Source: Olsenella sp. SW781
GTDB lineage: Bacteria > Actinomycetota > Coriobacteriia > Coriobacteriales > Atopobiaceae
Assembly: GCF_012027725.1 (NCBI RefSeq)
Contig: NZ_SJOU01000010.1
Coordinates: 1-64,000 of the forward strand
Reading direction: 5' to 3'
DNA: 64,000 bases
The notes beneath the pieces were generated by a model that saw nothing but the letters and a program-made list of their open reading frames with translations, ran no database searches and was not told where the DNA came from. The first letter of the stretch is position 1. The number at the start of each line of letters is the position of its first letter. Positions 1 through 64,000 of this stretch are shown here, one piece after another. The position numbers and the translations under genes were made by a program.

Positions 1-297
1 GCGTTTTTCGGACTGAAAGGCGGATTTGAACGCCGCCATCCCCTTCTCGCGCGGCAAATTGCCTGTTGGCATCTTCTGCGCCACCTCATCAGGCGGGAAA
101 ATAGCTTCCCACTATCCGCCCGATTGCAGGGAGGAACGACGATTCTTCGCACTATCCGCCTGATTGCAGGCCACGCTGCCCCGGGGGCGGATCCCGATTG
201 CGCGGAGCGCGTGTACGGCCAAAACGTCGGGCATGCGAGCTGCGAGTTTGGGTAAAGTATCATGCGTTTGGACATCTGGAGCTTCACGGAGGAAACC
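1..297. other. Non-coding leader with a 21-bp direct repeat
   Basis: I see no convincing gene here. A 21-bp unit beginning CACTATCCGCC and ending GATTGCAGG occurs at 110-130 and again at 150-170 with one difference, exactly 40 bp apart, and part of it (ATCAGGCGG) appears inverted near 88-97. The next gene starts at 298 with a good ribosome site, so its promoter probably lies here, but no clear -35/-10 pair could be fixed. Confidence 0.4.
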
Positions 298-528
298 ATG
301 GCACGCTATGACTATCACTGCCCTGAGTGCGGCGCGACGTTCGAGGTAGAGCACCCGATGAGCGCTCACCCCAAGGTCAGCTGCCCCAGCTGCGGCCACG
401 AGGCCGAGCGCGTCTTCGACCCCTCCGGGATCGTCTTCAAGGGCTCGGGCTTCTACAACACCGACCAGCGCAACAAGGGCGGCGCCCCCAAGAACGAGAA
501 GTGCGAGAGCTGCGGGGCATGCGACTAG
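298..528 (+). CDS. FmdB-type zinc ribbon protein
   Basis: A 76-residue protein that begins MARYDYHCPECG, the typical start of the FmdB/CxxC_CxxC_SSSS small regulatory zinc ribbon family. Two CxxC knuckles are visible, Cys8/Cys11 and Cys29/Cys32, spaced to hold one zinc ion. The middle (GIVFKGSGFYNTD) is the family signature after the ribbon. The tail is unusual in adding more cysteines (CESCGAC). I chose the ATG at 298 because ACGGAGGA sits just upstream; an in-frame ATG at 262 has no such site and would add residues not seen in the family. The family's role is poorly known, with links to gene regulation or ribosome assembly. It stands alone and is followed by a strong hairpin at 551-586. Confidence 0.85.
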   Translation: MARYDYHCPECGATFEVEHPMSAHPKVSCPSCGHEAERVFDPSGIVFKGSGFYNTDQRNKGGAPKNEKCESCGACD

Positions 529-550
529 CCTCATCCGATAACGCGAGAAG

Positions 551-586
551 CGACGAGCGCGACCGTCCCGGCGGTCGCGCTCGTCG
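551..586 (+). terminator. Hairpin terminator after the zinc ribbon gene
   Basis: A 15-bp perfect stem (CGACGAGCGCGACCG paired with CGGTCGCGCTCGTCG) with a 6-nt loop, followed by TTTGT, 22 bp after the stop codon at 528. It fits an intrinsic terminator. Confidence 0.75.
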
Positions 587-693
587 TTTGTCGGGCGCTC
601 AGCCTCGGGCACGCGTCGCCCGCCGAGCGACCTGCGCAATCTGGCGTCACGCTGAAGATGCAGGATGAGGAGGGGGCGTCACTAGCCTCGCGC

Positions 694-881
694 TGGCGTT
701 TTGGGGGTCGTGGCAGCCAGGCGGCGCCCGGCGTTGGCGTTTTGGGGGTCGTGGCAATCTCCGTCGGACGCCAACAGGTCGTTCTTCCCGATACGTTGCG
801 ACTCCGGGGGTTATGGCAGGCCGATTTCTGCCATAACCCCCAGTTCCGTGACGCCAGGAGCCGTCTGGCTGCCATAACCCC
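694..881. repeat. Cluster of short extragenic repeats
   Basis: The gap 529-909 holds no gene but is rich in one motif. A 22-bp unit containing GTTTTGGGGGTCGTGGCA occurs at 694-715 and 735-756. A 14-bp perfect inverted repeat follows, GGGGGTTATGGCAG at 806-819 paired with its complement at 828-841 (8-nt loop), and a further copy of CTGCCATAACCCC is at 869-881. The units share a GGGGGT-(T/C)(A/G)TGGCA core. They may be REP-like elements or an unusual terminator for the leftward exporter operon, which ends at 910; no T-run is seen. Confidence 0.6.
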
Positions 882-909
882 GAATCCGACGACGCGCAGA
901 CTCCGCCCG

Positions 910-2793
910 CTACGCGAACTGCGACCGGTACAGCTCCGCGTACGCCCCGCCCGCGGCGAGCAGCTCCGCATGCGTGCCCTGCTCGATGATGGTGCCCTTC
1001 TCCATCACGAGGATGAGGTCGGCGTCCACGATCGTGGAGAGCCGGTGCGCGATCACGAAGCTCGTGCGGTTCTCCATGATGGCCTCCATCGCGCGAACGA
1101 TGGCCTGCTCGGTGCGGGTGTCCACGCTCGAGGTCGCCTCGTCGAGGATGAGGATCGCAGGGTCGGTGAGCATGGCGCGCGCAATGGTGAGCAGCTGCCG
1201 CTGGCCCTGGGAGATGTTCTCCGCGTCGTTGGAGAGCATCGTGTCGTAGCCGTGCGGGAGCGTGCGCACGAAGAAGTCCACGTGCGCGGCGCGAGCGGCC
1301 GCCTCGACCTCCTCGCGCGAGGCCCCGGGCTTGCCGTAGGCGATGTTCTCTGCGATCGTGCCCTCGAAGAGCCACGCGTCCTGCAGCACCATGCCAAACT
1401 GGCGGCGCAGCTCCGCGCGCGTGAGGTCGCGGGTGTCCACGCCGTCGAGCGTGATGCGGCCGCCGTCCACCTCGTAGAAGCGCATGAGCAGGTTGATGAG
1501 GGTCGTCTTGCCCGCGCCCGTGGCGCCGACGATGGCGACCTTCTGCCCGGGCTCGGCCACGAGCGAGACGTCGCGCATGAGCGGGCGGTCCGGCGCGTAG
1601 CCAAAGCGCACGTGCTCGAAGGCAACGCGGCCCTCCACGGCCTCGGGAAGCTCGGCGGGCGCGGCCGGGTCGGGCACGACCTCGTCCTCGTCCAGGAACG
1701 CGAACACGCGCTCGGCGGCTGCAAGGGCGCCCTGGAGCATGTTCACCGTGAGGGCGAGCTGCGTGAAGGGCTCGGACGCCTGCATGACGTACTGGAAGAA
1801 CGCCTGGAAGACGCCAACGGAGATCTGCCCCATCACGAGCATGCCGCCGGCGAGAAGGCCGATGGTCACCTGGCAGAGGCGCATGAGGAGGCGGATGGCG
1901 GGCGCGATGGCGTTGGTCACGAAGTCGGCGTCGCCCGAGGTCTCGGCGAGGCGCTCGGCGGCCTCTGCCACCTCCGCTAGGCTCGCGTCCTCGCGCCCGA
2001 AGGCCTTGATGACGGCGCGGCCCGAGTACGCCTCCTCCACGCGCCCGGTGAGGTCGCCGAGGGCGGCCTGGCGGGCGGCGGCGAGCTTCAGGGTGCGCGC
2101 GGTCACGAGCTTGGTCGCCACGCTCGCCATGATGCCGAAGACCACGAACACGCCCGTGAGCATGAGGTCGTAGGTCGCCATGAGGATGACGGCGCCGCCG
2201 ACCATGCACACGGCGATGAGCAGCTGGAGCAGCCCGCGCTGCAGCACCTCGGAGACCTTGTCGAGGTCGTTGGTGGCGCGGCTGATGGTGTCGCCCGGCT
2301 GGTGCGCGTCGTAGTATGCGAGCGGCAGGCGCGAGAGCTTCTCGCCGATTCGGCGGCGCAGGCCGAGGTTCAGCCGCTCCGCGAAGCTCGCCATGACGAG
2401 CACCTGCGCCGTGTAGGCCGCCCACGAGGCCGTCCAGATGCCGAGGAACGTGAGGATCTGAAGCGCGCCGTTCTCGAGCGTCACCACGAAGGGCGCCCCG
2501 GTCTCGAAGGTGGACTGGATGTTGTTCCAGAGCAGGTCGATGAGCCCCGCGCTGTAGGCGGTGGCGCCGAGGGACCCCGCCACGTAGAGCACGGAGCACG
2601 CCGCGGCCACGACGAGGCGCCAGCGCTGCCCGCGCGCGGCGTCCCAGAGGCGCCGCGCGGTCCCGAGCGCGTCCTCGGGCACCTCGAGCTCCTCCTCGGG
2701 GACGTCCGGCGCCGCGGCTCGCCCGGAGGGGGCCTCCCCCCTCTCGAGCTCGGCAAGCTCGTCGAGCTCGACGTTCTTCTCGCTGCTAGGCAT
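910..2793 (-). CDS. ABC exporter half-transporter, catalytic-site subunit
   Basis: A 627-residue type IV exporter half: a transmembrane domain (about residues 50-355) fused to a nucleotide-binding domain. Walker A is GATGAGKTT at about 423-431 and Walker B LILDEATSS keeps the catalytic glutamate (about 552). The signature is degenerate, SQGQ in place of SGGQ (about 528), while the H-loop AHRLST is normal. In heterodimeric exporters (BmrCD, LmrCD, TM287/288) a canonical Walker B with a degenerate signature marks one subunit, and its partner at 2786-4579 shows the complementary defects. Start chosen at the ATG at 2793, which has GGGGGAGG upstream and overlaps the previous stop by 8 nt; a start at 2832 would lie deep inside that gene. 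Substrate cannot be read from sequence; drug or peptide export is likely. Confidence 0.9.
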   Translation of the reverse strand: MPSSEKNVELDELAELERGEAPSGRAAAPDVPEEELEVPEDALGTARRLWDAARGQRWRLVVAAACSVLYVAGSLGATAYSAGLIDLLWNNIQSTFETGAPFVVTLENGALQILTFLGIWTASWAAYTAQVLVMASFAERLNLGLRRRIGEKLSRLPLAYYDAHQPGDTISRATNDLDKVSEVLQRGLLQLLIAVCMVGGAVILMATYDLMLTGVFVVFGIMASVATKLVTARTLKLAAARQAALGDLTGRVEEAYSGRAVIKAFGREDASLAEVAEAAERLAETSGDADFVTNAIAPAIRLLMRLCQVTIGLLAGGMLVMGQISVGVFQAFFQYVMQASEPFTQLALTVNMLQGALAAAERVFAFLDEDEVVPDPAAPAELPEAVEGRVAFEHVRFGYAPDRPLMRDVSLVAEPGQKVAIVGATGAGKTTLINLLMRFYEVDGGRITLDGVDTRDLTRAELRRQFGMVLQDAWLFEGTIAENIAYGKPGASREEVEAAARAAHVDFFVRTLPHGYDTMLSNDAENISQGQRQLLTIARAMLTDPAILILDEATSSVDTRTEQAIVRAMEAIMENRTSFVIAHRLSTIVDADLILVMEKGTIIEQGTHAELLAAGGAYAELYRSQFA

Positions 2794-4579
2794 GGGCGTC
2801 CTCCCCCCTGGACTGGGACTCTGCGATGGCACGGTACGTGGGGCAGCCGGCCATGAGCTCGTCGTGGGTCCCCAGGCCCACGACCTCGCCGTCCTTGAGG
2901 ACGACGATCTGGTCGGCGTCGTGGATGGTGCTCACGCGCTGGGCGATGATGAGCGTCGCCGCGCCGGCGAGCTCGCCCGCGAGCGCGCGGCGCAGGGCGG
3001 CGTCGGTCTTGTAGTCGAGCGCGGAGAACGAGTCGTCGAAGACGTAGAGGTCGGCCTTGCGCACGAGCGCACGGGCGATGGCGAGGCGCTGGCGCTGGCC
3101 GCCGGAGAAGTTGGTGCCGCCCTGCGCCACGCGCGTCCCCAGCCCCTCAGGGAGCTCGCGCACGAAGCCCGCCTGCGCCACGTCGAGCGCGTGCCAGAGC
3201 CGCTCATTGGTCGCGCCGGCGTCGCCGTGGCGCAGGTTCTCCGCCACGGTGCCCGAGAAGAGCCACGCCTTCTGCGGCACGTAGGCGATGCGGCGGCGCA
3301 GCTCGTCCTGCGAGAGCCGGCGCACGTCGGCGCCCTCGAAGGCGAGGCTGCCCCCCGTGACGTCGTTGAAGCGCAGCAGGAGCTTGGCCACCGTGGACTT
3401 GCCCGAGCCCGTGTTGCCGATGATGGCCGTGGTCTGGCCGCGGCGCAGCGTGAACGAGATGTCGTGCAGGGTGTCCTCGTCGGCGTCGGAGAAGCGCAGG
3501 CTCGCGTGGTCGAAGCGCGCGACCTCGTCCCCGCCGGCGCCCTCCCCCGCCGCGGCCGCAAGCCGCGCCGGGGCGTCGTCGTCCTCGATCTCGGGCTCGC
3601 GGGAGAGCACCTCGGCGGCGCGCGTGAGGCACGCCAGGGCGCGCGGCACCTGGAGGATGGCGAACTGCGCCATCATGAGGAACATCATGATGAGCATCGC
3701 ATACTCCACGAGCGCGCTGATCGAGCCGATCTGCATGGCGTGGGCGCCCACGCGGTCCGCGCCGACCCACATAATCGCGGCCTCGACGGCGTTCATGAGG
3801 AAGAACGTGATGGAGTCCGTGAGCGCGAAGACGAAGTTCACGCGGATGGCGTTGGTGGCGAAGTCCTCGAACGTCTCGCCGAGGCGGCCGCGCTCGCGGG
3901 CCTCCTTGCCGAAGGCGCGGATCACGCGCACGCCGGTGATGGACTCGCGCAGGCGGGTGTTCATGTTGTCGATGAAGCCCTGGAGGCGCGTGAAGATGGG
4001 CGCGGACTTCGCCACGGCGAGCGCGCAGATGCCGATCACCACGAGCGTCACGGCCAGGAGCACCCAGCCCATGACCGCGTCCGTGGAGAACGCGAGCGCC
4101 ACCGCGATCACGCACGCGAGCGGCACCGGGAAGATCATGAGGATGGACATGAGCAGCGTCTGCTGCACCACGTTGGCGTCCGAGAGCGTGCGCGTGATCA
4201 TGGAGCCGGTGCCGAAGGCGTTGAAGTCCGACCCCGAGAACGCGAGCGACGCGTCATAGACCCGCGTCCGCAGGTCGCGCCCCACCTTGGCGCACAGACG
4301 CGAGGCGAGAAAGACGGTGGTGAGGTAGCCGCCCGACCCCACGAGGGCGGCGATGAGCATGGCCACGCCGTGCCCCATGAGGGCCGACATGTCGCGCGTG
4401 TTGACGGCGACGTTCACCATGGCGGAGAGCTGCGTCGGGATGAAGAGCATCCCCGTCATGTCGCAGATCGCCGCCGCGAAGATGGCGGCGAGAAGCCCCT
4501 TGTACGGCGAGACGAGGCTCAGCAGAAGCCGCGCGGAGGTGCGCTTGCTGTAGTCCCGCCCCTTCTGTCTCTTGCTCAC
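2786..4579 (-). CDS. ABC exporter half-transporter, degenerate-site subunit
   Basis: A 597-residue membrane-NBD fusion. Walker A GNTGSGKST is at about 388-396 and the signature FSGGQ at 491-495 is canonical, but the residue after Walker B is Asp (VFDD, about 516) instead of the catalytic Glu, and the H-loop His is Gln (AQRVST, about 546-551). These two changes are the hallmark of the degenerate half of heterodimeric exporters, so I infer that it pairs with the product of 910-2793: this protein's Walker motifs and the partner's SQGQ signature build the non-hydrolysing site. The start is a GTG at 4579 that overlaps the MarR stop in a GTGA junction, with GAGGGGAG upstream. The open frame continues upstream through the MarR gene but without homology to exporters. 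Confidence 0.9.
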   Translation of the reverse strand: MSKRQKGRDYSKRTSARLLLSLVSPYKGLLAAIFAAAICDMTGMLFIPTQLSAMVNVAVNTRDMSALMGHGVAMLIAALVGSGGYLTTVFLASRLCAKVGRDLRTRVYDASLAFSGSDFNAFGTGSMITRTLSDANVVQQTLLMSILMIFPVPLACVIAVALAFSTDAVMGWVLLAVTLVVIGICALAVAKSAPIFTRLQGFIDNMNTRLRESITGVRVIRAFGKEARERGRLGETFEDFATNAIRVNFVFALTDSITFFLMNAVEAAIMWVGADRVGAHAMQIGSISALVEYAMLIMMFLMMAQFAILQVPRALACLTRAAEVLSREPEIEDDDAPARLAAAAGEGAGGDEVARFDHASLRFSDADEDTLHDISFTLRRGQTTAIIGNTGSGKSTVAKLLLRFNDVTGGSLAFEGADVRRLSQDELRRRIAYVPQKAWLFSGTVAENLRHGDAGATNERLWHALDVAQAGFVRELPEGLGTRVAQGGTNFSGGQRQRLAIARALVRKADLYVFDDSFSALDYKTDAALRRALAGELAGAATLIIAQRVSTIHDADQIVVLKDGEVVGLGTHDELMAGCPTYRAIAESQSRGEDAHA

Positions 4580-5046
4580 TCGGTTGCTCCCCTCTCCCTC
4601 AGTCTGGTGAGCTCGTCGTCTATGGCGCGCGCGTAGGCGTCGGCCAGGCGCAGGAACTCGGCGCGCTCCTCGGGAAGGAGCGTGCCGAACGCGCGGTCCT
4701 CGGCCTCGATGGCGGGCACGATGCGCTCGTCCGCGAAGGCGCGGCCCTCCGGCGTGAGCGACACCACCTTGGAGCGTCGGTCTCCCTCGGACGAGGCCAG
4801 CTCCACGAGCCCTCGCGCCTCGAGCGTCTTGAGCGCGGAGTTGACCGTCTGCCGCGAGTACGAGAACTCCTCGGCGATGCGCGCCTGCGTGGCGCTGCCG
4901 CCCGAGACCTCGACCGCATAGAGAATCCAGTACGCGGTCTCTGAGAGCCCGCAGCCACGCGCGAGCTCGTAGTAGACCTTGTCGGTCTTCTGGTAGAGGA
5001 CGTCGAGCTGACGCGCGCTCGTGACCTCGGGTTCGTTTGTCTCCAT
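4576..5046 (-). CDS. MarR-family transcriptional regulator
   Basis: A 156-residue winged-helix protein of MarR type. The recognition helix region reads QARIAEEFSYSRQTVNSALKTLEARGLV, followed by the wing DRRSKVVSLTPEG, both standard for the family. It is the first gene of a leftward operon with the two exporter halves, with translational coupling to the next gene (4-nt overlap). A palindrome GTCCGATTTCGGAC lies inside its own promoter (5085-5113), which suggests autorepression relieved by a ligand that the exporter removes; that link is inference. I chose the ATG at 5046 (GGGGCGGGGC upstream); a TTG at 5085 would start within the proposed -10 element. Confidence 0.88.
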   Translation of the reverse strand: METNEPEVTSARQLDVLYQKTDKVYYELARGCGLSETAYWILYAVEVSGGSATQARIAEEFSYSRQTVNSALKTLEARGLVELASSEGDRRSKVVSLTPEGRAFADERIVPAIEAEDRAFGTLLPEERAEFLRLADAYARAIDDELTRLRERGATE

Positions 5047-5084
5047 TGCCCCGCCCCGTCGTGCTCCCCCACGTGCGGAAGGCA

Positions 5085-5113
5085 AGGTTAGTCCGATTTC
5101 GGACGGTTGTCAA
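5085..5113 (-). promoter_or_regulatory. Promoter with MarR-type operator
   Basis: Reading leftward, TTGACA (5108-5113) is followed after 17 bp by TAACCT (5085-5090). The spacer contains the 14-bp perfect palindrome GTCCGATTTCGGAC (5091-5104). An operator lying between -35 and -10 is the classic arrangement for a repressor, and the gene downstream encodes a MarR protein. The -10 is weak by itself. Seen in sequence; the repressor match is inferred. Confidence 0.65.
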
Positions 5114-5132
5114 GCGGGGCGTCGGCGCCCGC

Positions 5133-5211
5133 ATTAACGCGCACTCGTGCACGCCTCCGGGTCGCCCAACAGGGCAAATGCCGAGAAGGACGTGCGCGAG
5201 TGCGCGTTAAT
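5133..5211. repeat. 21-bp inverted repeat between two leftward transcription units
   Basis: Arms at 5133-5153 (ATTAACGCGCACTCGTGC and 3 more bases) and 5191-5211 are complementary over 21 bp with one mismatch, separated by 37 bp. It lies upstream of the MarR promoter and downstream of the gene ending at 5259. It could be a terminator for that gene, a second operator, or a small extragenic element. Confidence 0.55.
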
Positions 5212-5258
5212 CACGCGGTTTGGAACGCAGGGCAAAGCGACCCCTCCGCGATATCTCG

Positions 5259-6212
5259 CTACAGACGCTCCAGAGGTTCAACCACCTTGATGACCTTCGT
5301 CTTCGTCATCCGGCAACGATGCTCGAAGCTCAGACAGAACGCCTCCGGGTCCATAATGTCATCAAGGGCTGCCGTAAACCCTTCCCTATCAAACAAGATG
5401 GACAGGACACATTCCCTGACAGCGTCTTCATTGGTCCGATATCCGGAGACGGCGACACAGACAATCGCGGGGCTCAGGTCAAACATCCCGTGTGCGAGAT
5501 ATGCAAGAAGGGCAAAGAGATACCGAGCGTACTCCTCGCGGAGCGCCCGCTGCGTCTTGGGCCGTACCCGGCGCTTTCCGCTCTTCGTTAGCTCTACGGT
5601 AGTCTGTGGAAGCTCGTCCGGAGCCGGTAACTCGACTTCCGCCACCATCCGACCCTCATCCTCGTAATAGACACACCTCAAGATAAACGGAAGTGGTGTG
5701 GGACACTCCGAGGAGAGCCTCTCGACGCCCTCCCTGACAGCGTGCGCATCTCCTGCAAGCACTTCGCGAATCCGCTCGCGCCTGCGCTCGCACTTCTCCT
5801 CGGCCGCGGCATCCCGCTCCTCGGCGATGCGGCCCTCACGCGCGTCAAAGGCATCCCTCTCCCGCTCCCAAGCCGCAACTAATTCCGCATAGCGCTCCTT
5901 GACGCGATTCCTTACATACTCATCCCTCATCTGCCAGGTCTTCCAGAACGCACGGGGCCTCACCTTTTCGTCCGCCTCGCGGGAAAGCACCTCCTGTACC
6001 TCGCTCAGGGTGGGACGAGGCGCCTCAAACACCCTGCGTTCATAGAACTGCGGCCTAAGCGAGTCCATCTCCGCCTCAAGTGACTCCGCAGCGCGGAATG
6101 GCCGAACGCCCCTCCAGAGACGAAGCATTACTCCCACTGGATCGTCCGTATGTGTGCCGGGAAACGACTGCTCCTCCAAATCCCACGCTGCAAGCTGGCC
6201 AATGTCCACCAT
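5259..6212 (-). CDS. Unrecognised cytoplasmic protein, coiled-coil rich
   Basis: A 317-residue protein with no family I recognise. It has no signal peptide or membrane segment. The central part (about residues 105-180) is rich in Arg, Glu and Ala (RERDAFDAREGRIAEERDA) and should form a long helix or coiled coil. The C-terminal third (FILRCVYYEDEGRMV, then SPAIVCVAVSGYRTNEDAV) looks like an alpha/beta domain. I took the ATG at 6212 because GAGAGGGGACGAAG precedes it; an ATG at 6272 would add about 20 residues. It is divergent from 6354-7301, with a 141-bp shared upstream region. Confidence 0.6.
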   Translation of the reverse strand: MVDIGQLAAWDLEEQSFPGTHTDDPVGVMLRLWRGVRPFRAAESLEAEMDSLRPQFYERRVFEAPRPTLSEVQEVLSREADEKVRPRAFWKTWQMRDEYVRNRVKERYAELVAAWERERDAFDAREGRIAEERDAAAEEKCERRRERIREVLAGDAHAVREGVERLSSECPTPLPFILRCVYYEDEGRMVAEVELPAPDELPQTTVELTKSGKRRVRPKTQRALREEYARYLFALLAYLAHGMFDLSPAIVCVAVSGYRTNEDAVRECVLSILFDREGFTAALDDIMDPEAFCLSFEHRCRMTKTKVIKVVEPLERL

Positions 6213-6353
6213 CTTCGTCCCCTCTCGAGACCGCCAGCCGAACGAACGCTCAACGGCAAGGACCCTCATCCTGTCCTGAGTATACTGACAGGAAGCTAGC
6301 ACGTTGCTGCCCCGACGAACGGTCCCGGCAGGCGTCAGGAATGGAGCGCCCCC

Positions 6354-7301
6354 ATGACCGAGAAGCACGGCAAGACCCCTTCTGACGAGCCCTCAGAGGA
6401 GGAGTTTGCCCAGGTGGGATACGTCCCGCCCAAGGGGAAGCGCTTCGAGCTGCCGTTCTGGCTCGCCGTCGCGTCGTGCGTTCTCGCACTTGCCGCACGC
6501 ACGCTCCCCTGGGCGGGAGTGGCGCTCGGCATCCTCGCGCTTTTCGCGCTCGCATTCTTCAAGGTGCCGCGACCGTATGTGAGGGCCCCGCACGCCACCG
6601 TCGCTCTCAGCGCGCTCGGTATTCTCGTCTGTGCCGCGCTTTCGACGTACATCCCTCCTCAACCGGGCGTCATCAGGGTCTCCGTTGACGCGCCGGCCTG
6701 GCGGCAGGAATACGAGGCCGTCACCATCAGCGTCGATGACACCACGGAGTCAGGCGACGAGGTGAGCGACTCGCTGGAGGTTGTCCCCGGAACGACGAGC
6801 ACCCTGGATGACTACCAAGCCGGCACCTACTCGTTCACCGTGGAGGAAGCCTCGCTTGAGCGGGGCGAGGAGCTCTTCGAGCCAACAGAGCCCCGCACCA
6901 CCTGCACCCTCGAGCTCGAGAAGGACGTCGACGTTGCCATCGAACTTGCCCTTGTCCCCCAGAACGGGACGCTTGGGCTCATCGTCAGCGCCGACAACTG
7001 GGATGCGACATACGGGTCGATTCCCGTCACGGTGTCGGGAACTACGGAAGACGGCAAGGCCGTCAACGAGACGATTCCGGCCACACCCGGCACCTCGTAC
7101 TCCCTCAGCGGCTACGAGGCGGGCACCTACTCCTTCTCTGTCGACAAGAACGTCCTCACCCAGGGCGAGACCATCTTCTCCGCAAGCAGCGAGACCCGGA
7201 CGTTCACCAAGCGCGAGGACATGCTCGTGACGGTGTACGTCTCCGTTGACGAGGAGGCGACGCAGGCCCTCGCGGAGCAGCGCGCAGAGCGGCCTGCATG
7301 A
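6354..7301 (+). CDS. Membrane protein with two repeated beta domains
   Basis: A 315-residue protein. A cytoplasmic N-terminus of about 35 residues leads into three hydrophobic segments: about 37-50 and 54-69 close together, then about 80-97. The rest is outside the membrane and consists of two related repeats of about 90 residues, each with a core of the kind AVTISVDDTTESGDE or PVTVSGTTEDGKA, then PGTT(S)xxLxxYxAGTYSF. This repeat pattern resembles an immunoglobulin-like or carboxypeptidase-regulatory-like fold. No catalytic motif is seen. Its stop overlaps the start of the glycosyltransferase fragment at 7298. Function unknown; a surface or envelope role is inferred. Confidence 0.7.
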   Translation: MTEKHGKTPSDEPSEEEFAQVGYVPPKGKRFELPFWLAVASCVLALAARTLPWAGVALGILALFALAFFKVPRPYVRAPHATVALSALGILVCAALSTYIPPQPGVIRVSVDAPAWRQEYEAVTISVDDTTESGDEVSDSLEVVPGTTSTLDDYQAGTYSFTVEEASLERGEELFEPTEPRTTCTLELEKDVDVAIELALVPQNGTLGLIVSADNWDATYGSIPVTVSGTTEDGKAVNETIPATPGTSYSLSGYEAGTYSFSVDKNVLTQGETIFSASSETRTFTKREDMLVTVYVSVDEEATQALAEQRAERPA

Positions 7302-7612
7302 TGACGTCACGTTCCTCATTTGACCTCGTGGGAGGCTTCGACGAGGAGCTTGCGGTGGCATACAATGACATCGACTACTGCTTCAGGCTTCGGGAGAAGG
7401 ACCTGCTGATTGTCTATAGCCCTCTCGTTACGCTCTATCACTACGAATCTCTCAGCAGGGGCTTTGACGAGGACCCTGCAGGCAGGGCACGCTATCTCAA
7501 AGAGAAGGCAACACTTACCGCTCGGTGGGCAGAAAGGTTCTCACGCGCCGATCCCTACTATACCCCTAACCTGAGACCCGGACTACCTGAGAGCTGCTAC
7601 TACGCGTTCTAA
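7298..7612 (+). pseudogene. C-terminal fragment of a family 2 glycosyltransferase
   Basis: The 104 residues beginning LVGGFDEELAVAYNDIDYCFRLRE and later LYHYESLSRG, DPYYTPNL match only the last part of GT2 enzymes that assemble rhamnose-glucose surface polysaccharides. The whole GT-A nucleotide-binding half and the DxD motif are missing. The homology begins almost at the first codon, which overlaps the stop of the previous gene (ATGA), so the junction looks like a deletion end and not a true start. I regard it as a remnant that is unlikely to be active. Confidence 0.75.
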
Positions 7613-7642
7613 CTAAAAATAAATAAAACGCCAAAGCAAAAG

Positions 7643-7674
7643 AAGCCGAGCAATCATTTCCGGTCGCTCGGCTT
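7643..7674. terminator. Hairpin after the glycosyltransferase remnant
   Basis: Stem AAGCCGAGC (7643-7651) with GCTCGGCTT (7666-7674), 14-nt loop, followed by TGAC on the + side; A-rich sequence precedes it, so it could also act on the - strand. Confidence 0.55.
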
Positions 7675-7803
7675 TGACGGGGTGCTCCGAAGCAGCTCGG
7701 CTACAAAGGGCCCTCAACCGACTAATAGCAGTTTTTCATGGCCGACTCTTGCCCGCAGACTGGACATCAGTAATGGAGGCGGAATATATCGTAGTAGAAC
7801 GTT

Positions 7804-8130
7804 TAGGCTAGGGGCAGTTCCTCGTTGAGTGCCAGACCTCTCCGCCGGGAGTCCAATGGACAACGGGGGGTCTGCGAATCGTCAGGTTGCTGGGAGCCGC
7901 CCGATCGCCAGCCCACGCCTTCGTAGCTCCAGCCTGCAGCGACAAGTGAGTCACACTCAAGCTTACTCGTGATGTAGTGATGGTCCCCACCCGGCACAAA
8001 GGGATTATAGAGACGATAGACGGGCTCACCTGAGGTCGGGGCAACCCAACCGACCCCCAGACCTAGGCGTAGAAATCAGGCTGCCGTGCTCTACGACGCT
8101 TGACGTATAGAAGTGCTCACACGTGCAGGG
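7804..8130 (-). pseudogene. Decayed DUF5648 surface-protein gene
   Basis: Leftward translation in changing frames gives GEHFYTSS-like, YRLYNPF, GGDHHYITSKLECDSLVAAGW and EGVGW, the hallmarks of the DUF5648 module, and then PGGEVWHSTRNCP, the Ada-like C-terminal domain of the intact gene at 28825-29568. Frameshifts and deletions separate the pieces, and the second and third repeats are partly lost. It is a dead relative of that gene. The surrounding non-coding sequence (7675-7803 and 8131-8378) shows nothing else I can name. Confidence 0.75.
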
Positions 8131-8378
8131 GTACGGAGTCGATACGTGTCTTGAAAGACAGCCCGTTCGGCCGCAAGAAGCATAATGGTTGCGCCCGGCA
8201 CAATCGCTGGCAGCCAGATTACACCCCAATAGCCCAAAATATGCGGCGCATACACGAACGATATGGCTACAAGAAGTGATAGGCGACCAAACTTGAGTAA
8301 CGGTTTCTAGGGAGGGACCGCTGCCCCCTATTTATTCTTCCCCTCTGCCAGGTCAATCAACCCTCGGTCTGTAAAGGA

Positions 8379-8416
8379 CGCGTGGGATCGGCGGGCAAAT
8401 CCGTCAACCCCACGCG
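8379..8416 (-). terminator. Possible terminator of the InlB/DUF5648 gene
   Basis: Arms CGCGTGGG (8379-8386) and CCCACGCG (8409-8416) with a 22-nt loop lie 47 bp after the stop of the leftward gene at 8464. The loop is long and no T-run is present, so this is tentative. Confidence 0.35.
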
Positions 8417-8463
8417 CCCTCAATTCAAGATCGAATCAACAGCAACCCGAGTGATAATCACCC

Positions 8464-10164
8464 CTACCCAATGCCGTACCAGGCCACGCCCTCGTCCTTC
8501 CAGCCCACCGACACAAGGTGATCACGCTCGTCGGCCGAGAGAGTATAGTGGTGCGTACCAGTCGAAGCGTTAGGGTTGTAAAGGCGGTACAGCTCCACCG
8601 CGCCCTCAACCGTGTTCTCCCCCCTCTCGTCGGAGGCCGAATACCAGCCTACGCCCTCGTACTTCCAGCCCACCGACACGAGGTGGTCACGCTCGTCGGC
8701 CGAGAGAGTATAGTGGTGATCCCCACCCTCGACGTAGGGGTTGTAGAGGCGGTAGACCTCAGCACCCGACGAGGGTGCGACCCAGCCCTTGCCCTCGTCC
8801 TTCCAGCCCACCGAAACGAGCGAGTCGCGCTCGTCCGTCGAGGAGGTGTAGAAGTGCTCGCCAGTGTAGGGGTTGTAGAGGCGGTACATAGCGACAGTCC
8901 GATTCCACTTGGCGTAGAGCGTCATGTCGCCCTCGACGGGGGCCGCGAAGTCGTAGGCCACGGTGCAGGCCTCATCGGTGTACCAGCCGGCGAAGTCGTA
9001 GCCCTCGCGGACGGGGTCGGCGGGCTTGGCAACGGGCTCGCCGTAGTCGACCGTCGAGACGACGTCCTCGTTGCCATCAATGCCGTCGTCGAAAGTGACG
9101 GAGAACTGCTTGGCATCCCACTTGGCGTAGAGCGTCATGTCGCCCATGACGGGCTCGGTGAAGTCGTACTCTTCGGTGCACTTAGGGTCGGTGTACCAGC
9201 CCGCAATCACGTTCCCCTCATTATCGTCGTAGGTCATCGGGTCGGCATAGTCGCCGAAATAGACCTCGGCGGTCTGGTCTTCCACACCCTCGAGCTGGAA
9301 GTCATAGGTCACAACGGGAGTCTGCTTGAACTTGACGTAGAGCGTGGTGTCCTCTCTTACGCTGCCCCAGCTCGTGAACTTACTTCCCGAGTAGTCGGGG
9401 GTGGTATAGAAGCCGTCGAACTCATAGTCCTCAGGAATCTCGACGTCAAGGTGCTTGAACGCTGCAGTCTTGTTAAGCAGTTTTGTCTGCTCATCAGGGC
9501 TGAGGTCGAGATCAACCGTGACAGTGTAGAAGGGCTCCTTAGACTCAGGGCTCAGGTAATACGTGACCGTCGGATCCTTCGTCCAGCCAGCGTAAACGTC
9601 AGTATCAGCCTCTACGGCATTGAAGTTGTAACGCTGTGTGCACTCTTTGTCAGAGTACCAGGCCTCGAACTTGTAACCGTCGCGCGCAGGAGGATCGTCC
9701 GGCCGCGGATGCGTTTTGCCGTGCCCTACGGTTTCGACAAGATACGGCTTCGCGTCAGTCATATCGTCGTAGGACGTCTCGTTCCAATACGTTACCGTGT
9801 GCTCGCTCTCGCCCCATTTGGCGTAGAGCACTAGGTCCTGATCGATGCCCGTGTTGAAGTAGTACTCGTCGGTGAATTCGGGGTCCGTGTACCAGCCATA
9901 GATGGTCTCGCCTTGGGTGACGCGGTAGCCAGTCGGCCTGCTCACTCGCTTGCCAGCCTCATAGGTCTCGACCTTATCATCGTTAAGGCCGTTACCGAAT
10001 ATAAAAGTGACCGTATACGTTTCTGCATCTTCAGCCTCGACGCCTACCCCAGCGTTTCCGTCCGCGGCAAGTGCGGTTGCTACCGGAGCAGCGACCGGGC
10101 TCAGCGCAAGCATAGCGGCAAGGCTCACGCTCGCCGCCAGCTTTCCTTTGCTCCTAAAAACCAT
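8464..10164 (-). CDS. Secreted InlB-repeat and DUF5648 surface protein
   Basis: About 566 residues. A signal peptide spans residues 1 to about 34 (basic SKGK, hydrophobic run, ATALAADG). Five InlB/Listeria-Bacteroides-type repeats follow, each ending like GWYTDxxCTxxYDFxxPVxGDMTLYAKW; the last two are closest to consensus. The C-terminal 140 residues are one DUF5648 module of three units: [55 protein letters not shown], each followed by ERD-LVSVGWK-EGxGW. No LPXTG motif is present, so any wall attachment would rest on the repeats. ATG at 10164 was chosen; a TTG at 10170 is better placed relative to AAGGGA and is possible. Its promoter (10248-10277) is shared with the LPXTG gene at 12892. Confidence 0.85.
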   Translation of the reverse strand: MVFRSKGKLAASVSLAAMLALSPVAAPVATALAADGNAGVGVEAEDAETYTVTFIFGNGLNDDKVETYEAGKRVSRPTGYRVTQGETIYGWYTDPEFTDEYYFNTGIDQDLVLYAKWGESEHTVTYWNETSYDDMTDAKPYLVETVGHGKTHPRPDDPPARDGYKFEAWYSDKECTQRYNFNAVEADTDVYAGWTKDPTVTYYLSPESKEPFYTVTVDLDLSPDEQTKLLNKTAAFKHLDVEIPEDYEFDGFYTTPDYSGSKFTSWGSVREDTTLYVKFKQTPVVTYDFQLEGVEDQTAEVYFGDYADPMTYDDNEGNVIAGWYTDPKCTEEYDFTEPVMGDMTLYAKWDAKQFSVTFDDGIDGNEDVVSTVDYGEPVAKPADPVREGYDFAGWYTDEACTVAYDFAAPVEGDMTLYAKWNRTVAMYRLYNPYTGEHFYTSSTDERDSLVSVGWKDEGKGWVAPSSGAEVYRLYNPYVEGGDHHYTLSADERDHLVSVGWKYEGVGWYSASDERGENTVEGAVELYRLYNPNASTGTHHYTLSADERDHLVSVGWKDEGVAWYGIG

Positions 10165-10247
10165 CTCCAAAGTCCCTTCTCCTAGTCAGCCAAATTCGGC
10201 ATAGGCCATTACGAAATCAGTCTATGCACGAATTATAGGATGCATAT

Positions 10248-10277
10248 ATCATAACTCTGACGATGTTAGTTGAGCAA
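10248..10277 (-). promoter_or_regulatory. Promoter/operator shared by two surface genes, copy A
   Basis: Reading leftward: -35 TTGCTC (10272-10277), 18-bp spacer, -10 TATGAT (10248-10253). The -35 lies in an imperfect palindrome GTTGAGCAAC (10269-10278). The same arrangement, with most spacer bases conserved (CAGAGT next to the -10), is at 14021-14050 upstream of the second InlB-repeat gene. Confidence 0.65.
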
Positions 10278-10278
10278 C

Positions 10279-10712
10279 TTTGAAGTAGGTTAGCATAGCG
10301 TTACTGTTGGTCTGCCTCGGATCGTGCCTAGGCGTCAGCGTTTGCGAAGGGGGCGTGAGCGGGACACTCCCGTCCCTTCCTTCGGATTTTACCCTAGCAT
10401 CACCTGCAGGAAGACGGGCCTCGCGCGCTTCTCGTTCCGGAGGGTACCACGGCGCGGCGCGCGGGACCTCCCGGGCATGTTCGAAGCCCGAGTGGACCCG
10501 ACTCCCGGCCATCGCGTCCTCGCCCGCCGTCAATCAGGCACTAAGCAACGACGCCATGCGCGCCGTGCACATGTGCTGCCTCTCAGCCTCGGCCTCCATG
10601 GCGTCCATGGAGGCCGGGCCGCGACCCCGTAGACTTTGGCGGACCGCATCGCTGATATCAAAGCGTTGTCCGAAGCCTAGTGGAAGGCAGAGAGGCGTGG
10701 GCGTATCAGAAC
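10279..10712. other. Intergenic stretch without a recognisable gene
   Basis: About 430 bp between the promoter of the InlB/DUF5648 gene and the terminator of the adenylate-forming ligase gene. Short open frames exist on both strands but have no ribosome sites or recognisable products. A TTCGAA within GGGCATGTTCGAAGCCC resembles a tRNA T-arm, but no acceptor or anticodon stem could be built around it. Confidence 0.4.
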
Positions 10713-10752
10713 GGGCCGCACGCCCGCCCAAGAGGAGCAGAGCGTGCGGCCC
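10713..10752 (-). terminator. Hairpin terminator of the adenylate-forming ligase gene
   Basis: An 11-bp perfect stem, GGGCCGCACGC (10713-10723) with GCGTGCGGCCC (10742-10752), 35 bp beyond the stop of the leftward gene at 10788. On the minus strand it is followed by GTTCT. Confidence 0.6.
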
Positions 10753-10787
10753 GACAGACCAGTCAGGAAACGGATAAGTAAGATGGC

Positions 10788-12563
10788 CTAGCATCTTTCG
10801 TTAAGAGCGTCCATCTCATCGGTCTTCTGGGTCTTCTCGGCCAGAATCTTCTGTGAAAGACCGATACGATTAGTCTTGTAGTGGAAGAAGGGGCGGGCGT
10901 TCAGCTGGCGAATCTCGACGGGCTGCATGTACTCCTCGGGCAGACAGTCGCGCACAGGCTTCTCTATGTCAGCGAGGGTGTAGCCGTCCTTGAGCACCAC
11001 GAAAAGATAGGGCAGGAAGTGGCGCGTGTGCTCCACGTCAGGGACCAGCACGAAGAATTCGTCGTCGATGCCTGGGATGTTGGCGTCCGCCACGATGTTT
11101 TCAAGCGGGAGAGTTGCGAGGTCGCCACCGCCAAAGCGCGTTGCCTTGCCGCGCGTCTGCACGTAGATGACGCCGTCTTCATTCATCCAGCCAATGTCGC
11201 CGGTATGTAGCCAGGTCCGACCATCGGCATGCTTCTGCAGCGCCTTTGTGGTGGCCTTGGGATTGTCGTATCCCAGCATGAGGCCGGGTCCGGCGATGCA
11301 AATCTCTCCCATCTGGTTGTAGGTCAGCTCGTTTTGGGTCCCCGGCTCAAACACGCTGACGGTGTTAAATAGCATGGGGATGCCAACGTTGCCGTTGCCC
11401 ATGGGGTGGGGCGCCATCGGCAGGGAGACGTTGGAGCCCGCCTCGCTGCTGCCGTAGCCGGTGGTAAAGCGGATGTGGCAGTTGTGGTCCTCGAGGAACT
11501 TCTGCGCGCGGTGCATCTGATTGTTGTTGTAGGACTCGGAACCGGCGCCCGCTGCCGTGAGGTGAGAGAGGTCGTAGTCGTCAGGCACGCGACCATTGCG
11601 CATAACGGTCTCGATGAACATCGGGATGATGGGCCAGCTGTTGGGCTTGTTGCGCATCAGCTCAAGATCGACGTCCTCCACGGCACAGTACGGGTCGAGA
11701 ATGAGGAGCTTGTTGGATGCGAGCGGCATCAGCACCATGGCAACCACCACGGCGACAAGCGTAGGCGGCAGGCACGTGACCATCCAGGTGGGGCGCTGAT
11801 CGGTGGAGCCAGCGTAGAAGTTCATCTGCGCAATGACCGAGAGCATGGTGCGCGCGGAATGAATAACCTGCTTGGAGGGGCCGGTAGATCCGCTGGTGTA
11901 GGCGCGGAAAAGCGGGCGATCGATGTCGGTGGGAGCGTAGACCTCACCGATATAGCTGTTGCCGAGGGCAAGGAACTCGTCCCAGGTCAAGGTCTTTGAG
12001 CCGTGGGCCTTCTCGGCGGGATAGTGACGGTCAAGATTGGCCCGGACGTAATCGGGCATGTCATCGCGGCTGCAGGAGTTGCACGCGTCGAGGAGCACAA
12101 CGCGCTCCACGTCCGTATCGGCAAGGAAGCGACCGAGCTCGTCCTGTGAGAGCCAGTCCTGGGCAAACATTGCCTTGGCGCCGGAGTTGCGCACTGCCTC
12201 AACGTTCTCGCGCAGGGTATTGTCGCGGCTCAGCAGCGAGGCGCCAATCTTCTCGGCGGCGAGCAGGAGGTAGATGAACTCGGGGACGTTGGCGAGGAAC
12301 ACAGGAATCTGGTCCCCCTCACCAAATCCAAGGCTGCGCAGCGCGCGTGCAGCCTGATCCGCTTGGCCAAAGACCGCGCTCCAGCGAATGCGGGTACCAT
12401 AGAAGTCGATGGCGTCCACGTCGTCCCCCGGGCAGCTGGCGTGGAGATACTCCTCCACCGTGCATTCGGGTAGACGTATCATCTTCTGAAGTGCTTCCGG
12501 GTAATATTTCAGCCAAGGACGATCAACGCTCGGCCTTCCCGTCATCGAGTCTACCGTGTTCAT
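10788..12563 (-). CDS. Adenylate-forming acyl-CoA synthetase/ligase (ANL superfamily)
   Basis: A 591-residue enzyme of the AMP-binding superfamily, which activates a carboxylic acid with ATP and usually passes it to CoA or a carrier. The P-loop-like A3 motif YTSGSTGPSKQ is at about 218-228, the A5 motif YGSSEAGS at about 385, the A7 motif HTGDIGW near 475, and a candidate A10 lysine is in YKTNRIG near the end. There is no carrier or condensation domain, so it is not an NRPS module. The acid substrate cannot be told; a fatty or aromatic acid is possible. Start is the ATG at 12563 with AAGGAG 8 nt upstream; a GTG directly before it is less likely. It stands alone between two surface genes, with hairpins on both sides. 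Confidence 0.85.
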   Translation of the reverse strand: MNTVDSMTGRPSVDRPWLKYYPEALQKMIRLPECTVEEYLHASCPGDDVDAIDFYGTRIRWSAVFGQADQAARALRSLGFGEGDQIPVFLANVPEFIYLLLAAEKIGASLLSRDNTLRENVEAVRNSGAKAMFAQDWLSQDELGRFLADTDVERVVLLDACNSCSRDDMPDYVRANLDRHYPAEKAHGSKTLTWDEFLALGNSYIGEVYAPTDIDRPLFRAYTSGSTGPSKQVIHSARTMLSVIAQMNFYAGSTDQRPTWMVTCLPPTLVAVVVAMVLMPLASNKLLILDPYCAVEDVDLELMRNKPNSWPIIPMFIETVMRNGRVPDDYDLSHLTAAGAGSESYNNNQMHRAQKFLEDHNCHIRFTTGYGSSEAGSNVSLPMAPHPMGNGNVGIPMLFNTVSVFEPGTQNELTYNQMGEICIAGPGLMLGYDNPKATTKALQKHADGRTWLHTGDIGWMNEDGVIYVQTRGKATRFGGGDLATLPLENIVADANIPGIDDEFFVLVPDVEHTRHFLPYLFVVLKDGYTLADIEKPVRDCLPEEYMQPVEIRQLNARPFFHYKTNRIGLSQKILAEKTQKTDEMDALNERC

Positions 12564-12756
12564 CACGCATGCTCCTTTGTCCTTCTTGGTTTACAGATAT
12601 GCCAAAAAAGGGCTCTTCAGCGTTTTTGGTGGGTGTCACATCCCGAGGCGAGTCACTCGAGAAGCAGTTCTGCGTGCCCCCGGGTTCCGTCCGAGAGAGT
12701 CCAATCGAGCTCTGAGGCAGCCTCCTTTTTCTCATCGCATGAGCAGGCTGTGCAGA
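12564..12756. other. Upstream region of the ligase gene
   Basis: Together with the hairpin that follows, this makes a 328-bp gap between genes. It must carry the leftward promoter of the ligase gene, but I cannot place one with confidence. No open frame with a plausible start is seen. Confidence 0.3.
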
Positions 12757-12812
12757 AGGCCTCCGCCATCGCGCGGGCTCGCGCCGCGAGCAAAGTGCGA
12801 TGGCGGAGGCCT
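12757..12812. terminator. Long stem-loop after the LPXTG gene
   Basis: A 16-bp perfect stem, AGGCCTCCGCCATCGC (12757-12772) with its complement (12797-12812), and a 24-nt loop that is itself GC-rich. It lies 79 bp beyond the stop of the leftward LPXTG gene, and on the minus strand a short run CTTCTGC follows. Probably a terminator. Confidence 0.6.
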
Positions 12813-12891
12813 GTCGCTTCCACGAAGCTCTCAGGGTGCTTAATTCACGCGCATTCTGTCGCCCTGAGCAAGTGGGCCCTTCTCGTACGAC

Positions 12892-13956
12892 TTAGCTCCG
12901 GCGCCTAAGAAGCGCACCAACGCCAGCCGCGGTGACGCCGAGCGCAGCAATGCCCGAAACGGCAACCGTAGCGTCACCGGTCTCCGGGAGTGCGTCGTCC
13001 CCAGAGTCGGCCTTGTCATCGGATGTCGCACCGGAAGTCTGGGCGCCGCCGTTCGGGTCTTCGGAGTCATCGCCGGGATTCTCCGGGTTAGCGCCGGAAT
13101 CATCCGGATTCGTGTCCGGATCCTCGGGAACGATGACAGGATCATCGGGATCGATCGAAGGATCCTCGACCTCAACCCACTTGGCGTAGAGCGTGATGTC
13201 GCTCGTCACGGCAGAGGAGAAGTCATAGGGCGTGAGGCACGCCGGCTCGGTGTACCAGCCCTCGAAGGAGTAGCCCTCGCGCGTCGGATCAACCTCCGGC
13301 TCGGCAACGGCGTCCCCGTCCTCAACCTCGACCACGAGGTTCTCCGTCTCGTCGATTTGGTCATCAAAGGTAACCATATGTGTCTCGATCACGGGATCGG
13401 ATGCCGAAGGCTCGTACACCGCCTCGATAACGATGTACGGACTGACCTCAAGCCCCATGAGCTGGTCCGCGGAGACGGGAGCGCCACCGCAAACGGACCA
13501 GCCGACAAAGTCATACCCCTCGAACACGACGGGATCGGGCACCTCGGATATGGTCATCTTGCCATCGACGATGGGACCCTCGACGTCCTGCATCGTTGAG
13601 GCGCCGCTCTCGGGGTCAGTGCACTGGAAGGTGATGAAACCCTGCTGCTGTTCCGGCTCCTGGTCATCGCCACAGCCTGGCCCAAACCCATCCCAGTAGG
13701 GCGCGCCACAGAGGTCGCAGATACCCCATGGGAAGACCAGATCAACGTACAGATGCGAATTCTCCCAGTTGCCGTAATGCCAGCCGAGGGCCGACTTGTC
13801 CTCCGGGCTACCTGCATCCTGCACTGACACAGGACTCGAGGCAGTGTTGCCCTCTTCAGCATATGCCGAGGTAATCGGCAGAGCAACGGGGCTCAGCGCA
13901 ACCGCTATCGCGAGCCCAGCGGTTACCGCGAGAGTCCCTCCAGTTCTTCTCTTCAT
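12892..13956 (-). CDS. LPXTG-anchored InlB-repeat surface protein
   Basis: A 354-residue cell-wall protein. Signal peptide: MKRRTGG, hydrophobic run, then TSAYAEEG (about residue 33). One complete InlB-type repeat (about 190-260) ends EGYSFEGWYTEPACLTPYDFSSAV and DITLYAKW; a weaker repeat-like part with GYDFVGWSVCGG precedes it. A stretch around residues 75-95 carries CDLCGAPYWDGFGPGCGDD, whose cysteines could bind a metal or form disulphides. A Pro/Asp/Asn-rich stalk follows, then LPETG, a hydrophobic helix and an RRRS tail, so sortase should link it to peptidoglycan. ATG at 13956 starts the signal peptide; an upstream start would add 23 residues that do not fit an export signal. The upstream promoter at 14021-14050 is shared in design with the gene at 8464. 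Confidence 0.88.
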   Translation of the reverse strand: MKRRTGGTLAVTAGLAIAVALSPVALPITSAYAEEGNTASSPVSVQDAGSPEDKSALGWHYGNWENSHLYVDLVFPWGICDLCGAPYWDGFGPGCGDDQEPEQQQGFITFQCTDPESGASTMQDVEGPIVDGKMTISEVPDPVVFEGYDFVGWSVCGGAPVSADQLMGLEVSPYIVIEAVYEPSASDPVIETHMVTFDDQIDETENLVVEVEDGDAVAEPEVDPTREGYSFEGWYTEPACLTPYDFSSAVTSDITLYAKWVEVEDPSIDPDDPVIVPEDPDTNPDDSGANPENPGDDSEDPNGGAQTSGATSDDKADSGDDALPETGDATVAVSGIAALGVTAAGVGALLRRRS

Positions 13957-14020
13957 GTATGTATCGCTCTCCTCTTTGTCCCATCTTGCCCAAAGCAAGC
14001 CGCTGTTGCGGATGGCGTTT

Positions 14021-14050
14021 ATCATAACTCTGTCGCAATTAGTTGCGCAA
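14021..14050 (-). promoter_or_regulatory. Promoter/operator shared by two surface genes, copy B
   Basis: Leftward -35 TTGCGC (14045-14050), 18-bp spacer, -10 TATGAT (14021-14026). The -35 sits in a perfect 10-bp palindrome GTTGCGCAAC (14042-14051). Very similar to 10248-10277 in spacing and sequence; the start codon lies about 65 bp downstream. Confidence 0.68.
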
Positions 14051-14051
14051 C

Positions 14052-14439
14052 ATTTTTGTTTTTAGTCACAATTAAGGAGCCGGATGGTACAGGAGCATAT
14101 CCCGTCGTTTCCTCAAAAATGCCCCCACTACACCATCATATATTTAGTCGGACTGCTAAGCCGCAGACAACCGCAATGAATCGGTTGCTGCGTACTGGGC
14201 AGAACTTAATTACTCAATGGGCATATTTCGCTCACGGGATCCTACGCCAGGAAGCGGGGCGTCCCTCGTCATGTTAAGGGTATCAGCTTCTTCAAAGCAC
14301 CGCCTACCTCAGGAAAGCTCGCTTAAGTGCTGCAGGCGATGACCGAGCACGTCACTGTTGACGAGCTCGAGCTCGCAGGCGGCAATCCAATGATGAATGC
14401 AGGGATATGCAACTCCCCATCAGCTTGCGCGCAGCTGTA
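14052..14439. other. Intergenic stretch with no recognised feature
   Basis: About 390 bp, more AT-rich than its surroundings at the left side (CATTTTTGTTTTTAG). I see no gene, tRNA or clear hairpin. Some of the right part may be sequence decayed from the truncated O-antigen ligase gene that follows. Confidence 0.35.
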
Positions 14440-14690
14440 TCCCCCATCTCGAGCTTCAAGTGCGAAACGCCACGAGACAAGGCGGAGGCTCGATAGAACA
14501 GAAGGATGATGGCAAGCGGCACGACAAAGGGCGATGCTGTCGCACCCGTCCATCGCAAGCCCACCAGCGAAAACAGCCTGAGAGGACACAGCGCGAGTAC
14601 GACAAACGATGAGACGACGGGCGCATACCCACCCCACAGCACGAGAAGCGCACCGGGCCTTCCTTCACCTCTCACACGAGGGCCTTCAAG
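14440..14690 (-). pseudogene. N-terminal remnant of an O-antigen ligase-like gene
   Basis: Leftward translation gives LLVLWGGYAPVVSSFVVLAL, then LFSLVGLRWTGATASPFVV, FYRASALSRGVSHLKLEMG. This aligns over about 80 residues with the start of the intact ligase at 48233-50140 (VLRGGYAPAVSSLAALAL, LFSLVDARRTGTKASLLVI, VSALFHGVSYSGLEAGG). The remaining 550 residues are absent. It follows a decayed toxin-antitoxin pair in the same order as at 48-51 kb. Confidence 0.75.
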
Positions 14691-15126
14691 AAAGGGCGAC
14701 ATCGAGCAGAGCGACAAACCCCTCTTCAAACTGGTCGAGAAAGCTCTCGGCGGCTTGGGGGTTACCGAGCGCCTGTGCCATGCACCTCGCGGCATCAACC
14801 ACATCGCCGCGAGTGGAGGGAAGAACCTCGACCCTATACACGGCCAGATTCCACAGTCGCAGCCCTCGCGACAGCCGAACGGGCTTCCGAGAGAACCTCG
14901 TCGAGAGAGAGAAGCGTTGGGTGATTGCCGCCTCACGCTCCGTCTCGCGCAGCGCCACGAGGACCTCCGAGTGGAAGCTCAACTCCTCAAAGGACTCCGT
15001 GCTCGTGACAACCATATCATCGCAGCCGTTGCGTGTGAGGATAGCGGGGCGACCGCTCTCGTGCACGTCCTCAGAAATCTCCACAAACTTGTTTCTCAGG
15101 TCACTCACCGGACGAACGGACTGCAC
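14686..15126 (-). pseudogene. Decayed antitoxin-toxin pair, fused in one frame
   Basis: The frame begins (GTG at 15126) with QSVRPVSDLRNKF and ESGRPAILTRNGCDDMVV, a Phd/YefM antitoxin nearly identical to 50478-50771. The end of the antitoxin has shifted frame so that it runs directly into the toxin start YRVEVLPSTRGDVVDAARCM. The toxin breaks off after FLDQFEE, about 45 residues in, and lacks the catalytic C-terminal half of RelE/ParE proteins. I infer a loss by deletion that also removed the start of the ligase gene downstream. Confidence 0.75.
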
Positions 15127-15140
15127 GCCGGCTCCTCTCT

Positions 15141-15175
15141 GGCGGTTTCTATCATAAATTATGATAGAAACCGCC
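15141..15175 (-). promoter_or_regulatory. Palindrome at the head of the decayed toxin-antitoxin locus
   Basis: A 35-bp inverted repeat with 15-bp perfect arms (GGCGGTTTCTATCAT and its complement) around AAATT. The same element, with GGTTGC for GGTTTC, precedes both other antitoxin genes (39806-39839, 50786-50819). It lies just before the ribosome site, so it is probably the antitoxin operator; the ATGATA in its arm could be part of a -10. Confidence 0.6.
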
Positions 15176-15208
15176 AGCCTAATCGCAGCAGCGCGCCCGC
15201 GTCCCATC

Positions 15209-15345
15209 CGATGCCGTAGCAGAGCACGCCCTCGTCGCGTCAGCCGGCTGCCACAAGACCATCCCGCTCGACCTTGCTCGCGGTGTAGCTGTGGGGGCTC
15301 CAGCCTCGGCGACGAGGTGGCACTGGCGCCAGAGGGGCACGGCGC
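15209..15345 (-). pseudogene. 3' end of a decayed DUF5648 gene
   Basis: The + strand reads CCGTAGCAGAGCACGCCCTC and on to TGGCGCCAGAGGGGCACGG, a corrupted version of the DNA that encodes the last DUF5648 unit at 50865-50990 (CCACGCCCTCCTCGCGCCAG, CTGGCGCCAGAGCGGCAC). Stops and frameshifts interrupt it. It stands upstream of the palindrome at 15141 just as the intact RCC1 gene end stands upstream of the palindrome at 50786. Confidence 0.6.
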
Positions 15346-15631
15346 TCGACGCCGAAAAGACCGCCAAGCCTTCTTGCCCGGCAGCCTAGACTCTCAAAAT
15401 CTCATTCTTCTCGGCTATATGCGCTGCACCAGTACAGGAGTCCTCAGTAACAGACGAATAATCGAATACATGACCGTTCTAGCATTGGCTTTGCCTGCAT
15501 AGACCACCCCTGCAAATGACATGGGGAAGCTCGTCATGGCAGGAGTTCCTAAGGACAATGTCCGGCCCACACTTGCCGCCATCGTAATCATGCAAGTCAA
15601 GAAAGAACCTGTTCCGAGCGTGGGCACGCCC
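15346..15631. other. Intergenic stretch without a recognised feature
   Basis: No gene with a plausible start is seen. It probably holds further decayed sequence of the surface-gene remnant to its left and the terminator of the gene ending at 15632, but no clear hairpin could be placed. Confidence 0.3.
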
Positions 15632-16387
15632 CTACGGCGCGGTATACCCCCAGATGTTCCTGCCAAGACTCCCGCTCAGCGTGCAGTCGGCAAATGCAAC
15701 GAGCTTGCCGTCCTGGTAGAACGCAATTGGCCTCAGCATTATGTCAGCACCTTCCCAGTAATACGGGGTGCCAATCCGATATGTGATGGACGGAAGGTCG
15801 GGAACCCCCAGCTGTACGCGAGCCCTTTCCGCAAATTCCTCGTCCGTTATCCCGTGGCCCTCACGCGCACCGCGCCAGCCGATTCCCTCATCGCGCCAGC
15901 CCGCAGAAAGCAAGTGGGCTCTCTCGGCACTGGACGTCGTGTAATTGTGAGTGCCCGTGACCGCATAGGGGTTGTACTGGCGGTAAAGGGGAACACCCTC
16001 CTCACCCAAAACTGAGTACCAGCCAACACCTTCATCACGCCAGCCGTGAGCGACGAGACTGGTGCGCTCCACAGAGGAGAGCGTGTAGTGGTGGTCTCCG
16101 CCGGAGACCCATGGGTTATACAAATGGTAGACGGGAGCCCCCGACCTCGGCGCGTACCAACCGACCCCCTCGTACTCCCATCCACGCATCTCGAGGCTGT
16201 CCGCCTCTTCCACGCTCGCCGTGTAGAAATGCTCGCCCGTATAGCGGTTGTAGAGACGCCGCATCGTAACGCCATCCTCCGCTGCCAACACACGTGCCGG
16301 AACAAGGAGAGCACCGAAGAGAGCCGCTATCGCAACGAACGCACGGATAGCCGCTCCGGACTTCTTCTCCCTGAATCCAGTCCTCAT
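15632..16387 (-). CDS. Small secreted DUF5648 protein with a novel C-terminal domain
   Basis: A 251-residue protein: signal peptide (about 1-35, ending RVLAAEDG), one three-unit DUF5648 module ([52 protein letters not shown]; about 40-175), then a 70-residue domain containing [43 protein letters not shown] and GRNIWGY. The same domain ends the protein at 31310-32032 and I know no family for it. ATG at 16387 follows GGGTGGGG. The IS21-type element A begins only 45 bp upstream, so the native promoter was probably cut off and expression may depend on the element. Confidence 0.82.
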   Translation of the reverse strand: MRTGFREKKSGAAIRAFVAIAALFGALLVPARVLAAEDGVTMRRLYNRYTGEHFYTASVEEADSLEMRGWEYEGVGWYAPRSGAPVYHLYNPWVSGGDHHYTLSSVERTSLVAHGWRDEGVGWYSVLGEEGVPLYRQYNPYAVTGTHNYTTSSAERAHLLSAGWRDEGIGWRGAREGHGITDEEFAERARVQLGVPDLPSITYRIGTPYYWEGADIMLRPIAFYQDGKLVAFADCTLSGSLGRNIWGYTAP

Positions 16388-16495
16388 CACGATGGCCCCA
16401 CCCTACGCAACGTTACCTTTACCCCATTTTCATGTGTTCCGTCAAGCCATTTTGAGCCAACCGCGTCACGAAGACCTGAGCCGCATCGTCATCCG

Positions 16496-17248
16496 CTATG
16501 AGCCATCGCCGTCCCCACGCATGAGTGCGTGCCTCACGCGATAGGACTGCCCCCTGAACCGGAGCAGCCTGCCGTGGCGCGCCACGCGGTCGATCACGGC
16601 CGCCGCCATCTGCTCGTCGCCGAACGTCTGGCCCCAGCGGGAGAACTCGAGGTTGGTCGTAATCACCGCCGACTGCCTCTCGTAACCCTCCGAGATCACC
16701 TGGAACAGGAGCCGCGCGCCGTCGGCGTCGAGCGGCAGGAACCCGAGCTCGTCGATTACCAGCATCCGCGCGCGTCCCAGCTGTGAGAGCTCCCTGTCCA
16801 GCCTCCCCTCGTCCCTCGCGCGCCTCAGCCTGAGCACGAGCGACGAGGCGGTGAAGAAGCGCGCCTCCCAGCCCCTCGCGCAGCACATTGCCGCCAGCGC
16901 GCACGCTAGGTGCGTCTTCCCCGTGCCGACGTCGCCCATCAGCACGAGGTCCTCGCAGGGGCCGACGAAGGAGAGCTCCCCCGGGTCGGCGCGCCCGAAG
17001 CCCTCCGGCCACGACACCGACGACCAGTCGTAGCCGTCGAGCGACTTCGCCTGCGGCAGGGCGCAGCGCCCGGGCAGCTGCGCGCGCTTCGACGCGTCGC
17101 GCGAGGCCCCCTCAGCCTCGAGGTAGCCGAGCAGGCACTCCCTCTGCCTCGGGGTCCCGGAGGCGGCCCACTCGGCAAGGACCGACTTGGCGGGCGAGCA
17201 GCGGGCGCCCGCCGCCACCATCCCCTCGACCCCGGCCAACGCCGTCAC
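16496..17248 (-). CDS. istB: IS21-family IstB helper ATPase (element A)
   Basis: A 250-residue AAA+ ATPase that works with the IstA transposase in target selection and strand joining. Walker A GDVGTGKTH lies in the middle, followed by the Walker B-type ARMLVIDELGFLPLD and the conserved ITTNLEFSRWGQTFGDEQMAAAVIDRVARHG, all intact. The GTG at 17248 overlaps the istA stop (GTGA), which is the usual istA-istB coupling; an ATG at 17221 is an alternative. The ATPase looks functional although its partner istA is broken. Confidence 0.82.
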   Translation of the reverse strand: MTALAGVEGMVAAGARCSPAKSVLAEWAASGTPRQRECLLGYLEAEGASRDASKRAQLPGRCALPQAKSLDGYDWSSVSWPEGFGRADPGELSFVGPCEDLVLMGDVGTGKTHLACALAAMCCARGWEARFFTASSLVLRLRRARDEGRLDRELSQLGRARMLVIDELGFLPLDADGARLLFQVISEGYERQSAVITTNLEFSRWGQTFGDEQMAAAVIDRVARHGRLLRFRGQSYRVRHALMRGDGDGS

Positions 17249-18476
17249 CTCCTCGCCGCCAGGCCGTCGCAGGCCGCCAGGCCACCGCCGGCGACGGGCT
17301 CCGCCCCGGGGGCGCGGCGGGCGAGGAGGTCCACTCCGGCGGCATCGGGGACCCTGCCGGCCTCGAAGATGCCGGCCGCCGCCCGCGCAGCGGCCTCGAA
17401 GCCGCTCGACTCCGCGGCGCGCCGGAGCGCGCGGAGCACCTGACGGCGATCCTCCGGCCCGCACCTGTCGAGGCCCTCGCGGAGCGCCGGGGGCACCGCC
17501 GACCTGAGCTGCGACTGCTCCCACGACCTCGGGCGGGCGGCCACGGCGGGCATGGGCGTCGCGGGGCCGAGGACGGTCGCCCCTCCGCCCGACCACGACC
17601 TCGGCAGGGTCGCGGCGGATCTGCCCCGCTCGTCCATGATCTCGACGGTCTCGGCCCTGAGGCCGACGAGCATCCACCTCCCGTGCCAATGGGGGCCGGC
17701 GCAGCAGGGGGTGCCGTCGACCTCGACCCTGCCCTCCCGGTCCGCGCGCCTCCTCTCCCAGCGCACGCAGTCGAACCTCGCGCCCGGCAGGGGCAGGAGC
17801 GCGGCGGCGTCCCCGGCGAGCAGCCGCCGGACCGGGACCCCCTCGCGGTAGTGCTCGCGGCCGGGCGGCGCGTCGCAGCCGGCGAGCAGGCGCGCGTCGG
17901 GCGCCCGGAGGTCCGGGGCCTCGGGGACCGGCACCATCAGGTTGCGCCTCAGGAACCCGACCGCGTTCCCCGCCGACCCCTTCTCGTGCCCGGAGCGGGG
18001 GGTTGCAGAAGCGGACCGCGAGGCCGTGGTGCTGCCGGAAGGCGGCGAACAGGGAGCTCTCCCGGACCACCCCAGCCAGCCGCCGCCCCGCCTCCGTGGC
18101 GTTGTCGAGGACGAGCACCGGGGGCACGCCCCCGATGTGCTCGAACACGGCGAGCATCGACTCGCAGAGGCACTCCGACCGCTCGGACATCGAGCAGCTC
18201 GCCCAGCGGGCGTTTGAGTGCGGGAGAGAGAGATGACGAGCTCGTGAGCGCGCTCCTCGACGCCGCCGATGAGCGCGGGCGCGACGCCGTAGTCCCCCTG
18301 GGCGGAGCCGGGGGGCCACGAGAGCCCCGGGAACCCCTCCGACGCGGCCGGCGCGCGGGACTCCTTCCACTCCCTGACGGAGCGCTCCACGGTAGAGAGC
18401 GAGCCGCGGAAGCCCTCCTCGCCAACCAAGCGGTCGAACACCCTGCGGGCGGTGTGACGCTGCTTCGGCGGCGCGG
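17245..18476 (-). pseudogene. istA: IstA transposase of element A, C-terminal part
   Basis: Begins at the insertion site of element B with PPKQRHTARRVFDRLVGEEGF and continues to the istB overlap. Two frame changes are visible: one at a CT-dinucleotide run near 18225-18232 (before PHSNARWAS), one at a C-run (G-run on +) near 17995-18001 (before SGHEKGSAGN). The third acidic catalytic residue, Glu in the usual KGSVEN motif, reads Gly here (KGSAGN). The N-terminal DNA-binding part is at 20987-21206. The transposase is therefore dead for three independent reasons. Confidence 0.82.
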
Positions 18477-18633
18477 TGTGTTTGATAGCCTCGAAGTTGC
18501 GGGTTTGAGCGTCGGAAAGTTTCGGGTCTGAGCACGAAATTCTTTCGGCTTTGAGCATGGGCACGCCGACCATCCGCAATCGGCCCAACAATGTCGCTGC
18601 TTCCGTTTACGACGTGAGGAGGGCCAGAGAGGA

Positions 18634-20154
18634 ATGATCGGCGTGGACAAGATAGAGGACATGCGCAAGAGGGCCAGGGGCGGCGAGCCAATCGCCTCGA
18701 TCGCGAGGGCGGTCGGAGCGTCGGAGCCGACGGTCAGGAAGTACGCCAGGATGGAGGACCTGTCGCCCGAGCCCCCGAGGCGGCGCGAGCCCGAGAGCGA
18801 GGTCCTCGCGCCATACGAGGAGACGATCGACTCCTGGCTCGACGACGACTGCAGGAACTGGCGCAAGCAGCGCCACACGGCGACGAGGGTCTACGTGAGG
18901 CTCCGCGACGAGGAGGGCTACACGGGCAGCTACTCCACCGTGCAGCGCTACGTCAAGCGCCGCCGCGAGGAGATGGCCCGCGAGCGCGACCGCAGGGACG
19001 CCGAGGGGTTCCTGACGCTGAGGTGGCTGCCCGGCGAGGTCCAGGTTGACTTCGGCGAGGCGGACTTCAGGGTCCGCGGCGTGGTCACCAGGGGCGAGTA
19101 CCTGACGGTCACCTTCCCGCACTCCAACGTCGGGCTCACCCAGGTCTTCTGGGGCGAGACGGCCGAGTGCGTCTGCCAGGGGCTCCGCAACGTCTTCGAG
19201 TTCGTCGGCGGCGTGCCCAGGAGGGCAGTCTTCGACAACGCCACCGAGGTCGGCAGGCGCGTCGGCGGGGAGGTGAGGACGTCCGAGCTCTTCCGCCGCT
19301 TCGCGGCTCACCACGGGCTCGACTACACCCTCGCCAACCCCTACTCGGGCAACGAGAAGGGCAGCGTCGAGAACAAGGTCGGCTGCCACAGGAGGAACCT
19401 CTTCGTCCCCGTCCCGTCGTTCCACGACGTCCGCGCGTTCAACCGCAGGCTGCTCGAAGACTGCCTCGACCTGAGCGAGGGCAAGCGCCGCCACGGGCTC
19501 GGCACGCCCGAGTCCGAGCTGTTCGGAGAGGACAGGGAGGCGCTCTCGCCGCTGCCGCCGGCGGCGTTCTCGTGCGTGAGGTGGGAGACCAGGAGGTGCA
19601 ACAAGCAGGGCACGATCACGGTCGGCGGGGCGCACCGCTACTCGGCCGGCCCCGCCTACGCGCGCCGCGAGGTCGCCGTCGCGCTCGGCGCCTTCGACGT
19701 CGCGGTCTGCGACTGCGAGACCGGGGAGGTCGTCGCCGCCTACGAGCGCGAGTGGGACAGGCCCCGACCGACAGCTCGGACCCGACGCTGCGGCTGAGGC
19801 TCCTGTGCATGAGGCCCGCCGGGTGGAGGGACTCGAGCGTGAGGGCGTCGCTGCCCGCCGAGCTCGTCGCCTTCCTCGACTCCGAGGCGCCCGCCGAGCT
19901 CGCCGCCGACCCCGGGGCGCCGCGCGCGAGGGCGCGGAGCGCGGGTGGGGCGCCGCCGCGGGGGGGGCGTGTCGAGCTCGCTCGCGGCGACCGGAGGCGT
20001 CGACCGCGCCTCGGTCGCCCTCTCGGCCGCCAGGGCCGCCTCGGGGGACGGGCGAGTCGAGTACGACGAGGAGGTCGACCTGGGCGTCTACGACAGGGCG
20101 CTGAGGCTGCTCGAGGGAGGCGGGCGGCATGCCGCGGACGAGCTCGGAGCGTGA
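18634..20154 (+). pseudogene. istA: IstA transposase of element B, frameshifted
   Basis: From the ATG at 18634 (GAGGAGG region upstream) a 387-residue frame runs to 19797. It has the N-terminal HTH (PIASIARAVGASEPTVRKYAR) and an intact catalytic core: Asp in VQVDFG, Asp in VFDNATEV, Glu in KGSVENKVG. The frame is then lost near 19755-19770; the C-terminal domain continues in another frame (LRLRLLCMRPAGWRDSSVRASLP) and, after a second shift near 19940, in a third (SLAATGGVDRASVALSAARA) to the stop at 20154. The truncated product keeps the DDE core but lacks the end that normally meets IstB. Confidence 0.82.
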
Positions 20155-20888
20155 GGCCGCCCAGGCTGCCTTCCGCGGGGCCGCGAGGGCCCTCTTCATA
20201 TCCGGTGACACGATCGGCGCCTTCCTCGCCTCCGCGACGCCGGGCCAGGCGGCCGCGCGCGGCGACGCCCGCGTCGGGGGCCTCCCGCCACGACGGGGCG
20301 AGGCGGGCGCGCCTGCTCAGGCAGGCGAGGTTCCCCGTGCCCAAGTCGGCCGGGGGCCTCGGCCGGCCCGACGTCGCGTTCCCCGACGGCTGGGGCCGCG
20401 ACGAGATGCTCTCGCTGGCGTTCGTGCGCGACGCGGAGGACCTGGTCTCCTGCGGCCAGACGGGGCGCGGCAAGACCCACATGGCCACCGCCCTCGGAAT
20501 CGCCGCGACCTCGGCGGGCTACCCCGCGGGGTTCTGGCTGGCCGCGCGGCCGGTGCCGCGGCTCGGCAAGGCCAAGCGGGAGGGGACGCCCGGCCGGCTG
20601 CTCGCCGACGTGGCCAGGGCGAGGCTCCTGGTCCCGGGCGAGTTCGGCCACGTGCCCTTTGACGCGGGCGGGGCGGGGCCCCGTGCCGGGCCGTGTCGGA
20701 CGGCCGCGAGAGGGGGCGTGACATCCGCCGCCGGCGTCGGGTCCGGCAGGTGGGGCACGGTCTTCGCGGACGACAGGCTCGCGGCGGCCATCGTCGACCG
20801 CGTGGTGCACCACGGCAGGCTCGTGGAGTTCGGCGGACCCAGCCACAGGCTCGAGGAGTCCCTCATGCTGGGAAAGTCGGGAAGGTAG
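20129..20888 (+). pseudogene. istB: IstB ATPase of element B, degenerate
   Basis: Starts with ATG at 20129 (PRTSSEREAAQAAFRGAARALFIS), overlapping the end of istA, but shifts frame near 20260-20290. The rest reads GWGRDEMLSLAFVRDAEDLVSCGQTGRGKTHMATAL and ends at 20888. Walker A (GQTGRGKTH) is intact, whereas Walker B reads LLVPGEFGHVPFD, so the Asp that binds magnesium is Gly. Later parts are also corrupted (GAGPRAGPCRTAARGG where RLLFQVI-type sequence is expected). It should not work. Confidence 0.8.
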
Positions 20889-20986
20889 AGACGGCGGCGC
20901 GCCCGTGACGAAACTCGAAAAAGTTGCGCGCCAGAACCCGAAAGAAATCTGTGCTCAAAACCGAAAGTCAGGCTTAACTAAACACA

Positions 20987-21206
20987 GCGCGGCGAGATCG
21001 GAGGCGAGCCACCCGCGGACGAGGTCCGCGTACGGCTCCATGGTGGGGCTCTCCCGGGCGCGCTTGACCGGCGGCTCCGGCGAGAGCGACGCGGACGCGT
21101 ACTTCGCGACCGTGTTCCTGCTGACGCCGAGGGCGGAGGCGATCTTCCTCTGCGAGCAGCCGCGAATCGCCATCTCTCTGATACATTCTTGTGTTGACTT
21201 GGGCAT
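20987..21206 (-). pseudogene. istA: IstA transposase of element A, N-terminal part
   Basis: MPKSTQECIREMAIRGCSQRKIASALG-VSRNTVAKYA is the helix-turn-helix head of an IstA protein. It ends in WLASDLAA exactly at the 6-bp duplication caused by element B, and continues in frame at 18476. ATG at 21206 lies 6 nt after GAGAGG; an ATG at 21212 is also in frame. Confidence 0.82.
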
Positions 21207-21387
21207 CGTCATCCTCTCGTCGTCCTCCTCGTCCGTGGTTTGGGGAAACCTACGGCGAGGAATCTACTAGAGCTTGGCGGTGCCCGGCCCCTTGTCGGGC
21301 ACCGCCTCGGCAGGCGGCTCAGTTTTGGTGACGTTGGTGGCTCAGCTATTCGTGACGGAGCGGCTCAAATCCAATTGAAGCAAAACA

Positions 21388-21690
21388 CCCCTCGAAGATC
21401 GTCCCGGTCATCGGGGTGAACGAGCGCCGGCAGGAGCGGCAGAGCCACCGCCGGACCCCGCGCGCGTCGTGGCCGTCGCGCACGACGTCGGGGGAGCCGC
21501 AGCGCGGGCACGCGTCGCGCCCGTAGGCGTTGAAGAACGCGGCCTCGCCCTCGAGCGGGGCGTGACGCGCGTCGTAGGCCTCGCGGTGGGCCCGGGCCAC
21601 GAGCGCCTGGGCGGGCGTCAGGTCCGAGTCCGGGAGGCCGTCCCACGGCGTCGCCGACGCCGAGGGCATCCTCATCCTCTTCGCACACAT
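21388..21690 (-). pseudogene. Truncated zinc-ribbon transposase (IS1595-like)
   Basis: About 100 residues: AAFFNAYGRDACPRCGSPDVV, then DGHDARGVRRWLCRSCRRSFTP and MTGTIFEG. The CPxC...CxxC ribbon followed by SFTxxTGTIFE is the N-terminal domain of IS1595-type and related transposases. The DDE catalytic domain is missing because element A begins right after TGTIFEG. The other half is not found on the far side of element A. Confidence 0.7.
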
Positions 21691-22012
21691 GGTGGTGGTC
21701 CTCGGCGCCCCGCGGGATGCCGCGCCCTGGACCACCACGTCGCGAGACCGCGGCACCCCGCGGGACGTTCTCGCGGGTGTGCTATGTCAGCATGGGATTA
21801 TAGGCGCGACGGCGCGGGGAGACGCCGGCATCACCACTGTGCAAAAGAGCATTGTCCGCCGAATTTGTAAATCTAGATGACGGACATATGAGTTTCAGAG
21901 GCTTTGGGCACCCAGTCGCAGCATGTCATTGAGCTATAGTTATACACGCTTTTTCGATTGATCTTCTGCCCGTTTCTCTAATGAGCCGGGTATTTCCGTG
22001 AGGTGATAGTAG
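21691..22012. other. Intergenic region before the DUF6541-type gene
   Basis: About 320 bp; the left part may be the outer end of the truncated transposase element. The right part (from about 21840) is AT-richer and should contain the promoter of the gene at 22013. I cannot place a clear -35/-10 pair. No other feature seen. Confidence 0.35.
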
Positions 22013-24106
22013 ATGTGGGGTGAGTTTGCTCTGATTTCTCTGGTTATGTCATCCATCCTTCTGGTTCCCGGATACCTCGTGATGCGCACACTCGGGGCAC
22101 GTGGCATCTGGCCACTACTCCTCGCGCCCATCCTCAGCCTCTCGCTCATCGCCATTGTGGGACAGGCTCTCGCACTCGTCCACGTTCCCTCCACCCCGGT
22201 GCTGCTGCTTGGCATTCTTATCATGCTTCCCGCCCTCGCGCTTCTTGTCACCCGCAGGAAAGGACTCCATCTCGCATTTCCGCACATAGAACCCTGGATA
22301 GCTCCCATATACCTCATTCTTGGCATCGCCCTTGGGTACAACCTATTCCTGTCGCGCCTTGGCACTCCCGATGCCCTCTTCCAAGCATACGATGTCACTC
22401 AGCACCTCAACCTCATCCAGGCCATGTCTGGCTCGGGCACCTTCACCTCGCTCAACGTGGGGCCATACCTGTCGCTGGCCGATCAGGCAATAGATCCTCT
22501 TGGGAACAGCGGCTTTTATCCAGCCGCATGGCATGCCGCCTGCGCGCTCGTCGTCCAGATGACGGGTTGTTCCGTGCCCCTCGTCATCAACGTCTCCATG
22601 TTTGTCCTCTCCTGCCTCGCGTTCCCCCTCTCGGTGCTTGCCCTACTCGGCGTTCTCTTCCCCCAATCAAGAGCGGCACACCTCTGCGGGGCCCTTGTCT
22701 CCCTCGCCTTTGTTGCCTTTCCGTGGAACCTTCTGGCCTTTGGGCCCGTATACGCCAACATCGCCGGCTTCGCCCTCATGCCCTGCGCCATGGCGCTTTT
22801 CATCCATCTCCTCGCAGACGACCTCTCCCCGTTCATGCGAGCGAGGATCTTCGGCGCACTCGTAATTACCGCCATTGGGCTTGCGCTCTGCCATCCGAAT
22901 ACCATTTTCACCTGCGTGGCGTTCCTTGCTCCATACTGCGTCTCAAGAATATGCGCCGCCTGTGCGAGGAGGGGGTGGGGTGTTCTGCAGAAGGCCTCAC
23001 TCTGCATCCTCTTCCTTGCTTTCTGCGCCGGATTCTGGATTTTCTGCTATCGTCTTCCCGCCTTCAGGGAGACCGTGGCGCATGTCTGGCCCCCCTTCGC
23101 ATGGGCATTTCAAGAGATTATTAACATCCTTACGCTTTGCTACAACATGGGCTTCAACTACGAGACGGCAGCCCAGCTTCTGCTGGGGGCCCTTGTCGTC
23201 GTAGGCGCAATCAGGGCGCTCCACGTGCCGGGCAGACGATGGCTCGTGGCCTCATATGCTGCAATCTGCTATATCCTGCTCATCAGCGCAACCCACAGGG
23301 ACGAGCTCAAGCAGCTGCTCGCAGGGTTCTGGTACACCGACCCCATGCGCCTTGCTGCCATCGCAGCCATAGCGGCCATCCCTCTTGCAACGCTCGGAGC
23401 GTTATGGGCGTATGGGACCATCATGCGGCTTGCTGCCGCCAATAGCAAGGGAACGAGGACCAAGCCACACGGGGCAATCGTTGCCGGAGCCGCCGCCGCT
23501 CTTTTTCTTGGCATCAACTTCATGCCCGAGTTCAACCTCCCCGGACTCCACCACGAGTACTCCGCAAAGGAGCAGGCCGAATATAAGAATGTGGAGACGC
23601 GCGACTGGCCGAAGAGCGTTCACACCACGTTTGGCGACTTCCGCGAAGCCATCGAAGCCACCTACTCCTATACACAGCCTCTTGATGAGAGCGAGAGGCT
23701 CTTCCTCAACAAATTGGACATGAAGTCAGCCGTACCCGAAGGCGCCCTCGTTATCAACAACCCCATGGATGGCAGCTTTCTCACCTATGGCACGGATGGA
23801 CTCAGGGTCTACTATCGCAATTTTGTCGGGTACGGAGGAGAGAACGAGACTAAGGAAAGCAGGATTATTCGCGAGCGTCTCTGCGACTATGCAAGTGATT
23901 CTGAAGTCCAGGCGGCAGTTGAGGCTGTTGATGCTGAATACGTCCTTGTCCTGCGTGGGGGCGAGCGCCAGTGCGGCTTCATCAATCTGCGAGGAGATTA
24001 TAACGAAGCCCTCTTCTCCGGCATCTCCTCGATAACCCCCGAAACCCCAGGATTCACGTGCGTATGTGAAACGGGAATTCTCAGGCTCTATCGGATTGAC
24101 AGATAG
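22013..24106 (+). CDS. DUF6541-type polytopic membrane protein
   Basis: A 697-residue protein with some eleven or more hydrophobic segments spread from residue 1 to about 490 (for example LISLVMSSILLVPGYLVM at the start and AAALFLGINFMP near 495), then a soluble C-terminal part of about 200 residues. The layout and the sequence around FYPAAWHAACALVVQMTG resemble the DUF6541 family, which I know from actinobacteria and coriobacteria near cell-surface polysaccharide genes; GT-C type glycosyltransferases have a similar architecture. The ATG is preceded by GAGGTGAT. No operon partners; a strong terminator follows at 24134. Enzymatic role unproven. Confidence 0.7.
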   Translation: MWGEFALISLVMSSILLVPGYLVMRTLGARGIWPLLLAPILSLSLIAIVGQALALVHVPSTPVLLLGILIMLPALALLVTRRKGLHLAFPHIEPWIAPIYLILGIALGYNLFLSRLGTPDALFQAYDVTQHLNLIQAMSGSGTFTSLNVGPYLSLADQAIDPLGNSGFYPAAWHAACALVVQMTGCSVPLVINVSMFVLSCLAFPLSVLALLGVLFPQSRAAHLCGALVSLAFVAFPWNLLAFGPVYANIAGFALMPCAMALFIHLLADDLSPFMRARIFGALVITAIGLALCHPNTIFTCVAFLAPYCVSRICAACARRGWGVLQKASLCILFLAFCAGFWIFCYRLPAFRETVAHVWPPFAWAFQEIINILTLCYNMGFNYETAAQLLLGALVVVGAIRALHVPGRRWLVASYAAICYILLISATHRDELKQLLAGFWYTDPMRLAAIAAIAAIPLATLGALWAYGTIMRLAAANSKGTRTKPHGAIVAGAAAALFLGINFMPEFNLPGLHHEYSAKEQAEYKNVETRDWPKSVHTTFGDFREAIEATYSYTQPLDESERLFLNKLDMKSAVPEGALVINNPMDGSFLTYGTDGLRVYYRNFVGYGGENETKESRIIRERLCDYASDSEVQAAVEAVDAEYVLVLRGGERQCGFINLRGDYNEALFSGISSITPETPGFTCVCETGILRLYRIDR

Positions 24107-24133
24107 ACCTCTCCGCAAAGCAACGATACGCAT

Positions 24134-24167
24134 CTAGGGGCCGCCCCCAGCGAGGGGCGGCCCCTAG
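24134..24167. terminator. Bidirectional terminator
   Basis: A 14-bp perfect stem CTAGGGGCCGCCCC (24134-24147) with GGGGCGGCCCCTAG (24154-24167) and a 6-nt loop, between two convergent genes (22013-24106 and 24204-24779). On the + side ACTATCTTTCC follows. Confidence 0.8.
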
Positions 24168-24203
24168 ACTATCTTTCCCTAGGAGTCACGTTATATGTAA
24201 GAG

Positions 24204-24779
24204 CTAAATTTCAATCTTGGCACCGAGCAGCCTGGCAAACTCGCGGCAGATGGCAGTGTCGCCGGGCCACGCCGGGGCGGTCACGAGGTTGCGGTCCACG
24301 ACCGCCTCGTCCATCCCCGCCTCCTTGTAGGTGCCACCGGCAAGGGTGATGTCCGGGCCGACCGCGGGATAGGCGGTGGCGGTGTAGCCCTCGAGCACAC
24401 CGGCCGCGGCAAGCACCTGCGGGCCGTGGCAGATGGCGGCGACGGGCTTCTCCGACGAGAAGAACTCACGCACGATCTCCAGCACGCGAGCGTTCAGGCG
24501 GATGTACTCGGGAGCACGCCCGCCGGTGATGAAGAGGCCCGCGTAGTCGGCGGTGTCAACGGCGTCGAAGTCCGCCGTGAGCGCGAAGTTGTGACCGCGC
24601 AGCTCGGTGTAGGTCTGCTCGCCGAGGAAGTCGTGGACGGCGGTGGCAACCGTATCGCCGGCCTTCTTGTCCGGGCAGACGGCATCCACCTGATAGCCGA
24701 GCATGGAGAGCGCCTGGAACGGCACCATCGTCTCGTAGTCCTCGGTGAAGTCACCGCACAGCATGAGAATCTTGGGCAT
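24204..24779 (-). CDS. DJ-1/PfpI family protein
   Basis: A 191-residue class I glutamine-amidotransferase-like protein. The nucleophile elbow AICHGPQ carries Cys at about 117 with His next to it, and the N-terminal Glu that usually pairs with this Cys is in FTEDYE (residues 11-16). [14 protein letters not shown] is the conserved loop before it. Family members act as deglycases, chaperones or proteases; which applies cannot be told here. The ATG at 24779 is preceded by GAGGGGAG. Single gene. Confidence 0.88.
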
Positions 24780-25086
24780 GGGAGTCTCCCCTCGTTTGCC
24801 ATGGCATGAAGCCGTTTCTGGTCAACTCTTGATATTATCGTACAGTCGGCTTGTGAAACTGGCGACCTCTTTGCTCAGTGGCCTGAGCTATGCGGCGGCT
24901 GGCTCTGCATGCTCTCGTTAAACTTGAACAATACCAAGCCCGTCGCTGATTGAGTCCCCTTTCCCCGTTTGGCAATTCCAGTCTGCAAGCAATAGAGCAT
25001 CATTCACCATTGACGACAACTGCAGGAACGCTCCGGCATCCCCACACGAAGGACGCGAGACACAATAATATGAATCTATATCAAAC
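24780..25086. other. Intergenic region upstream of the DJ-1 gene
   Basis: About 300 bp with no convincing gene. It holds the leftward promoter of the DJ-1 gene, which I cannot define. A 75-codon rightward frame from 24950 has neither a ribosome site nor a recognisable product. Confidence 0.35.
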
Positions 25087-25115
25087 TGCTGGAGGGCATG
25101 ATGACCCCTCCAGCA
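25087..25115 (-). terminator. Terminator of the beta-helix/DUF5648 gene
   Basis: A 10-bp perfect stem TGCTGGAGGG (25087-25096) with CCCTCCAGCA (25106-25115), 9-nt loop. It lies 70 bp beyond the end of the leftward coding sequence at 25186, and on the minus strand GTTTGATAT follows. Confidence 0.65.
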
Positions 25116-25185
25116 ACCAGGTCAATCGAGAAATACCGATTGGACAGATTATACAATTAACAAATAGCAGCAAATGACAAAAGGA

Positions 25186-25640
25186 TTAGCCGAGCACCCG
25201 GTCAACCTTTACCGTAAAGGTCATTGCGTTCCTGTACACGTCCGTAACGGAGAGCTCAGCCACGCCGACACCCACGGGATTGATGCATACCTCAAGTCCG
25301 TCGGCAGACACCTCGAACACTGCGGAATTTGATGAGATGGCAGATGTGACCTCATTGCTCAGCACAAGGTCCTCGTCGTAGCCCCGGCTGACACGCCGCA
25401 GGGCGTAGTCGGCGCTGGCCGCCCACAGCTCCGACTCCGTGAGCTGTTCGCCAGATCCTGTGGGAACGACCCTGACGGAAACCGCAAATTCCTTGTCGTC
25501 GTCCTGGTTATAGAACTTGATATCACCGCTGCCGGTCCTGAGAGCGGTGACAAGGTAGAGATTGTCGCCCTCGCCGCCGTCGACGTAGCGGACGGACCCG
25601 AGATCAACGAGGCTGCTGGCATGGGAAGTCTGTTCACCTC
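25186..25640 (-). pseudogene. Frameshifted C-terminal tail of the beta-helix/DUF5648 gene
   Basis: In a second frame the minus strand reads on without stops from about 25640 to the TAA at 25186: DLGSVRYVDGGEGDNLYLV, then FAVSVRVVPTGSGEQLTE, AVFEVSADGLEVCINPVGVG and MTFTVKVDRVLG. This is clean protein-like sequence with an Ig-like beta character (FEVSADGLEV... VAELSVTDV), while the frame that continues from the upstream gene becomes low-complexity Ser/Arg/Thr. The original gene therefore ended at 25186 and a frameshift lies near 25610-25650. Confidence 0.75.
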
Positions 25641-27518
25641 GCCGTGAACCGCGAGCGGGTAGGTCGAGTCGACCTCCATGACAACCTCGTACGATCCATG
25701 GGAAAGATTGAAGTCTAGATCGGGGGTCGGGTCGGGCACAGAGTCCGGAGCCGGGTCAACAGCCGACTCACCAACCCCATACCACGCAATCCCCTCGTCC
25801 CTCCAGCCCACGGAGACGAGGTGGTCACGCTCCTCCTTGCTCGTGGTGTAGTTGTGCGTGCCGGTCTTCGCAAAGGGGTTGTACTGACGGTAGAGCGGGA
25901 CGCCGGTCGCGGCCGGCGCCGAGCGCCAGCCCACACCCTCGTACTCCCAGCCAGCCTCCCGCAGGGTCTCGACCTCGTCCCAGGAGAGCGTGTAGTGGTG
26001 GTCCCCGCCGGCCACGTAGGGGTTGTAGAGGCGGTAGACGGGGTCGCCCGACGTCGGGGCAATCCAGCCCAGGCCCTCGTCGGTCCAGCCGACCGCCACG
26101 AGGCCGTCGCACTCCTCCGCCGAGGCCGTGTAGAAGTGCTCACCGGTGTAGCTGTTGTAGAGGCGGTGCATCCGCGCACCGACAGAGGTCACGTTAATCT
26201 CAACCAGCTTAGAGGTGGCAGTATTCCCTTCCCGATCCGTTGCCGTGACAATTACGCCGTAAACACCCTCTTCTTCCACCTCGATGTCTGAGGCATCTGA
26301 GTCCACATCCATTAGCACCCCGTTTTTGTACCATGCGTATGCGTATGTGATACCGGCAGCCTCTGAATACGGGAAAACATAAATGTGTGCTGTATCACCT
26401 GATATCAGCGAGGTTTGTATCGCTTCCACTTCGACTTCAATTGGCAGAAGGATCTTGCTCGCAGTCAAAGTCATATCTCCAGTGACGGGAGCCAAGAAAT
26501 CGTATTTCGATCCATCAGACAACATCCAGAACACCTGATAGCCGTAAATCGCATGTAGCTTGCGTTCCTTTATTAGAGAACCGTTCTCCACCTTTACCTC
26601 TACTAAGCTCTTCCCGGTCTCCTCATCAAAATCCTCGCCATAGTCAAAGACCACCTTTCTTGCCTTATCTATGGACACAACCTTATATAAGTCATCAGGG
26701 GTTAAGACAACATCGAGGCCGTCGGCCAAATATGTTGTCGCTACAGGTAGAGTAAACATGCCGCTATAGATAGATATAGATGGCTTGACCAGCGAATAGC
26801 TCATCTCGGTCACACAGTAGAAGTGCCCATTTCCCTGAATACGCAAAGTTGCCTTGTCTGCAGAACTAGAATAATAAGCAATAGTGCCCGAAACGGCCCC
26901 TTCGTACGATTCATCAAAGAGTACGTGCACCCCCTTTTCAGGGGCGCTAGCTCCCCAATGCTTTACATAAAACGCAGGCGCGTCAGGCGACTGGGTAGTG
27001 ATATTTGTAGCACCTGAGAAAACAGCGCTTCCAGCAGCGAGGTCTATGAGCGGAGAGGCCATATAATCGCCTCCCACGACGTTCACATCGTCGAAGGAAA
27101 CAGACCCCCGACTGGTGATGGCGCCGCGCGCTCTCTCCGCATCGTCCGAAACCTTGATAGTCCCATTTCTAAAGGAGACAATCGAGGTGCCTGGGACTGC
27201 AAAGCCAAAATACGACGATGCAGAATTTGAATCTACGCTATCGCATACTTCATACGTGTATCCAGAAAAATCAATCGTCAGATTTTTGTTATCAGATATA
27301 CTAATTTGCTTGTCGCCGTTTGCGTCATTTAGCAGGACAACCGTATCGCCGCTTTCCGAGGCGTTAATCGCAGCTTCCAGCGACGAAAATTCAGCTTCTC
27401 CGACTCTCGCAACCATAGCAGTCTCTGCATGAGCGACCCTAGTGAAAGCGAGCAACATCAAAAGGAGCGCGGATAGCGTTACCACAAGCCCTCTCCCCCT
27501 GCACAAACCCATCTCCAT
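25359..27518 (-). CDS. Secreted beta-helix-like DUF5648 protein, frameshifted near the end
   Basis: Signal peptide (residues 1-31, ends ARVAHAETA). Residues 40-260 begin FSSLEAAINASESGDTVVLLND, the typical opening of parallel beta-helix (pectate-lyase-like) domains, with regular short beta segments after it. An Ig/PKD-like part (about 370-455) ends KLVEINV. Then comes one DUF5648 module ([54 protein letters not shown]; about 460-600) and a tail DPAPDSVPDPTPDLDFN. The last 85 codons to the TAG at 25359 look out of frame; the true tail is given at 25186-25640. The ATG at 27518 follows GAGGTGA. Whether the shift is real or a sequence error cannot be decided here. Confidence 0.75.
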   Translation of the reverse strand: MEMGLCRGRGLVVTLSALLLMLLAFTRVAHAETAMVARVGEAEFSSLEAAINASESGDTVVLLNDANGDKQISISDNKNLTIDFSGYTYEVCDSVDSNSASSYFGFAVPGTSIVSFRNGTIKVSDDAERARGAITSRGSVSFDDVNVVGGDYMASPLIDLAAGSAVFSGATNITTQSPDAPAFYVKHWGASAPEKGVHVLFDESYEGAVSGTIAYYSSSADKATLRIQGNGHFYCVTEMSYSLVKPSISIYSGMFTLPVATTYLADGLDVVLTPDDLYKVVSIDKARKVVFDYGEDFDEETGKSLVEVKVENGSLIKERKLHAIYGYQVFWMLSDGSKYDFLAPVTGDMTLTASKILLPIEVEVEAIQTSLISGDTAHIYVFPYSEAAGITYAYAWYKNGVLMDVDSDASDIEVEEEGVYGVIVTATDREGNTATSKLVEINVTSVGARMHRLYNSYTGEHFYTASAEECDGLVAVGWTDEGLGWIAPTSGDPVYRLYNPYVAGGDHHYTLSWDEVETLREAGWEYEGVGWRSAPAATGVPLYRQYNPFAKTGTHNYTTSKEERDHLVSVGWRDEGIAWYGVGESAVDPAPDSVPDPTPDLDFNLSHGSYEVVMEVDSTYPLAVHGEVNRLPMPAASLISGPSATSTAARATISTLSPLSGPAAVISSSITRTTTRNLRFPSGSFPQDLANSSRSRSCGRPAPTTPCGVSAGATTRTLC

Positions 27519-27604
27519 GTTTTCTCACCTCTATTCGAACCTTTGCCTAATTCTGCGTATCAGTCAGCGCGAGAAGAAGGGAACGAAAAATGTGCCGGTG
27601 AAAA

Positions 27605-27642
27605 GTGCCGCGCAACTGAAATGTCTTCGCAGCGAGCGGCAC
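27605..27642 (-). terminator. Hairpin terminator between two DUF5648 genes
   Basis: Arms GTGCCGC (27605-27611) and GCGGCAC (27636-27642) with a 24-nt loop. On the minus strand the stem is followed by TTTTC. It ends the transcript of the CAP-domain gene (27736-28755). Confidence 0.5.
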
Positions 27643-27735
27643 AGGAAGGTACGACCGCGTAGGCCTCCCCGGCGAATAAGTTGCCTTGCCATGCCGCAGG
27701 ATTGCTCGTCGCAAGTCAACGTCATGCCCCCTTGG

Positions 27736-28755
27736 CTACACCCCGTACCAGCCCACACCCTCCTCGCGCCAGCCCACGGAGACGAGGTGGTCGTTCTCGT
27801 CCCTGCTCGTCGTGTAGTTGTGCGTGCCGGTCGTCGCGAACGGGTTGTACTGTCGGTAGAGCGGCACGCCGGTCGAGGCCGGGGCGGAGTACCAGCCCAC
27901 GCCCTCGTAGCGCCAGCCGGCCTCCACGAGCCCGTCGCGCTCCTCGGCGGAGAGCGTGTAGTGGTGGTCGCCGCCGGTCACGTAGGGGTTGTAGAGGCGG
28001 TAGACGGGGTCGCCGGAGGCCGGGGCAGTCCAGCCCACGCCCTCGTAGCGCCAGCCGACCGCGATGAGACTGTACGTCTCCGTGACGTTGGCGGTGTAGA
28101 AGTGCTCGCCCGTATAGGAGTTGTACAGGCGCTGCATCACGTTCGTGTCGCCATATCCACCCGTGACGATGCCGAGCACGGGCATGGTGACCGAGTACGA
28201 CCCGGTGGGAATGGCCCCCTCAGCGGAGTCAAACCCAAACAGCTGGACCCAGTAATAGCTCCCGCCAACGTTGACGCAGCCGATCCCGACGGAGCGATAA
28301 TCGGAGCCCAGGATGTTCGCCCTATGCCCCGGGCTGCTCATCCAGCCCTGCATAACCGCCGCCGGCGTCCTGTATCCCATGGCAATGTTCTCTCCGTACG
28401 CCTTGTCCGAGACGTCAAAGCATGGCGTCCCGTTGGGACGTGAGTGACTAAAGAGAACCGAGGTCTCGCCCGCGCGCAGCATGGCAGCGTTGGTGAGCTC
28501 CGCATCGAGGACGAGAGGAGCCAGGCCGGCGGCCGCCCTCTCGGAGTTCACGCGAGCAAGGACGTCTCGGGCATAGTCGAAGTTAGAAACCCCGGAGACG
28601 TATGTCTGCGAGACGGCGCGCGAGGCGTCGGCCGCGCCGGCCCCTGCGGTGACGGTAGGCTCGGCAAGAGCGTTCCCCGGACAAAGGAGCACGAACCCCA
28701 GAACTGCCGCGAGGAGGAGACCAAACCATCTCTCGGAGCGCGCAGCACGCCTCAT
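27736..28755 (-). CDS. Secreted CAP-domain protein with DUF5648 module
   Basis: 339 residues. Signal peptide about 1-31 (GNALAEP). A CAP/SCP-like domain spans about 60-185: DVLARVNSERAAAGLAPLVLD at its start, FSHSRPNGTPCF, AYGENIAMGY, and GWMSSPGHRANILGSDYRSVGIG. The conserved His and Glu of the CAP cavity are present. The C-terminal 135 residues are a DUF5648 module ([53 protein letters not shown]) ending VGWYGV. Bacterial CAP proteins are secreted and often wall-associated, with unclear activity. The ATG follows AAGGTGAT. It is the second gene of a close leftward pair, 69 bp after the Ada-like-domain gene. Confidence 0.88.
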   Translation of the reverse strand: MRRAARSERWFGLLLAAVLGFVLLCPGNALAEPTVTAGAGAADASRAVSQTYVSGVSNFDYARDVLARVNSERAAAGLAPLVLDAELTNAAMLRAGETSVLFSHSRPNGTPCFDVSDKAYGENIAMGYRTPAAVMQGWMSSPGHRANILGSDYRSVGIGCVNVGGSYYWVQLFGFDSAEGAIPTGSYSVTMPVLGIVTGGYGDTNVMQRLYNSYTGEHFYTANVTETYSLIAVGWRYEGVGWTAPASGDPVYRLYNPYVTGGDHHYTLSAEERDGLVEAGWRYEGVGWYSAPASTGVPLYRQYNPFATTGTHNYTTSRDENDHLVSVGWREEGVGWYGV

Positions 28756-28824
28756 ATCATCACCTTGCCCCTATCCTATATTCGTCAAACACGCTGAAGA
28801 CGCCAGCCCGGTCGAGAATAGCGG

Positions 28825-29568
28825 CTAGCAGCAGTTCCTGCAGGCGCGATTCTTCCCTGCAGCACGAGCCTGCTCAATCGAGCCGGAGCGGATGTTCGTG
28901 GACCTCTTGAGCGAAGGGCAATCCTTTGTGGAATGCCACACCTCGCCCCCCGACGTCCAATAGACCACGGACGGCTGCGGATCGCCCGGCTGCTGGGAGC
29001 TGCCGGGTTGCTGGGAGCTGCCGGGGTCTTGCGGGTTGCTCGGCTGCTCCGGCGGGAGGAGCCTCCCCTCCCCAACCGCGAGCCAGCCCACGCCCTCGGC
29101 CCTCCAACCGGCCAAGACGAGGCTGTCGTTCTCGGCTCGGCTGGTAGTGTAGTTATGGGTGCCGGTCGAGGCGTAGGGGTTGTACTGGCGCAGAACCTCG
29201 ATACCGCCGCCAGAGGCCCAGCCCACGCCCTCGTAGCGCCAGCCCTGGGCGACGAGCGAGTCCCGCTCGGCGACCGAGGGGGTGTAGTGGTGGTCGCCAC
29301 CGGTCACATAGGGGTTGTAGAGGCGATAGACCGGGTCGCCGGAGGCGGGTGCCACCCAGCCCACGCCCTCGTAGCGCCAGCCGACGGCCTCAAGACCGTC
29401 GCGCTCGGAGGCCGAAGCTGTGTAGAAGTGCTCGCCGGTCCAACGGTTGTACAGGCGGTACATGTCGATGCCGGACGCGAGGGCGCTCGCCGGCGCGGCC
29501 AGTGCGATGACCGTAAGAACGAGCGCGGATACCACTAACGCGACTTTTGGAGCAACGATACGACGCAT
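28825..29568 (-). CDS. Secreted DUF5648 protein with Ada-like Cys domain
   Basis: 247 residues: signal peptide (about 1-31), DUF5648 module (35-170, third unit [18 protein letters not shown]), a Pro/Gln/Ser linker with PGSSQQ repeats, and a 45-residue C-terminal domain VYWTSGGEVWHSTKDCPSL, then KRSTNIRSG and CRNCC at the end. The spacing of Cys, His and CxxC resembles the small Ada metal-binding-like domain found at the ends of secreted nucleases and related proteins, so zinc binding is plausible. A dead relative is at 7804-8130. The ATG follows GAGAGGTG. Confidence 0.82.
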   Translation of the reverse strand: MRRIVAPKVALVVSALVLTVIALAAPASALASGIDMYRLYNRWTGEHFYTASASERDGLEAVGWRYEGVGWVAPASGDPVYRLYNPYVTGGDHHYTPSVAERDSLVAQGWRYEGVGWASGGGIEVLRQYNPYASTGTHNYTTSRAENDSLVLAGWRAEGVGWLAVGEGRLLPPEQPSNPQDPGSSQQPGSSQQPGDPQPSVVYWTSGGEVWHSTKDCPSLKRSTNIRSGSIEQARAAGKNRACRNCC

Positions 29569-29640
29569 GGTGTTTCACCTCTCGTTTTACTCAAAACATA
29601 CGATAGGGGTTAATTTGACCCCCCTGGAGACGATCGTCGC

Positions 29641-31287
29641 CTACGGACCCGCCACCCTCACGGGAGCAGGGCGACTCGTCGTCGAGCCGTCACCAACCTG
29701 ACCATAGCGGTTCTCGCCCCACATCCAGAGCGAGCCGTCGGCGGTTATGGCACCGGTGCTCGAGAAGGACGTGACGCCGTCGAGTACCTTCGCGGGCGAG
29801 GACGCCGCTGGAGTCCCGCCCCAAGCCCAAAGCGATCTGTCGCGCTTCAGGGCAAGGCTCTCGTATCCGCTCGTCTCAAGGAAGACGGCGCTGACACCGC
29901 TCATAAGCTGCGTGGGCCAGACAAAATACTCCTGCGTGCCGCCAATCTGTCCATCGCTGTTGCTGCCCCAGACGAAGAGGCCACCGTCCTTCGTCACCGC
30001 AGCGCTGGAGAAGGATCCAAGAGAGACGGACGCCACGTTGTTGAGCACATTCACTGGGGTGGTCTGGTCGTCCGCTGTCCCGTTGCCAACCTGTCCGTGG
30101 TCGTTGCCGCCCCACATCCACAAGGACCCATCCGTCTTGGTTGCGGCGAAATGATCGTAGCCGCCCAGAGAGACGGAGGCCACGTCCGTCAGAATCCTCG
30201 TGAACTCCTCCCGACGGCTCTCCGCGCCATTGGCGCGTGGTCCAACCTGGCCGCACATCCAGAGGGATCCGTCAGACGTGATGACCGCAGTTGAATTGCT
30301 TCCCGTAAATGCTGAGACGGCATCCGTTATGCCGGAGGCTCGACGGGGCACGGTCTGGTCCGCGTCCACCTTGTAGCCGAGCGCACCGCTATCCGCGCTC
30401 CCCCACGTCCAGAGGGAGCCATCCTCGGTTATCGCAGCGGCGTGAGAGTCTCCATAGGAAACGGAAACGACGTTGTCGAGCACCTTGACGGGAGTGGCCC
30501 GGTAATCATGGTGGGTGCCGTCGCCGAGCTCGCCAAACTGGCTCAACCCCCACGTCCAGAGGGAGCCGTCCTCCTTGAGCGCCGCAACGCTGTCAAACCC
30601 AACAGAGACCGAGGCGACGTCGCCCATGACCCTCACGGGCTCGTGCCGATCCGTCAGAGTGCCGTCGCCAACGGAACCGTGGCCGTTGAACCCCCACACC
30701 CAGAGCTCTCCACCCTCGGTGATGGCTGCGGTTTGGTAGATGCCCTGGTCGACGTCGACCACGCGCTTGCCGGCAATCTTATCCGAGATGCCGTACCAGC
30801 CCACGCCTTCCTCGCGCCAGCCGACCGAGACGAGGTGGTCGTTCTCCTGAGAGCTCGTCGTGTAGTTGTGGGTACCCGTGGTCGCGTAGGGGTTGTACTG
30901 CCGGTAGAGCGGCACGCCGATCTTTGCCGGAGCAGAGTACCAGCCCACGCCCTCCTCGCGCCAGCCCTGCGCCACCAGCGAGTCGCACTCGACAGCCGAG
31001 AGCGTGTAGTGGTGGTCGCCGCCGGTCACGTAGGGGTTGTAGAGGCGGTAGACGGGGTCGCCCGACGTCGGGGCCGTCCAGCCCTTGCCCTCGTCGGTCC
31101 ATCCCACGGCGATCAGGCCGTCGCGCTCGGTCGCGCTCGCGGTGTAGAAGTGCTCGCCGGTCCACCGGTTGTAGAGGCGCCACATGGTGACGCTCTCGGT
31201 CGCGAGCGCCGTCGAAGGGCTCAGAACCGTCAGAAGAGAGACGCCGAAGATGGCTGCTGCAGCCAGAATGCCTGTGCGCCGCCTCAT
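29641..31287 (-). CDS. Secreted DUF5648 protein with C-terminal RCC1 propeller
   Basis: 548 residues. Signal peptide about 1-28 (ALATES). Unlike the other RCC1 proteins here, the DUF5648 module comes first (about 31-170), followed by RCC1-type blades to the end. I count eight blade motifs of DGSLWxWG type, of which the seventh is weak ([10 protein letters not shown]). RCC1 blades fold into a closed beta-propeller used for protein binding. ATG at 31287 has GGAGG 8 nt upstream; an ATG at 31293 is too close to it. The gene begins 22 bp after the stop of 31310-32032, so the two should be cotranscribed. Confidence 0.85.
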
Positions 31288-31309
31288 GTTCATCGCCTCC
31301 TCAGGAGTC

Positions 31310-32032
31310 CTATGGCTTGGTATACATCCAAATGTTTCTCGCCAGGGAGCCATCGGACAGGCAACTGGCGAAGGCGCACACCTCGCCATCCTGGTAGAAG
31401 TAGATGTCTCTGACCATGATCCCGGCGCCCTCCCAATACCAGGGGTCGTAGATCTTGTAGGTGATCGACGGCAGGTCCGGCACGCGCAACTGCACGCGGG
31501 CCCGCTCCGCGAACTCCTCGTTGCTTACCCCGCGACCCTCGCTCACACCACGCCAGGCGACGCCCTCCTCGCGCCAACCAACTGCAACGAGGCTGTCATT
31601 CTCGGCCATGTTGGTTGTGTAGTTGTGGGTCCCCGTCTGGGCAAAGGGGTTGTACTGGCGATAGACCTCCACCGCGCCGCCAGACGCCCATGCCACGCCC
31701 TCGTAGCGCCAGCCTGCCGCGACGAGCGTGTCGCGCTCTTGGGGAGAGAGGGTGTAGTGATGGTCCCCGCCGGTCACGTAGGGGTTGTAGAGGCGGTAGA
31801 CGGGATCGCCGGAGGCCGGGGCCACCCAGCCCACACCCTCGTACATCCAGCCGACATTGCGAAGGTTCTCGCGCTCGGTTACCGAGGCGGTGTAGAAGTG
31901 CTCGCCGGTGTAGCGGTTGTACAGGCGGTACATGTCCACGCCGCGCGCCGCCGCAAACGCCGTCGTGGGCGCGAGGACCGCCACCAGCGTCGCTGCCAGT
32001 GCAAGGGCAACGGACATCGTCCCTTTCCTCAT
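31310..32032 (-). CDS. Small secreted DUF5648 protein with novel C-terminal domain
   Basis: 240 residues: signal peptide (1-28), DUF5648 module (33-165; its second unit ends in [12 protein letters not shown]), then a C-terminal domain of about 68 residues ([52 protein letters not shown]). That domain is shared only with 15632-16387 in this window. Its alternation of hydrophobic residues and the phrase [13 protein letters not shown] suggest a small beta domain; the paired cysteines may form a disulphide. It heads a two-gene operon with the RCC1 gene. Confidence 0.83.
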
Positions 32033-32161
32033 GACCCTTCCCCTCTCTATGCATTAAGGCATCGTTCAGCTCAGGCTCTACTCATGATATTGCTTCGCGC
32101 TCCTCGCGCGTGAGTCACTCCCGCAAACGGAGTCATTTGTCATCTCGAACTTGTTAAGAAA

Positions 32162-32191
32162 ACGCTCGGCAGTGCAGAGACTGCCGAGCGT
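32162..32191 (-). terminator. Terminator of the RCC1/DUF5648 gene at 32270
   Basis: A 12-bp perfect stem ACGCTCGGCAGT (32162-32173) with ACTGCCGAGCGT (32180-32191), 6-nt loop; on the minus strand it is followed by TTTCTT. A good intrinsic terminator. Confidence 0.8.
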
Positions 32192-32269
32192 ATGTGTCGT
32201 GCAATGCGCAACGTCGTGTTTTAGATGGCAACCGCCAGCCTCAAACGTAACAGCGTGCGATCCGAACCC

Positions 32270-33880
32270 CTACCCAATGCCGTACCAGGCCACGCCCTCG
32301 TAGCGCCAGCCGGCCTCGACGAGGGTGTCGTTCTCGGCCTTGCTCGTCGTGTAGTTGTGTGTGCCGGTCGTCGCGTAGGGGTTGTACTGCCTATAGAGCG
32401 GCACGCCGGTCGAGGCCGGCGCGGACATCCAGCCCACGCCCTCGTAGCGCCAGCCGGCCGCCACGAGCGAGTCGCGCTCCTCGATGGAGGGGGTGTAGTG
32501 GTGGTCGCCGCCGGTGACGTAGGGGTTGTAGAGGCGGTAGACGGGGTCGCCCGACGTCGGGGCCACCCAGCCCAGGCCCTCGTCGGTCCAGCCGACGGCG
32601 ATAAGCCCGTCGCGCTCGGCCGCGCTCGCGGTGTAGAAGTGCTCGCCGGTGTAGCTGTTGTACAGACGGTACATCGAAGTGCGCCCAGTTGCATCACCAG
32701 AGGAACTCGCCGCGAGAATCCTCACGGGGACAGAGCGGTCTGCCGTAGTGCCATCGCCGAGCTCGCCGCACGAGTTCCATCCCCATGCCCAAAGGGACCC
32801 ATCCTCGGTAAAGGCGGCAGCGTCATAGTTGCCGACGAAGATCTCCGTCACGTTGTCCATGATGCGCGCGGGCTCATCCCGATAATCCGCTGAGGTTCCG
32901 TCTCCGAGCTCCCCATGGAGATTGTAGCCCCACGTCCAGAGCGACCCATCAGACTTAAGCACCACAGAGGTGCAATCCCCCAGAGAGACGGACTTCACGT
33001 TGTCCATAACCTTTATTGGAGTTGCACTATCCTCCCCGGTCCCGTTACCGAGCTGACCGTATCCGTTGCCTCCACAAACCCAGAGCGCCCCGTCATTGGT
33101 GATAAAGGCGGTGTAATCACCACCAGTGGAGACCGACTTCACGCCGTCCCTCACCTTGACGGGCTGAGAGTGACTCACGGTAGTGTTGTCGCCGAGCTGC
33201 CCACGGAGATTGTCCCCCCAAGTCCATAGGCTGCCATCATCCTTAATCGCGGCACAGTGATTCGAGCCGATGGACACAAAGCTCGCGTCTTCCATGATCT
33301 GGACGGGATTGGAGTGGTAATTCATCTGTGCACTATCAATGTTTTCGCTACAGTCGACGCCCCATACCCAGAGGGTGCCATCGTCCTTGATGGCAGCGGA
33401 GGAGTATCCGTTCAGGGAGACGAAGGTGACGCCCTCCATGACCTTCTTGGGCTCACCGGACCCATACTTGCTCTCAATGCCGAGCTCGCCGTAATCGTTT
33501 TGTCCCCACGCCCAGAGGGTCCCGTCCTCTGTGATTGCCGCAGAGTGGTAGGCACCAAGAGAGACGGAAACAACATCGTCCATGACCTTCACGGGCTTGA
33601 GGCTGTCATCCCATGTGCCATCGCCGAGCTGGCCCTCGTAGTTTCTGCCCCACATCCAGAGGGAACCGTCCTCGGTGATGGCAGCCGAATGCTGGTGGCC
33701 TAATTCTACTTCCACTACCCGCAGCCCGTTAATCTCCGTTGAACTCGTGACGGAACCTTCGCTCGCACGAGCTGTTGAGACAAAGGCGAGGCTGGAAAGA
33801 CAAACAAGAGCCGTAATCAGAATCGCGAGCAATGGCTTTGCCGTCGAAATTCTTTTCAAATTAAGTGAGCTAGCGTACAT
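32270..33880 (-). CDS. Secreted RCC1-propeller protein with DUF5648 module
   Basis: 536 residues. An N-terminal signal/anchor (about 12-40, AFVSTARASEG), then exactly seven RCC1 blades (about 48-390), each with a [19 protein letters not shown] core and an LGDGT-type turn, then a DUF5648 module (about 400-536, ending VAWYGIG). Seven blades are enough for a complete propeller. I chose the ATG at 33880 (GGGGGGTCAT upstream) since the reading frame before it has no export-signal character. A half copy of the toxin-antitoxin palindrome (GGCAACCGCC, near 32227) lies just downstream of this gene. Confidence 0.86.
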   Translation of the reverse strand: MYASSLNLKRISTAKPLLAILITALVCLSSLAFVSTARASEGSVTSSTEINGLRVVEVELGHQHSAAITEDGSLWMWGRNYEGQLGDGTWDDSLKPVKVMDDVVSVSLGAYHSAAITEDGTLWAWGQNDYGELGIESKYGSGEPKKVMEGVTFVSLNGYSSAAIKDDGTLWVWGVDCSENIDSAQMNYHSNPVQIMEDASFVSIGSNHCAAIKDDGSLWTWGDNLRGQLGDNTTVSHSQPVKVRDGVKSVSTGGDYTAFITNDGALWVCGGNGYGQLGNGTGEDSATPIKVMDNVKSVSLGDCTSVVLKSDGSLWTWGYNLHGELGDGTSADYRDEPARIMDNVTEIFVGNYDAAAFTEDGSLWAWGWNSCGELGDGTTADRSVPVRILAASSSGDATGRTSMYRLYNSYTGEHFYTASAAERDGLIAVGWTDEGLGWVAPTSGDPVYRLYNPYVTGGDHHYTPSIEERDSLVAAGWRYEGVGWMSAPASTGVPLYRQYNPYATTGTHNYTTSKAENDTLVEAGWRYEGVAWYGIG

Positions 33881-34078
33881 ATGACCCCCCAATAGTGCCT
33901 GAAGAACATGACCTAGCATCAACTTCAAACAACGTCCCGAGAAGCGCAACCCCCCCACTCCCATTCGGCTCCTTTTGTCGGTAAACGGGTCCGTAAGGTT
34001 AACCGCCTATGTAGATTCTCGCCGTCGTTAATGACAGAAGCCGCCAGCTTGGACGATACGATACGCGCTCGCCGCGGC

Positions 34079-34112
34079 AGGGGGGCGAACCGATTGATCG
34101 GGTCGCCCCCCT
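34079..34112 (-). terminator. Possible terminator of the large RCC1 gene
   Basis: Stem AGGGGGGCGA (34079-34088) with TCGCCCCCCT (34103-34112), 14-nt loop, 28 bp beyond the stop at 34141. No T-run follows on the minus strand. The same short gap contains GACAGAAGCCGCCAGC (near 34032), another trace of the toxin-antitoxin palindrome. Confidence 0.5.
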
Positions 34113-34140
34113 GATTCCTTGTTTTGGGACCTCGGCTAGG

Positions 34141-37100
34141 CTACACCCCGTACCAGCCCACGCCCTCCTCGCGCCAGCCCACCGAGACGAGGTGGTCGTT
34201 CTCGTCCCTGGAGGTGGTGTAGTTGTGCGTGCCGGTCTTCGCGTAGGGGTTGTACTGGCGGTAGAGCGGCACGCCGGTCGAGGCCGGCGCGGACATCCAG
34301 CCCACGCCCTCGTACTCCCAGCCGGCCTCCCGCAGGGTCTCGACCTCGTCCCAGGAGAGCGTGTAGTGGTGGTCGCCGCCGGTGACGTAGGGGTTGTAGA
34401 GGCGGTAGACGGGGTCGCCCGACGTGGGGGCCACCCAGCCCAGGCCCTCGTCCGTCCAGCCCACGGCGATAAGCCCGTCGCGCTCCTCGGCCGAGGCGGT
34501 GTAGAAGTGCTCGCCGGTCCACCGGTTGTAGAGGCGGTACATGTCCCGCGTCGATGGGACGGGATCGGGCTCCGGATCGGGCTCGCCAACGATCTCGATG
34601 GGCACGGCAACGGTCGCCGTGCGCTCGGCATAGCGGCAGGTGACGACGAGCTCCGCCTCCCCCGGCGTGGAGGTGTCGATCTCGCTTGCGTTCGTCTCGT
34701 AGGAGGACGACGCGACCTCGGTGCCGTCCTCGAGGACGGCCGTCACCTCCATCCCGGAGAGGTCGAGGGGCTCCCCCGCCTCGAAGCTCGCGTCGGGCAG
34801 CGAGACCCTAACGCGCTCAAGCGGCGCGCCGAGAGCACCCTCGTCGCTCGCGTAGACGAACACGGAGTTGTCGCTCTCGCAGGCGTCTTCAACGTCGGCG
34901 GGTGCCGCGACGAGGCAGACGCTCCCGGCGCCCCAGGACACCACCTCGTCGGCGCCAAGGGAGCCAGACACGGCGGCACCCGGGACGACCGTGCCCAGGT
35001 CAATTGTGGAAAGAAGGGTCCCCGACACATCGCCCTCGCGGACCTCGAGGATCGCGCGCGAGGGGGCCGTGCCGTCGTTGCCAACCTCGTAGCTAACCCC
35101 GTCGGGTCCCCCCTCGGCCTCGAGAACGAGGTCGACGAGGCCGGCCTCGACAGTCGCCGAGGAGGTCGCGGAGCCCGCCACGCCGAGGGACACGCGCGCC
35201 TCGTCGCCGGCAGCCACCCCTCCGACAATCGAGGGGGCGGGGACATCGAGCGTGCGCGACTCGCCCGCGCCCATCGCGGGGACGTCGAGCGAGGCGACCT
35301 GGCCCCCGCCCAGCGAGACCGACACCGTGCCGGCGCTCGTGGCGGAGAGGCCGTCGTTTTTGACCTCGACCCTCACCGTCGGGACGTCGCCGCCCTCGCC
35401 GCCGTACAGGCTGAGCTCGGCGGAGGTCACCTCGGGGGAGGCCGCCTCGTCCACGTCGAGGACGCAGAGGTTGGCGACCTGGGATACCTGGCCCTCGCCG
35501 TCGGGGGCGGCGCCCTCCCCGCCGATCGTGACGTCGGAGCGAAGCAGGACGACGTCCCAGCCGTCGCCGTCGGACAGGCCGGTAGCGTCGGACACGTAGC
35601 CGGGCTCCTCGGTGAGAGTCACGGGCCCGCTCGCCGTAACGCCACCGGAGCCGCCCGGGTCGAGGCGCCTCGCGACGAGGTCGGAGCCGCCCTCCTCGTC
35701 CCTCGCCTCGCAGGTGAGGAGGAGCTGGCCCTCCCCGCCCCCCACAATCGAGAAGTCCGCGGAGATCGAGTCGCCGGACGCGAGAACCTCGCCGGACCCC
35801 GCGTCGGCGCTTGCGCCGTAGAGGACGGAGCCCGCGGCGGCGTCGTACCACGCGAGGCAGTCGTCGGCGCCAATCCGCGCGAACCGCAGGCCGGACGCGC
35901 CGGAGCCCGTGAGGCCGAGGGCGTCGCCGCTCCCGGCGTCGAGCGCCCGCAGCGTCCTGTCGGACGTCGTGGAGAGGTCGCCATCCGCGTCCTCGACGAA
36001 GGCAACGGCGACGGAGCCGCCGAGGGAGCCGGCCGCGACCTCCGTCACCGGAACGTCGCGGCCCGTCGAGCTCGAGGCGCGCTCAGCAAGGGAGCCGCCG
36101 TCGGCCGCATAGGCCACCGAGCGGACGGTATTCTCACCAGACATCCCGAGCGGGTCGCAGGCAGGGTTCTCCACCCACGCCACGACGAGCCCCTCGGAGC
36201 CGTCAGCGAGCTCGCACGCCTCGACCGAGGGCATGAGGCCGCCGGCGCCAGGGCCGGAGAGGACCACGGGCTCTCCCACGGGCACGACGGAGCCGTCCGC
36301 GGAGACCTCAGCAGCCCTGAGGACCACGCTCGACCCCGAGGCAACGATCCCGAGCTGCTCCTCTACGGGCAGGGCGAGCTGGGCGTCCGTGAGCGGCGCG
36401 CCCGGCTCGACCTGGGCAACCCACACAGTGTCGCCGACCACGCAGCACGAGGCGTCGTAGCCGACGGCGCCCTCCCCGAGCAGGGGCACGGGCTCCCGCC
36501 ACGTCCCCGCGGCCTCGTCGTAGACGGAGACGTACGGCGTCGTGCTGTGGGCGTCGGGCATGCCCTCCTGGTCGAGGGTGTAGACGATCGCCCGCACCCC
36601 CGACTCGGTCTCGAGCATCCGCGGCTCGGCGCCGTCGTAGACGTTGGGCTGCAGCTGCAGGAGGGAGCCGCCGGGAGAGGACGCCCCGCCGGACGGCGCC
36701 AGCGAGCGAGACGTCGCCCGGCCGCTGGTCCAGGCTCCCGCGATGTCTCGCTCGACCCCGAACCAGCCGCCGGAGGAGCCGGCCGCCCCGGCGCCACCCA
36801 CGGCCGAGCGACCCCTTCTTGCGCTGTCGTAGTACTTCCAGTCGCCGTCCAGGAGGGCCTTCTCGTACTCAAAGCAGAGAAAACGTGCCCGTGCGCCCAG
36901 CTCGCCGGAGAGGGTAGCAGAACGATTACCTCTGAGACCTCGCTCCAATGTGACTATGTTGGAGGCCGAACCGTAGACGCTAACGTCAGCAACATAGGCA
37001 ACTCCAATACCACCGGTGAGCATAAAGTCGGGCAGCGTCATCTCAATTGTACTGTCGACGTAAACACTCGCCTCGTCTAGGTCGACGCCAACTTTACTCG

Positions 37101-38835
37101 TCGAGTCAACACCGACATCCGCGGAAAAAGTAATCACAACCGGCACCACCACGACAGTTTGCCACTCCCATTTGCCGGTCGCATGCATGCCGACAGAAAT
37201 CTTCCCTCGGCTGATCTGGATACCATCCTCTACAATCGTACCCTCGGCAAAACCCCAGATACTCATTTTGGGCTCGACAGCCCCACTGAGAACCGTCGCG
37301 TTATATGCCACGGCGAGGTCAAGGCCTCGAAGCCCTTTCGCAATGTTTCTGTTCTGGGTCTCCACGAACTTCTTGAAAGTTGTCCATCCACCGCCGTCAA
37401 TCAGCTCGTCCATGTCATCAACGCCGATGCCGATGCGCCACTGGTTACCTTCGCGCCTGAACTCCACCGGCACCATACCGTAGTCGAGAGACACGTCCGT
37501 GCCGCCGAGGAGCGGGACGTCCCTCGGCACCGTGAGCTCGAGGCCGCCCTCGAGCTTGAAGTCGGTTTCCTCGGTGTCCTCCGGCTTGCTCTCAACGGTG
37601 ACTTCCCCACTTGGCGCGGGCTCGGGATCAGGGTCGGAACTCCCGGACGAGCCGTCGCCCACGACGACCCTCACGGGCTCGTGGCGGTCCTCGGTGGTGC
37701 CGTCGCCGAGCTGGCCGAGGTAGTTGCTCCCCCATGACCAGAGGGAGCCGTCCTCCTTGACGGCGGCGGAGTGAGTGCTCCCCAGCGAGACGGAAACGAC
37801 GGCGCCCATCACCCTCACGGGCTCGTGGCGCTCCTCGGTGGTGCCGTCGCCGAGCTGGCCACGGAGGTTCCACCCCCACGCCCAGAGGGAGCCGTCCACT
37901 GTGATTGCAGCGGAGTGAGAGTATCCCAGGGAAACGGACGCGACGCCGCCCATCACCCTGACGGGCTCGTGGCGGTCCTCGGTTGTGCCGTCCCCGAGCT
38001 GGCCGATCCCGTTCTCGCCCCACGTCCAGAGCGAGCCGTCCTCCTTGACGGCGGCGGAGTGGCCGTCCCCGCCGAGGGATACGGAGACGACGCCGTCCAT
38101 GACCTTGACAGGCGTAACCCGGTCCTCGGTGGTACCGTCGCCGAGCTGGCCGTTATAGTTGCGCCCCCATGTCCAGAGGGAGCCGTCCTCCTTGACGGCG
38201 GCGGAGTGGCCGTCCCCCAGGGATACGGAGACGACGCCGTCCATGACCTTGACGGGCTCGTGGCGGTCCTCGGTTGTGCCGTCGCCGAGCTGGCCGCACC
38301 AGTTGCTCCCCCACGCCCAGAGGGAGCCGTCCTCCGTGATAGCGGCAGAGCAGTCACCGCCTACTGATTCATTCACGAATGCAACGACAACGCCGTCCAT
38401 CACCCTGACGGGCTCGCGGCGGTCCTCGGTTGTGCCGTCGCCGAGCTGGCCGCACCAGTTGCTCCCCCACGCCCAGAGGGAGCCGTCCTCCTTGACGGCG
38501 GCGGAGTGGCCGTTCCCCAGGGATACGGAGACGACGCCGTCCATGACCTTGACAGGCGTAACCCGGTCCTCGGTGGTGCCGTCACCGAGCTCACCATATC
38601 CGTTAAAACCCCACGTCCAGAGGGAGCCGTCCTCGGTGATAGCAGCAGAGCAATTTCCCCCCAGCTCCACCTGCGTCACTCGCTGCCCCTCGATCTCGTG
38701 CGGGACCACACTCTCCTCGGCCCGGACCACCGTCGCGAAGCCGAGGCACGCGAAAACCGCTACGACCACGAGCAAGAACGCGGCTCCGGCCCTCGCCACG
38801 ATTGTCCGCCTTGAGACGCTTCTCTTCTTGCCCAT
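34141..38835 (-). CDS. Giant secreted RCC1-propeller/DUF5648 protein, copy 1
   Basis: 1564 residues. Signal peptide about 1-33 (basic KKRSVSRR, then hydrophobic). Seven RCC1 blades at about 45-395; several are almost identical to each other. The long middle (about 410-1300) starts with a beta-rich part (VPVEFRREGNQWRIGIGVDD) and contains a Ser/Gly stretch, a propeller-like part and a CARDB-like unit (VRVEVKNDGLSATSAGTVSVS). A bacterial Ig-like (Big_3) domain follows (about 1310-1410: SGMEVTAVLEDGTEVASS), and a DUF5648 module closes the protein (1424-1564). ATG at 38835 follows GGGGGTCTC. The region 34439-37522 is repeated in 50853-55589 without visible mismatch. Confidence 0.87.
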   Translation of the reverse strand: MGKKRSVSRRTIVARAGAAFLLVVVAVFACLGFATVVRAEESVVPHEIEGQRVTQVELGGNCSAAITEDGSLWTWGFNGYGELGDGTTEDRVTPVKVMDGVVSVSLGNGHSAAVKEDGSLWAWGSNWCGQLGDGTTEDRREPVRVMDGVVVAFVNESVGGDCSAAITEDGSLWAWGSNWCGQLGDGTTEDRHEPVKVMDGVVSVSLGDGHSAAVKEDGSLWTWGRNYNGQLGDGTTEDRVTPVKVMDGVVSVSLGGDGHSAAVKEDGSLWTWGENGIGQLGDGTTEDRHEPVRVMGGVASVSLGYSHSAAITVDGSLWAWGWNLRGQLGDGTTEERHEPVRVMGAVVSVSLGSTHSAAVKEDGSLWSWGSNYLGQLGDGTTEDRHEPVRVVVGDGSSGSSDPDPEPAPSGEVTVESKPEDTEETDFKLEGGLELTVPRDVPLLGGTDVSLDYGMVPVEFRREGNQWRIGIGVDDMDELIDGGGWTTFKKFVETQNRNIAKGLRGLDLAVAYNATVLSGAVEPKMSIWGFAEGTIVEDGIQISRGKISVGMHATGKWEWQTVVVVPVVITFSADVGVDSTSKVGVDLDEASVYVDSTIEMTLPDFMLTGGIGVAYVADVSVYGSASNIVTLERGLRGNRSATLSGELGARARFLCFEYEKALLDGDWKYYDSARRGRSAVGGAGAAGSSGGWFGVERDIAGAWTSGRATSRSLAPSGGASSPGGSLLQLQPNVYDGAEPRMLETESGVRAIVYTLDQEGMPDAHSTTPYVSVYDEAAGTWREPVPLLGEGAVGYDASCCVVGDTVWVAQVEPGAPLTDAQLALPVEEQLGIVASGSSVVLRAAEVSADGSVVPVGEPVVLSGPGAGGLMPSVEACELADGSEGLVVAWVENPACDPLGMSGENTVRSVAYAADGGSLAERASSSTGRDVPVTEVAAGSLGGSVAVAFVEDADGDLSTTSDRTLRALDAGSGDALGLTGSGASGLRFARIGADDCLAWYDAAAGSVLYGASADAGSGEVLASGDSISADFSIVGGGEGQLLLTCEARDEEGGSDLVARRLDPGGSGGVTASGPVTLTEEPGYVSDATGLSDGDGWDVVLLRSDVTIGGEGAAPDGEGQVSQVANLCVLDVDEAASPEVTSAELSLYGGEGGDVPTVRVEVKNDGLSATSAGTVSVSLGGGQVASLDVPAMGAGESRTLDVPAPSIVGGVAAGDEARVSLGVAGSATSSATVEAGLVDLVLEAEGGPDGVSYEVGNDGTAPSRAILEVREGDVSGTLLSTIDLGTVVPGAAVSGSLGADEVVSWGAGSVCLVAAPADVEDACESDNSVFVYASDEGALGAPLERVRVSLPDASFEAGEPLDLSGMEVTAVLEDGTEVASSSYETNASEIDTSTPGEAELVVTCRYAERTATVAVPIEIVGEPDPEPDPVPSTRDMYRLYNRWTGEHFYTASAEERDGLIAVGWTDEGLGWVAPTSGDPVYRLYNPYVTGGDHHYTLSWDEVETLREAGWEYEGVGWMSAPASTGVPLYRQYNPYAKTGTHNYTTSRDENDHLVSVGWREEGVGWYGV
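34439..37522 (-). repeat. 3.08-kb identical block, copy 1
   Basis: Matches 51154-54237 at a constant offset of 16,715 bp, with no indel and no mismatch that I can find by reading; incidental open frames on all strands are the same in both copies. It codes the middle, Ig-like and first DUF5648 parts of the giant RCC1 proteins. Differences start abruptly at both ends (34438 and 37523). Confidence 0.85.
37660..38690 (-). repeat. Tandem near-identical RCC1 blade DNA units
   Basis: Seven units of about 150 bp encode the blades of the giant RCC1 protein copy 1. Several share long runs such as GAGGGAGCCGTCCTCCTTGA and ACGGCGGCGGAGTGGCCGT with few changes. This similarity at DNA level, not only protein level, makes unequal crossing-over within the gene possible. 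The corresponding blades in 54320-55430 and 42270-43280 are much more divergent. Confidence 0.7.
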
Positions 38836-38873
38836 GAGACCCCCATAGAACGGCGCAGGTTCTGACGCGATGC

Positions 38874-38902
38874 TCCATAAGTTTTCAGGTTTTTCGCATC
38901 AA
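38874..38902 (-). promoter_or_regulatory. Probable promoter of the giant RCC1 gene, copy 1
   Basis: Leftward TTGATG (38897-38902), 17-bp spacer, TATGGA (38874-38879). The whole upstream stretch 38836-38955 is closely similar to 55590-55708 upstream of copy 2, where TTGATG and 17 bp are kept and the -10 reads TACAGA. Conservation of a non-coding leader supports a regulatory role. Confidence 0.5.
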
Positions 38903-38912
38903 TCTGCAAGGC

Positions 38913-39160
38913 TCAGTCGGCGAGAGCCCGCTGTTCTCTCGACAAACGCCACTGAGACAGCTGCACCCCTTCCGCACGCCACCCCACCGAAACAAGGTCG
39001 TCGTTCTCCGCGAGGCTCGTCGTGTAGTTGTGGGTTTCGGTCTGGGCATAGGGGTTGTACTTACGATAGAGCGGCACCCCATTCGTCGCGTAGGAGCGCC
39101 AGCCCACGCCCTCGTAACACCAGTCCACGGCAACGAGCGAGTCTCGGCAATGCGAATCGT
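38913..39160 (-). pseudogene. 3' remnant of a DUF5648 gene
   Basis: One frame reads SLVAVDWCYEGVGWRSYATN, then GVPLYRKYNPYAQTETHNYTTS and ENDDLVSVGWRAEGVQLSQ: the end of the second and all of the third DUF5648 unit. It has no start, no first unit, and continues past the usual WYG end. It separates the toxin gene (39185) from the giant RCC1 gene, in the same place as the remnant at 55724 relative to copy 2. Confidence 0.75.
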
Positions 39161-39184
39161 TTCGGGGAGGGCGGCGCCCCTTCC

Positions 39185-39505
39185 CTACACGGCCCCCAGC
39201 CTCCCCGCGTGGTCAGAGCCCGCGAACAGGACGCGCGCCACGGTCACCACGCGCTCGGGCTCCTCCTCGACCCAGTAGAACAGCAGGTAGTTCCCCACAT
39301 CGATTGCCCTGAACTCATGTCCCAGCTCCCGCAACGGAACGTAGGCCCTCCTGCGGTACGGCATTTTGCGCAGCGAAGAGGCCCCCTCCTCGAACTGGTC
39401 GAAGAATCGCTCGGCAACCTGGGGGCTACCGAGCGTCTGCGACATGTAGCGCGACGCATCGATCACGTCGCGGCGCACAAAAGGAAGAGTTTCGATCCTA
39501 TACGC
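39185..39505 (-). CDS. RelE/ParE-family toxin, usual start codon lost
   Basis: The product (YRIETLPFVRRDVIDASRYM, later FFDQFEEGASSLRKMPYRRRAY and LLFYWVEEEPERVVTVARVLF) is a RelE/ParE-type toxin, close to the one at 50165-50485. In that copy translation starts with GTG overlapping the antitoxin stop; here the same codon is GCG (39503-39505). Initiation would need an upstream TTG (39535 or 39556) without a clear ribosome site. The coding part is otherwise full length and includes the conserved basic and aromatic residues at the C-terminal end, so it may be silent and not structurally damaged. Confidence 0.75.
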   Translation of the reverse strand, partial: AYRIETLPFVRRDVIDASRYMSQTLGSPQVAERFFDQFEEGASSLRKMPYRRRAYVPLRELGHEFRAIDVGNYLLFYWVEEEPERVVTVARVLFAGSDHAGRLGAV

Positions 39506-39791
39506 GGTCGGGCCCCACGGCCACGGACGACGCAACGGCAGCGCGGGCCTCGGCAAGGACTTCGTCAGGCGAGAAGCGCTCCTCTGTGACCGCCGCCTCC
39601 CGCTCCGCGTCGCGCAGCGCAGCGAGGACCTCCGAGTGGAAGCTCAGCTCCTCAAAGGACTCGATGCTCATGACCACCATGTCACCGTGGCCGCTACGCG
39701 TGAGGACGACGGAGCGGCCACTCTCGCGCACGTCCTCGGAGATCCCCGCGAACTTGTTCCTCGGATCACTCGCCGGGCGAACGGACTGCAT
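39498..39791 (-). CDS. Phd/YefM-family antitoxin
   Basis: 97 residues: SVRPASDPRNKFAGISEDV, then ESGRSVVLTRSGHGDMVVMS and IESFEELSFHSEVLAAL, a standard Phd/YefM DNA-binding N-terminus followed by the toxin-binding helices. ATG at 39791. Compared with 50478-50771 it differs in some 13 of 97 residues. It overlaps the toxin region by 8 nt. The palindrome 15 bp upstream (39806-39839) should be its operator. Confidence 0.85.
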   Translation of the reverse strand: MQSVRPASDPRNKFAGISEDVRESGRSVVLTRSGHGDMVVMSIESFEELSFHSEVLAALRDAEREAAVTEERFSPDEVLAEARAAVASSVAVGPDRV

Positions 39792-39805
39792 GCCGACTTC
39801 TCTCT

Positions 39806-39839
39806 GGCGGTTGCTATCAAAAAAATGATAGCAACCGCC
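39806..39839 (-). promoter_or_regulatory. Palindromic operator-like element of toxin-antitoxin locus 2
   Basis: 14-bp perfect arms GGCGGTTGCTATCA and TGATAGCAACCGCC around an A-rich centre (AAAAAA). It lies between the stop of the RCC1 gene at 39870 and the antitoxin start at 39791, so it could end one transcript and control the next. Confidence 0.65.
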
Positions 39840-39869
39840 AGTCACATTCACATCGACTTCGAGTTCCAT

Positions 39870-42800
39870 CTACACCCCGTACCAGCCCACGCCCTCCTCG
39901 CGCCAGCCCACGGAGACGAGGTGGTCGTTCTCGGCCTTGGAGGTGGTGTAGTTGTGCGTTCCCGTCGCCGCGTAGGGGTTGTACTGCCGGTAGAGCGGGA
40001 CGCCGGTCGAGGCGTCGGCGGACATCCAGCCCACGCCCTCGTACTCCCAGCCGGCCTCGACGAGCCCGTCGCGCTCGGCCGCCGAGAGCGTGTAGTGGTG
40101 GTCGCCCCCGGTCACGTAGGGGTTGTAGAGGCGGTAGACGGGGTCGCCCGAAGCCGGGGCAGTCCAGCCCAGGCCCTCGTCGGTCCAGCCGACGGCGATA
40201 AGCCCGTCGCGCTCCTCGGCGCTCGCGGTGTAGAAGTGCTCGCCGGTGTAGCTGTTGTAGAGACGGTACATGTCGGCGGTGTTCGCGGCAGGATCTGCGC
40301 TGCCCGGCTTTGCCCCAACGGTGAGAACGAGCGCGCCGCCCTCGGTGAGGACCTCGGTCCTGTAAGCCCCCAGGTCGAGCGACCGAAGCTCGAACCTCCA
40401 GGGACACGCCCACTCAACCTCAACCATACGCGACGATATCAGCGAGCCATTCTCATCGTAGGATCTCACGGTCATCGTCTGGCCGTCTAGGTCGTCGTAG
40501 CCGGCAACGCTAATCTCGAGGTCATGCAATCCGCCGTCTGCGTGATAGGCAACGGCGACCGCCCGATCGTACGCGTCTGCCATGGTGACGTTCACCGAGC
40601 CGTCGACCTCCCGAACGGTCTCGAAGCGCGCCTCCACCGTCACGTCCTCAAGGGCGGGGAACCGGTAGGTGTTCGCAGCGCATACGAGCTCGTCACCCAC
40701 GTACCACCCAACAAACTCCTCGTTGTCAACCTCGGGAACGGCGGAGAGCGTCACGGGGTCGCCCACGGGGTAGGCCCCCGACCCCGTCACCATACCGCCG
40801 CCGACGGCCTGCGCGGCGACGGTCGCGCACGCGGACGAGTCCTGAGCCGAGTAGAACCGACCGGGGACCGTCGTCCCGTCATCCGAGCTGAGGTCGTCCA
40901 TGGAGGAGCCGTCGAATGTCCCGTCGGGGACGCCCAGCGAGAAGGTCCTCCCCGTCGCAAGCGGAACGTCCCGGTACACCGCCCTGCCGACGGGCGCGCC
41001 TCCCGAGTACTGCTCGACCACGCACGTCATGGCACCGTCATCGGTCGCGGTCGCGGTGACTGTGACGTCAAGCCCCGCGGGGGCGACCACGCGCTTCACG
41101 TCCCCCTCCAGCTGGATCTCGATGTCCCCCGTAGTCGTGACCTTATTGCCCACGACGCTGCCGAGGAGGTTTCCGGACGCGTCGCGCACCTCCACGTCGA
41201 CCGGGCATTCGAAGACCCACGCCCAGAAGTCGTCCCACTCGCTATGGGTGTCCTTGCCCTCGTCCGTGTTGTAGAGGTAGTCATAGAGCGAGAACTCAAG
41301 CCTGTTGCGCGTCGCCTCCAGGTGAAGCATCGCCTCGCGCACGGTCTCGTCCTTCACTGCCTCGTCGGAGTAGTCGAGGTCCTTGATCTTGTTATAGATC
41401 CCAAACGAGTCCTCGAGGGCGTCGAAGAAGTCCGCCTCGTCATCGGCGAGAAGTGGCCTCACGATGTCATATCCGTCCCGCGCGAGCTTGCAGAAGGTGA
41501 GCAGGTCCCCGAATCCCCTGCCCTGGAGGAACTCGACCCTGTCCTCGAGAAGATCCGTCATCTCGCCCTTGGTGAAGTCCGCTATGCCCGTGACGCTCGC
41601 GAACTCCGCAGCGAGCGAGTGCATCGCCTCGTAGAGGGCGTCCTCAGTCCAGTCGGAGAGGCGTTCCAGGTACCTCTGGAGCACCCTGGCGGTGTCCTCG
41701 GGGCTCGCAACGATAACCCCGGTCTTGTCCGTACCGTTGCCGTAAACCCTGACCGACCCGAACTCAGCCCCAAAGAAACCGGTGATCTTGAAGGTGACGG
41801 TGTAGTCCCCATGCTCGTACGTAAAGTCATCGAGGTCGACGTGGTTCCTGATCTCGTTCACTATGTCCGCGCTGACCTCGATGAGTCCGCCAGACATGTC
41901 GATATCTCCGAGGTCCTCTGCCTCGTCAACGTACTCGTCGAGGTACTCGGCAAGGGCGGCGTACACGGCGTCCATCGCGGCGTCCGGCGTGCCTGCGGGC
42001 ATCTCAACGATCTTCTCCGAGGCCGGGGCCACCTCGTCGCCCTCGCGGAGCATCTGCGCCTTGCTCTTCTTTTTTGAAGCGGCGAGCAGACGCCGCTCGT
42101 CCTGCTCCGCTGCGTCTTGGACGGCGTCGAGGTAGTCGTCCATAGCGGTGACGAACTCCTCAGCGTCCTCCCGGATGTCCTCCCTGACGTCCCCGACGGT
42201 CTGGGTGGCACCGTAGTAGTGGGTCACCTCTCCGGGGGTGGCCGCGCCACCGAAGCCGGGGACCATAATGGGCACAGTGGAGCTCACCGTGGTGCCGTCG
42301 CCGAGCTTGCCAGAAATGTTCTCTCCCCACATCCAGAGAGAGCCATCTGTCTTCAATGCAGCTGAATGATCGCACCCCATCGAGGCGGAGAGAACATTCT
42401 CCATGACTTTAGTTGGCGATTGACGTCTTGTTAGCGTTCCATCCCCGACCTCGCCCCAATCGTTGTCCCCCCATGCCCAAAGAACGCCATCAGAAGTGAC
42501 AGCCGCTGAATGGTCGATGCCCAGAGATACCGAAATGACATCGTTCATAATCCAAGTTGGTTGGCTCCGATCTGATGTGGTACCGTCCCCAAGCCTTCCA
42601 TTCCAGTTTGACCCCCAAACAAAAAGGGACCCGTCCTCTCGAATCGCCGCAGACCGATCACCTCCAAGAGAAACGCTTGTAACCCCTTGCAGGATCATCA
42701 TTGGCTCATTGCAGTTTTCGAATTCACTAATCTCTGGGTTGCCGAGCTTTCCACAATGATTATCGCCCCATGTCCAGAGGGAGCCGTCCTCCTTGACGGC

Positions 42801-43427
42801 GGCAGAGTGGCCGGACCCCAGGGAGACGGACTTGACGCCATCCATGACCTTGTCGGGCTCGTGGCGGTCCTCGGTGGCGCCGTCGCCGAGCTGCCCGGTA
42901 TTATTGCAACCCCACATCCATAAAGAGCCATCGTCCTTGATGGCTGCTGAGTAGCAGTCTCCGAGAGAAACATCTGACACACCGCTCATGACCATAACCG
43001 GCTCATAGCAGGATGTAGTTGTCCCATTTCCAATTTGTCCGTATCCGTTAGCCCCCCACATCCAGAGAGTGCCATCACTTTTTAATGCAGCCGAGTGGTC
43101 GTATCCGAGAGAAACTCGGTCGACGTTGTCCATGATTTTTTTCGGATTGAGACAGTCGTCGGTGGTACCATCACCAATCTGTCCAAACCAATTGCTGCCC
43201 CATATCCACAAAGAACCGTCCTCAGTAACGGCCGCAGAATGGTGATATCCTAGGGCCACTTGCGTCACGCGAGGACCCTCGATTTCGTTCGGTACCGCCG
43301 CGCCCTCCTCTGCACGGCCCACCGTCGCGAAGCCGAGGCATGCGAGGACCGTAACTGCCACGAGCGAGAGAGCGATCCCGACCCTCGCCACTATCGCCCA
43401 CCGTGAGACGTTTCTTCCCCTGCTCAT
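39870..43427 (-). CDS. Secreted RCC1-propeller/DUF5648 protein with helical middle
   Basis: 1185 residues. Signal peptide (about 1-36, ATVGRAEEG), seven RCC1 blades (about 45-395), then a middle unlike the giant copies: a helical, acidic part (EEFVTAMDDYLDAVQDAAEQ, SKKKSKAQML; about 420-760), and a beta part with an InlB-like unit (SGAYPVGDPVTLSAVPEVDN, EEFVGWYVGDELV; about 900-960). A DUF5648 module ends the protein (about 1045-1185). The ATG at 43427 follows GGGGGCCGC. It is 56 bp downstream of 43484-45775 and likely cotranscribed with it. Confidence 0.86.
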   Translation of the reverse strand: MSRGRNVSRWAIVARVGIALSLVAVTVLACLGFATVGRAEEGAAVPNEIEGPRVTQVALGYHHSAAVTEDGSLWIWGSNWFGQIGDGTTDDCLNPKKIMDNVDRVSLGYDHSAALKSDGTLWMWGANGYGQIGNGTTTSCYEPVMVMSGVSDVSLGDCYSAAIKDDGSLWMWGCNNTGQLGDGATEDRHEPDKVMDGVKSVSLGSGHSAAVKEDGSLWTWGDNHCGKLGNPEISEFENCNEPMMILQGVTSVSLGGDRSAAIREDGSLFVWGSNWNGRLGDGTTSDRSQPTWIMNDVISVSLGIDHSAAVTSDGVLWAWGDNDWGEVGDGTLTRRQSPTKVMENVLSASMGCDHSAALKTDGSLWMWGENISGKLGDGTTVSSTVPIMVPGFGGAATPGEVTHYYGATQTVGDVREDIREDAEEFVTAMDDYLDAVQDAAEQDERRLLAASKKKSKAQMLREGDEVAPASEKIVEMPAGTPDAAMDAVYAALAEYLDEYVDEAEDLGDIDMSGGLIEVSADIVNEIRNHVDLDDFTYEHGDYTVTFKITGFFGAEFGSVRVYGNGTDKTGVIVASPEDTARVLQRYLERLSDWTEDALYEAMHSLAAEFASVTGIADFTKGEMTDLLEDRVEFLQGRGFGDLLTFCKLARDGYDIVRPLLADDEADFFDALEDSFGIYNKIKDLDYSDEAVKDETVREAMLHLEATRNRLEFSLYDYLYNTDEGKDTHSEWDDFWAWVFECPVDVEVRDASGNLLGSVVGNKVTTTGDIEIQLEGDVKRVVAPAGLDVTVTATATDDGAMTCVVEQYSGGAPVGRAVYRDVPLATGRTFSLGVPDGTFDGSSMDDLSSDDGTTVPGRFYSAQDSSACATVAAQAVGGGMVTGSGAYPVGDPVTLSAVPEVDNEEFVGWYVGDELVCAANTYRFPALEDVTVEARFETVREVDGSVNVTMADAYDRAVAVAYHADGGLHDLEISVAGYDDLDGQTMTVRSYDENGSLISSRMVEVEWACPWRFELRSLDLGAYRTEVLTEGGALVLTVGAKPGSADPAANTADMYRLYNSYTGEHFYTASAEERDGLIAVGWTDEGLGWTAPASGDPVYRLYNPYVTGGDHHYTLSAAERDGLVEAGWEYEGVGWMSADASTGVPLYRQYNPYAATGTHNYTTSKAENDHLVSVGWREEGVGWYGV

Positions 43428-43483
43428 GCGGCCCCCAAGGAACTAACAAATGACGAATAAACGATGGCATTACCTAGCTGGCG

Positions 43484-45775
43484 TCAATACACGCCGATAA
43501 CGTCGCCGACGGAAACCCGGTCGGTCAGCGCCTTGATGACGATCTCCTGACCCCCGTTAGCCACGGGCCCCAGCACACCCTCCACGAAGCATGCGACGAC
43601 CGCGTCTTCCGTACGATATACGGCAATCATGTCGTCAAGGAACAGGTAGTCGATCGCGTCATCGTAGTCGACGCCATACACATTTGTGTGCTCCGAGAAG
43701 TAGGCTTGCAGCCCGTCTCGCGCCGCATCCCTGATCTCCGCTTCTGTCATGCCCAGGGCGTCGTAGGTGGACATCTCTTCGCCAGCTGCAAGATCGTAGA
43801 ACTTACCCCCGACGACCCTCGTCCCATGCGCGCCTCCGTAGAAGAGGTCACGATCGAGGCGCACGCACGCGACAGGCCCCTCGATCGAGGCGGTGGTGTC
43901 ATAACAGTGGAGAATCTGCTCGGCACCGCTCATGGCGTCTTCCATCGTCATTGACATCTGGCTGTCAAGACGGGCCTCGAAACTACTCCTGAGACTGCTG
44001 TTCAGCTGGTCGAGAACAGCGGTGGAACCTCCGTCGGATAGGGCGAACTGCGGATACGCCCATTCCCTCGTCTCCTCCCAAGAATAGCTACCTTGATACG
44101 CGGTAACCGTACGATCTTGGACCACATCACGCGTCACATACGTTGGGCCTTCTTCTCCCGGATCCTTCCCATACGTGCATTCGGACACCTGCACGCCGTT
44201 CTCAAGGTGCGTGGGGGGAAGCTTGAACGGCGAGTTGCTCTCGTCAATGACGTCCTTGCTGAACGTCCACCCCAAATCAATGAGGTAGTCCGTACCGGTT
44301 CCCACCTCGACGTTGACGTACATAAACGCAGAGAGATCTGCACAGGTGAGGCCGGTCTCATGGGTCGTGGCCACGAAAGAACCACCAACGCCCGCGCCAA
44401 CGGCGGCGTCCACGAGCTGGATCTGCAGCAACTTGAGCTCTGCGCCCACCTTGGCACCCAGACGAACATGTACTGCGGCCTTCAGCTCGGCGTCAAGGTC
44501 GCTCGTATCCTCCACCACCCACTCGTCGTCCACGAGCCTCATGGTGGTCATCATCTCGTAGGCCACGTTCACCGAGATGCTGCCGTCGGCCTCTACGTGC
44601 AGGTACAGGGGGATGTCAATCGAGAAGCCCATGAAGAACGGCGCGCTCACCTCGAGAATCTTGACATCCTCCTCGGCCCTCGCGCAGACCTCTGCGCCTA
44701 TCTCGACGTCCCCTCCAACGCTCACCTCGCAGTGCTCGAGGCCCCCGAAGAGGGTCCACTCGACGTCGTAGCCGACCACGGGGCTTACGCTTATGCCGCC
44801 CCTGACGTAGCTGCTGCCGTCGTCATCGAGCGGTATGTCGAACTCTTTCCCGATGGACCCCTCCTCGGGCCTCCAGGTGTCGTCGACGCTGATGCGAGAA
44901 CTGGGGCTTGCCTGCCCTTCGGTAATGATAATCGTCGAAGAGTCAACCTCCACGCCCCTGTCGCTCATGCTTATACTCTCGAATATCTCCGAGGGATCGC
45001 TCGCCTGCTCGAACTTCACTGAGGACGTGCCGTGCGCGGTGTAGGATACGGACGTGACCGTACCCGCCCCACCAAGCGGGTTCTCCTCGGTGGGCAGCAG
45101 GGCCACCTTGTCGCCGACCTTCGGTGCCTCGCCTCGCGCCACAATCTCAAACTCCCCGTCGTCTCCCCCGCGATAGCTCGCTATCTCCTTGACGCCGTCC
45201 TGGAGCTCGTACTCATAGGCTCCGCCACCGGGCCCTTCGCTCACATCGATCCCATACCAAGCAACGCCCTCCTCGCGCCAGCCGAGCGAGACGAGGTGGT
45301 CGTTCTCGGCCTTGCTCGTCGTGTAGTTGTGCGTGCCGGTGGTGGCGTAGGGGTTGTACTGGCGGTAGAGCGGCACTCCGGCCGAGGCGGGCGCGGACAT
45401 CCAGCCCACGCCCTCGTACTCCCAGCCGGCCGCCACGAGCCCGTCGCGCTCGGCGGCGGAGAGCGTGTAGTGGTGGTCGCCGCCCGTCACGTAGGGGTTG
45501 TAGAGGCGGTAGACGGGGTCGCCCGACTTCGGCGCCACCCAGCCCAGGCCCTCGTCGGTCCAGCCCACGGCGATAAGCCCGTCGCGCTCCTCGGCGCTCG
45601 CGGTGTAGAAGTGCTCGCCGGTCCACTGGTTGTAGAGGCGGTACATATCGGCGGAAGTCTCCGCGGCAATCGCCCGACAAGGAGCCAAGCAGATAGAAAG
45701 TGCAGCAAAGAGGAGCGCAAAAAAGACTCCGAAGAATGACGCTCGATGGGCAGATGGTCGTCGAACCGTTCGCAT
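43484..45775 (-). CDS. Secreted DUF5648 protein with RsiV/DUF3298-like domain
   Basis: 763 residues. Signal peptide (about 1-38, RAIAAETS), DUF5648 module (43-180), a Gly/Asp-rich beta region of about 350 residues, and a C-terminal part (about 545-763) with YPQFALSDGGSTAVLDQLNS, YGGAHGTRVVGGKFYDLAAG and VVACFVEGVLGP. The GGAHG motif within such a context is typical of the DUF3298/RsiV C-terminal fold, known in lysozyme-sensing anti-sigma factors and PdaC-type proteins. Here the protein is secreted and has no anti-sigma part. ATG at 45775 has AAGGAGGAG upstream. Confidence 0.82.
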   Translation of the reverse strand: MRTVRRPSAHRASFFGVFFALLFAALSICLAPCRAIAAETSADMYRLYNQWTGEHFYTASAEERDGLIAVGWTDEGLGWVAPKSGDPVYRLYNPYVTGGDHHYTLSAAERDGLVAAGWEYEGVGWMSAPASAGVPLYRQYNPYATTGTHNYTTSKAENDHLVSLGWREEGVAWYGIDVSEGPGGGAYEYELQDGVKEIASYRGGDDGEFEIVARGEAPKVGDKVALLPTEENPLGGAGTVTSVSYTAHGTSSVKFEQASDPSEIFESISMSDRGVEVDSSTIIITEGQASPSSRISVDDTWRPEEGSIGKEFDIPLDDDGSSYVRGGISVSPVVGYDVEWTLFGGLEHCEVSVGGDVEIGAEVCARAEEDVKILEVSAPFFMGFSIDIPLYLHVEADGSISVNVAYEMMTTMRLVDDEWVVEDTSDLDAELKAAVHVRLGAKVGAELKLLQIQLVDAAVGAGVGGSFVATTHETGLTCADLSAFMYVNVEVGTGTDYLIDLGWTFSKDVIDESNSPFKLPPTHLENGVQVSECTYGKDPGEEGPTYVTRDVVQDRTVTAYQGSYSWEETREWAYPQFALSDGGSTAVLDQLNSSLRSSFEARLDSQMSMTMEDAMSGAEQILHCYDTTASIEGPVACVRLDRDLFYGGAHGTRVVGGKFYDLAAGEEMSTYDALGMTEAEIRDAARDGLQAYFSEHTNVYGVDYDDAIDYLFLDDMIAVYRTEDAVVACFVEGVLGPVANGGQEIVIKALTDRVSVGDVIGVY

Positions 45776-45855
45776 AACTCCTCCTTGCACGAGCGCCCTA
45801 ACGGAACACTAGGACACGAAACAGGCGATCTTTCAATTTTGTAACGAGGGCAGCA

Positions 45856-45886
45856 CGCGGGACCGGCCAGAGCGACCGGCCCCGCG
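45856..45886 (-). terminator. Hairpin terminator after the WG-repeat/DUF5648 gene
   Basis: Stem CGCGGGACCGG (45856-45866) with CCGGCCCCGCG (45876-45886), one wobble pair, 9-nt loop, 13 bp beyond the stop at 45899. No strong T-run on the minus strand. Confidence 0.55.
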
Positions 45887-45898
45887 AGAAACCCAATG

Positions 45899-48067
45899 CT
45901 ACACGCCGTACCAGGCCACGCCCTCGTCCCTCCAGCCCACGGAGACGAGATGGTCCCTCTCCTCCCTGGAGGTCGTGTAGTTATGCGTGCCCGTCGTCGC
46001 GTAGGGGTTGTACTGCCTATAGAGGGGCGTGCCGGTCGCGGCCGGCGCGGACACCCAGCCCACACCCTCGTACTTCCAGCCGGCCGCAACGAGCGTGTCG
46101 CGCTCAGCCTCGGAGGGCGTGTAGTGGTGGTCGCCGCCGACCACGTAGGGGTTATAGAGGCGGTAGACCGGGTCGCCGGAGGCCGGCGCCACCCAGCCCA
46201 GGCCCTCATCGGTCCACCCCATGGCCACCAGGCCGTCGCGCTCCTCAGCGCTGGCGGTGTAGAAGTGCTCGCCAGTCCACTGGTTATAGAGGCGGTACAT
46301 CGAGCCGGAGGCGGAATCGGGAGCGGGCTCGGGGTCGGGCTCCACAGTTTGGTCCGTATCAAGGAACGACCAAACTTCGCCCTTTCTAACGAGAATCATC
46401 GTGCCGTTGTCCTCGTCACCGCAGTCCACAATCGAGTCGTACTCAAACGGGATGGCAACCTCACCGTCAGCGTCAACGGCGCCGAACTTACCCGCCTCAG
46501 GATTGCGAGCATAGTACCAGTCAGTGCCAGCGCGGCATATGGAATTGTAAACGTAGGGCCCATCGCTCGTCGCATCCACAACAAGCGGAAGTGCAAGCTG
46601 ATACCCTCCTATTGAGACGGGGGTCAGGCTGACGTCAACAACACTCGCGTACCCACTGCTCTCAGAGGTCTCACCCTCGTACATGACATATAGCCTCGTG
46701 CCGTCAACGAGCGTCGCATCACCGGCGGCGGGGTAGACGGCAAGCCCCTCCCCCTGCCGAATTGGCTTGAACTCATCGTCCGTATAGACGCTATAGGTCG
46801 TAGTGTCGCCATCGTCATAGCACGACGCGCTCAGAACATACCCACCATCCCACGGATCAATCCAAGCGTAGGAGATACTGCCGGGTAGCTTTCCTCCGAA
46901 ATCGAGGCTGCAAGCCTCCGTGCCACTCTGGTTAAAGACAATGAGCTTCGAATCAGTCCAACCATAAACATGATTTGCAACCACCGACTCATTGAAAAGA
47001 AGGTTAGTGGGGAGGCTGCAAATGACAGACCCATCGGAGCCAAGAATCACCTTTGTCCCCGTTCCAGCGCCGCTGCAAAAGTATCCAGAGCCGCCAGAAA
47101 AGACCCCATTGACGCGATAGCCGTCAAACACGGACGTCCTCTCGCCTTGCCACGAGAAATAGACCGTATCAGCACCGTCTACATATGCCCTGACAAAGTC
47201 TCCGACGATGCTGCAACTTCTGAAAGGACCTTCCTGCACCCTCTTTTCTCCGCCGCACTCAATTGTCAGATTGCCGGAGGAATCAACGTATGCCAGAAAC
47301 TCCTCCCCCGTCGAAGAGGTTCCATAGGCGACATCGACCTCCTGTGGCAACTCTTCATACGTGCCGTCGCCGGCAATTGCGTATAGATGCCCCTCGTTCT
47401 CGTGCGTCGTCTTATCACTCACGTATACGCGGAGAACCTCCCCACCATCGCGCTCCACAAAGGATGCAACGGCGTATTCAGAGTCGGGATATTGAAGCGT
47501 AAACAGAGTTTTGAGCGTCGAAACCTCAAGAATGACCACCTCCGAGAGGCTCCCGTCATATTTTGAGGCGGCAATACACGACTCGTCCCCGTTGAAGACA
47601 ATGTCATCGTACTCGGCGTTGAGCACGATCTTCCCGTCTGCGGACATCAGCCCGACATCGTTAGTGGCGGAATTGGTCATCTCGATGTACCCAGCGGTCA
47701 TGCCAATGCCTACGATGTTCTTATCCGTCCTAAATTGATACTCGGTAACTTCGTCGCTTCCCGAGACGACGCTATATGTCGCACTATCTCGGGCATACCT
47801 CGTTGAATACATCACCTCTCCGTTGGCACTCACCAAGTCCTGCTGGACGAGAGGCACCTCTTTACCAACGGAGTCAGTAACCGTTCCGATCTTCTTTGCC
47901 ATGAGGGCATGCCCGTCAAATACTCCGTAGACGTCCTCGTAGACGAATTCCCCGAAGAGGGCAAACGGCCCCGCCGCGCCAGCAATCAAGGGCACCGCCA
48001 GGACCAATGCCAGACAGGCAGCCACTCCTGCGAGGAATCCGGTCACCCTACATCTCAAACCTCCCAT
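45899..48067 (-). CDS. Secreted WG-repeat-type DUF5648 protein
   Basis: 722 residues. Signal peptide (1-32, AGAAGPF). Residues 35-570 are a series of beta repeats, several of WG-repeat character (GLMSADGKIVLNAEYDDIVF; FGAVDADGEVAIPFEYDSIV), where a self-description of value and region is followed by hydrophobic beta strands; this may make a propeller. A DUF5648 module closes the protein (about 579-722). The ATG at 48067 follows AAGGACGG. It is 165 bp downstream of the O-antigen ligase-like gene. Confidence 0.83.
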   Translation of the reverse strand: MGGLRCRVTGFLAGVAACLALVLAVPLIAGAAGPFALFGEFVYEDVYGVFDGHALMAKKIGTVTDSVGKEVPLVQQDLVSANGEVMYSTRYARDSATYSVVSGSDEVTEYQFRTDKNIVGIGMTAGYIEMTNSATNDVGLMSADGKIVLNAEYDDIVFNGDESCIAASKYDGSLSEVVILEVSTLKTLFTLQYPDSEYAVASFVERDGGEVLRVYVSDKTTHENEGHLYAIAGDGTYEELPQEVDVAYGTSSTGEEFLAYVDSSGNLTIECGGEKRVQEGPFRSCSIVGDFVRAYVDGADTVYFSWQGERTSVFDGYRVNGVFSGGSGYFCSGAGTGTKVILGSDGSVICSLPTNLLFNESVVANHVYGWTDSKLIVFNQSGTEACSLDFGGKLPGSISYAWIDPWDGGYVLSASCYDDGDTTTYSVYTDDEFKPIRQGEGLAVYPAAGDATLVDGTRLYVMYEGETSESSGYASVVDVSLTPVSIGGYQLALPLVVDATSDGPYVYNSICRAGTDWYYARNPEAGKFGAVDADGEVAIPFEYDSIVDCGDEDNGTMILVRKGEVWSFLDTDQTVEPDPEPAPDSASGSMYRLYNQWTGEHFYTASAEERDGLVAMGWTDEGLGWVAPASGDPVYRLYNPYVVGGDHHYTPSEAERDTLVAAGWKYEGVGWVSAPAATGTPLYRQYNPYATTGTHNYTTSREERDHLVSVGWRDEGVAWYGV

Positions 48068-48232
48068 ATCGCACCGTCCTTCCCTTCGGCCGGCCCACGG
48101 GTGACCGGCAAACCAATGCGATAATGATATTCAATTATTTCTATTCTTTTTGAACAGAATCCACGAGCGGGCGCGCTACGTCGGCGAGATGTTTCTTCAT
48201 TGCACAATACAGCCGCAAGGCAATAACAAAAG

Positions 48233-50140
48233 TCAATGAAGTCTGGGTATCTCCCTCTGATTGGAGAGCAGGGGCGCCAGGCCCCCGTCCCCGAGGCCGC
48301 CGGCCCATCCGGCGATTCCGTTATACCGCGCAAGTGCGTCCTCGGAGGCCCCATAAGTGTCGAACAACTGCGCCACGGCCTCATACAACTCTATATAGAG
48401 GGGTTCTCTCTCCAGCCCTCCAAGCAAGACCCCCTCGGCAGCATCCCGGTCGCCGAGGGCATAGTAGCACCGACCGATGATAAGAGCCTGCTCACCACTC
48501 CTCGGCAGCTCGTGGAGTTCGGCAAATATGGTTGCCCTCTCGGGCTCTCCGAGGTCACAGTAGGCGCGGAGAATCTCCGTCTGGAGCCCAACGTCTCCCG
48601 CGGCCAAAGGGTCGGTGGCAACGGCGCTTATCGCGCGGGAGTCCCCCATCTCAGCAAGCCTCGCAAGCGCCGAAGCCTTCGCCCCTCCCGCCCAGCAGGC
48701 AACGGCCCCAAGCAGCGCAACCAAGAACAGGCAGGATGCGACGAGAGGCCTCTCGAAAGCCTCCCCAAACCGCACATGGCTCAACCCCTCGCCCAGAAGC
48801 AGGGCGAGAAGAACGAGGACAAGACCGAACTGAAAATCGATGTCGATAAGGGCGTGGGCAAGAAGCAAGTCGACGGAGACGAATGGACCCCATGCGCACC
48901 AGCTGTCTCCCACCTTGTCCCCAGAGGGCCGCTGTCCCTCCGACGAAAAGAGAGCGGCTCTGCAAAAGCCCCGCAGCGCCGAGCCAGCAACCACAATAAA
49001 CACAACCAGTGGCATGACGCCCGCATCCAAGACGATTTGCAGATACCCGCAATGGATTGCATTGGCCGTGTACTGGACCGACTGGACCTCCCGGTAGGCA
49101 TATCTCCACCCATCGGGGCCTATACCAAGTAGTGGGCTCCTAGCCACGAGCCCTAATCCGTCGAGAATCTGTACGATGCGTTCAATCATCGTCTGCGAAG
49201 CCTGTACGAACCTCCCCGAGACAAGCAGGAATATAAGGAGGACAACTCCGAGCACAACGAGCAGCACTGCGACGAGGACTGCGAGAAGGGCATGATTCCC
49301 CGATGGCTTGTGAGAGGCTGCATTGTGTCGACGGCCAAGGAGACAGGCCGCAACACCGAGGACACCGGCAAATAGCACCCCGAGGACCGAAGATGCCCCA
49401 CAGGCAAAGAAGATCACGATGGCACAGAAGAGCTGCAGCTCGAGCGAGATAAGTGCCTTCGCCCCCCATTTCCGAAAGCCCACAACAGCCATGGGCACAA
49501 GTGCAATCGAGGACAGAGCGAGCGAGCCCCCCGACTGCGTGAGTAGAAGACATGAGATAGGGAGGTAGACAAGCCGCCGGAGAAGGCAACTCTCAGAGAA
49601 CCACGAGAGCACCGCGACCACGGAAAACCAGATTCCGGCCGTATTGGCGTACTGGAAAAGGGACTGGAGTCGGCCAGCATTCGACCAGCCAAGAAACTGG
49701 AAGGCCGAATCTGCCATAACGAGCCCAAGAGCAGAGGATACTACACCAATCCATGCCACCGACTGAAACAGCCACTGACGCCGCGTCGACGCCATCGTAG
49801 CCGATAGGATGATGCCAACCGCGAACAATGACCAGCGGCCCCCAGCCTCAAGCCCAGAGTACGAGACACCGTGAAATAAAGCAGAAACCAGATAAAGCAA
49901 CGGAATGGCAGCGGGCAATATGACTAGAAGCGACGCTTTCGTACCTGTCCGCCGAGCATCTACCAGCGAGAAAAGCCCGAAAGCGCACAAAGCGAGCGCA
50001 GCAAGCGATGAGACAGCAGGCGCATAACCTCCCCGCAGCACGAGAAGTGCCACAAGGAGCACGAGAGGCACGATGGGCTCCCCTCTACCCCTCTTGCGGG
50101 CTCCTCCAGAATGGGCCGATATCTCATCGATAAACGCCAT
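48233..50140 (-). CDS. O-antigen ligase/polymerase-like membrane protein with helical repeats
   Basis: 635 residues with about twelve hydrophobic segments from residue 22 to 455. The large loop with LGLVARSPLLGIGPDGWRYA, then TANAIHCGYLQIVLDAGV is the signature region of the O-antigen ligase/Wzy_C family, which joins or polymerises surface glycans on the outer face of the membrane. The last 140 residues form helical TPR-like repeats (AYCDLGEPERATIFAELHEL, GRCYYALGDRDAAEGVLLGG). The ATG at 50140 has no strong ribosome site and lies 24 bp after the toxin stop, so it may be translated from the toxin-antitoxin transcript. A decayed N-terminal copy is at 14440-14690. Confidence 0.82.
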   Translation of the reverse strand: MAFIDEISAHSGGARKRGRGEPIVPLVLLVALLVLRGGYAPAVSSLAALALCAFGLFSLVDARRTGTKASLLVILPAAIPLLYLVSALFHGVSYSGLEAGGRWSLFAVGIILSATMASTRRQWLFQSVAWIGVVSSALGLVMADSAFQFLGWSNAGRLQSLFQYANTAGIWFSVVAVLSWFSESCLLRRLVYLPISCLLLTQSGGSLALSSIALVPMAVVGFRKWGAKALISLELQLFCAIVIFFACGASSVLGVLFAGVLGVAACLLGRRHNAASHKPSGNHALLAVLVAVLLVVLGVVLLIFLLVSGRFVQASQTMIERIVQILDGLGLVARSPLLGIGPDGWRYAYREVQSVQYTANAIHCGYLQIVLDAGVMPLVVFIVVAGSALRGFCRAALFSSEGQRPSGDKVGDSWCAWGPFVSVDLLLAHALIDIDFQFGLVLVLLALLLGEGLSHVRFGEAFERPLVASCLFLVALLGAVACWAGGAKASALARLAEMGDSRAISAVATDPLAAGDVGLQTEILRAYCDLGEPERATIFAELHELPRSGEQALIIGRCYYALGDRDAAEGVLLGGLEREPLYIELYEAVAQLFDTYGASEDALARYNGIAGWAGGLGDGGLAPLLSNQREIPRLH

Positions 50141-50164
50141 GTTGCACCCAAATTCAGGGCGCCC

Positions 50165-50485
50165 TCACTCAGCGCCCAAACTCCTTGCATAATCAGAGCC
50201 CGCAAACAGGACGCGCGCCACAGTCACCACGCGCTCGGGCTCCTCCTCGACCCAGTAGAACAGCAGGTAGTTCCCCACACCGATGGCCCTGAACTCATGT
50301 ACCAGCTCCCGCAGCGGCGCGTAGACCCTCCTGCGGTACGGCATTTTGCGCAGCGAAGAGGCCCTCTCCTCGAACTGGTCGAGGAACCGCCCAGCAGCCT
50401 GGGGGCTGCCGAGCGTTTGCGACATGTAGCGCGCAGCATCAATCACGTCACGACGCGCGGAGGGAAGAACTTCGACCCTATACAC
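50165..50485 (-). CDS. RelE/ParE-family toxin
   Basis: 106 residues: YRVEVLPSARRDVIDAARYM, FLDQFEERASSLRKMPYRRR, HEFRAIGVGNYLLFYWVEEE and VVTVARVLFAGSDYA. The beta-sheet core and the basic patch of RelE/ParE proteins are present; whether it cuts mRNA or hits gyrase cannot be told. The start is GTG at 50485, overlapping the antitoxin stop codon by 8 nt, which gives translational coupling. The frame is open further upstream, but only inside the antitoxin gene. Confidence 0.87.
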   Translation of the reverse strand: MYRVEVLPSARRDVIDAARYMSQTLGSPQAAGRFLDQFEERASSLRKMPYRRRVYAPLRELVHEFRAIGVGNYLLFYWVEEEPERVVTVARVLFAGSDYARSLGAE

Positions 50486-50771
50486 GGTCGGGCTCCACGG
50501 CCACGGACCCCGCAACGACAGCGCGGGCCTCAGCAAGGACCTCGTCAAGCGAGAAACGCTCCTCGGTGACCGCCGCCTCACGCTCCGCATCGCGCAGCGC
50601 CGCAAGGACTTCCGAGTGGAAGCTCAGCTCCTCGAAGGACTCCATGCTCATGACGACCATATCACCACGCCCGTTGCGCGTGAGAATAACGGGGCGACCG
50701 CTCTCGTGCACGTCCTCGGAAATCTCCGTGAACTTGTTCCTCAGATCGCTCACAGGGCGAACGGACTGCAT
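50478..50771 (-). CDS. Phd/YefM-family antitoxin
   Basis: 97 residues beginning MQSVRPVSDLRNKFTEISED, with VILTRNGRGDMVVMSMESFE, the Phd/YefM fold that binds DNA, then a C-terminal helical part (EVLAEARAVVAGSVAVEPDRV, in pieces) that should neutralise the toxin. ATG at 50771 with AGAGGAG upstream. A 34-bp palindrome lies 14 bp before it. This is the only fully intact toxin-antitoxin pair of the three in the window. Confidence 0.87.
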   Translation of the reverse strand: MQSVRPVSDLRNKFTEISEDVHESGRPVILTRNGRGDMVVMSMESFEELSFHSEVLAALRDAEREAAVTEERFSLDEVLAEARAVVAGSVAVEPDRV

Positions 50772-50785
50772 ATAAGCTCCTCTCT

Positions 50786-50819
50786 GGCGGTTGCTATCAT
50801 AATTATGATAGCAACCGCC
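50786..50819 (-). promoter_or_regulatory. 34-bp perfect palindrome before the antitoxin gene
   Basis: Arms GGCGGTTGCTATCATAA and its exact complement meet with no loop. The centre TATCATAATTATGATA contains possible -10 hexamers on both strands. Position between RCC1 gene stop (50853) and antitoxin ribosome site suits an autoregulatory operator; as RNA it would form a 15-bp hairpin without a T-run. Confidence 0.7.
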
Positions 50820-50852
50820 CGCATTGAACGAAACAACGCGGGGTATTCGTCC

Positions 50853-53800
50853 CTACCCGACCCCGTACCACCCCACGCCCTCCTCGCGCCAGCCCACGGA
50901 GACGAGGTGGTCGTTCTCGTCCCTGGAGGTGGTGTAGTTGTGCGTGCCGGTCGCCGCGTAGGGGTTGTACTGGCGCCAGAGCGGCACGCCGGCCGAGGCG
51001 GGCGCGGACATCCAGCCCACGCCCTCGTACTCCCAGCCGGCCGCCACGAGCTCGTCGCGCTCGGTCGCCGAGAGCGTGTAGTGGTGGTCGCCGCCGGTGA
51101 CGTAGGGGTTGTAGAGGCGGTAGACGGGGTCGCCCGTCGCCGGGGCCACCCATCCCAGGCCCTCGTCCGTCCAGCCCACGGCGATAAGCCCGTCGCGCTC
51201 CTCGGCCGAGGCGGTGTAGAAGTGCTCGCCGGTCCACCGGTTGTAGAGGCGGTACATGTCCCGCGTCGATGGGACGGGATCGGGCTCCGGATCGGGCTCG
51301 CCAACGATCTCGATGGGCACGGCAACGGTCGCCGTGCGCTCGGCATAGCGGCAGGTGACGACGAGCTCCGCCTCCCCCGGCGTGGAGGTGTCGATCTCGC
51401 TTGCGTTCGTCTCGTAGGAGGACGACGCGACCTCGGTGCCGTCCTCGAGGACGGCCGTCACCTCCATCCCGGAGAGGTCGAGGGGCTCCCCCGCCTCGAA
51501 GCTCGCGTCGGGCAGCGAGACCCTAACGCGCTCAAGCGGCGCGCCGAGAGCACCCTCGTCGCTCGCGTAGACGAACACGGAGTTGTCGCTCTCGCAGGCG
51601 TCTTCAACGTCGGCGGGTGCCGCGACGAGGCAGACGCTCCCGGCGCCCCAGGACACCACCTCGTCGGCGCCAAGGGAGCCAGACACGGCGGCACCCGGGA
51701 CGACCGTGCCCAGGTCAATTGTGGAAAGAAGGGTCCCCGACACATCGCCCTCGCGGACCTCGAGGATCGCGCGCGAGGGGGCCGTGCCGTCGTTGCCAAC
51801 CTCGTAGCTAACCCCGTCGGGTCCCCCCTCGGCCTCGAGAACGAGGTCGACGAGGCCGGCCTCGACAGTCGCCGAGGAGGTCGCGGAGCCCGCCACGCCG
51901 AGGGACACGCGCGCCTCGTCGCCGGCAGCCACCCCTCCGACAATCGAGGGGGCGGGGACATCGAGCGTGCGCGACTCGCCCGCGCCCATCGCGGGGACGT
52001 CGAGCGAGGCGACCTGGCCCCCGCCCAGCGAGACCGACACCGTGCCGGCGCTCGTGGCGGAGAGGCCGTCGTTTTTGACCTCGACCCTCACCGTCGGGAC
52101 GTCGCCGCCCTCGCCGCCGTACAGGCTGAGCTCGGCGGAGGTCACCTCGGGGGAGGCCGCCTCGTCCACGTCGAGGACGCAGAGGTTGGCGACCTGGGAT
52201 ACCTGGCCCTCGCCGTCGGGGGCGGCGCCCTCCCCGCCGATCGTGACGTCGGAGCGAAGCAGGACGACGTCCCAGCCGTCGCCGTCGGACAGGCCGGTAG
52301 CGTCGGACACGTAGCCGGGCTCCTCGGTGAGAGTCACGGGCCCGCTCGCCGTAACGCCACCGGAGCCGCCCGGGTCGAGGCGCCTCGCGACGAGGTCGGA
52401 GCCGCCCTCCTCGTCCCTCGCCTCGCAGGTGAGGAGGAGCTGGCCCTCCCCGCCCCCCACAATCGAGAAGTCCGCGGAGATCGAGTCGCCGGACGCGAGA
52501 ACCTCGCCGGACCCCGCGTCGGCGCTTGCGCCGTAGAGGACGGAGCCCGCGGCGGCGTCGTACCACGCGAGGCAGTCGTCGGCGCCAATCCGCGCGAACC
52601 GCAGGCCGGACGCGCCGGAGCCCGTGAGGCCGAGGGCGTCGCCGCTCCCGGCGTCGAGCGCCCGCAGCGTCCTGTCGGACGTCGTGGAGAGGTCGCCATC
52701 CGCGTCCTCGACGAAGGCAACGGCGACGGAGCCGCCGAGGGAGCCGGCCGCGACCTCCGTCACCGGAACGTCGCGGCCCGTCGAGCTCGAGGCGCGCTCA
52801 GCAAGGGAGCCGCCGTCGGCCGCATAGGCCACCGAGCGGACGGTATTCTCACCAGACATCCCGAGCGGGTCGCAGGCAGGGTTCTCCACCCACGCCACGA
52901 CGAGCCCCTCGGAGCCGTCAGCGAGCTCGCACGCCTCGACCGAGGGCATGAGGCCGCCGGCGCCAGGGCCGGAGAGGACCACGGGCTCTCCCACGGGCAC
53001 GACGGAGCCGTCCGCGGAGACCTCAGCAGCCCTGAGGACCACGCTCGACCCCGAGGCAACGATCCCGAGCTGCTCCTCTACGGGCAGGGCGAGCTGGGCG
53101 TCCGTGAGCGGCGCGCCCGGCTCGACCTGGGCAACCCACACAGTGTCGCCGACCACGCAGCACGAGGCGTCGTAGCCGACGGCGCCCTCCCCGAGCAGGG
53201 GCACGGGCTCCCGCCACGTCCCCGCGGCCTCGTCGTAGACGGAGACGTACGGCGTCGTGCTGTGGGCGTCGGGCATGCCCTCCTGGTCGAGGGTGTAGAC
53301 GATCGCCCGCACCCCCGACTCGGTCTCGAGCATCCGCGGCTCGGCGCCGTCGTAGACGTTGGGCTGCAGCTGCAGGAGGGAGCCGCCGGGAGAGGACGCC
53401 CCGCCGGACGGCGCCAGCGAGCGAGACGTCGCCCGGCCGCTGGTCCAGGCTCCCGCGATGTCTCGCTCGACCCCGAACCAGCCGCCGGAGGAGCCGGCCG
53501 CCCCGGCGCCACCCACGGCCGAGCGACCCCTTCTTGCGCTGTCGTAGTACTTCCAGTCGCCGTCCAGGAGGGCCTTCTCGTACTCAAAGCAGAGAAAACG
53601 TGCCCGTGCGCCCAGCTCGCCGGAGAGGGTAGCAGAACGATTACCTCTGAGACCTCGCTCCAATGTGACTATGTTGGAGGCCGAACCGTAGACGCTAACG
53701 TCAGCAACATAGGCAACTCCAATACCACCGGTGAGCATAAAGTCGGGCAGCGTCATCTCAATTGTACTGTCGACGTAAACACTCGCCTCGTCTAGGTCGA

Positions 53801-55589
53801 CGCCAACTTTACTCGTCGAGTCAACACCGACATCCGCGGAAAAAGTAATCACAACCGGCACCACCACGACAGTTTGCCACTCCCATTTGCCGGTCGCATG
53901 CATGCCGACAGAAATCTTCCCTCGGCTGATCTGGATACCATCCTCTACAATCGTACCCTCGGCAAAACCCCAGATACTCATTTTGGGCTCGACAGCCCCA
54001 CTGAGAACCGTCGCGTTATATGCCACGGCGAGGTCAAGGCCTCGAAGCCCTTTCGCAATGTTTCTGTTCTGGGTCTCCACGAACTTCTTGAAAGTTGTCC
54101 ATCCACCGCCGTCAATCAGCTCGTCCATGTCATCAACGCCGATGCCGATGCGCCACTGGTTACCTTCGCGCCTGAACTCCACCGGCACCATACCGTAGTC
54201 GAGAGACACGTCCGTGCCGCCGAGGAGCGGGACGTCCTTCGGCACCGTGAGCTCGAGGCCGCCCTCGAGCTTGAAGTCGGTTTCCTCGGTGTCCTCTGGC
54301 TTGCTCTCGACGATGACTGCCCCGCCCGACTCGGGACCGGGGTCGGGGGTGTGGCCGGTACTGACAGCGCCAAACCCGGGCACCCTCCCAGGCACAACCC
54401 TCTCTTCAACGGTTGAAGTGGCCCGTCCTAACTTACCCGCATAGTTACTTCCCCACGTCCAGAGAGAGCCGTCCTCCGATATAGCAGCAGAATGGTTGCC
54501 ACCCAATGAGACAGAGGCAACGCCATCCATAATCTTTACGAGTTCGTAGCGATTGTTTGTCGTTCCGTCCCCGAGCTGACCATTGTCGTTTACGCCTTGA
54601 GTCCAGAGAGAACCGTCCTTCAGAACCACTGCGGTAAACGAGGCATCACGATTGTCACTGAACGTATCTCCGCAAGATACATCGATGACATCATCCGCGA
54701 CCTTAACGGGCGTCGTCTGGTCTTCTCCATAAGGATCGCTATTGCCAAAATGGCCGTATCTAGGCGCACCCCACATCCATAGAGACCCGTCACCCTTTAT
54801 TGCCGCTGTATGAAAGAAGCCCAAAGAAACAGACTCCACATTGTCTGTAACCCACACAGGCGCATCATGGTTTACTGACGTACCATCGCCGAGCTGGCCA
54901 TGATAGCCATCTCCCCACATCCAGAGTGAACCGTCACGTTGGATTGCGGCGGCAAAGCCGCTCTCTCCACCACGACTAAATGAGACCTCAGCAACGTTGT
55001 CCATTATTTTTGTTGCGGTAGAGCAAGACCCATCTGGCCCGTTCCCAAGTAAGCCGAATATGTCACTTCCCCACGTATAAAGCGAACCATCGGCAGTGAC
55101 AGCACCGCCCGCATGTCCTCCAAGACCAACGGAAATGACATTATCCATAACCTTCGTAGGCACGCTACAATACCATTCATCTGTAGTGTAGCCGAGCTGA
55201 TTGGTTGTATTGTATCCCCACGTCCAGAGGGAGCCGTCCTCGGTAATCGCAGCAGAGCTGGAGGAACTAAGAGCGATGTACTTAACGTTTTCCATTATCT
55301 TTGTCGGTTGTTGACAATCTTCGGTTGTTCCGTTACCGAGCTTGCCACCGTAGTTTTCGCCCCACGTCCAGAGGGAGCCGTCCTCGGTAATCGCAGCAGA
55401 GAAATCACCACCCAGCTCTACCTGCGTCACCCGCAGCCCCTCAATCTCGCGTGGGACCGCCGCGACCTCCTCGGCTCGGCCCACCGTCGCGATGCCAAGG
55501 CACGCGAGGATCGCGACGGCCACGAGCGAAAGCGTAATCCCGACCCTCGCCACGATCGCCAACCGTGAGACGTTTCTCTTCTTGCCCAT
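50853..55589 (-). CDS. Giant secreted RCC1-propeller/DUF5648 protein, copy 2
   Basis: 1578 residues with the same layout as 34141-38835: signal peptide (about 1-34), seven RCC1 blades (about 45-415), beta-rich middle, CARDB-like and Big_3-like units, DUF5648 module (about 1437-1578). The blades are strongly divergent from copy 1 and from each other (for example [20 protein letters not shown] and SFTAVVLKDGSLWTQG), while the following 1,028 codons are the same. The last two DUF5648 units differ again in the DNA. So the two proteins share a constant core flanked by variable ends. ATG at 55589; upstream leader similar to copy 1. Confidence 0.87.
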   Translation of the reverse strand: MGKKRNVSRLAIVARVGITLSLVAVAILACLGIATVGRAEEVAAVPREIEGLRVTQVELGGDFSAAITEDGSLWTWGENYGGKLGNGTTEDCQQPTKIMENVKYIALSSSSSAAITEDGSLWTWGYNTTNQLGYTTDEWYCSVPTKVMDNVISVGLGGHAGGAVTADGSLYTWGSDIFGLLGNGPDGSCSTATKIMDNVAEVSFSRGGESGFAAAIQRDGSLWMWGDGYHGQLGDGTSVNHDAPVWVTDNVESVSLGFFHTAAIKGDGSLWMWGAPRYGHFGNSDPYGEDQTTPVKVADDVIDVSCGDTFSDNRDASFTAVVLKDGSLWTQGVNDNGQLGDGTTNNRYELVKIMDGVASVSLGGNHSAAISEDGSLWTWGSNYAGKLGRATSTVEERVVPGRVPGFGAVSTGHTPDPGPESGGAVIVESKPEDTEETDFKLEGGLELTVPKDVPLLGGTDVSLDYGMVPVEFRREGNQWRIGIGVDDMDELIDGGGWTTFKKFVETQNRNIAKGLRGLDLAVAYNATVLSGAVEPKMSIWGFAEGTIVEDGIQISRGKISVGMHATGKWEWQTVVVVPVVITFSADVGVDSTSKVGVDLDEASVYVDSTIEMTLPDFMLTGGIGVAYVADVSVYGSASNIVTLERGLRGNRSATLSGELGARARFLCFEYEKALLDGDWKYYDSARRGRSAVGGAGAAGSSGGWFGVERDIAGAWTSGRATSRSLAPSGGASSPGGSLLQLQPNVYDGAEPRMLETESGVRAIVYTLDQEGMPDAHSTTPYVSVYDEAAGTWREPVPLLGEGAVGYDASCCVVGDTVWVAQVEPGAPLTDAQLALPVEEQLGIVASGSSVVLRAAEVSADGSVVPVGEPVVLSGPGAGGLMPSVEACELADGSEGLVVAWVENPACDPLGMSGENTVRSVAYAADGGSLAERASSSTGRDVPVTEVAAGSLGGSVAVAFVEDADGDLSTTSDRTLRALDAGSGDALGLTGSGASGLRFARIGADDCLAWYDAAAGSVLYGASADAGSGEVLASGDSISADFSIVGGGEGQLLLTCEARDEEGGSDLVARRLDPGGSGGVTASGPVTLTEEPGYVSDATGLSDGDGWDVVLLRSDVTIGGEGAAPDGEGQVSQVANLCVLDVDEAASPEVTSAELSLYGGEGGDVPTVRVEVKNDGLSATSAGTVSVSLGGGQVASLDVPAMGAGESRTLDVPAPSIVGGVAAGDEARVSLGVAGSATSSATVEAGLVDLVLEAEGGPDGVSYEVGNDGTAPSRAILEVREGDVSGTLLSTIDLGTVVPGAAVSGSLGADEVVSWGAGSVCLVAAPADVEDACESDNSVFVYASDEGALGAPLERVRVSLPDASFEAGEPLDLSGMEVTAVLEDGTEVASSSYETNASEIDTSTPGEAELVVTCRYAERTATVAVPIEIVGEPDPEPDPVPSTRDMYRLYNRWTGEHFYTASAEERDGLIAVGWTDEGLGWVAPATGDPVYRLYNPYVTGGDHHYTLSATERDELVAAGWEYEGVGWMSAPASAGVPLWRQYNPYAATGTHNYTTSRDENDHLVSVGWREEGVGWYGVG
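51154..54237 (-). repeat. 3.08-kb identical block, copy 2
   Basis: Partner of 34439-37522 (offset 16,715 bp). Flanked at both ends by sequence that is homologous but diverged, a pattern of gene conversion and not of a simple fresh duplication of the whole gene. Confidence 0.85.
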
Positions 55590-55627
55590 GAAGCCCCCAT
55601 AAAACGACGCGGGTTCTGACGCGATGT

Positions 55628-55656
55628 TCTGTAAATTTTCAGGTTTCTCGCATCAA
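55628..55656 (-). promoter_or_regulatory. Probable promoter of the giant RCC1 gene, copy 2
   Basis: Leftward TTGATG (55651-55656), 17-bp spacer, TACAGA (55628-55633), within a leader conserved with 38836-38955. The -10 is weak. Confidence 0.4.
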
Positions 55657-55723
55657 CCTGCAAGGCTCCATCGGCGAGAGCCGACCATTCTCTCGGCGAA
55701 CGCCTCCAAGACAGCTACACCCC

Positions 55724-55960
55724 CTACCAGGCCACACTCTCCTCGAGCCAGCTGACGGAGACGAGGTGATCGTTCTCGGCCTTGAAGGCGTATGATTGTG
55801 GGTGCCGGTCATCGCATAGGGGCTGTATGGCGGTAAATAGGAACGCCTCCCCCGCCTGCAGCCGAATACAAGCCCACACCTTTATTCGCCAGCCGTGAGC
55901 GACGAGATTGGCGCGTTCCACAGAGGGGAGCGTGTAGTAGTGGCCTCCCCGCCATTGCAT
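55724..55960 (-). pseudogene. 3' remnant of a DUF5648 gene
   Basis: Pieces GGHYYTLPSVERANLVAHGW and [18 protein letters not shown] are recognisable as the second and third DUF5648 units; between them the frame is shifted (AIQPLCDDRHPQSYAF is an out-of-frame reading of YRQYNPYA...THNYT). The closest relative is 15632-16387 (TLSSVERTSLVAHGW). It lies upstream of the giant RCC1 copy 2, mirroring the remnant at 38913-39160. Confidence 0.75.
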
Positions 55961-56022
55961 GACGTCACTTTGGCTTATTTTCAGACGTCGAAGACAACCC
56001 TCCGCCCAAATTGGACCGACAG

Positions 56023-56051
56023 TTTTTCTCCTCGGAAAGTGAGGAGAAAAA
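56023..56051. terminator. Hairpin with A/T-rich arms
   Basis: Arms TTTTTCTCCTC (56023-56033) and GAGGAGAAAAA (56041-56051) with a 7-nt loop. The T-run on one side and A-run on the other suit a bidirectional terminator, but no intact gene ends nearby, so it may be left from a lost gene. Confidence 0.55.
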
Positions 56052-56353
56052 CCGAAGCAAGCGCTCCGATTCTTAACGCTTGCATGCATCGCCAGAGTCA
56101 ATCATTCTGACCCTCCGGAATACGAAGGGCCCAACAAGGGAAGACGCCTTACTCCAAGCCGCACCTTACCGCTGCACCCGACAGGCGACAACGCACGCCA
56201 TAAGACGTACAGCATAATATTGGACCCACTGATCGGACCTACGAGAGACGTTGTTGATTGCCCTGTCCCCAGTAGGCAGCAGTACCCTGCAGCATTGTTG
56301 CCACTTCAACTACAATCGAAGGCGACTGCGGACTTGCACACGAAGGAGCGGCT
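56052..56353. other. Upstream region of the ornithine-cyclodeaminase-family gene
   Basis: About 300 bp that mark the right border of the surface-protein array. It should hold the rightward promoter of the gene at 56354; AGCATAATATTGG near 56210 is the best -10-like stretch, without a good -35. Nothing else recognised. Confidence 0.35.
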
Positions 56354-57304
56354 GTGAAACTAATTTCCTTTGAGGACATCTCCGGCCTGAACATTCCCTC
56401 TTCCCGGTGCTGTGAATGGGTCGACGAGGCGCTAAAGATCAAAGAGACCTCCGCCCTCCCGAAGAAGATTAGTCTATCCATCGATGGCATGCATAATGTG
56501 TTCTACAACACCATGCCTTCGCTGCTTCCGGATATTAGCCGAGGCTGCGTCAAGCTCGTAACCCGCTACCCAGAACGTGTGCCCGCACTCGACAGCGAGA
56601 TTCTCCTCTATGACCTTGGTACGGGAGAGTGCCTTGCGCTCATGGACGGCGACTGGATCACCACGATGCGCACAGGCGCCGTTGCGGCACACTCCATCAG
56701 GCTTCTCGCCAAGCCGTCCTTCGCGCGCGTGGGCATCATGGGCTTGGGCAACACCGCCCGTGCGACCATGCTCTGCCTGCAGAGCATCTTCAGCGAGCGA
56801 CCGCTCCAGATTGGCCTGCTCGTCTACAAGGACCAGCACCTGAGCTTTGCCGAGAGGTTCAAGGCGTACGACAATCTCTCGTTCAGCTTCTTTGAGAGCG
56901 TCGAGGAGCTCGCCGCATGGTCGGAGGTGTTTGTCTCCTGCGTCACCGCCGCGGACTCGGACTTCTGCTCTCCTGACTGCTTCATGCCCGGCACGCTGCT
57001 CGTTCCGGTGCACACGCGCGGCTTTGCCCAATGTGACCTCGTGTTTGACAAGGTGTTCGCAGATGACATCGCCCACGTGGGCGGCTTCAGGTACTTTGAG
57101 TCGTTCAGGGACAGGCTCGCCGAGGTGGCCGACGTCGTTGCCGGGGACAAGCCGGGACGCGAGTCGGACGCGGAGCGAATCCTCGCCTACAACATTGGCA
57201 TCTCGCTCCATGACACCTACTTTGCAAGCAAGGTCTACGAGCTGGCGGCCGCCAGCTCACCGACAGTCGACCTCTGCAAGCCCTCCGAGAAGATCTGGGT
57301 ATAG
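56354..57304 (+). CDS. Ornithine cyclodeaminase/mu-crystallin family protein
   Basis: 316 residues. The dinucleotide-binding loop RVGIMGLGNTARA is at about 125-137, and the family motif MDGDWITTMRTGAVAAHS at about 97-114 contains the substrate-contacting Arg and Thr. Members are NAD(P)-dependent: ornithine cyclodeaminases, alanine dehydrogenases, ketimine reductases and enzymes of amino-acid-derived metabolites; the exact substrate is not readable. The N-terminal Lys-Lys (PKKISLS) stands where the family has a conserved Lys. Start is a GTG with GAAGGAG upstream. The stop at 57304 directly abuts the stop of the convergent amidohydrolase gene. Confidence 0.82.
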   Translation: MKLISFEDISGLNIPSSRCCEWVDEALKIKETSALPKKISLSIDGMHNVFYNTMPSLLPDISRGCVKLVTRYPERVPALDSEILLYDLGTGECLALMDGDWITTMRTGAVAAHSIRLLAKPSFARVGIMGLGNTARATMLCLQSIFSERPLQIGLLVYKDQHLSFAERFKAYDNLSFSFFESVEELAAWSEVFVSCVTAADSDFCSPDCFMPGTLLVPVHTRGFAQCDLVFDKVFADDIAHVGGFRYFESFRDRLAEVADVVAGDKPGRESDAERILAYNIGISLHDTYFASKVYELAAASSPTVDLCKPSEKIWV

Positions 57305-58879
57305 CTAGCAGTTCCCCTTGCCAAAGACGCCCCTCAGGACCGCCGGGAGCATGCCCTGCTCCTGGCGCCGGTAGGGCCTTCCCCCCAGAATCAGCTGCTC
57401 CACGCTCAGCCGGCCTAGGTCGGACGGGCTCATGTCGTAGGGATTCTCCGAGAGGACCACCATGTCCGCGACCTTACCGACCTCCAGCGAGCCGCGCTGC
57501 GCCTCGTCGAACGTCGTCCAGTACCCGTTGTACGTGCACATGCGCAGCGCCTCGCGTATGGTGAGCGACTGGGCGGGATTGGAGTGGTTGCAGGCCCGCT
57601 CCATCCAGACGATGGGGTCGGGGTCGGTGCAGGGGGCGTCCGAGCCGGCCGAGATCCTGATTCCCCTGTCCCACATCGTTCTGAGCGGGTTGAGCCGACC
57701 AGCTCGATCAGCGCCGAGAATGCGGACGAGATACTCGTCCGGCTCCTGGGGCCAGCCTATGAACGAGGTCTGAACGGGGAACTGGATGCCGTATTCGGCA
57801 CAGATGGCGAGGCCCTCCTCCGTTGGCAGGCAGTCATGGATGATCCCGTGACGATGGTCCTCGCGCGGGAAGTCGTCGAGGGCTGCCTTGAGGCACCTTG
57901 CCGCCTGGTCAAAGGCAGCGTCCCCTATCGCGTGCATCTCTATCTGCAGCCCCGCCCTGTTGGCTGCCTTGCAGAACTCCGCAACCCTCTCGTCCGTGTA
58001 GTACAGGACGCCGCGATCCGTCGTTCCCTCATAGGGCTCCAGCAGTGCGGCATCCGCTGACCCAAAGCAGCCATCCAGGGCGCACGCGAAGCAGCCCCCA
58101 ATGCGAGGAAGACCGCGCTTTCGGGCCACGTCAACATCGAGCGACTGCGGAAAGACCCTGACCTGAAAGCCGTGCTGAGCGCTCCTCGCGAGCCACGTCT
58201 CAAGGGAGATGTCCAGGTCGTTAGCAAAGCCGACGCCACTCACGGTATGGACCATGCCAATGCCCTTGCCGGCGAGATAGTCCATTGCTCTCTGGATGTT
58301 GCGCACCAGCTCGGGGATGGACAGCGACCCGGTGACGTAGTCAGAGACCGCGAAGAACGCCTCTTGGTTCATCTCGCCGGTATCGGGGTGATATCCACGC
58401 AGCCCAGAGACCTTGTCCTCTATGCGCTTGAGCAGCGCAGAGTTGACGATGCAGGCATGCCCGTCGTACTTCACGAGCATGAGGGGGCGATCGGGACACA
58501 CGACATCGAGCTCGGAGCGGGAGACGAGCACACGCTCCTCGACGGAATAGGGCGACGCGCCAAAGGCAATGAGAATCTTGGACGACGACCGACCAGAGAA
58601 ATCACGAACCAACTCAAGAATCTCTGAGTTGGAGCGCGCATCCATGACGTTGAGCCCCGCGTTGAACATGGCAAAGCTCGCCAGATGCTCATGCGTGTCG
58701 ACGAAGCTCGGACAGAGTGCGCAGTCCCCGAGCTCGACCACCTCCGCACCGGCTGCCTCGGAGTAGCTCCTCGGAAGCTCGTCTCCCACAAAGACGATCC
58801 TTCCCTCGCTCTCGACAAGATACCGGGCAACGGCGTCCTCGGCGTTCACCGTCAGAATCGGGCCGTGGTAGATTCTCAT
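57305..58879 (-). CDS. Amidohydrolase (Amidohydro_3/YtcJ-like)
   Basis: 524 residues of the metal-dependent hydrolase superfamily. Metal ligands: HxH in FVDTHEHLA (His63, His65), a likely carbamylated or bridging-site region LVKYDGHACIVNS (about 135-147), MHAIGD (about 318) and GSDAP near 417. The N-terminal MRIYHGPILTVNAEDAVARY and the end GKVADMVVLSENPY form the small beta-sandwich typical of the family. Likely action is hydrolysis of an amide or cyclic amide bond in the cytoplasm. The ATG at 58879 has GGAGG upstream. Third gene of the operon with the permease and the LicA/LicC-like protein. Confidence 0.87.
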   Translation of the reverse strand: MRIYHGPILTVNAEDAVARYLVESEGRIVFVGDELPRSYSEAAGAEVVELGDCALCPSFVDTHEHLASFAMFNAGLNVMDARSNSEILELVRDFSGRSSSKILIAFGASPYSVEERVLVSRSELDVVCPDRPLMLVKYDGHACIVNSALLKRIEDKVSGLRGYHPDTGEMNQEAFFAVSDYVTGSLSIPELVRNIQRAMDYLAGKGIGMVHTVSGVGFANDLDISLETWLARSAQHGFQVRVFPQSLDVDVARKRGLPRIGGCFACALDGCFGSADAALLEPYEGTTDRGVLYYTDERVAEFCKAANRAGLQIEMHAIGDAAFDQAARCLKAALDDFPREDHRHGIIHDCLPTEEGLAICAEYGIQFPVQTSFIGWPQEPDEYLVRILGADRAGRLNPLRTMWDRGIRISAGSDAPCTDPDPIVWMERACNHSNPAQSLTIREALRMCTYNGYWTTFDEAQRGSLEVGKVADMVVLSENPYDMSPSDLGRLSVEQLILGGRPYRRQEQGMLPAVLRGVFGKGNC

Positions 58880-58909
58880 GATGCCTCCAAGCCAGCGCAG
58901 GTCAAGACG

Positions 58910-60316
58910 CTATCTCAGGTCGCTCTCCGCCTCGGCAAGACGAGCAAACTCCTCCTCGGGAGCATTTGCCACAAGATGGAAGCGGGCATAGAGCAGGAAG
59001 TAGGCGGTACCAAGGACAAACATCACCAGAACCGCCACCGCAGCGGCCACGTCGACGAAGAAGGTCGAGCACGTGGCAACGCAGGAGAGCAGCAGGCCGA
59101 GCGTCGTGGTGAAAACGCCGCCCGGGGTCAGATACCCGCGGTCCATCTGGGGCTCCCTCCTCCTCAGGACGATGTGCGACAGGTTCATCAGCGCGTAGCT
59201 CACACACGCGCCAAACACCGCCATGTTGATGAGCGCGTCCCCGTCCTGGACGACCGCCACCAGCACAATCCCAATCACTCCGATGAGCAGCAGGGAGAGC
59301 GCCGGGGTCTTTCGGCTTCCGGTGAGCGCGAGGACGGACGGCAGATACCCCGCGCGCGACAGGGCAAACATCTGGCGGGACCCCGCATAGATGAGCGAGA
59401 AGAACGACGCAACCAGCCCAAAGAGTCCGGCGACGTTAACGAACAGGGCAAACGACGGGTGGTCCGCGTCGTTGAGCGCGTCGACCAGAGGTGCGGTCGA
59501 GGTTCCCATGACCTGCGAGCCGGAACCTCCGGCAGCGAGCAGGAGCACACAGAACCCCGTTATGACGAGGATCCCCATCGCAAAGATGATGGAGCGCGGG
59601 ATATCCCTCCTCGGGTCTCTCGCCTCCTCCGCAGCGAGGGGGACACCCTCGATACCCAGGAAGAACCAGATTCCAAACGGGAGGGCTGCGATGGCGCCCG
59701 CAACACCAAAGGGCAACAGCGTGCTGCCGCCGGCGGCGGGAGCAATGTCGAAGAGGCGATCGACGGAGAACTCTGGAATCATGCCAACGGCAAATACCAG
59801 CAGCGCGACGGCAGCGACCGCGGTGATGGCGAGCATCAGCTTGAGGGCCTCACCCACACCAAAGATGTGGACGGCAATGAAGATCACGTATGCGGCGACC
59901 ACCACGGCGAAATGCGGGACTCCTTCGGGAAGGATTCCCAGCTCAAATACATAGTTTGCGATAAAGGTCGAGATAGCGGCCGGAGCGCAGACATACTCGA
60001 TGAGGACGGCGAGCCCGGTGACAAAGCCGCCGGTCTTTCCCAGCGCCCTTCGGGCGAATCCGTATCCGGCACCGGCAGTGGGCAGGGCACTCGAGAGCTC
60101 CGCTATCCCAAATACCGTGCAGCCATACATGAGCCCCATGGCAACGAACGCTACGCAGAGCCCGAGCCATCCCCCGTTGGCGATTCCGTAGTTCCACCCG
60201 GAGAAGTCACCCGAGATGACGTATGAGACGCCGAGCCCGGTGAGCAGCACCCAGCCGACCGTCCCCTGCTTGAGCGACCTCTTCTCGAAGTACTCCTGCT
60301 GAGCCTCGTTCTTCAT
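58910..60316 (-). CDS. APC-superfamily permease, ethanolamine permease-like
   Basis: 468 residues, twelve probable membrane helices. GLGVSYVISGDFSGWNYGIANGG near the N-terminus (pieces), ELSSALPTAGAGYGFARRALG and AVLIEYVCAPAAIS follow the pattern of the ethanolamine permease branch of the APC superfamily (SGDFxGWN, IEYVxxPAxI). An amino acid or other amino alcohol is possible. It starts 9 bp after the stop of the LicA/LicC-like gene, so the pair is tightly coupled. An amino-alcohol importer next to an amino-alcohol kinase and cytidylyltransferase is a coherent pathway: uptake, phosphorylation, activation. Confidence 0.84.
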   Translation of the reverse strand: MKNEAQQEYFEKRSLKQGTVGWVLLTGLGVSYVISGDFSGWNYGIANGGWLGLCVAFVAMGLMYGCTVFGIAELSSALPTAGAGYGFARRALGKTGGFVTGLAVLIEYVCAPAAISTFIANYVFELGILPEGVPHFAVVVAAYVIFIAVHIFGVGEALKLMLAITAVAAVALLVFAVGMIPEFSVDRLFDIAPAAGGSTLLPFGVAGAIAALPFGIWFFLGIEGVPLAAEEARDPRRDIPRSIIFAMGILVITGFCVLLLAAGGSGSQVMGTSTAPLVDALNDADHPSFALFVNVAGLFGLVASFFSLIYAGSRQMFALSRAGYLPSVLALTGSRKTPALSLLLIGVIGIVLVAVVQDGDALINMAVFGACVSYALMNLSHIVLRRREPQMDRGYLTPGGVFTTTLGLLLSCVATCSTFFVDVAAAVAVLVMFVLGTAYFLLYARFHLVANAPEEEFARLAEAESDLR

Positions 60317-60325
60317 CGTCTCTCC

Positions 60326-62974
60326 CTAACCGATTCGATAGGCCGGATCGAACGCCTGCAGCTCCTCGAAGGAGTCGATCTCCACGATGTCGTTCGCCGA
60401 GCAGGGTCGAACGAAGACGTCGTAGTTCTCGGGACGCCGATCGAGTGCCACGTCGTCCCAGAAGATCTGCTGGCACTCCCCTCCCTGGTCAAAGACGGCG
60501 GGAATGTCCTTCGACAGGCGTCGGCCGTCGGCAGCGGACCAGTACGAGAGGCCGACCATCTGCCAGCACGGACCGTCGCATCCCTTTGCAATGCGAACGA
60601 TTTTGCCGTCGTCGTTTGCGGCAAAGCACCAATCCTCGGTCCTGTCCACATGAAACGCCAGGTAGTTCGTTCGATACTGGTACTTGGTGATATAGGAGGG
60701 GTCTGCCAGGAACAGGTCGCTCTCGAAAACGTAGGCATCCTCAAAGTGCTCCCTGGCGAGCAGCGCGGAGGAAATGTTGTTCGTCGAGTCAAACCTCGGG
60801 TTGTCAATGAAGACGATGGAGGGGTACTTGGACCGAAGCTGCTCGAACTCCTCCTTGAGGTACCCGCGGACGACGTAGATCTCCTTGATGCCCGCCGCCA
60901 CGACGGCATCCAGCAGGCGATCGATGATGCGAACGCCGTGCACGCGGACGAGCGGCTTGGGCGTGTTGATGGTGATGGGGAGCATGCGACTACCAAGCCC
61001 CGCGGCCAGGAAGATGGCCCTGCGCACGCGATGAGGCTCGAGCGCACTCACGCCCGCCCAGGTTATTCGCCCGTCTGAGAGCATGCCCCGCTCCTCTAGC
61101 CCGGAGCGGACCGCGGCGTCGAAGGAGTCGAGGCTCCTCTTGGCCTCCGCGGCAACGAGAACGTCAAACTCCTCGTGGGTCAGCTCGGCGACCTCGCGCC
61201 TGCGCTCGGCAAGCAGCGTGCTCGCATAGGCGCCGTACTCCCGCGCCGCCTTGTACCAGATGCGCAGCCACTCCCCCACCGGGGAGCCCTTGCACTCCTT
61301 GTACATCGCCCACACATACCAGTACCAGCCCACAACGGCAACGCAAGCGATGCAGTGAAACGCCTCGCTGTCCGTGGCTGGCCTCCCGTAGTAGAGGGGG
61401 AGCATGTCGAGCGTCTCCTGGACGGAGTAGCCGGACCCCTGTGCGACAAAGTTGCCGATATCGCAGCCATAGTCCCCCATTGCAGCGTACTCCCAGTCGA
61501 TGAGGCAGATGTCGCCGTCGTGGACCAGGAGGTTAGGGCCATAGAAGTCGTTGTGGCAGAGCACCGGGTCTCCCGAGCCCTCACGCATGGGGGCAACGAG
61601 GCCGGCGATGGTAGCCGCGGTCTCGTCAAAGCCCTCGGGCATGCGCCAGCCCTCGGCCTTGAGAAGGCCGACGATCTTGCAGGCCTCGTCATAGAAATCG
61701 AACGAATAGGGCGACGTGGCACCGCTCTCGTGAAGTCGTCTGGCAATGGCGAGCGCGCCGGATACGTGGGCCTCATTGCGGTAGTCAAAGTCCACGCAGT
61801 CGGGGATGAAGCGCGAAATCTTCCAACCGGCAGCGGGGTCCTCGAATATGAACGAGGTGTCTAGGCCGAGCTCGGCAGCGGTCTTGAGCGCTATCGTCTC
61901 TGCATCTCGGTTGACGATCTCCTCGGTACCCGCCCCCGGGTGACGGTAGACGTAGCGCTCCCCCTTGCAGTCAAACAGCACCGAGAGGTTGGTGAGGCCA
62001 GCCTTGAGCGGCTCGACGTGCGTGATGTCCCCTCGCGCGCAGGAGAGGGTGGAGCAGATGTTGTCGAGGATCTGCGAGTCGACGTTCTCAATGAAGTCGG
62101 TGTCAAACGCACAGAGGTCGTCGAAGAAGTCGAACTCGTACACCATGCCCGCAGGTAGCTTGCGCGCCCGCAGGGAGAGCTCCTTGGCATGGCCCATGGC
62201 TATCTGTTCCCAGAGCTTGCCAAACGTGTCTGGCGCATCGTACTCGCGGTCGAGCAGCGCGAGATAACGATGAGCGGTCGCCTCGTCGAAGTATGCCGGG
62301 CCCAGCAGGTACCGAGCGTCCTCGGAGGGCGCCTTGTCGTACCCCATGAGACGGTCGTGAGCACCCAGCCTCACCGGCCGCTCCCCCGCCTCGGCTCCCT
62401 GCTGAACGACGGAGCACCAAGAGCCCAGCTCGAATTTGCTGAAGAGGTTCTCCGCGAAGAACTGGTCAGACGAGCAGATGTAGGAGCCACCCTCAAGGCC
62501 ATCGAGGGCGATGCGGAGCGAGGCGTGGTTGTTCCTCTTGAGATAGTCCGGGTTCTCGATGAGATGGACACCGAACTTGTCCTCCAGATAGTAGAACTGC
62601 TCCTTCATATGGCCAACGACCACGCGAATGTCTTCGATTCCGGCGTCCTGGAGCTGGCGAATGAGGCGTTCGATGAGGACCTCGCCCCTGACCTTGAAGA
62701 GCGCCTTGGGCTTCTCGAAGGACAGCGGAGCAAAACGCGTCGACATGCCTGCCGCAAGGACGACGGCATGTCTGACGCGAAAGGACTCAAGCTCGGAGAT
62801 GCCAAGGTCCGTGACCGTCAGATCGTCTTGGAGCTGGCCGATGGACTTGAGCTCGCGGACCGCCTTGTTCACCGCCCCGAGGGACAAGTCAAGCGATGAC
62901 GCCAGCTGTCGTTGGGTGAGTTGGTGCGATTTTACGCAGGCACAGAGCACACGGAACTGACTTTGAGTGAGCAT
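60326..62974 (-). CDS. Fusion: HTH, nucleotidyltransferase, choline-type kinase, nucleotidyltransferase (LicA/LicC-like)
   Basis: 882 residues in four parts. (1) Winged HTH, 1-62 (LTQRQLASSLDLSLGAVNKA). (2) Nucleotidyltransferase, about 68-300, with AAGMSTRFAPLSFEKPKALF and a DQFF acidic site. (3) Choline/ethanolamine kinase of LicA type, about 310-590, with the catalytic loop CHNDFYGPNLL (473-483) and metal-binding IDWEYA. (4) Second nucleotidyltransferase, about 650-882, with LAAGLGSRMLPITINTPKP and FESDLF. In lic systems choline is phosphorylated (LicA) and activated to CDP-choline (LicC) before transfer to a surface glycan. Here both steps sit in one chain with a regulator-like head. The ATG at 62974 has AGGAGG 6 nt upstream. 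Which amino alcohol is used, and why two nucleotidyltransferases occur, is open. Confidence 0.86.
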   Translation of the reverse strand: MLTQSQFRVLCACVKSHQLTQRQLASSLDLSLGAVNKAVRELKSIGQLQDDLTVTDLGISELESFRVRHAVVLAAGMSTRFAPLSFEKPKALFKVRGEVLIERLIRQLQDAGIEDIRVVVGHMKEQFYYLEDKFGVHLIENPDYLKRNNHASLRIALDGLEGGSYICSSDQFFAENLFSKFELGSWCSVVQQGAEAGERPVRLGAHDRLMGYDKAPSEDARYLLGPAYFDEATAHRYLALLDREYDAPDTFGKLWEQIAMGHAKELSLRARKLPAGMVYEFDFFDDLCAFDTDFIENVDSQILDNICSTLSCARGDITHVEPLKAGLTNLSVLFDCKGERYVYRHPGAGTEEIVNRDAETIALKTAAELGLDTSFIFEDPAAGWKISRFIPDCVDFDYRNEAHVSGALAIARRLHESGATSPYSFDFYDEACKIVGLLKAEGWRMPEGFDETAATIAGLVAPMREGSGDPVLCHNDFYGPNLLVHDGDICLIDWEYAAMGDYGCDIGNFVAQGSGYSVQETLDMLPLYYGRPATDSEAFHCIACVAVVGWYWYVWAMYKECKGSPVGEWLRIWYKAAREYGAYASTLLAERRREVAELTHEEFDVLVAAEAKRSLDSFDAAVRSGLEERGMLSDGRITWAGVSALEPHRVRRAIFLAAGLGSRMLPITINTPKPLVRVHGVRIIDRLLDAVVAAGIKEIYVVRGYLKEEFEQLRSKYPSIVFIDNPRFDSTNNISSALLAREHFEDAYVFESDLFLADPSYITKYQYRTNYLAFHVDRTEDWCFAANDDGKIVRIAKGCDGPCWQMVGLSYWSAADGRRLSKDIPAVFDQGGECQQIFWDDVALDRRPENYDVFVRPCSANDIVEIDSFEELQAFDPAYRIG

Positions 62975-63006
62975 GCAACCTCCTGACAAGGATTATGTTC
63001 ACTCAT

Positions 63007-63035
63007 ATTATCCGTATGAAGATACGTGAACGCAA
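63007..63035 (-). promoter_or_regulatory. Probable promoter of the LicA/LicC-like operon
   Basis: Leftward TTGCGT (63030-63035), 17-bp spacer, GATAAT (63007-63012), some 35 bp before the start codon. ACTCATATTATCCG around the -10 is AT-rich in an otherwise GC-rich setting. Confidence 0.5.
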
Positions 63036-63091
63036 GGATGTCCTTGTTGCCTCCACATGACCCTTTGGGCGGAGGGGGAGGATGCCGGGGG

Positions 63092-64000
63092 CTATACCTC
63101 TAGTGCATCCCGTGCGGCCTTCAGGAGCTGGTCGACGCTCGCGCCCCAGCTGAAGCTCCTCCGGACGAGCTCATGGCACTTCTCGGATTGCTTGCGAATG
63201 GAATCGGGGTCGTCGGCAAGACGGGAAATCGCCCTCACGATGCTCTCCGCACTCGCATCAGGGAGAATCGTGCCGTACGACTCGTCCGGAATCAGCTCAC
63301 GCGCACCGCCCACGTCGGTCACGACGGACGGACACCCGCATGCGGCTGCCTCGAGCAGGCTTGTCGAGAAGCCCTCGGAACGGCTGGGAAGACAGTAGAG
63401 GTCCGCCTGGGTCAGCAGCTTGGCTACGTCGCTCTTGCTGATGGGCCCGAGGGCGAGGACATTGCCGCCCGCGGAGCGCACCTCCCTCTCAAGGGGACCG
63501 GAGCCCGCAATCGCAAAGCACACGCCCCGCGAGACGAGCGCGGGGTCCTTGGCGGCCTTGAGCAGAGCGACGATCCCCTTTTCGGGCACCAGGCGCCCGA
63601 TGACGGCAACCAGGAGACGACAGTCGTGCAAGGGGGCCTCGAGGCGAAAGTCCCTCTTCGAGGCACTGCTCTCGAACGACTCGGCATCGATGGAGTTGTT
63701 GATCATCCCCCGCGCCTCGATGCCAAAGTGACGGAGCCACTCGACGCTCCTCTGGGAGATGCCGTAGTACACGGGGTCGTAGTGCCTCCTGCCCCAGAGC
63801 GTGACTCCGTTCTCATAGACGCGAACCACGCGGTCGAGGACCGGGTTGTTAAAGCAGAGGTAGGCGGACCCATGGTCAAGGACGATTGGCCTGAGCCCCA
63901 TGTTCCTGGCAATCTTCATCCCCAAGAGACTGTGCGGGTAGAAGCGCGTGTTAACAAGAACCGCGTCAAAGCGTCGCCTGGACACCGCCGCCCTCAGCTC
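63092..64000 (-). CDS. Glycosyltransferase, GT4-type, 5' end beyond the window
   Basis: At least 302 residues, open to the window edge (the first visible codons are ELRAAVSRRRFDAVLVNTRF). AVIGRLVPEKGIVALLKAAK begins the C-terminal Rossmann domain, and the nucleotide-sugar motif EGFSTSLLEAAACGCPSVVT with the conserved Glu pair is intact, as in GT-B family 4 enzymes. The visible N-terminal part (GLRPIVLDHGSAYLC) is the acceptor domain. It probably builds the surface polysaccharide that the neighbouring genes decorate. It lies 117 bp upstream of the LicA/LicC-like gene; the promoter between suggests a separate start for the latter. Confidence 0.85.
   Translation of the reverse strand, partial: ELRAAVSRRRFDAVLVNTRFYPHSLLGMKIARNMGLRPIVLDHGSAYLCFNNPVLDRVVRVYENGVTLWGRRHYDPVYYGISQRSVEWLRHFGIEARGMINNSIDAESFESSASKRDFRLEAPLHDCRLLVAVIGRLVPEKGIVALLKAAKDPALVSRGVCFAIAGSGPLEREVRSAGGNVLALGPISKSDVAKLLTQADLYCLPSRSEGFSTSLLEAAACGCPSVVTDVGGARELIPDESYGTILPDASAESIVRAISRLADDPDSIRKQSEKCHELVRRSFSWGASVDQLLKAARDALEV

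Follow-up and report, generated by a model that had tools for sequence, protein, structure and literature searches.

Surface glycans decorated with phosphocholine or phosphoethanolamine influence the bacterial encounter with the host immune system. In the Lic-1 pathway (LicA, LicC and LicD) of Streptococcus pneumoniae and Haemophilus influenzae, the kinase and the cytidylyltransferase come from separate genes, licA and licC. A single protein with both activities, LicCA of Treponema denticola, was reportedly described by Kent et al. in 2004; it is said to combine a cytidylyltransferase and a choline kinase, to be devoid of a DNA-binding head and of a second cytidylyltransferase, and to serve phosphatidylcholine synthesis. 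The trifunctional NadR of Enterobacterales is an HTH - nucleotidyltransferase - kinase chain that regulates its own salvage pathway, including uptake (PMC12421817), and in PntC, the 2-aminoethylphosphonate (AEP) cytidylyltransferase, Glu104, which matches D105 of LicC, faces the primary amine of the substrate (PMC6697681). A literature search for an HTH joined to a choline kinase or to LicC returned nothing relevant, and a search for gut Coriobacteriia making or regulating phosphocholine or phosphoethanolamine found nothing either in the literature covered; this second subject seems unstudied.

We analysed a window of 64,000 nucleotides from Olsenella sp. SW781 (contig NZ_SJOU01000010.1), in which one gene had been predicted to encode an 882-residue chain of HTH, nucleotidyltransferase, kinase and nucleotidyltransferase. 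The open reading frame, Pfam, an AlphaFold model and the relatives all bear this out, and sequence comparison indicates that the four-module protein is a genuine, recurrent Lic-type enzyme with its own operator. Its parts are as follows (NT1 and NT2, first and second nucleotidyltransferase; wHTH, winged HTH):

60326..62974, minus strand: fused gene, wHTH - NT1 - kinase - wHTH remnant - NT2, 882 aa (ORF, Pfam, relatives, AlphaFold model)
62979..62984, minus strand: ribosome-binding site AGGAGG, shortly 5' of the ATG
62783..62974, minus strand: N-terminal winged HTH, aa 1-64, recognition helix LDLSLGAVNKAV (Pfam MarR/HTH_24, homologue alignment)
62099..62779, minus strand: NT1, nucleotidyltransferase, aa 66-292 (Pfam, residue alignment, AlphaFold model)
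61217..62083, minus strand: LicA-type choline/ethanolamine kinase, aa 298-586 (sequence match to LicA, AlphaFold model)
61031..61183, minus strand: degenerate second winged HTH in the linker, aa 598-648 (alignment and AlphaFold model)
60335..61030, minus strand: NT2, LicC-type cytidylyltransferase, aa 649-880 (sequence match to LicC, AlphaFold model)

The minus-strand frame (62974..60326) translates as 882 codons with zero internal stops, and because AGGAGG at 62984-62979 precedes the ATG, the TTG at 62989 is an unlikely start. Pfam places MarR/HTH_24 at 1-46, NTP_transf_3 at 70-171 (making NT1 a MobA-like nucleotidyltransferase), APH/Choline_kinase at 408-519 and NTP_transferase at 653-780. 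The AlphaFold model has a mean pLDDT of 91.4 and a pTM of 0.63, domain placement being uncertain; its segments match solved structures of LicC (649-880, Z 32), LicA (298-584, Z 26) and PntC (66-292, Z 26). By sequence, NT2 comes closest to the solved structure of pneumococcal LicC, and the kinase to those of a Mesorhizobium choline/ethanolamine-kinase-family protein and of pneumococcal LicA. In the N-terminal wHTH, whose alignment took in about 55 homologous HTHs, the modelled helices span 4-15, 21-28, 32-44 and 56-63; in the second wHTH, between kinase and NT2, some 13 residues around the recognition helix are gone. Chance and a frame or assembly error, the latter being the first doubt raised with the original prediction, were ruled out by 60% identity over 1-880 in genome G046 and by eight more loci that encode all four domains in a single ORF of 858-906 aa, the fusion recurring intact in other genera.

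The assignment to LicA- and LicC-type families held as well, with matching folds and catalytic residues in place. Taking the catalytic and choline-box residues of LicA as reference (PMC4364537), we found T29, D176, N181, D194 and E196 (P-loop, Brenner and choline-kinase motifs, LicA numbering) all kept in the kinase, which answers the second doubt, a loss of its catalytic residues. The aromatic choline box Y197, W251, W254, Y268 reads Y, W, W, W (Y268->W). The choline-kinase motif keeps its start, but its tail departs by N->G, by a Cys in place of the aromatic residue and by E213->G, which weighs against the reading favoured below; in LicB-linked homologues E213 is replaced too, mostly by C. 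V178 is replaced by Tyr; this LicA position is Tyr in its class, and mostly Phe/Leu in LicB-adjacent homologues. The proposed comparison of both nucleotidyltransferase sites with LicC gave two different pictures. The NT2 model superposes on LicC with Z 32.0 over 227 residues (TM 0.92 on target length), carries the GxG(T/S)R...PK signature and the Mg-site residues D107, E216 and D218, and keeps R18, K28, N86-N87, T133, W136 and D192 besides (LicC numbering). The sole change among the residues tested is D105->E (E751): on the phosphocholine side W136 and D192 are kept, and position 105 is Glu in every NT2 of its class. NT1 has lost its acceptor motif.

A homologue is present in 53 of 100 relatives, mostly as HTH-NT1-kinase proteins of about 600 aa. 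Fusion of kinase and nucleotidyltransferase is thus ordinary in Coriobacteriia, and the starting premise that licA and licC are normally separate holds for H. influenzae and pneumococcus but not for this class. The four-domain fusion is found in G046, Parvibacter caecicola, Slackia isoflavoniconvertens, S. faecicanis, Slackia sp., Ellagibacter (E. isourolithinifaciens), Gordonibacter and two MAGs; the survey suggested at the outset thus located it in several Coriobacteriia genera, and none was seen outside the class among the relatives examined. Of 296 class genomes sampled, 40 carry a close NT2; in 10 of them (window included, two families) the frame that holds it is at least 880 aa long. NT2 is a separate adjoining gene in G052, G050, G060, G084, G088 and others, and in Lachnospira (Eubacterium) eligens the genes for HTH-NT1-kinase and NT2 are neighbours, with a BCCT transporter next in line. 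NT2 itself carries a full MarR-type HTH in G058, and a full HTH precedes it in locus L043. Because a wHTH remnant precedes NT2 here and a full HTH-NT2 exists in G058, the protein amounts to [HTH-NT-kinase] plus [HTH-NT]: by sequence comparison, a widespread HTH-NT1-kinase gene of approximately 600 aa was joined to a neighbouring (HTH-)NT2 gene. Fused forms cluster in the NT2 tree, where two changes are needed, a count that leaves room for a single fusion origin as well.

The fate of NT1 differs between these architectures. In the window protein, NT1 keeps the CTP/Mg residues R80, K90, D170, E280 and D282 (LicC R18, K28, D107, E216, D218) and has AGER in place of the acceptor motif T-x-E-W (LicC 133-136). 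T-x-E-[WY] is kept in NT1 of 47/50 homologues without NT2; the site as a whole is intact in 45/50 of these compared to 3/27 with NT2, a contrast that is descriptive because it rests on about three independent NT2 gains, so that a Fisher p overstates it, with too few tree pairs for a sign test. Many NT2-carrying relatives have N or K at D218 of NT1, and NT1 is wholly missing in S. exigua (L097) and G067 (L039), where kinase and NT2 remain. In the fused proteins of Ellagibacter, Gordonibacter and L104, NT1 retains a complete T-x-E-Y and the NT2 site is intact as well. Mean pairwise identity within the class is 47% for NT1, the lowest of the enzyme domains, against 58% for the kinase and 57% for NT2. 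As NT1 is often broken or absent in relatives having NT2, kinase and NT2 form, by this comparison, the conserved core of the family. NT1 appears to be under relaxed constraint in NT2-carrying relatives; it would be the original cytidylyltransferase of an ancestral HTH-NT-kinase protein, having lost its acceptor motif after NT2 was gained, and would now be relaxed or regulatory.

The surroundings of the gene contain the following features:

58910..60316, minus strand: APC-type ethanolamine permease (TIGR00908, 446.7 bits, cut-off 381.75)
57305..58879, minus strand: amidohydrolase (Amidohydro_3, Pfam), 30 bp past the permease
56354..57304, plus strand: ornithine-cyclodeaminase-family (OCD) gene, convergent, possible accessory (Pfam; Collinsella bouchesdurhonensis gene run)
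63092..64000, minus strand: GT4 glycosyltransferase, 3' part, the gene reaching contig position 64618 (Pfam; contig beyond the window)

The permease gene begins 9 bp past the fused gene, and the same permease gene adjoins the kinase in L093, L106, L108, L111 and L113. S. isoflavoniconvertens has the same order of fused gene, permease and amidohydrolase, while Collinsella bouchesdurhonensis encodes HTH-NT1-kinase, permease, OCD-family protein, amidohydrolase, NT2 and LicD in one run. The amidohydrolase occurs in 9/100 relatives, and eight of these also have the closest kinase and NT2 pair; it was not found in the examined stretches of L108 and L113, which have kinase, permease and NT2. The GT4 gene opens a surface-polysaccharide cluster with glycosyltransferases, a flippase-like gene and, about 3 kb past the window end, two LicD genes (contig 67372-68052 and 68231-68917). 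More distant sister kinases adjoin EutH. The majority-type (choline-type) homologues adjoin a LicB-like DMT permease and LicD, and LicB-adjacent sisters with a single nucleotidyltransferase probably act on choline. By eye, the ORF list also contains a 1578-aa surface-type protein (window 50853-55589, minus strand) with regular-chromosome-condensation-like repeats and C-terminal YRLYN..GEHFYT repeats, adjoined by a decayed fragment with similar repeats (55724-56101, minus strand). In other operons of this kind (L041:5349-7166, L037:13985-15799, L038:12486-14312) we observed a fusion of about 605 aa between a nucleotidyltransferase and a CobD-like threonine-phosphate-decarboxylase-type PLP enzyme, a candidate for converting an amino-acid phosphate into a CDP-amino-alcohol; the family scan of this fusion covered the L041 copy only.

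Upstream of the fused gene, two elements overlap:

62997..63031, no strand: predicted operator dyad GTTCA-N25-TGAAC, 35 bp, 22 bp before the ATG (upstream comparison)
62992..63020, minus strand: sigma-70-like promoter TTCATA-17-CATAAT, 9/12, overlapped by the dyad (consensus match only)

The dyad was first spotted by inspecting the window's own 117 bp upstream of the gene, where it reads GTTCACGTATCTTCATACGGATAATATGAGTGAAC, and the relatives were tested afterwards. An exact GTTCA-N24/25-TGAAC lies upstream of 29/50 non-redundant homologous genes (shuffles: mean 0.00, maximum 1), with spacers across homologues sharply concentrated at 24-26. HTH and dyad co-occur (42/13 vs 6/34, Fisher p 2e-9), and the association persists on independent tree pairs (7.3 vs 0.6, median p 0.04). 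Several of the 13/55 HTH-bearing genes without an exact dyad in the tested stretch have a site with one mismatch or one at the operon start; in G046, the amidohydrolase is the first operon gene and the dyad lies upstream of it. In 12 other genomes, 13/18 AT-rich dyads are placed where such a gene or operon begins, compared to 1/49 GC-rich ones, and the operon copy is the only AT-rich dyad in this genome. The dyad is also present upstream of homologues in Bifidobacteriaceae and Propionibacteriaceae, and near a homologue start in one Clostridia genome. Since the conserved dyad follows the presence of the HTH, autoregulation is supported and the fused protein probably switches its own operon, in keeping with the self-regulation that the original prediction had read from the HTH. 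The half-sites are about 30 bp apart, three helical turns, which suggests that an enzyme dimer holds two HTH heads wide; such a conserved, wide-spaced dyad makes autoregulation directly testable. The second wHTH remnant, the permease/amidohydrolase operon, the LicD genes past the window and the dyad had not figured in the original prediction.

A regulon beyond the operon was considered for this genome and rejected, because its three further exact dyads, all with GC-rich spacers, appear to be chance matches. Elsewhere, an AT-rich dyad (L047:2169-2202, G026:C1:914169) overlaps the start of a stand-alone nucleotidyltransferase gene, behind which comes an aminotransferase-like gene, and the dyad regulon may reach this PntC/AEPT-like pair. 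Some choline-type homologues (L054, L058, L061, L091) have two tandem dyads 35-40 bp apart upstream, and in G096 (L050:7360-11593) an aminotransferase, a CTP_transf_like-oxidoreductase fusion and HTH-NT1-kinase form one run with a dyad at the operon start.

Domain identity, catalytic residues, the operon, the proximity of LicD and the link between conserved dyad and HTH come from comparing sequences, and from them we infer which substrate is used, that catalysis takes place, in which direction regulation runs, what the ligand is and what NT1 does. We consider it likely that the protein is a Lic-type enzyme that regulates itself. The adjoining permease would import ethanolamine (choline or a substituted ethanolamine being less likely), and the central kinase would phosphorylate it; NT2 would join the phosphate ester to CTP, giving a CDP-amino-alcohol, and LicD transferases would attach the phospho-amino-alcohol to a glycan of the cell surface. 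Binding of the N-terminal wHTH to the 35-bp dyad over the promoter would repress fused gene, permease and amidohydrolase, probably in response to a substrate or product that the enzyme part has bound, with NT1 relaxed or regulatory. By comparison of the sequences, the product for LicD is most likely CDP-ethanolamine (or CDP-choline); CDP-ethanolamine is our best guess, with CDP-choline or a modified amino-alcohol as rivals. Tentatively, NT1 may have become the ligand sensor of a one-protein repressor-enzyme, still binding CTP/Mg after losing acceptor turnover, its occupancy setting the grip of the paired HTHs on the wide operator; this would be a NadR-like regulator-enzyme serving the Lic pathway through an operator class of its own, in Coriobacteriia and some other bacteria. 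The family offers regulator, operator and enzyme in one gene, and its members form a natural series in which domains are intact, fused, eroded or lost.

Both the kinase's aromatic box and W136 in NT2 are compatible with choline too, and together with the LicB-adjacent sisters they would fit an ordinary choline-specific LicA/LicC enzyme making CDP-choline, its ethanolamine permease homologue carrying choline. We think this rather unlikely, given a permease score above the ethanolamine-permease cut-off, EutH beside more distant sister kinases, Tyr at position 178, and a Glu at 105 in NT2 like that of the AEP enzyme PntC. This Glu, and PntC being the best alignment of NT1 among the matches listed, would in turn suit a protein activating 2-aminoethylphosphonate, but no PEP mutase match was found in this 99.7%-complete genome and a phosphonate would make the linked kinase needless, which leaves this reading highly improbable. 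Plain ethanolamine import does leave some genes of related operons unexplained: the amidohydrolase, which goes with the closest kinase and NT2 pair and otherwise with one genome only among 100, the octopine-dehydrogenase-type genes in the loci of the five genomes named above as having a separate NT2, the OCD gene in the L106 run, and the nucleotidyltransferase-decarboxylase fusion. They would agree with a modified amino-alcohol, either an N-substituted ethanolamine that is attached or ethanolamine freed from an N-acyl compound. N-(1-carboxyethyl)ethanolamine phosphate is known from Proteus O14; a literature search gave no usable item in support of it as the product here. With L108 and L113 without the amidohydrolase in the examined stretch, and with the substrates of all these enzymes putative, a modified amino-alcohol is a somewhat unlikely alternative.

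The original prediction had also offered a choice for the two nucleotidyltransferases: that they activate different products, or that one is regulatory. Two active enzymes served by one kinase (for instance phosphoethanolamine for NT2, and phosphocholine or a modified ethanolamine for NT1) would agree with the CTP/Mg residues tested, all retained in NT1, and with Ellagibacter, Gordonibacter and L104, the three fused relatives that keep both sites. The AGER replacement in the window, N or K at D218 in many NT2-carrying relatives, the absence of NT1 from S. exigua and G067 and its low conservation argue against it; as a general rule it is unsupported, NT1 being eroded or absent in most NT2-carrying relatives, and we judge it improbable. 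A putative regulatory role fits better.

Compared to known systems, the logic of the protein recalls NadR by analogy without homology: the domain families are unrelated, the substrate of NadR is NAD and NadR has no second nucleotidyltransferase, and neither NMN adenylyltransferase nor ribosylnicotinamide kinase domains were found in the fused protein, whose domains Pfam and NCBIfam assign elsewhere. PntC and PntC-AEPT (PMC6697681) belong to the same nucleotidyltransferase family and share the Glu at the LicC D105 position, but PntC makes a CMP-phosphonate and goes with PEP mutase, missing here. Closer are the Coriobacteriia HTH-NT-kinase proteins of about 600 aa (such as Collinsella aerofaciens WP_320678046.1, annotated 'phosphotransferase'), homologous over 1-590 and with the same operator type, yet without NT2, mostly beside a LicB-like permease (choline) and with the NT1 acceptor motif intact. 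With the Lic-1 pathway the locus shares the LicA/LicC folds and catalytic residues of kinase and NT2, LicD genes nearby and a permease in the operon. It differs in being one chain instead of two genes, in its own wHTH and operator, the extra NT1 and the amidohydrolase partner, and in having an APC-type ethanolamine permease where the Lic-1 operon has LicB. The underlying Lic pathway was already known; the dyad GTTCA-N24/25-TGAAC is the new result.
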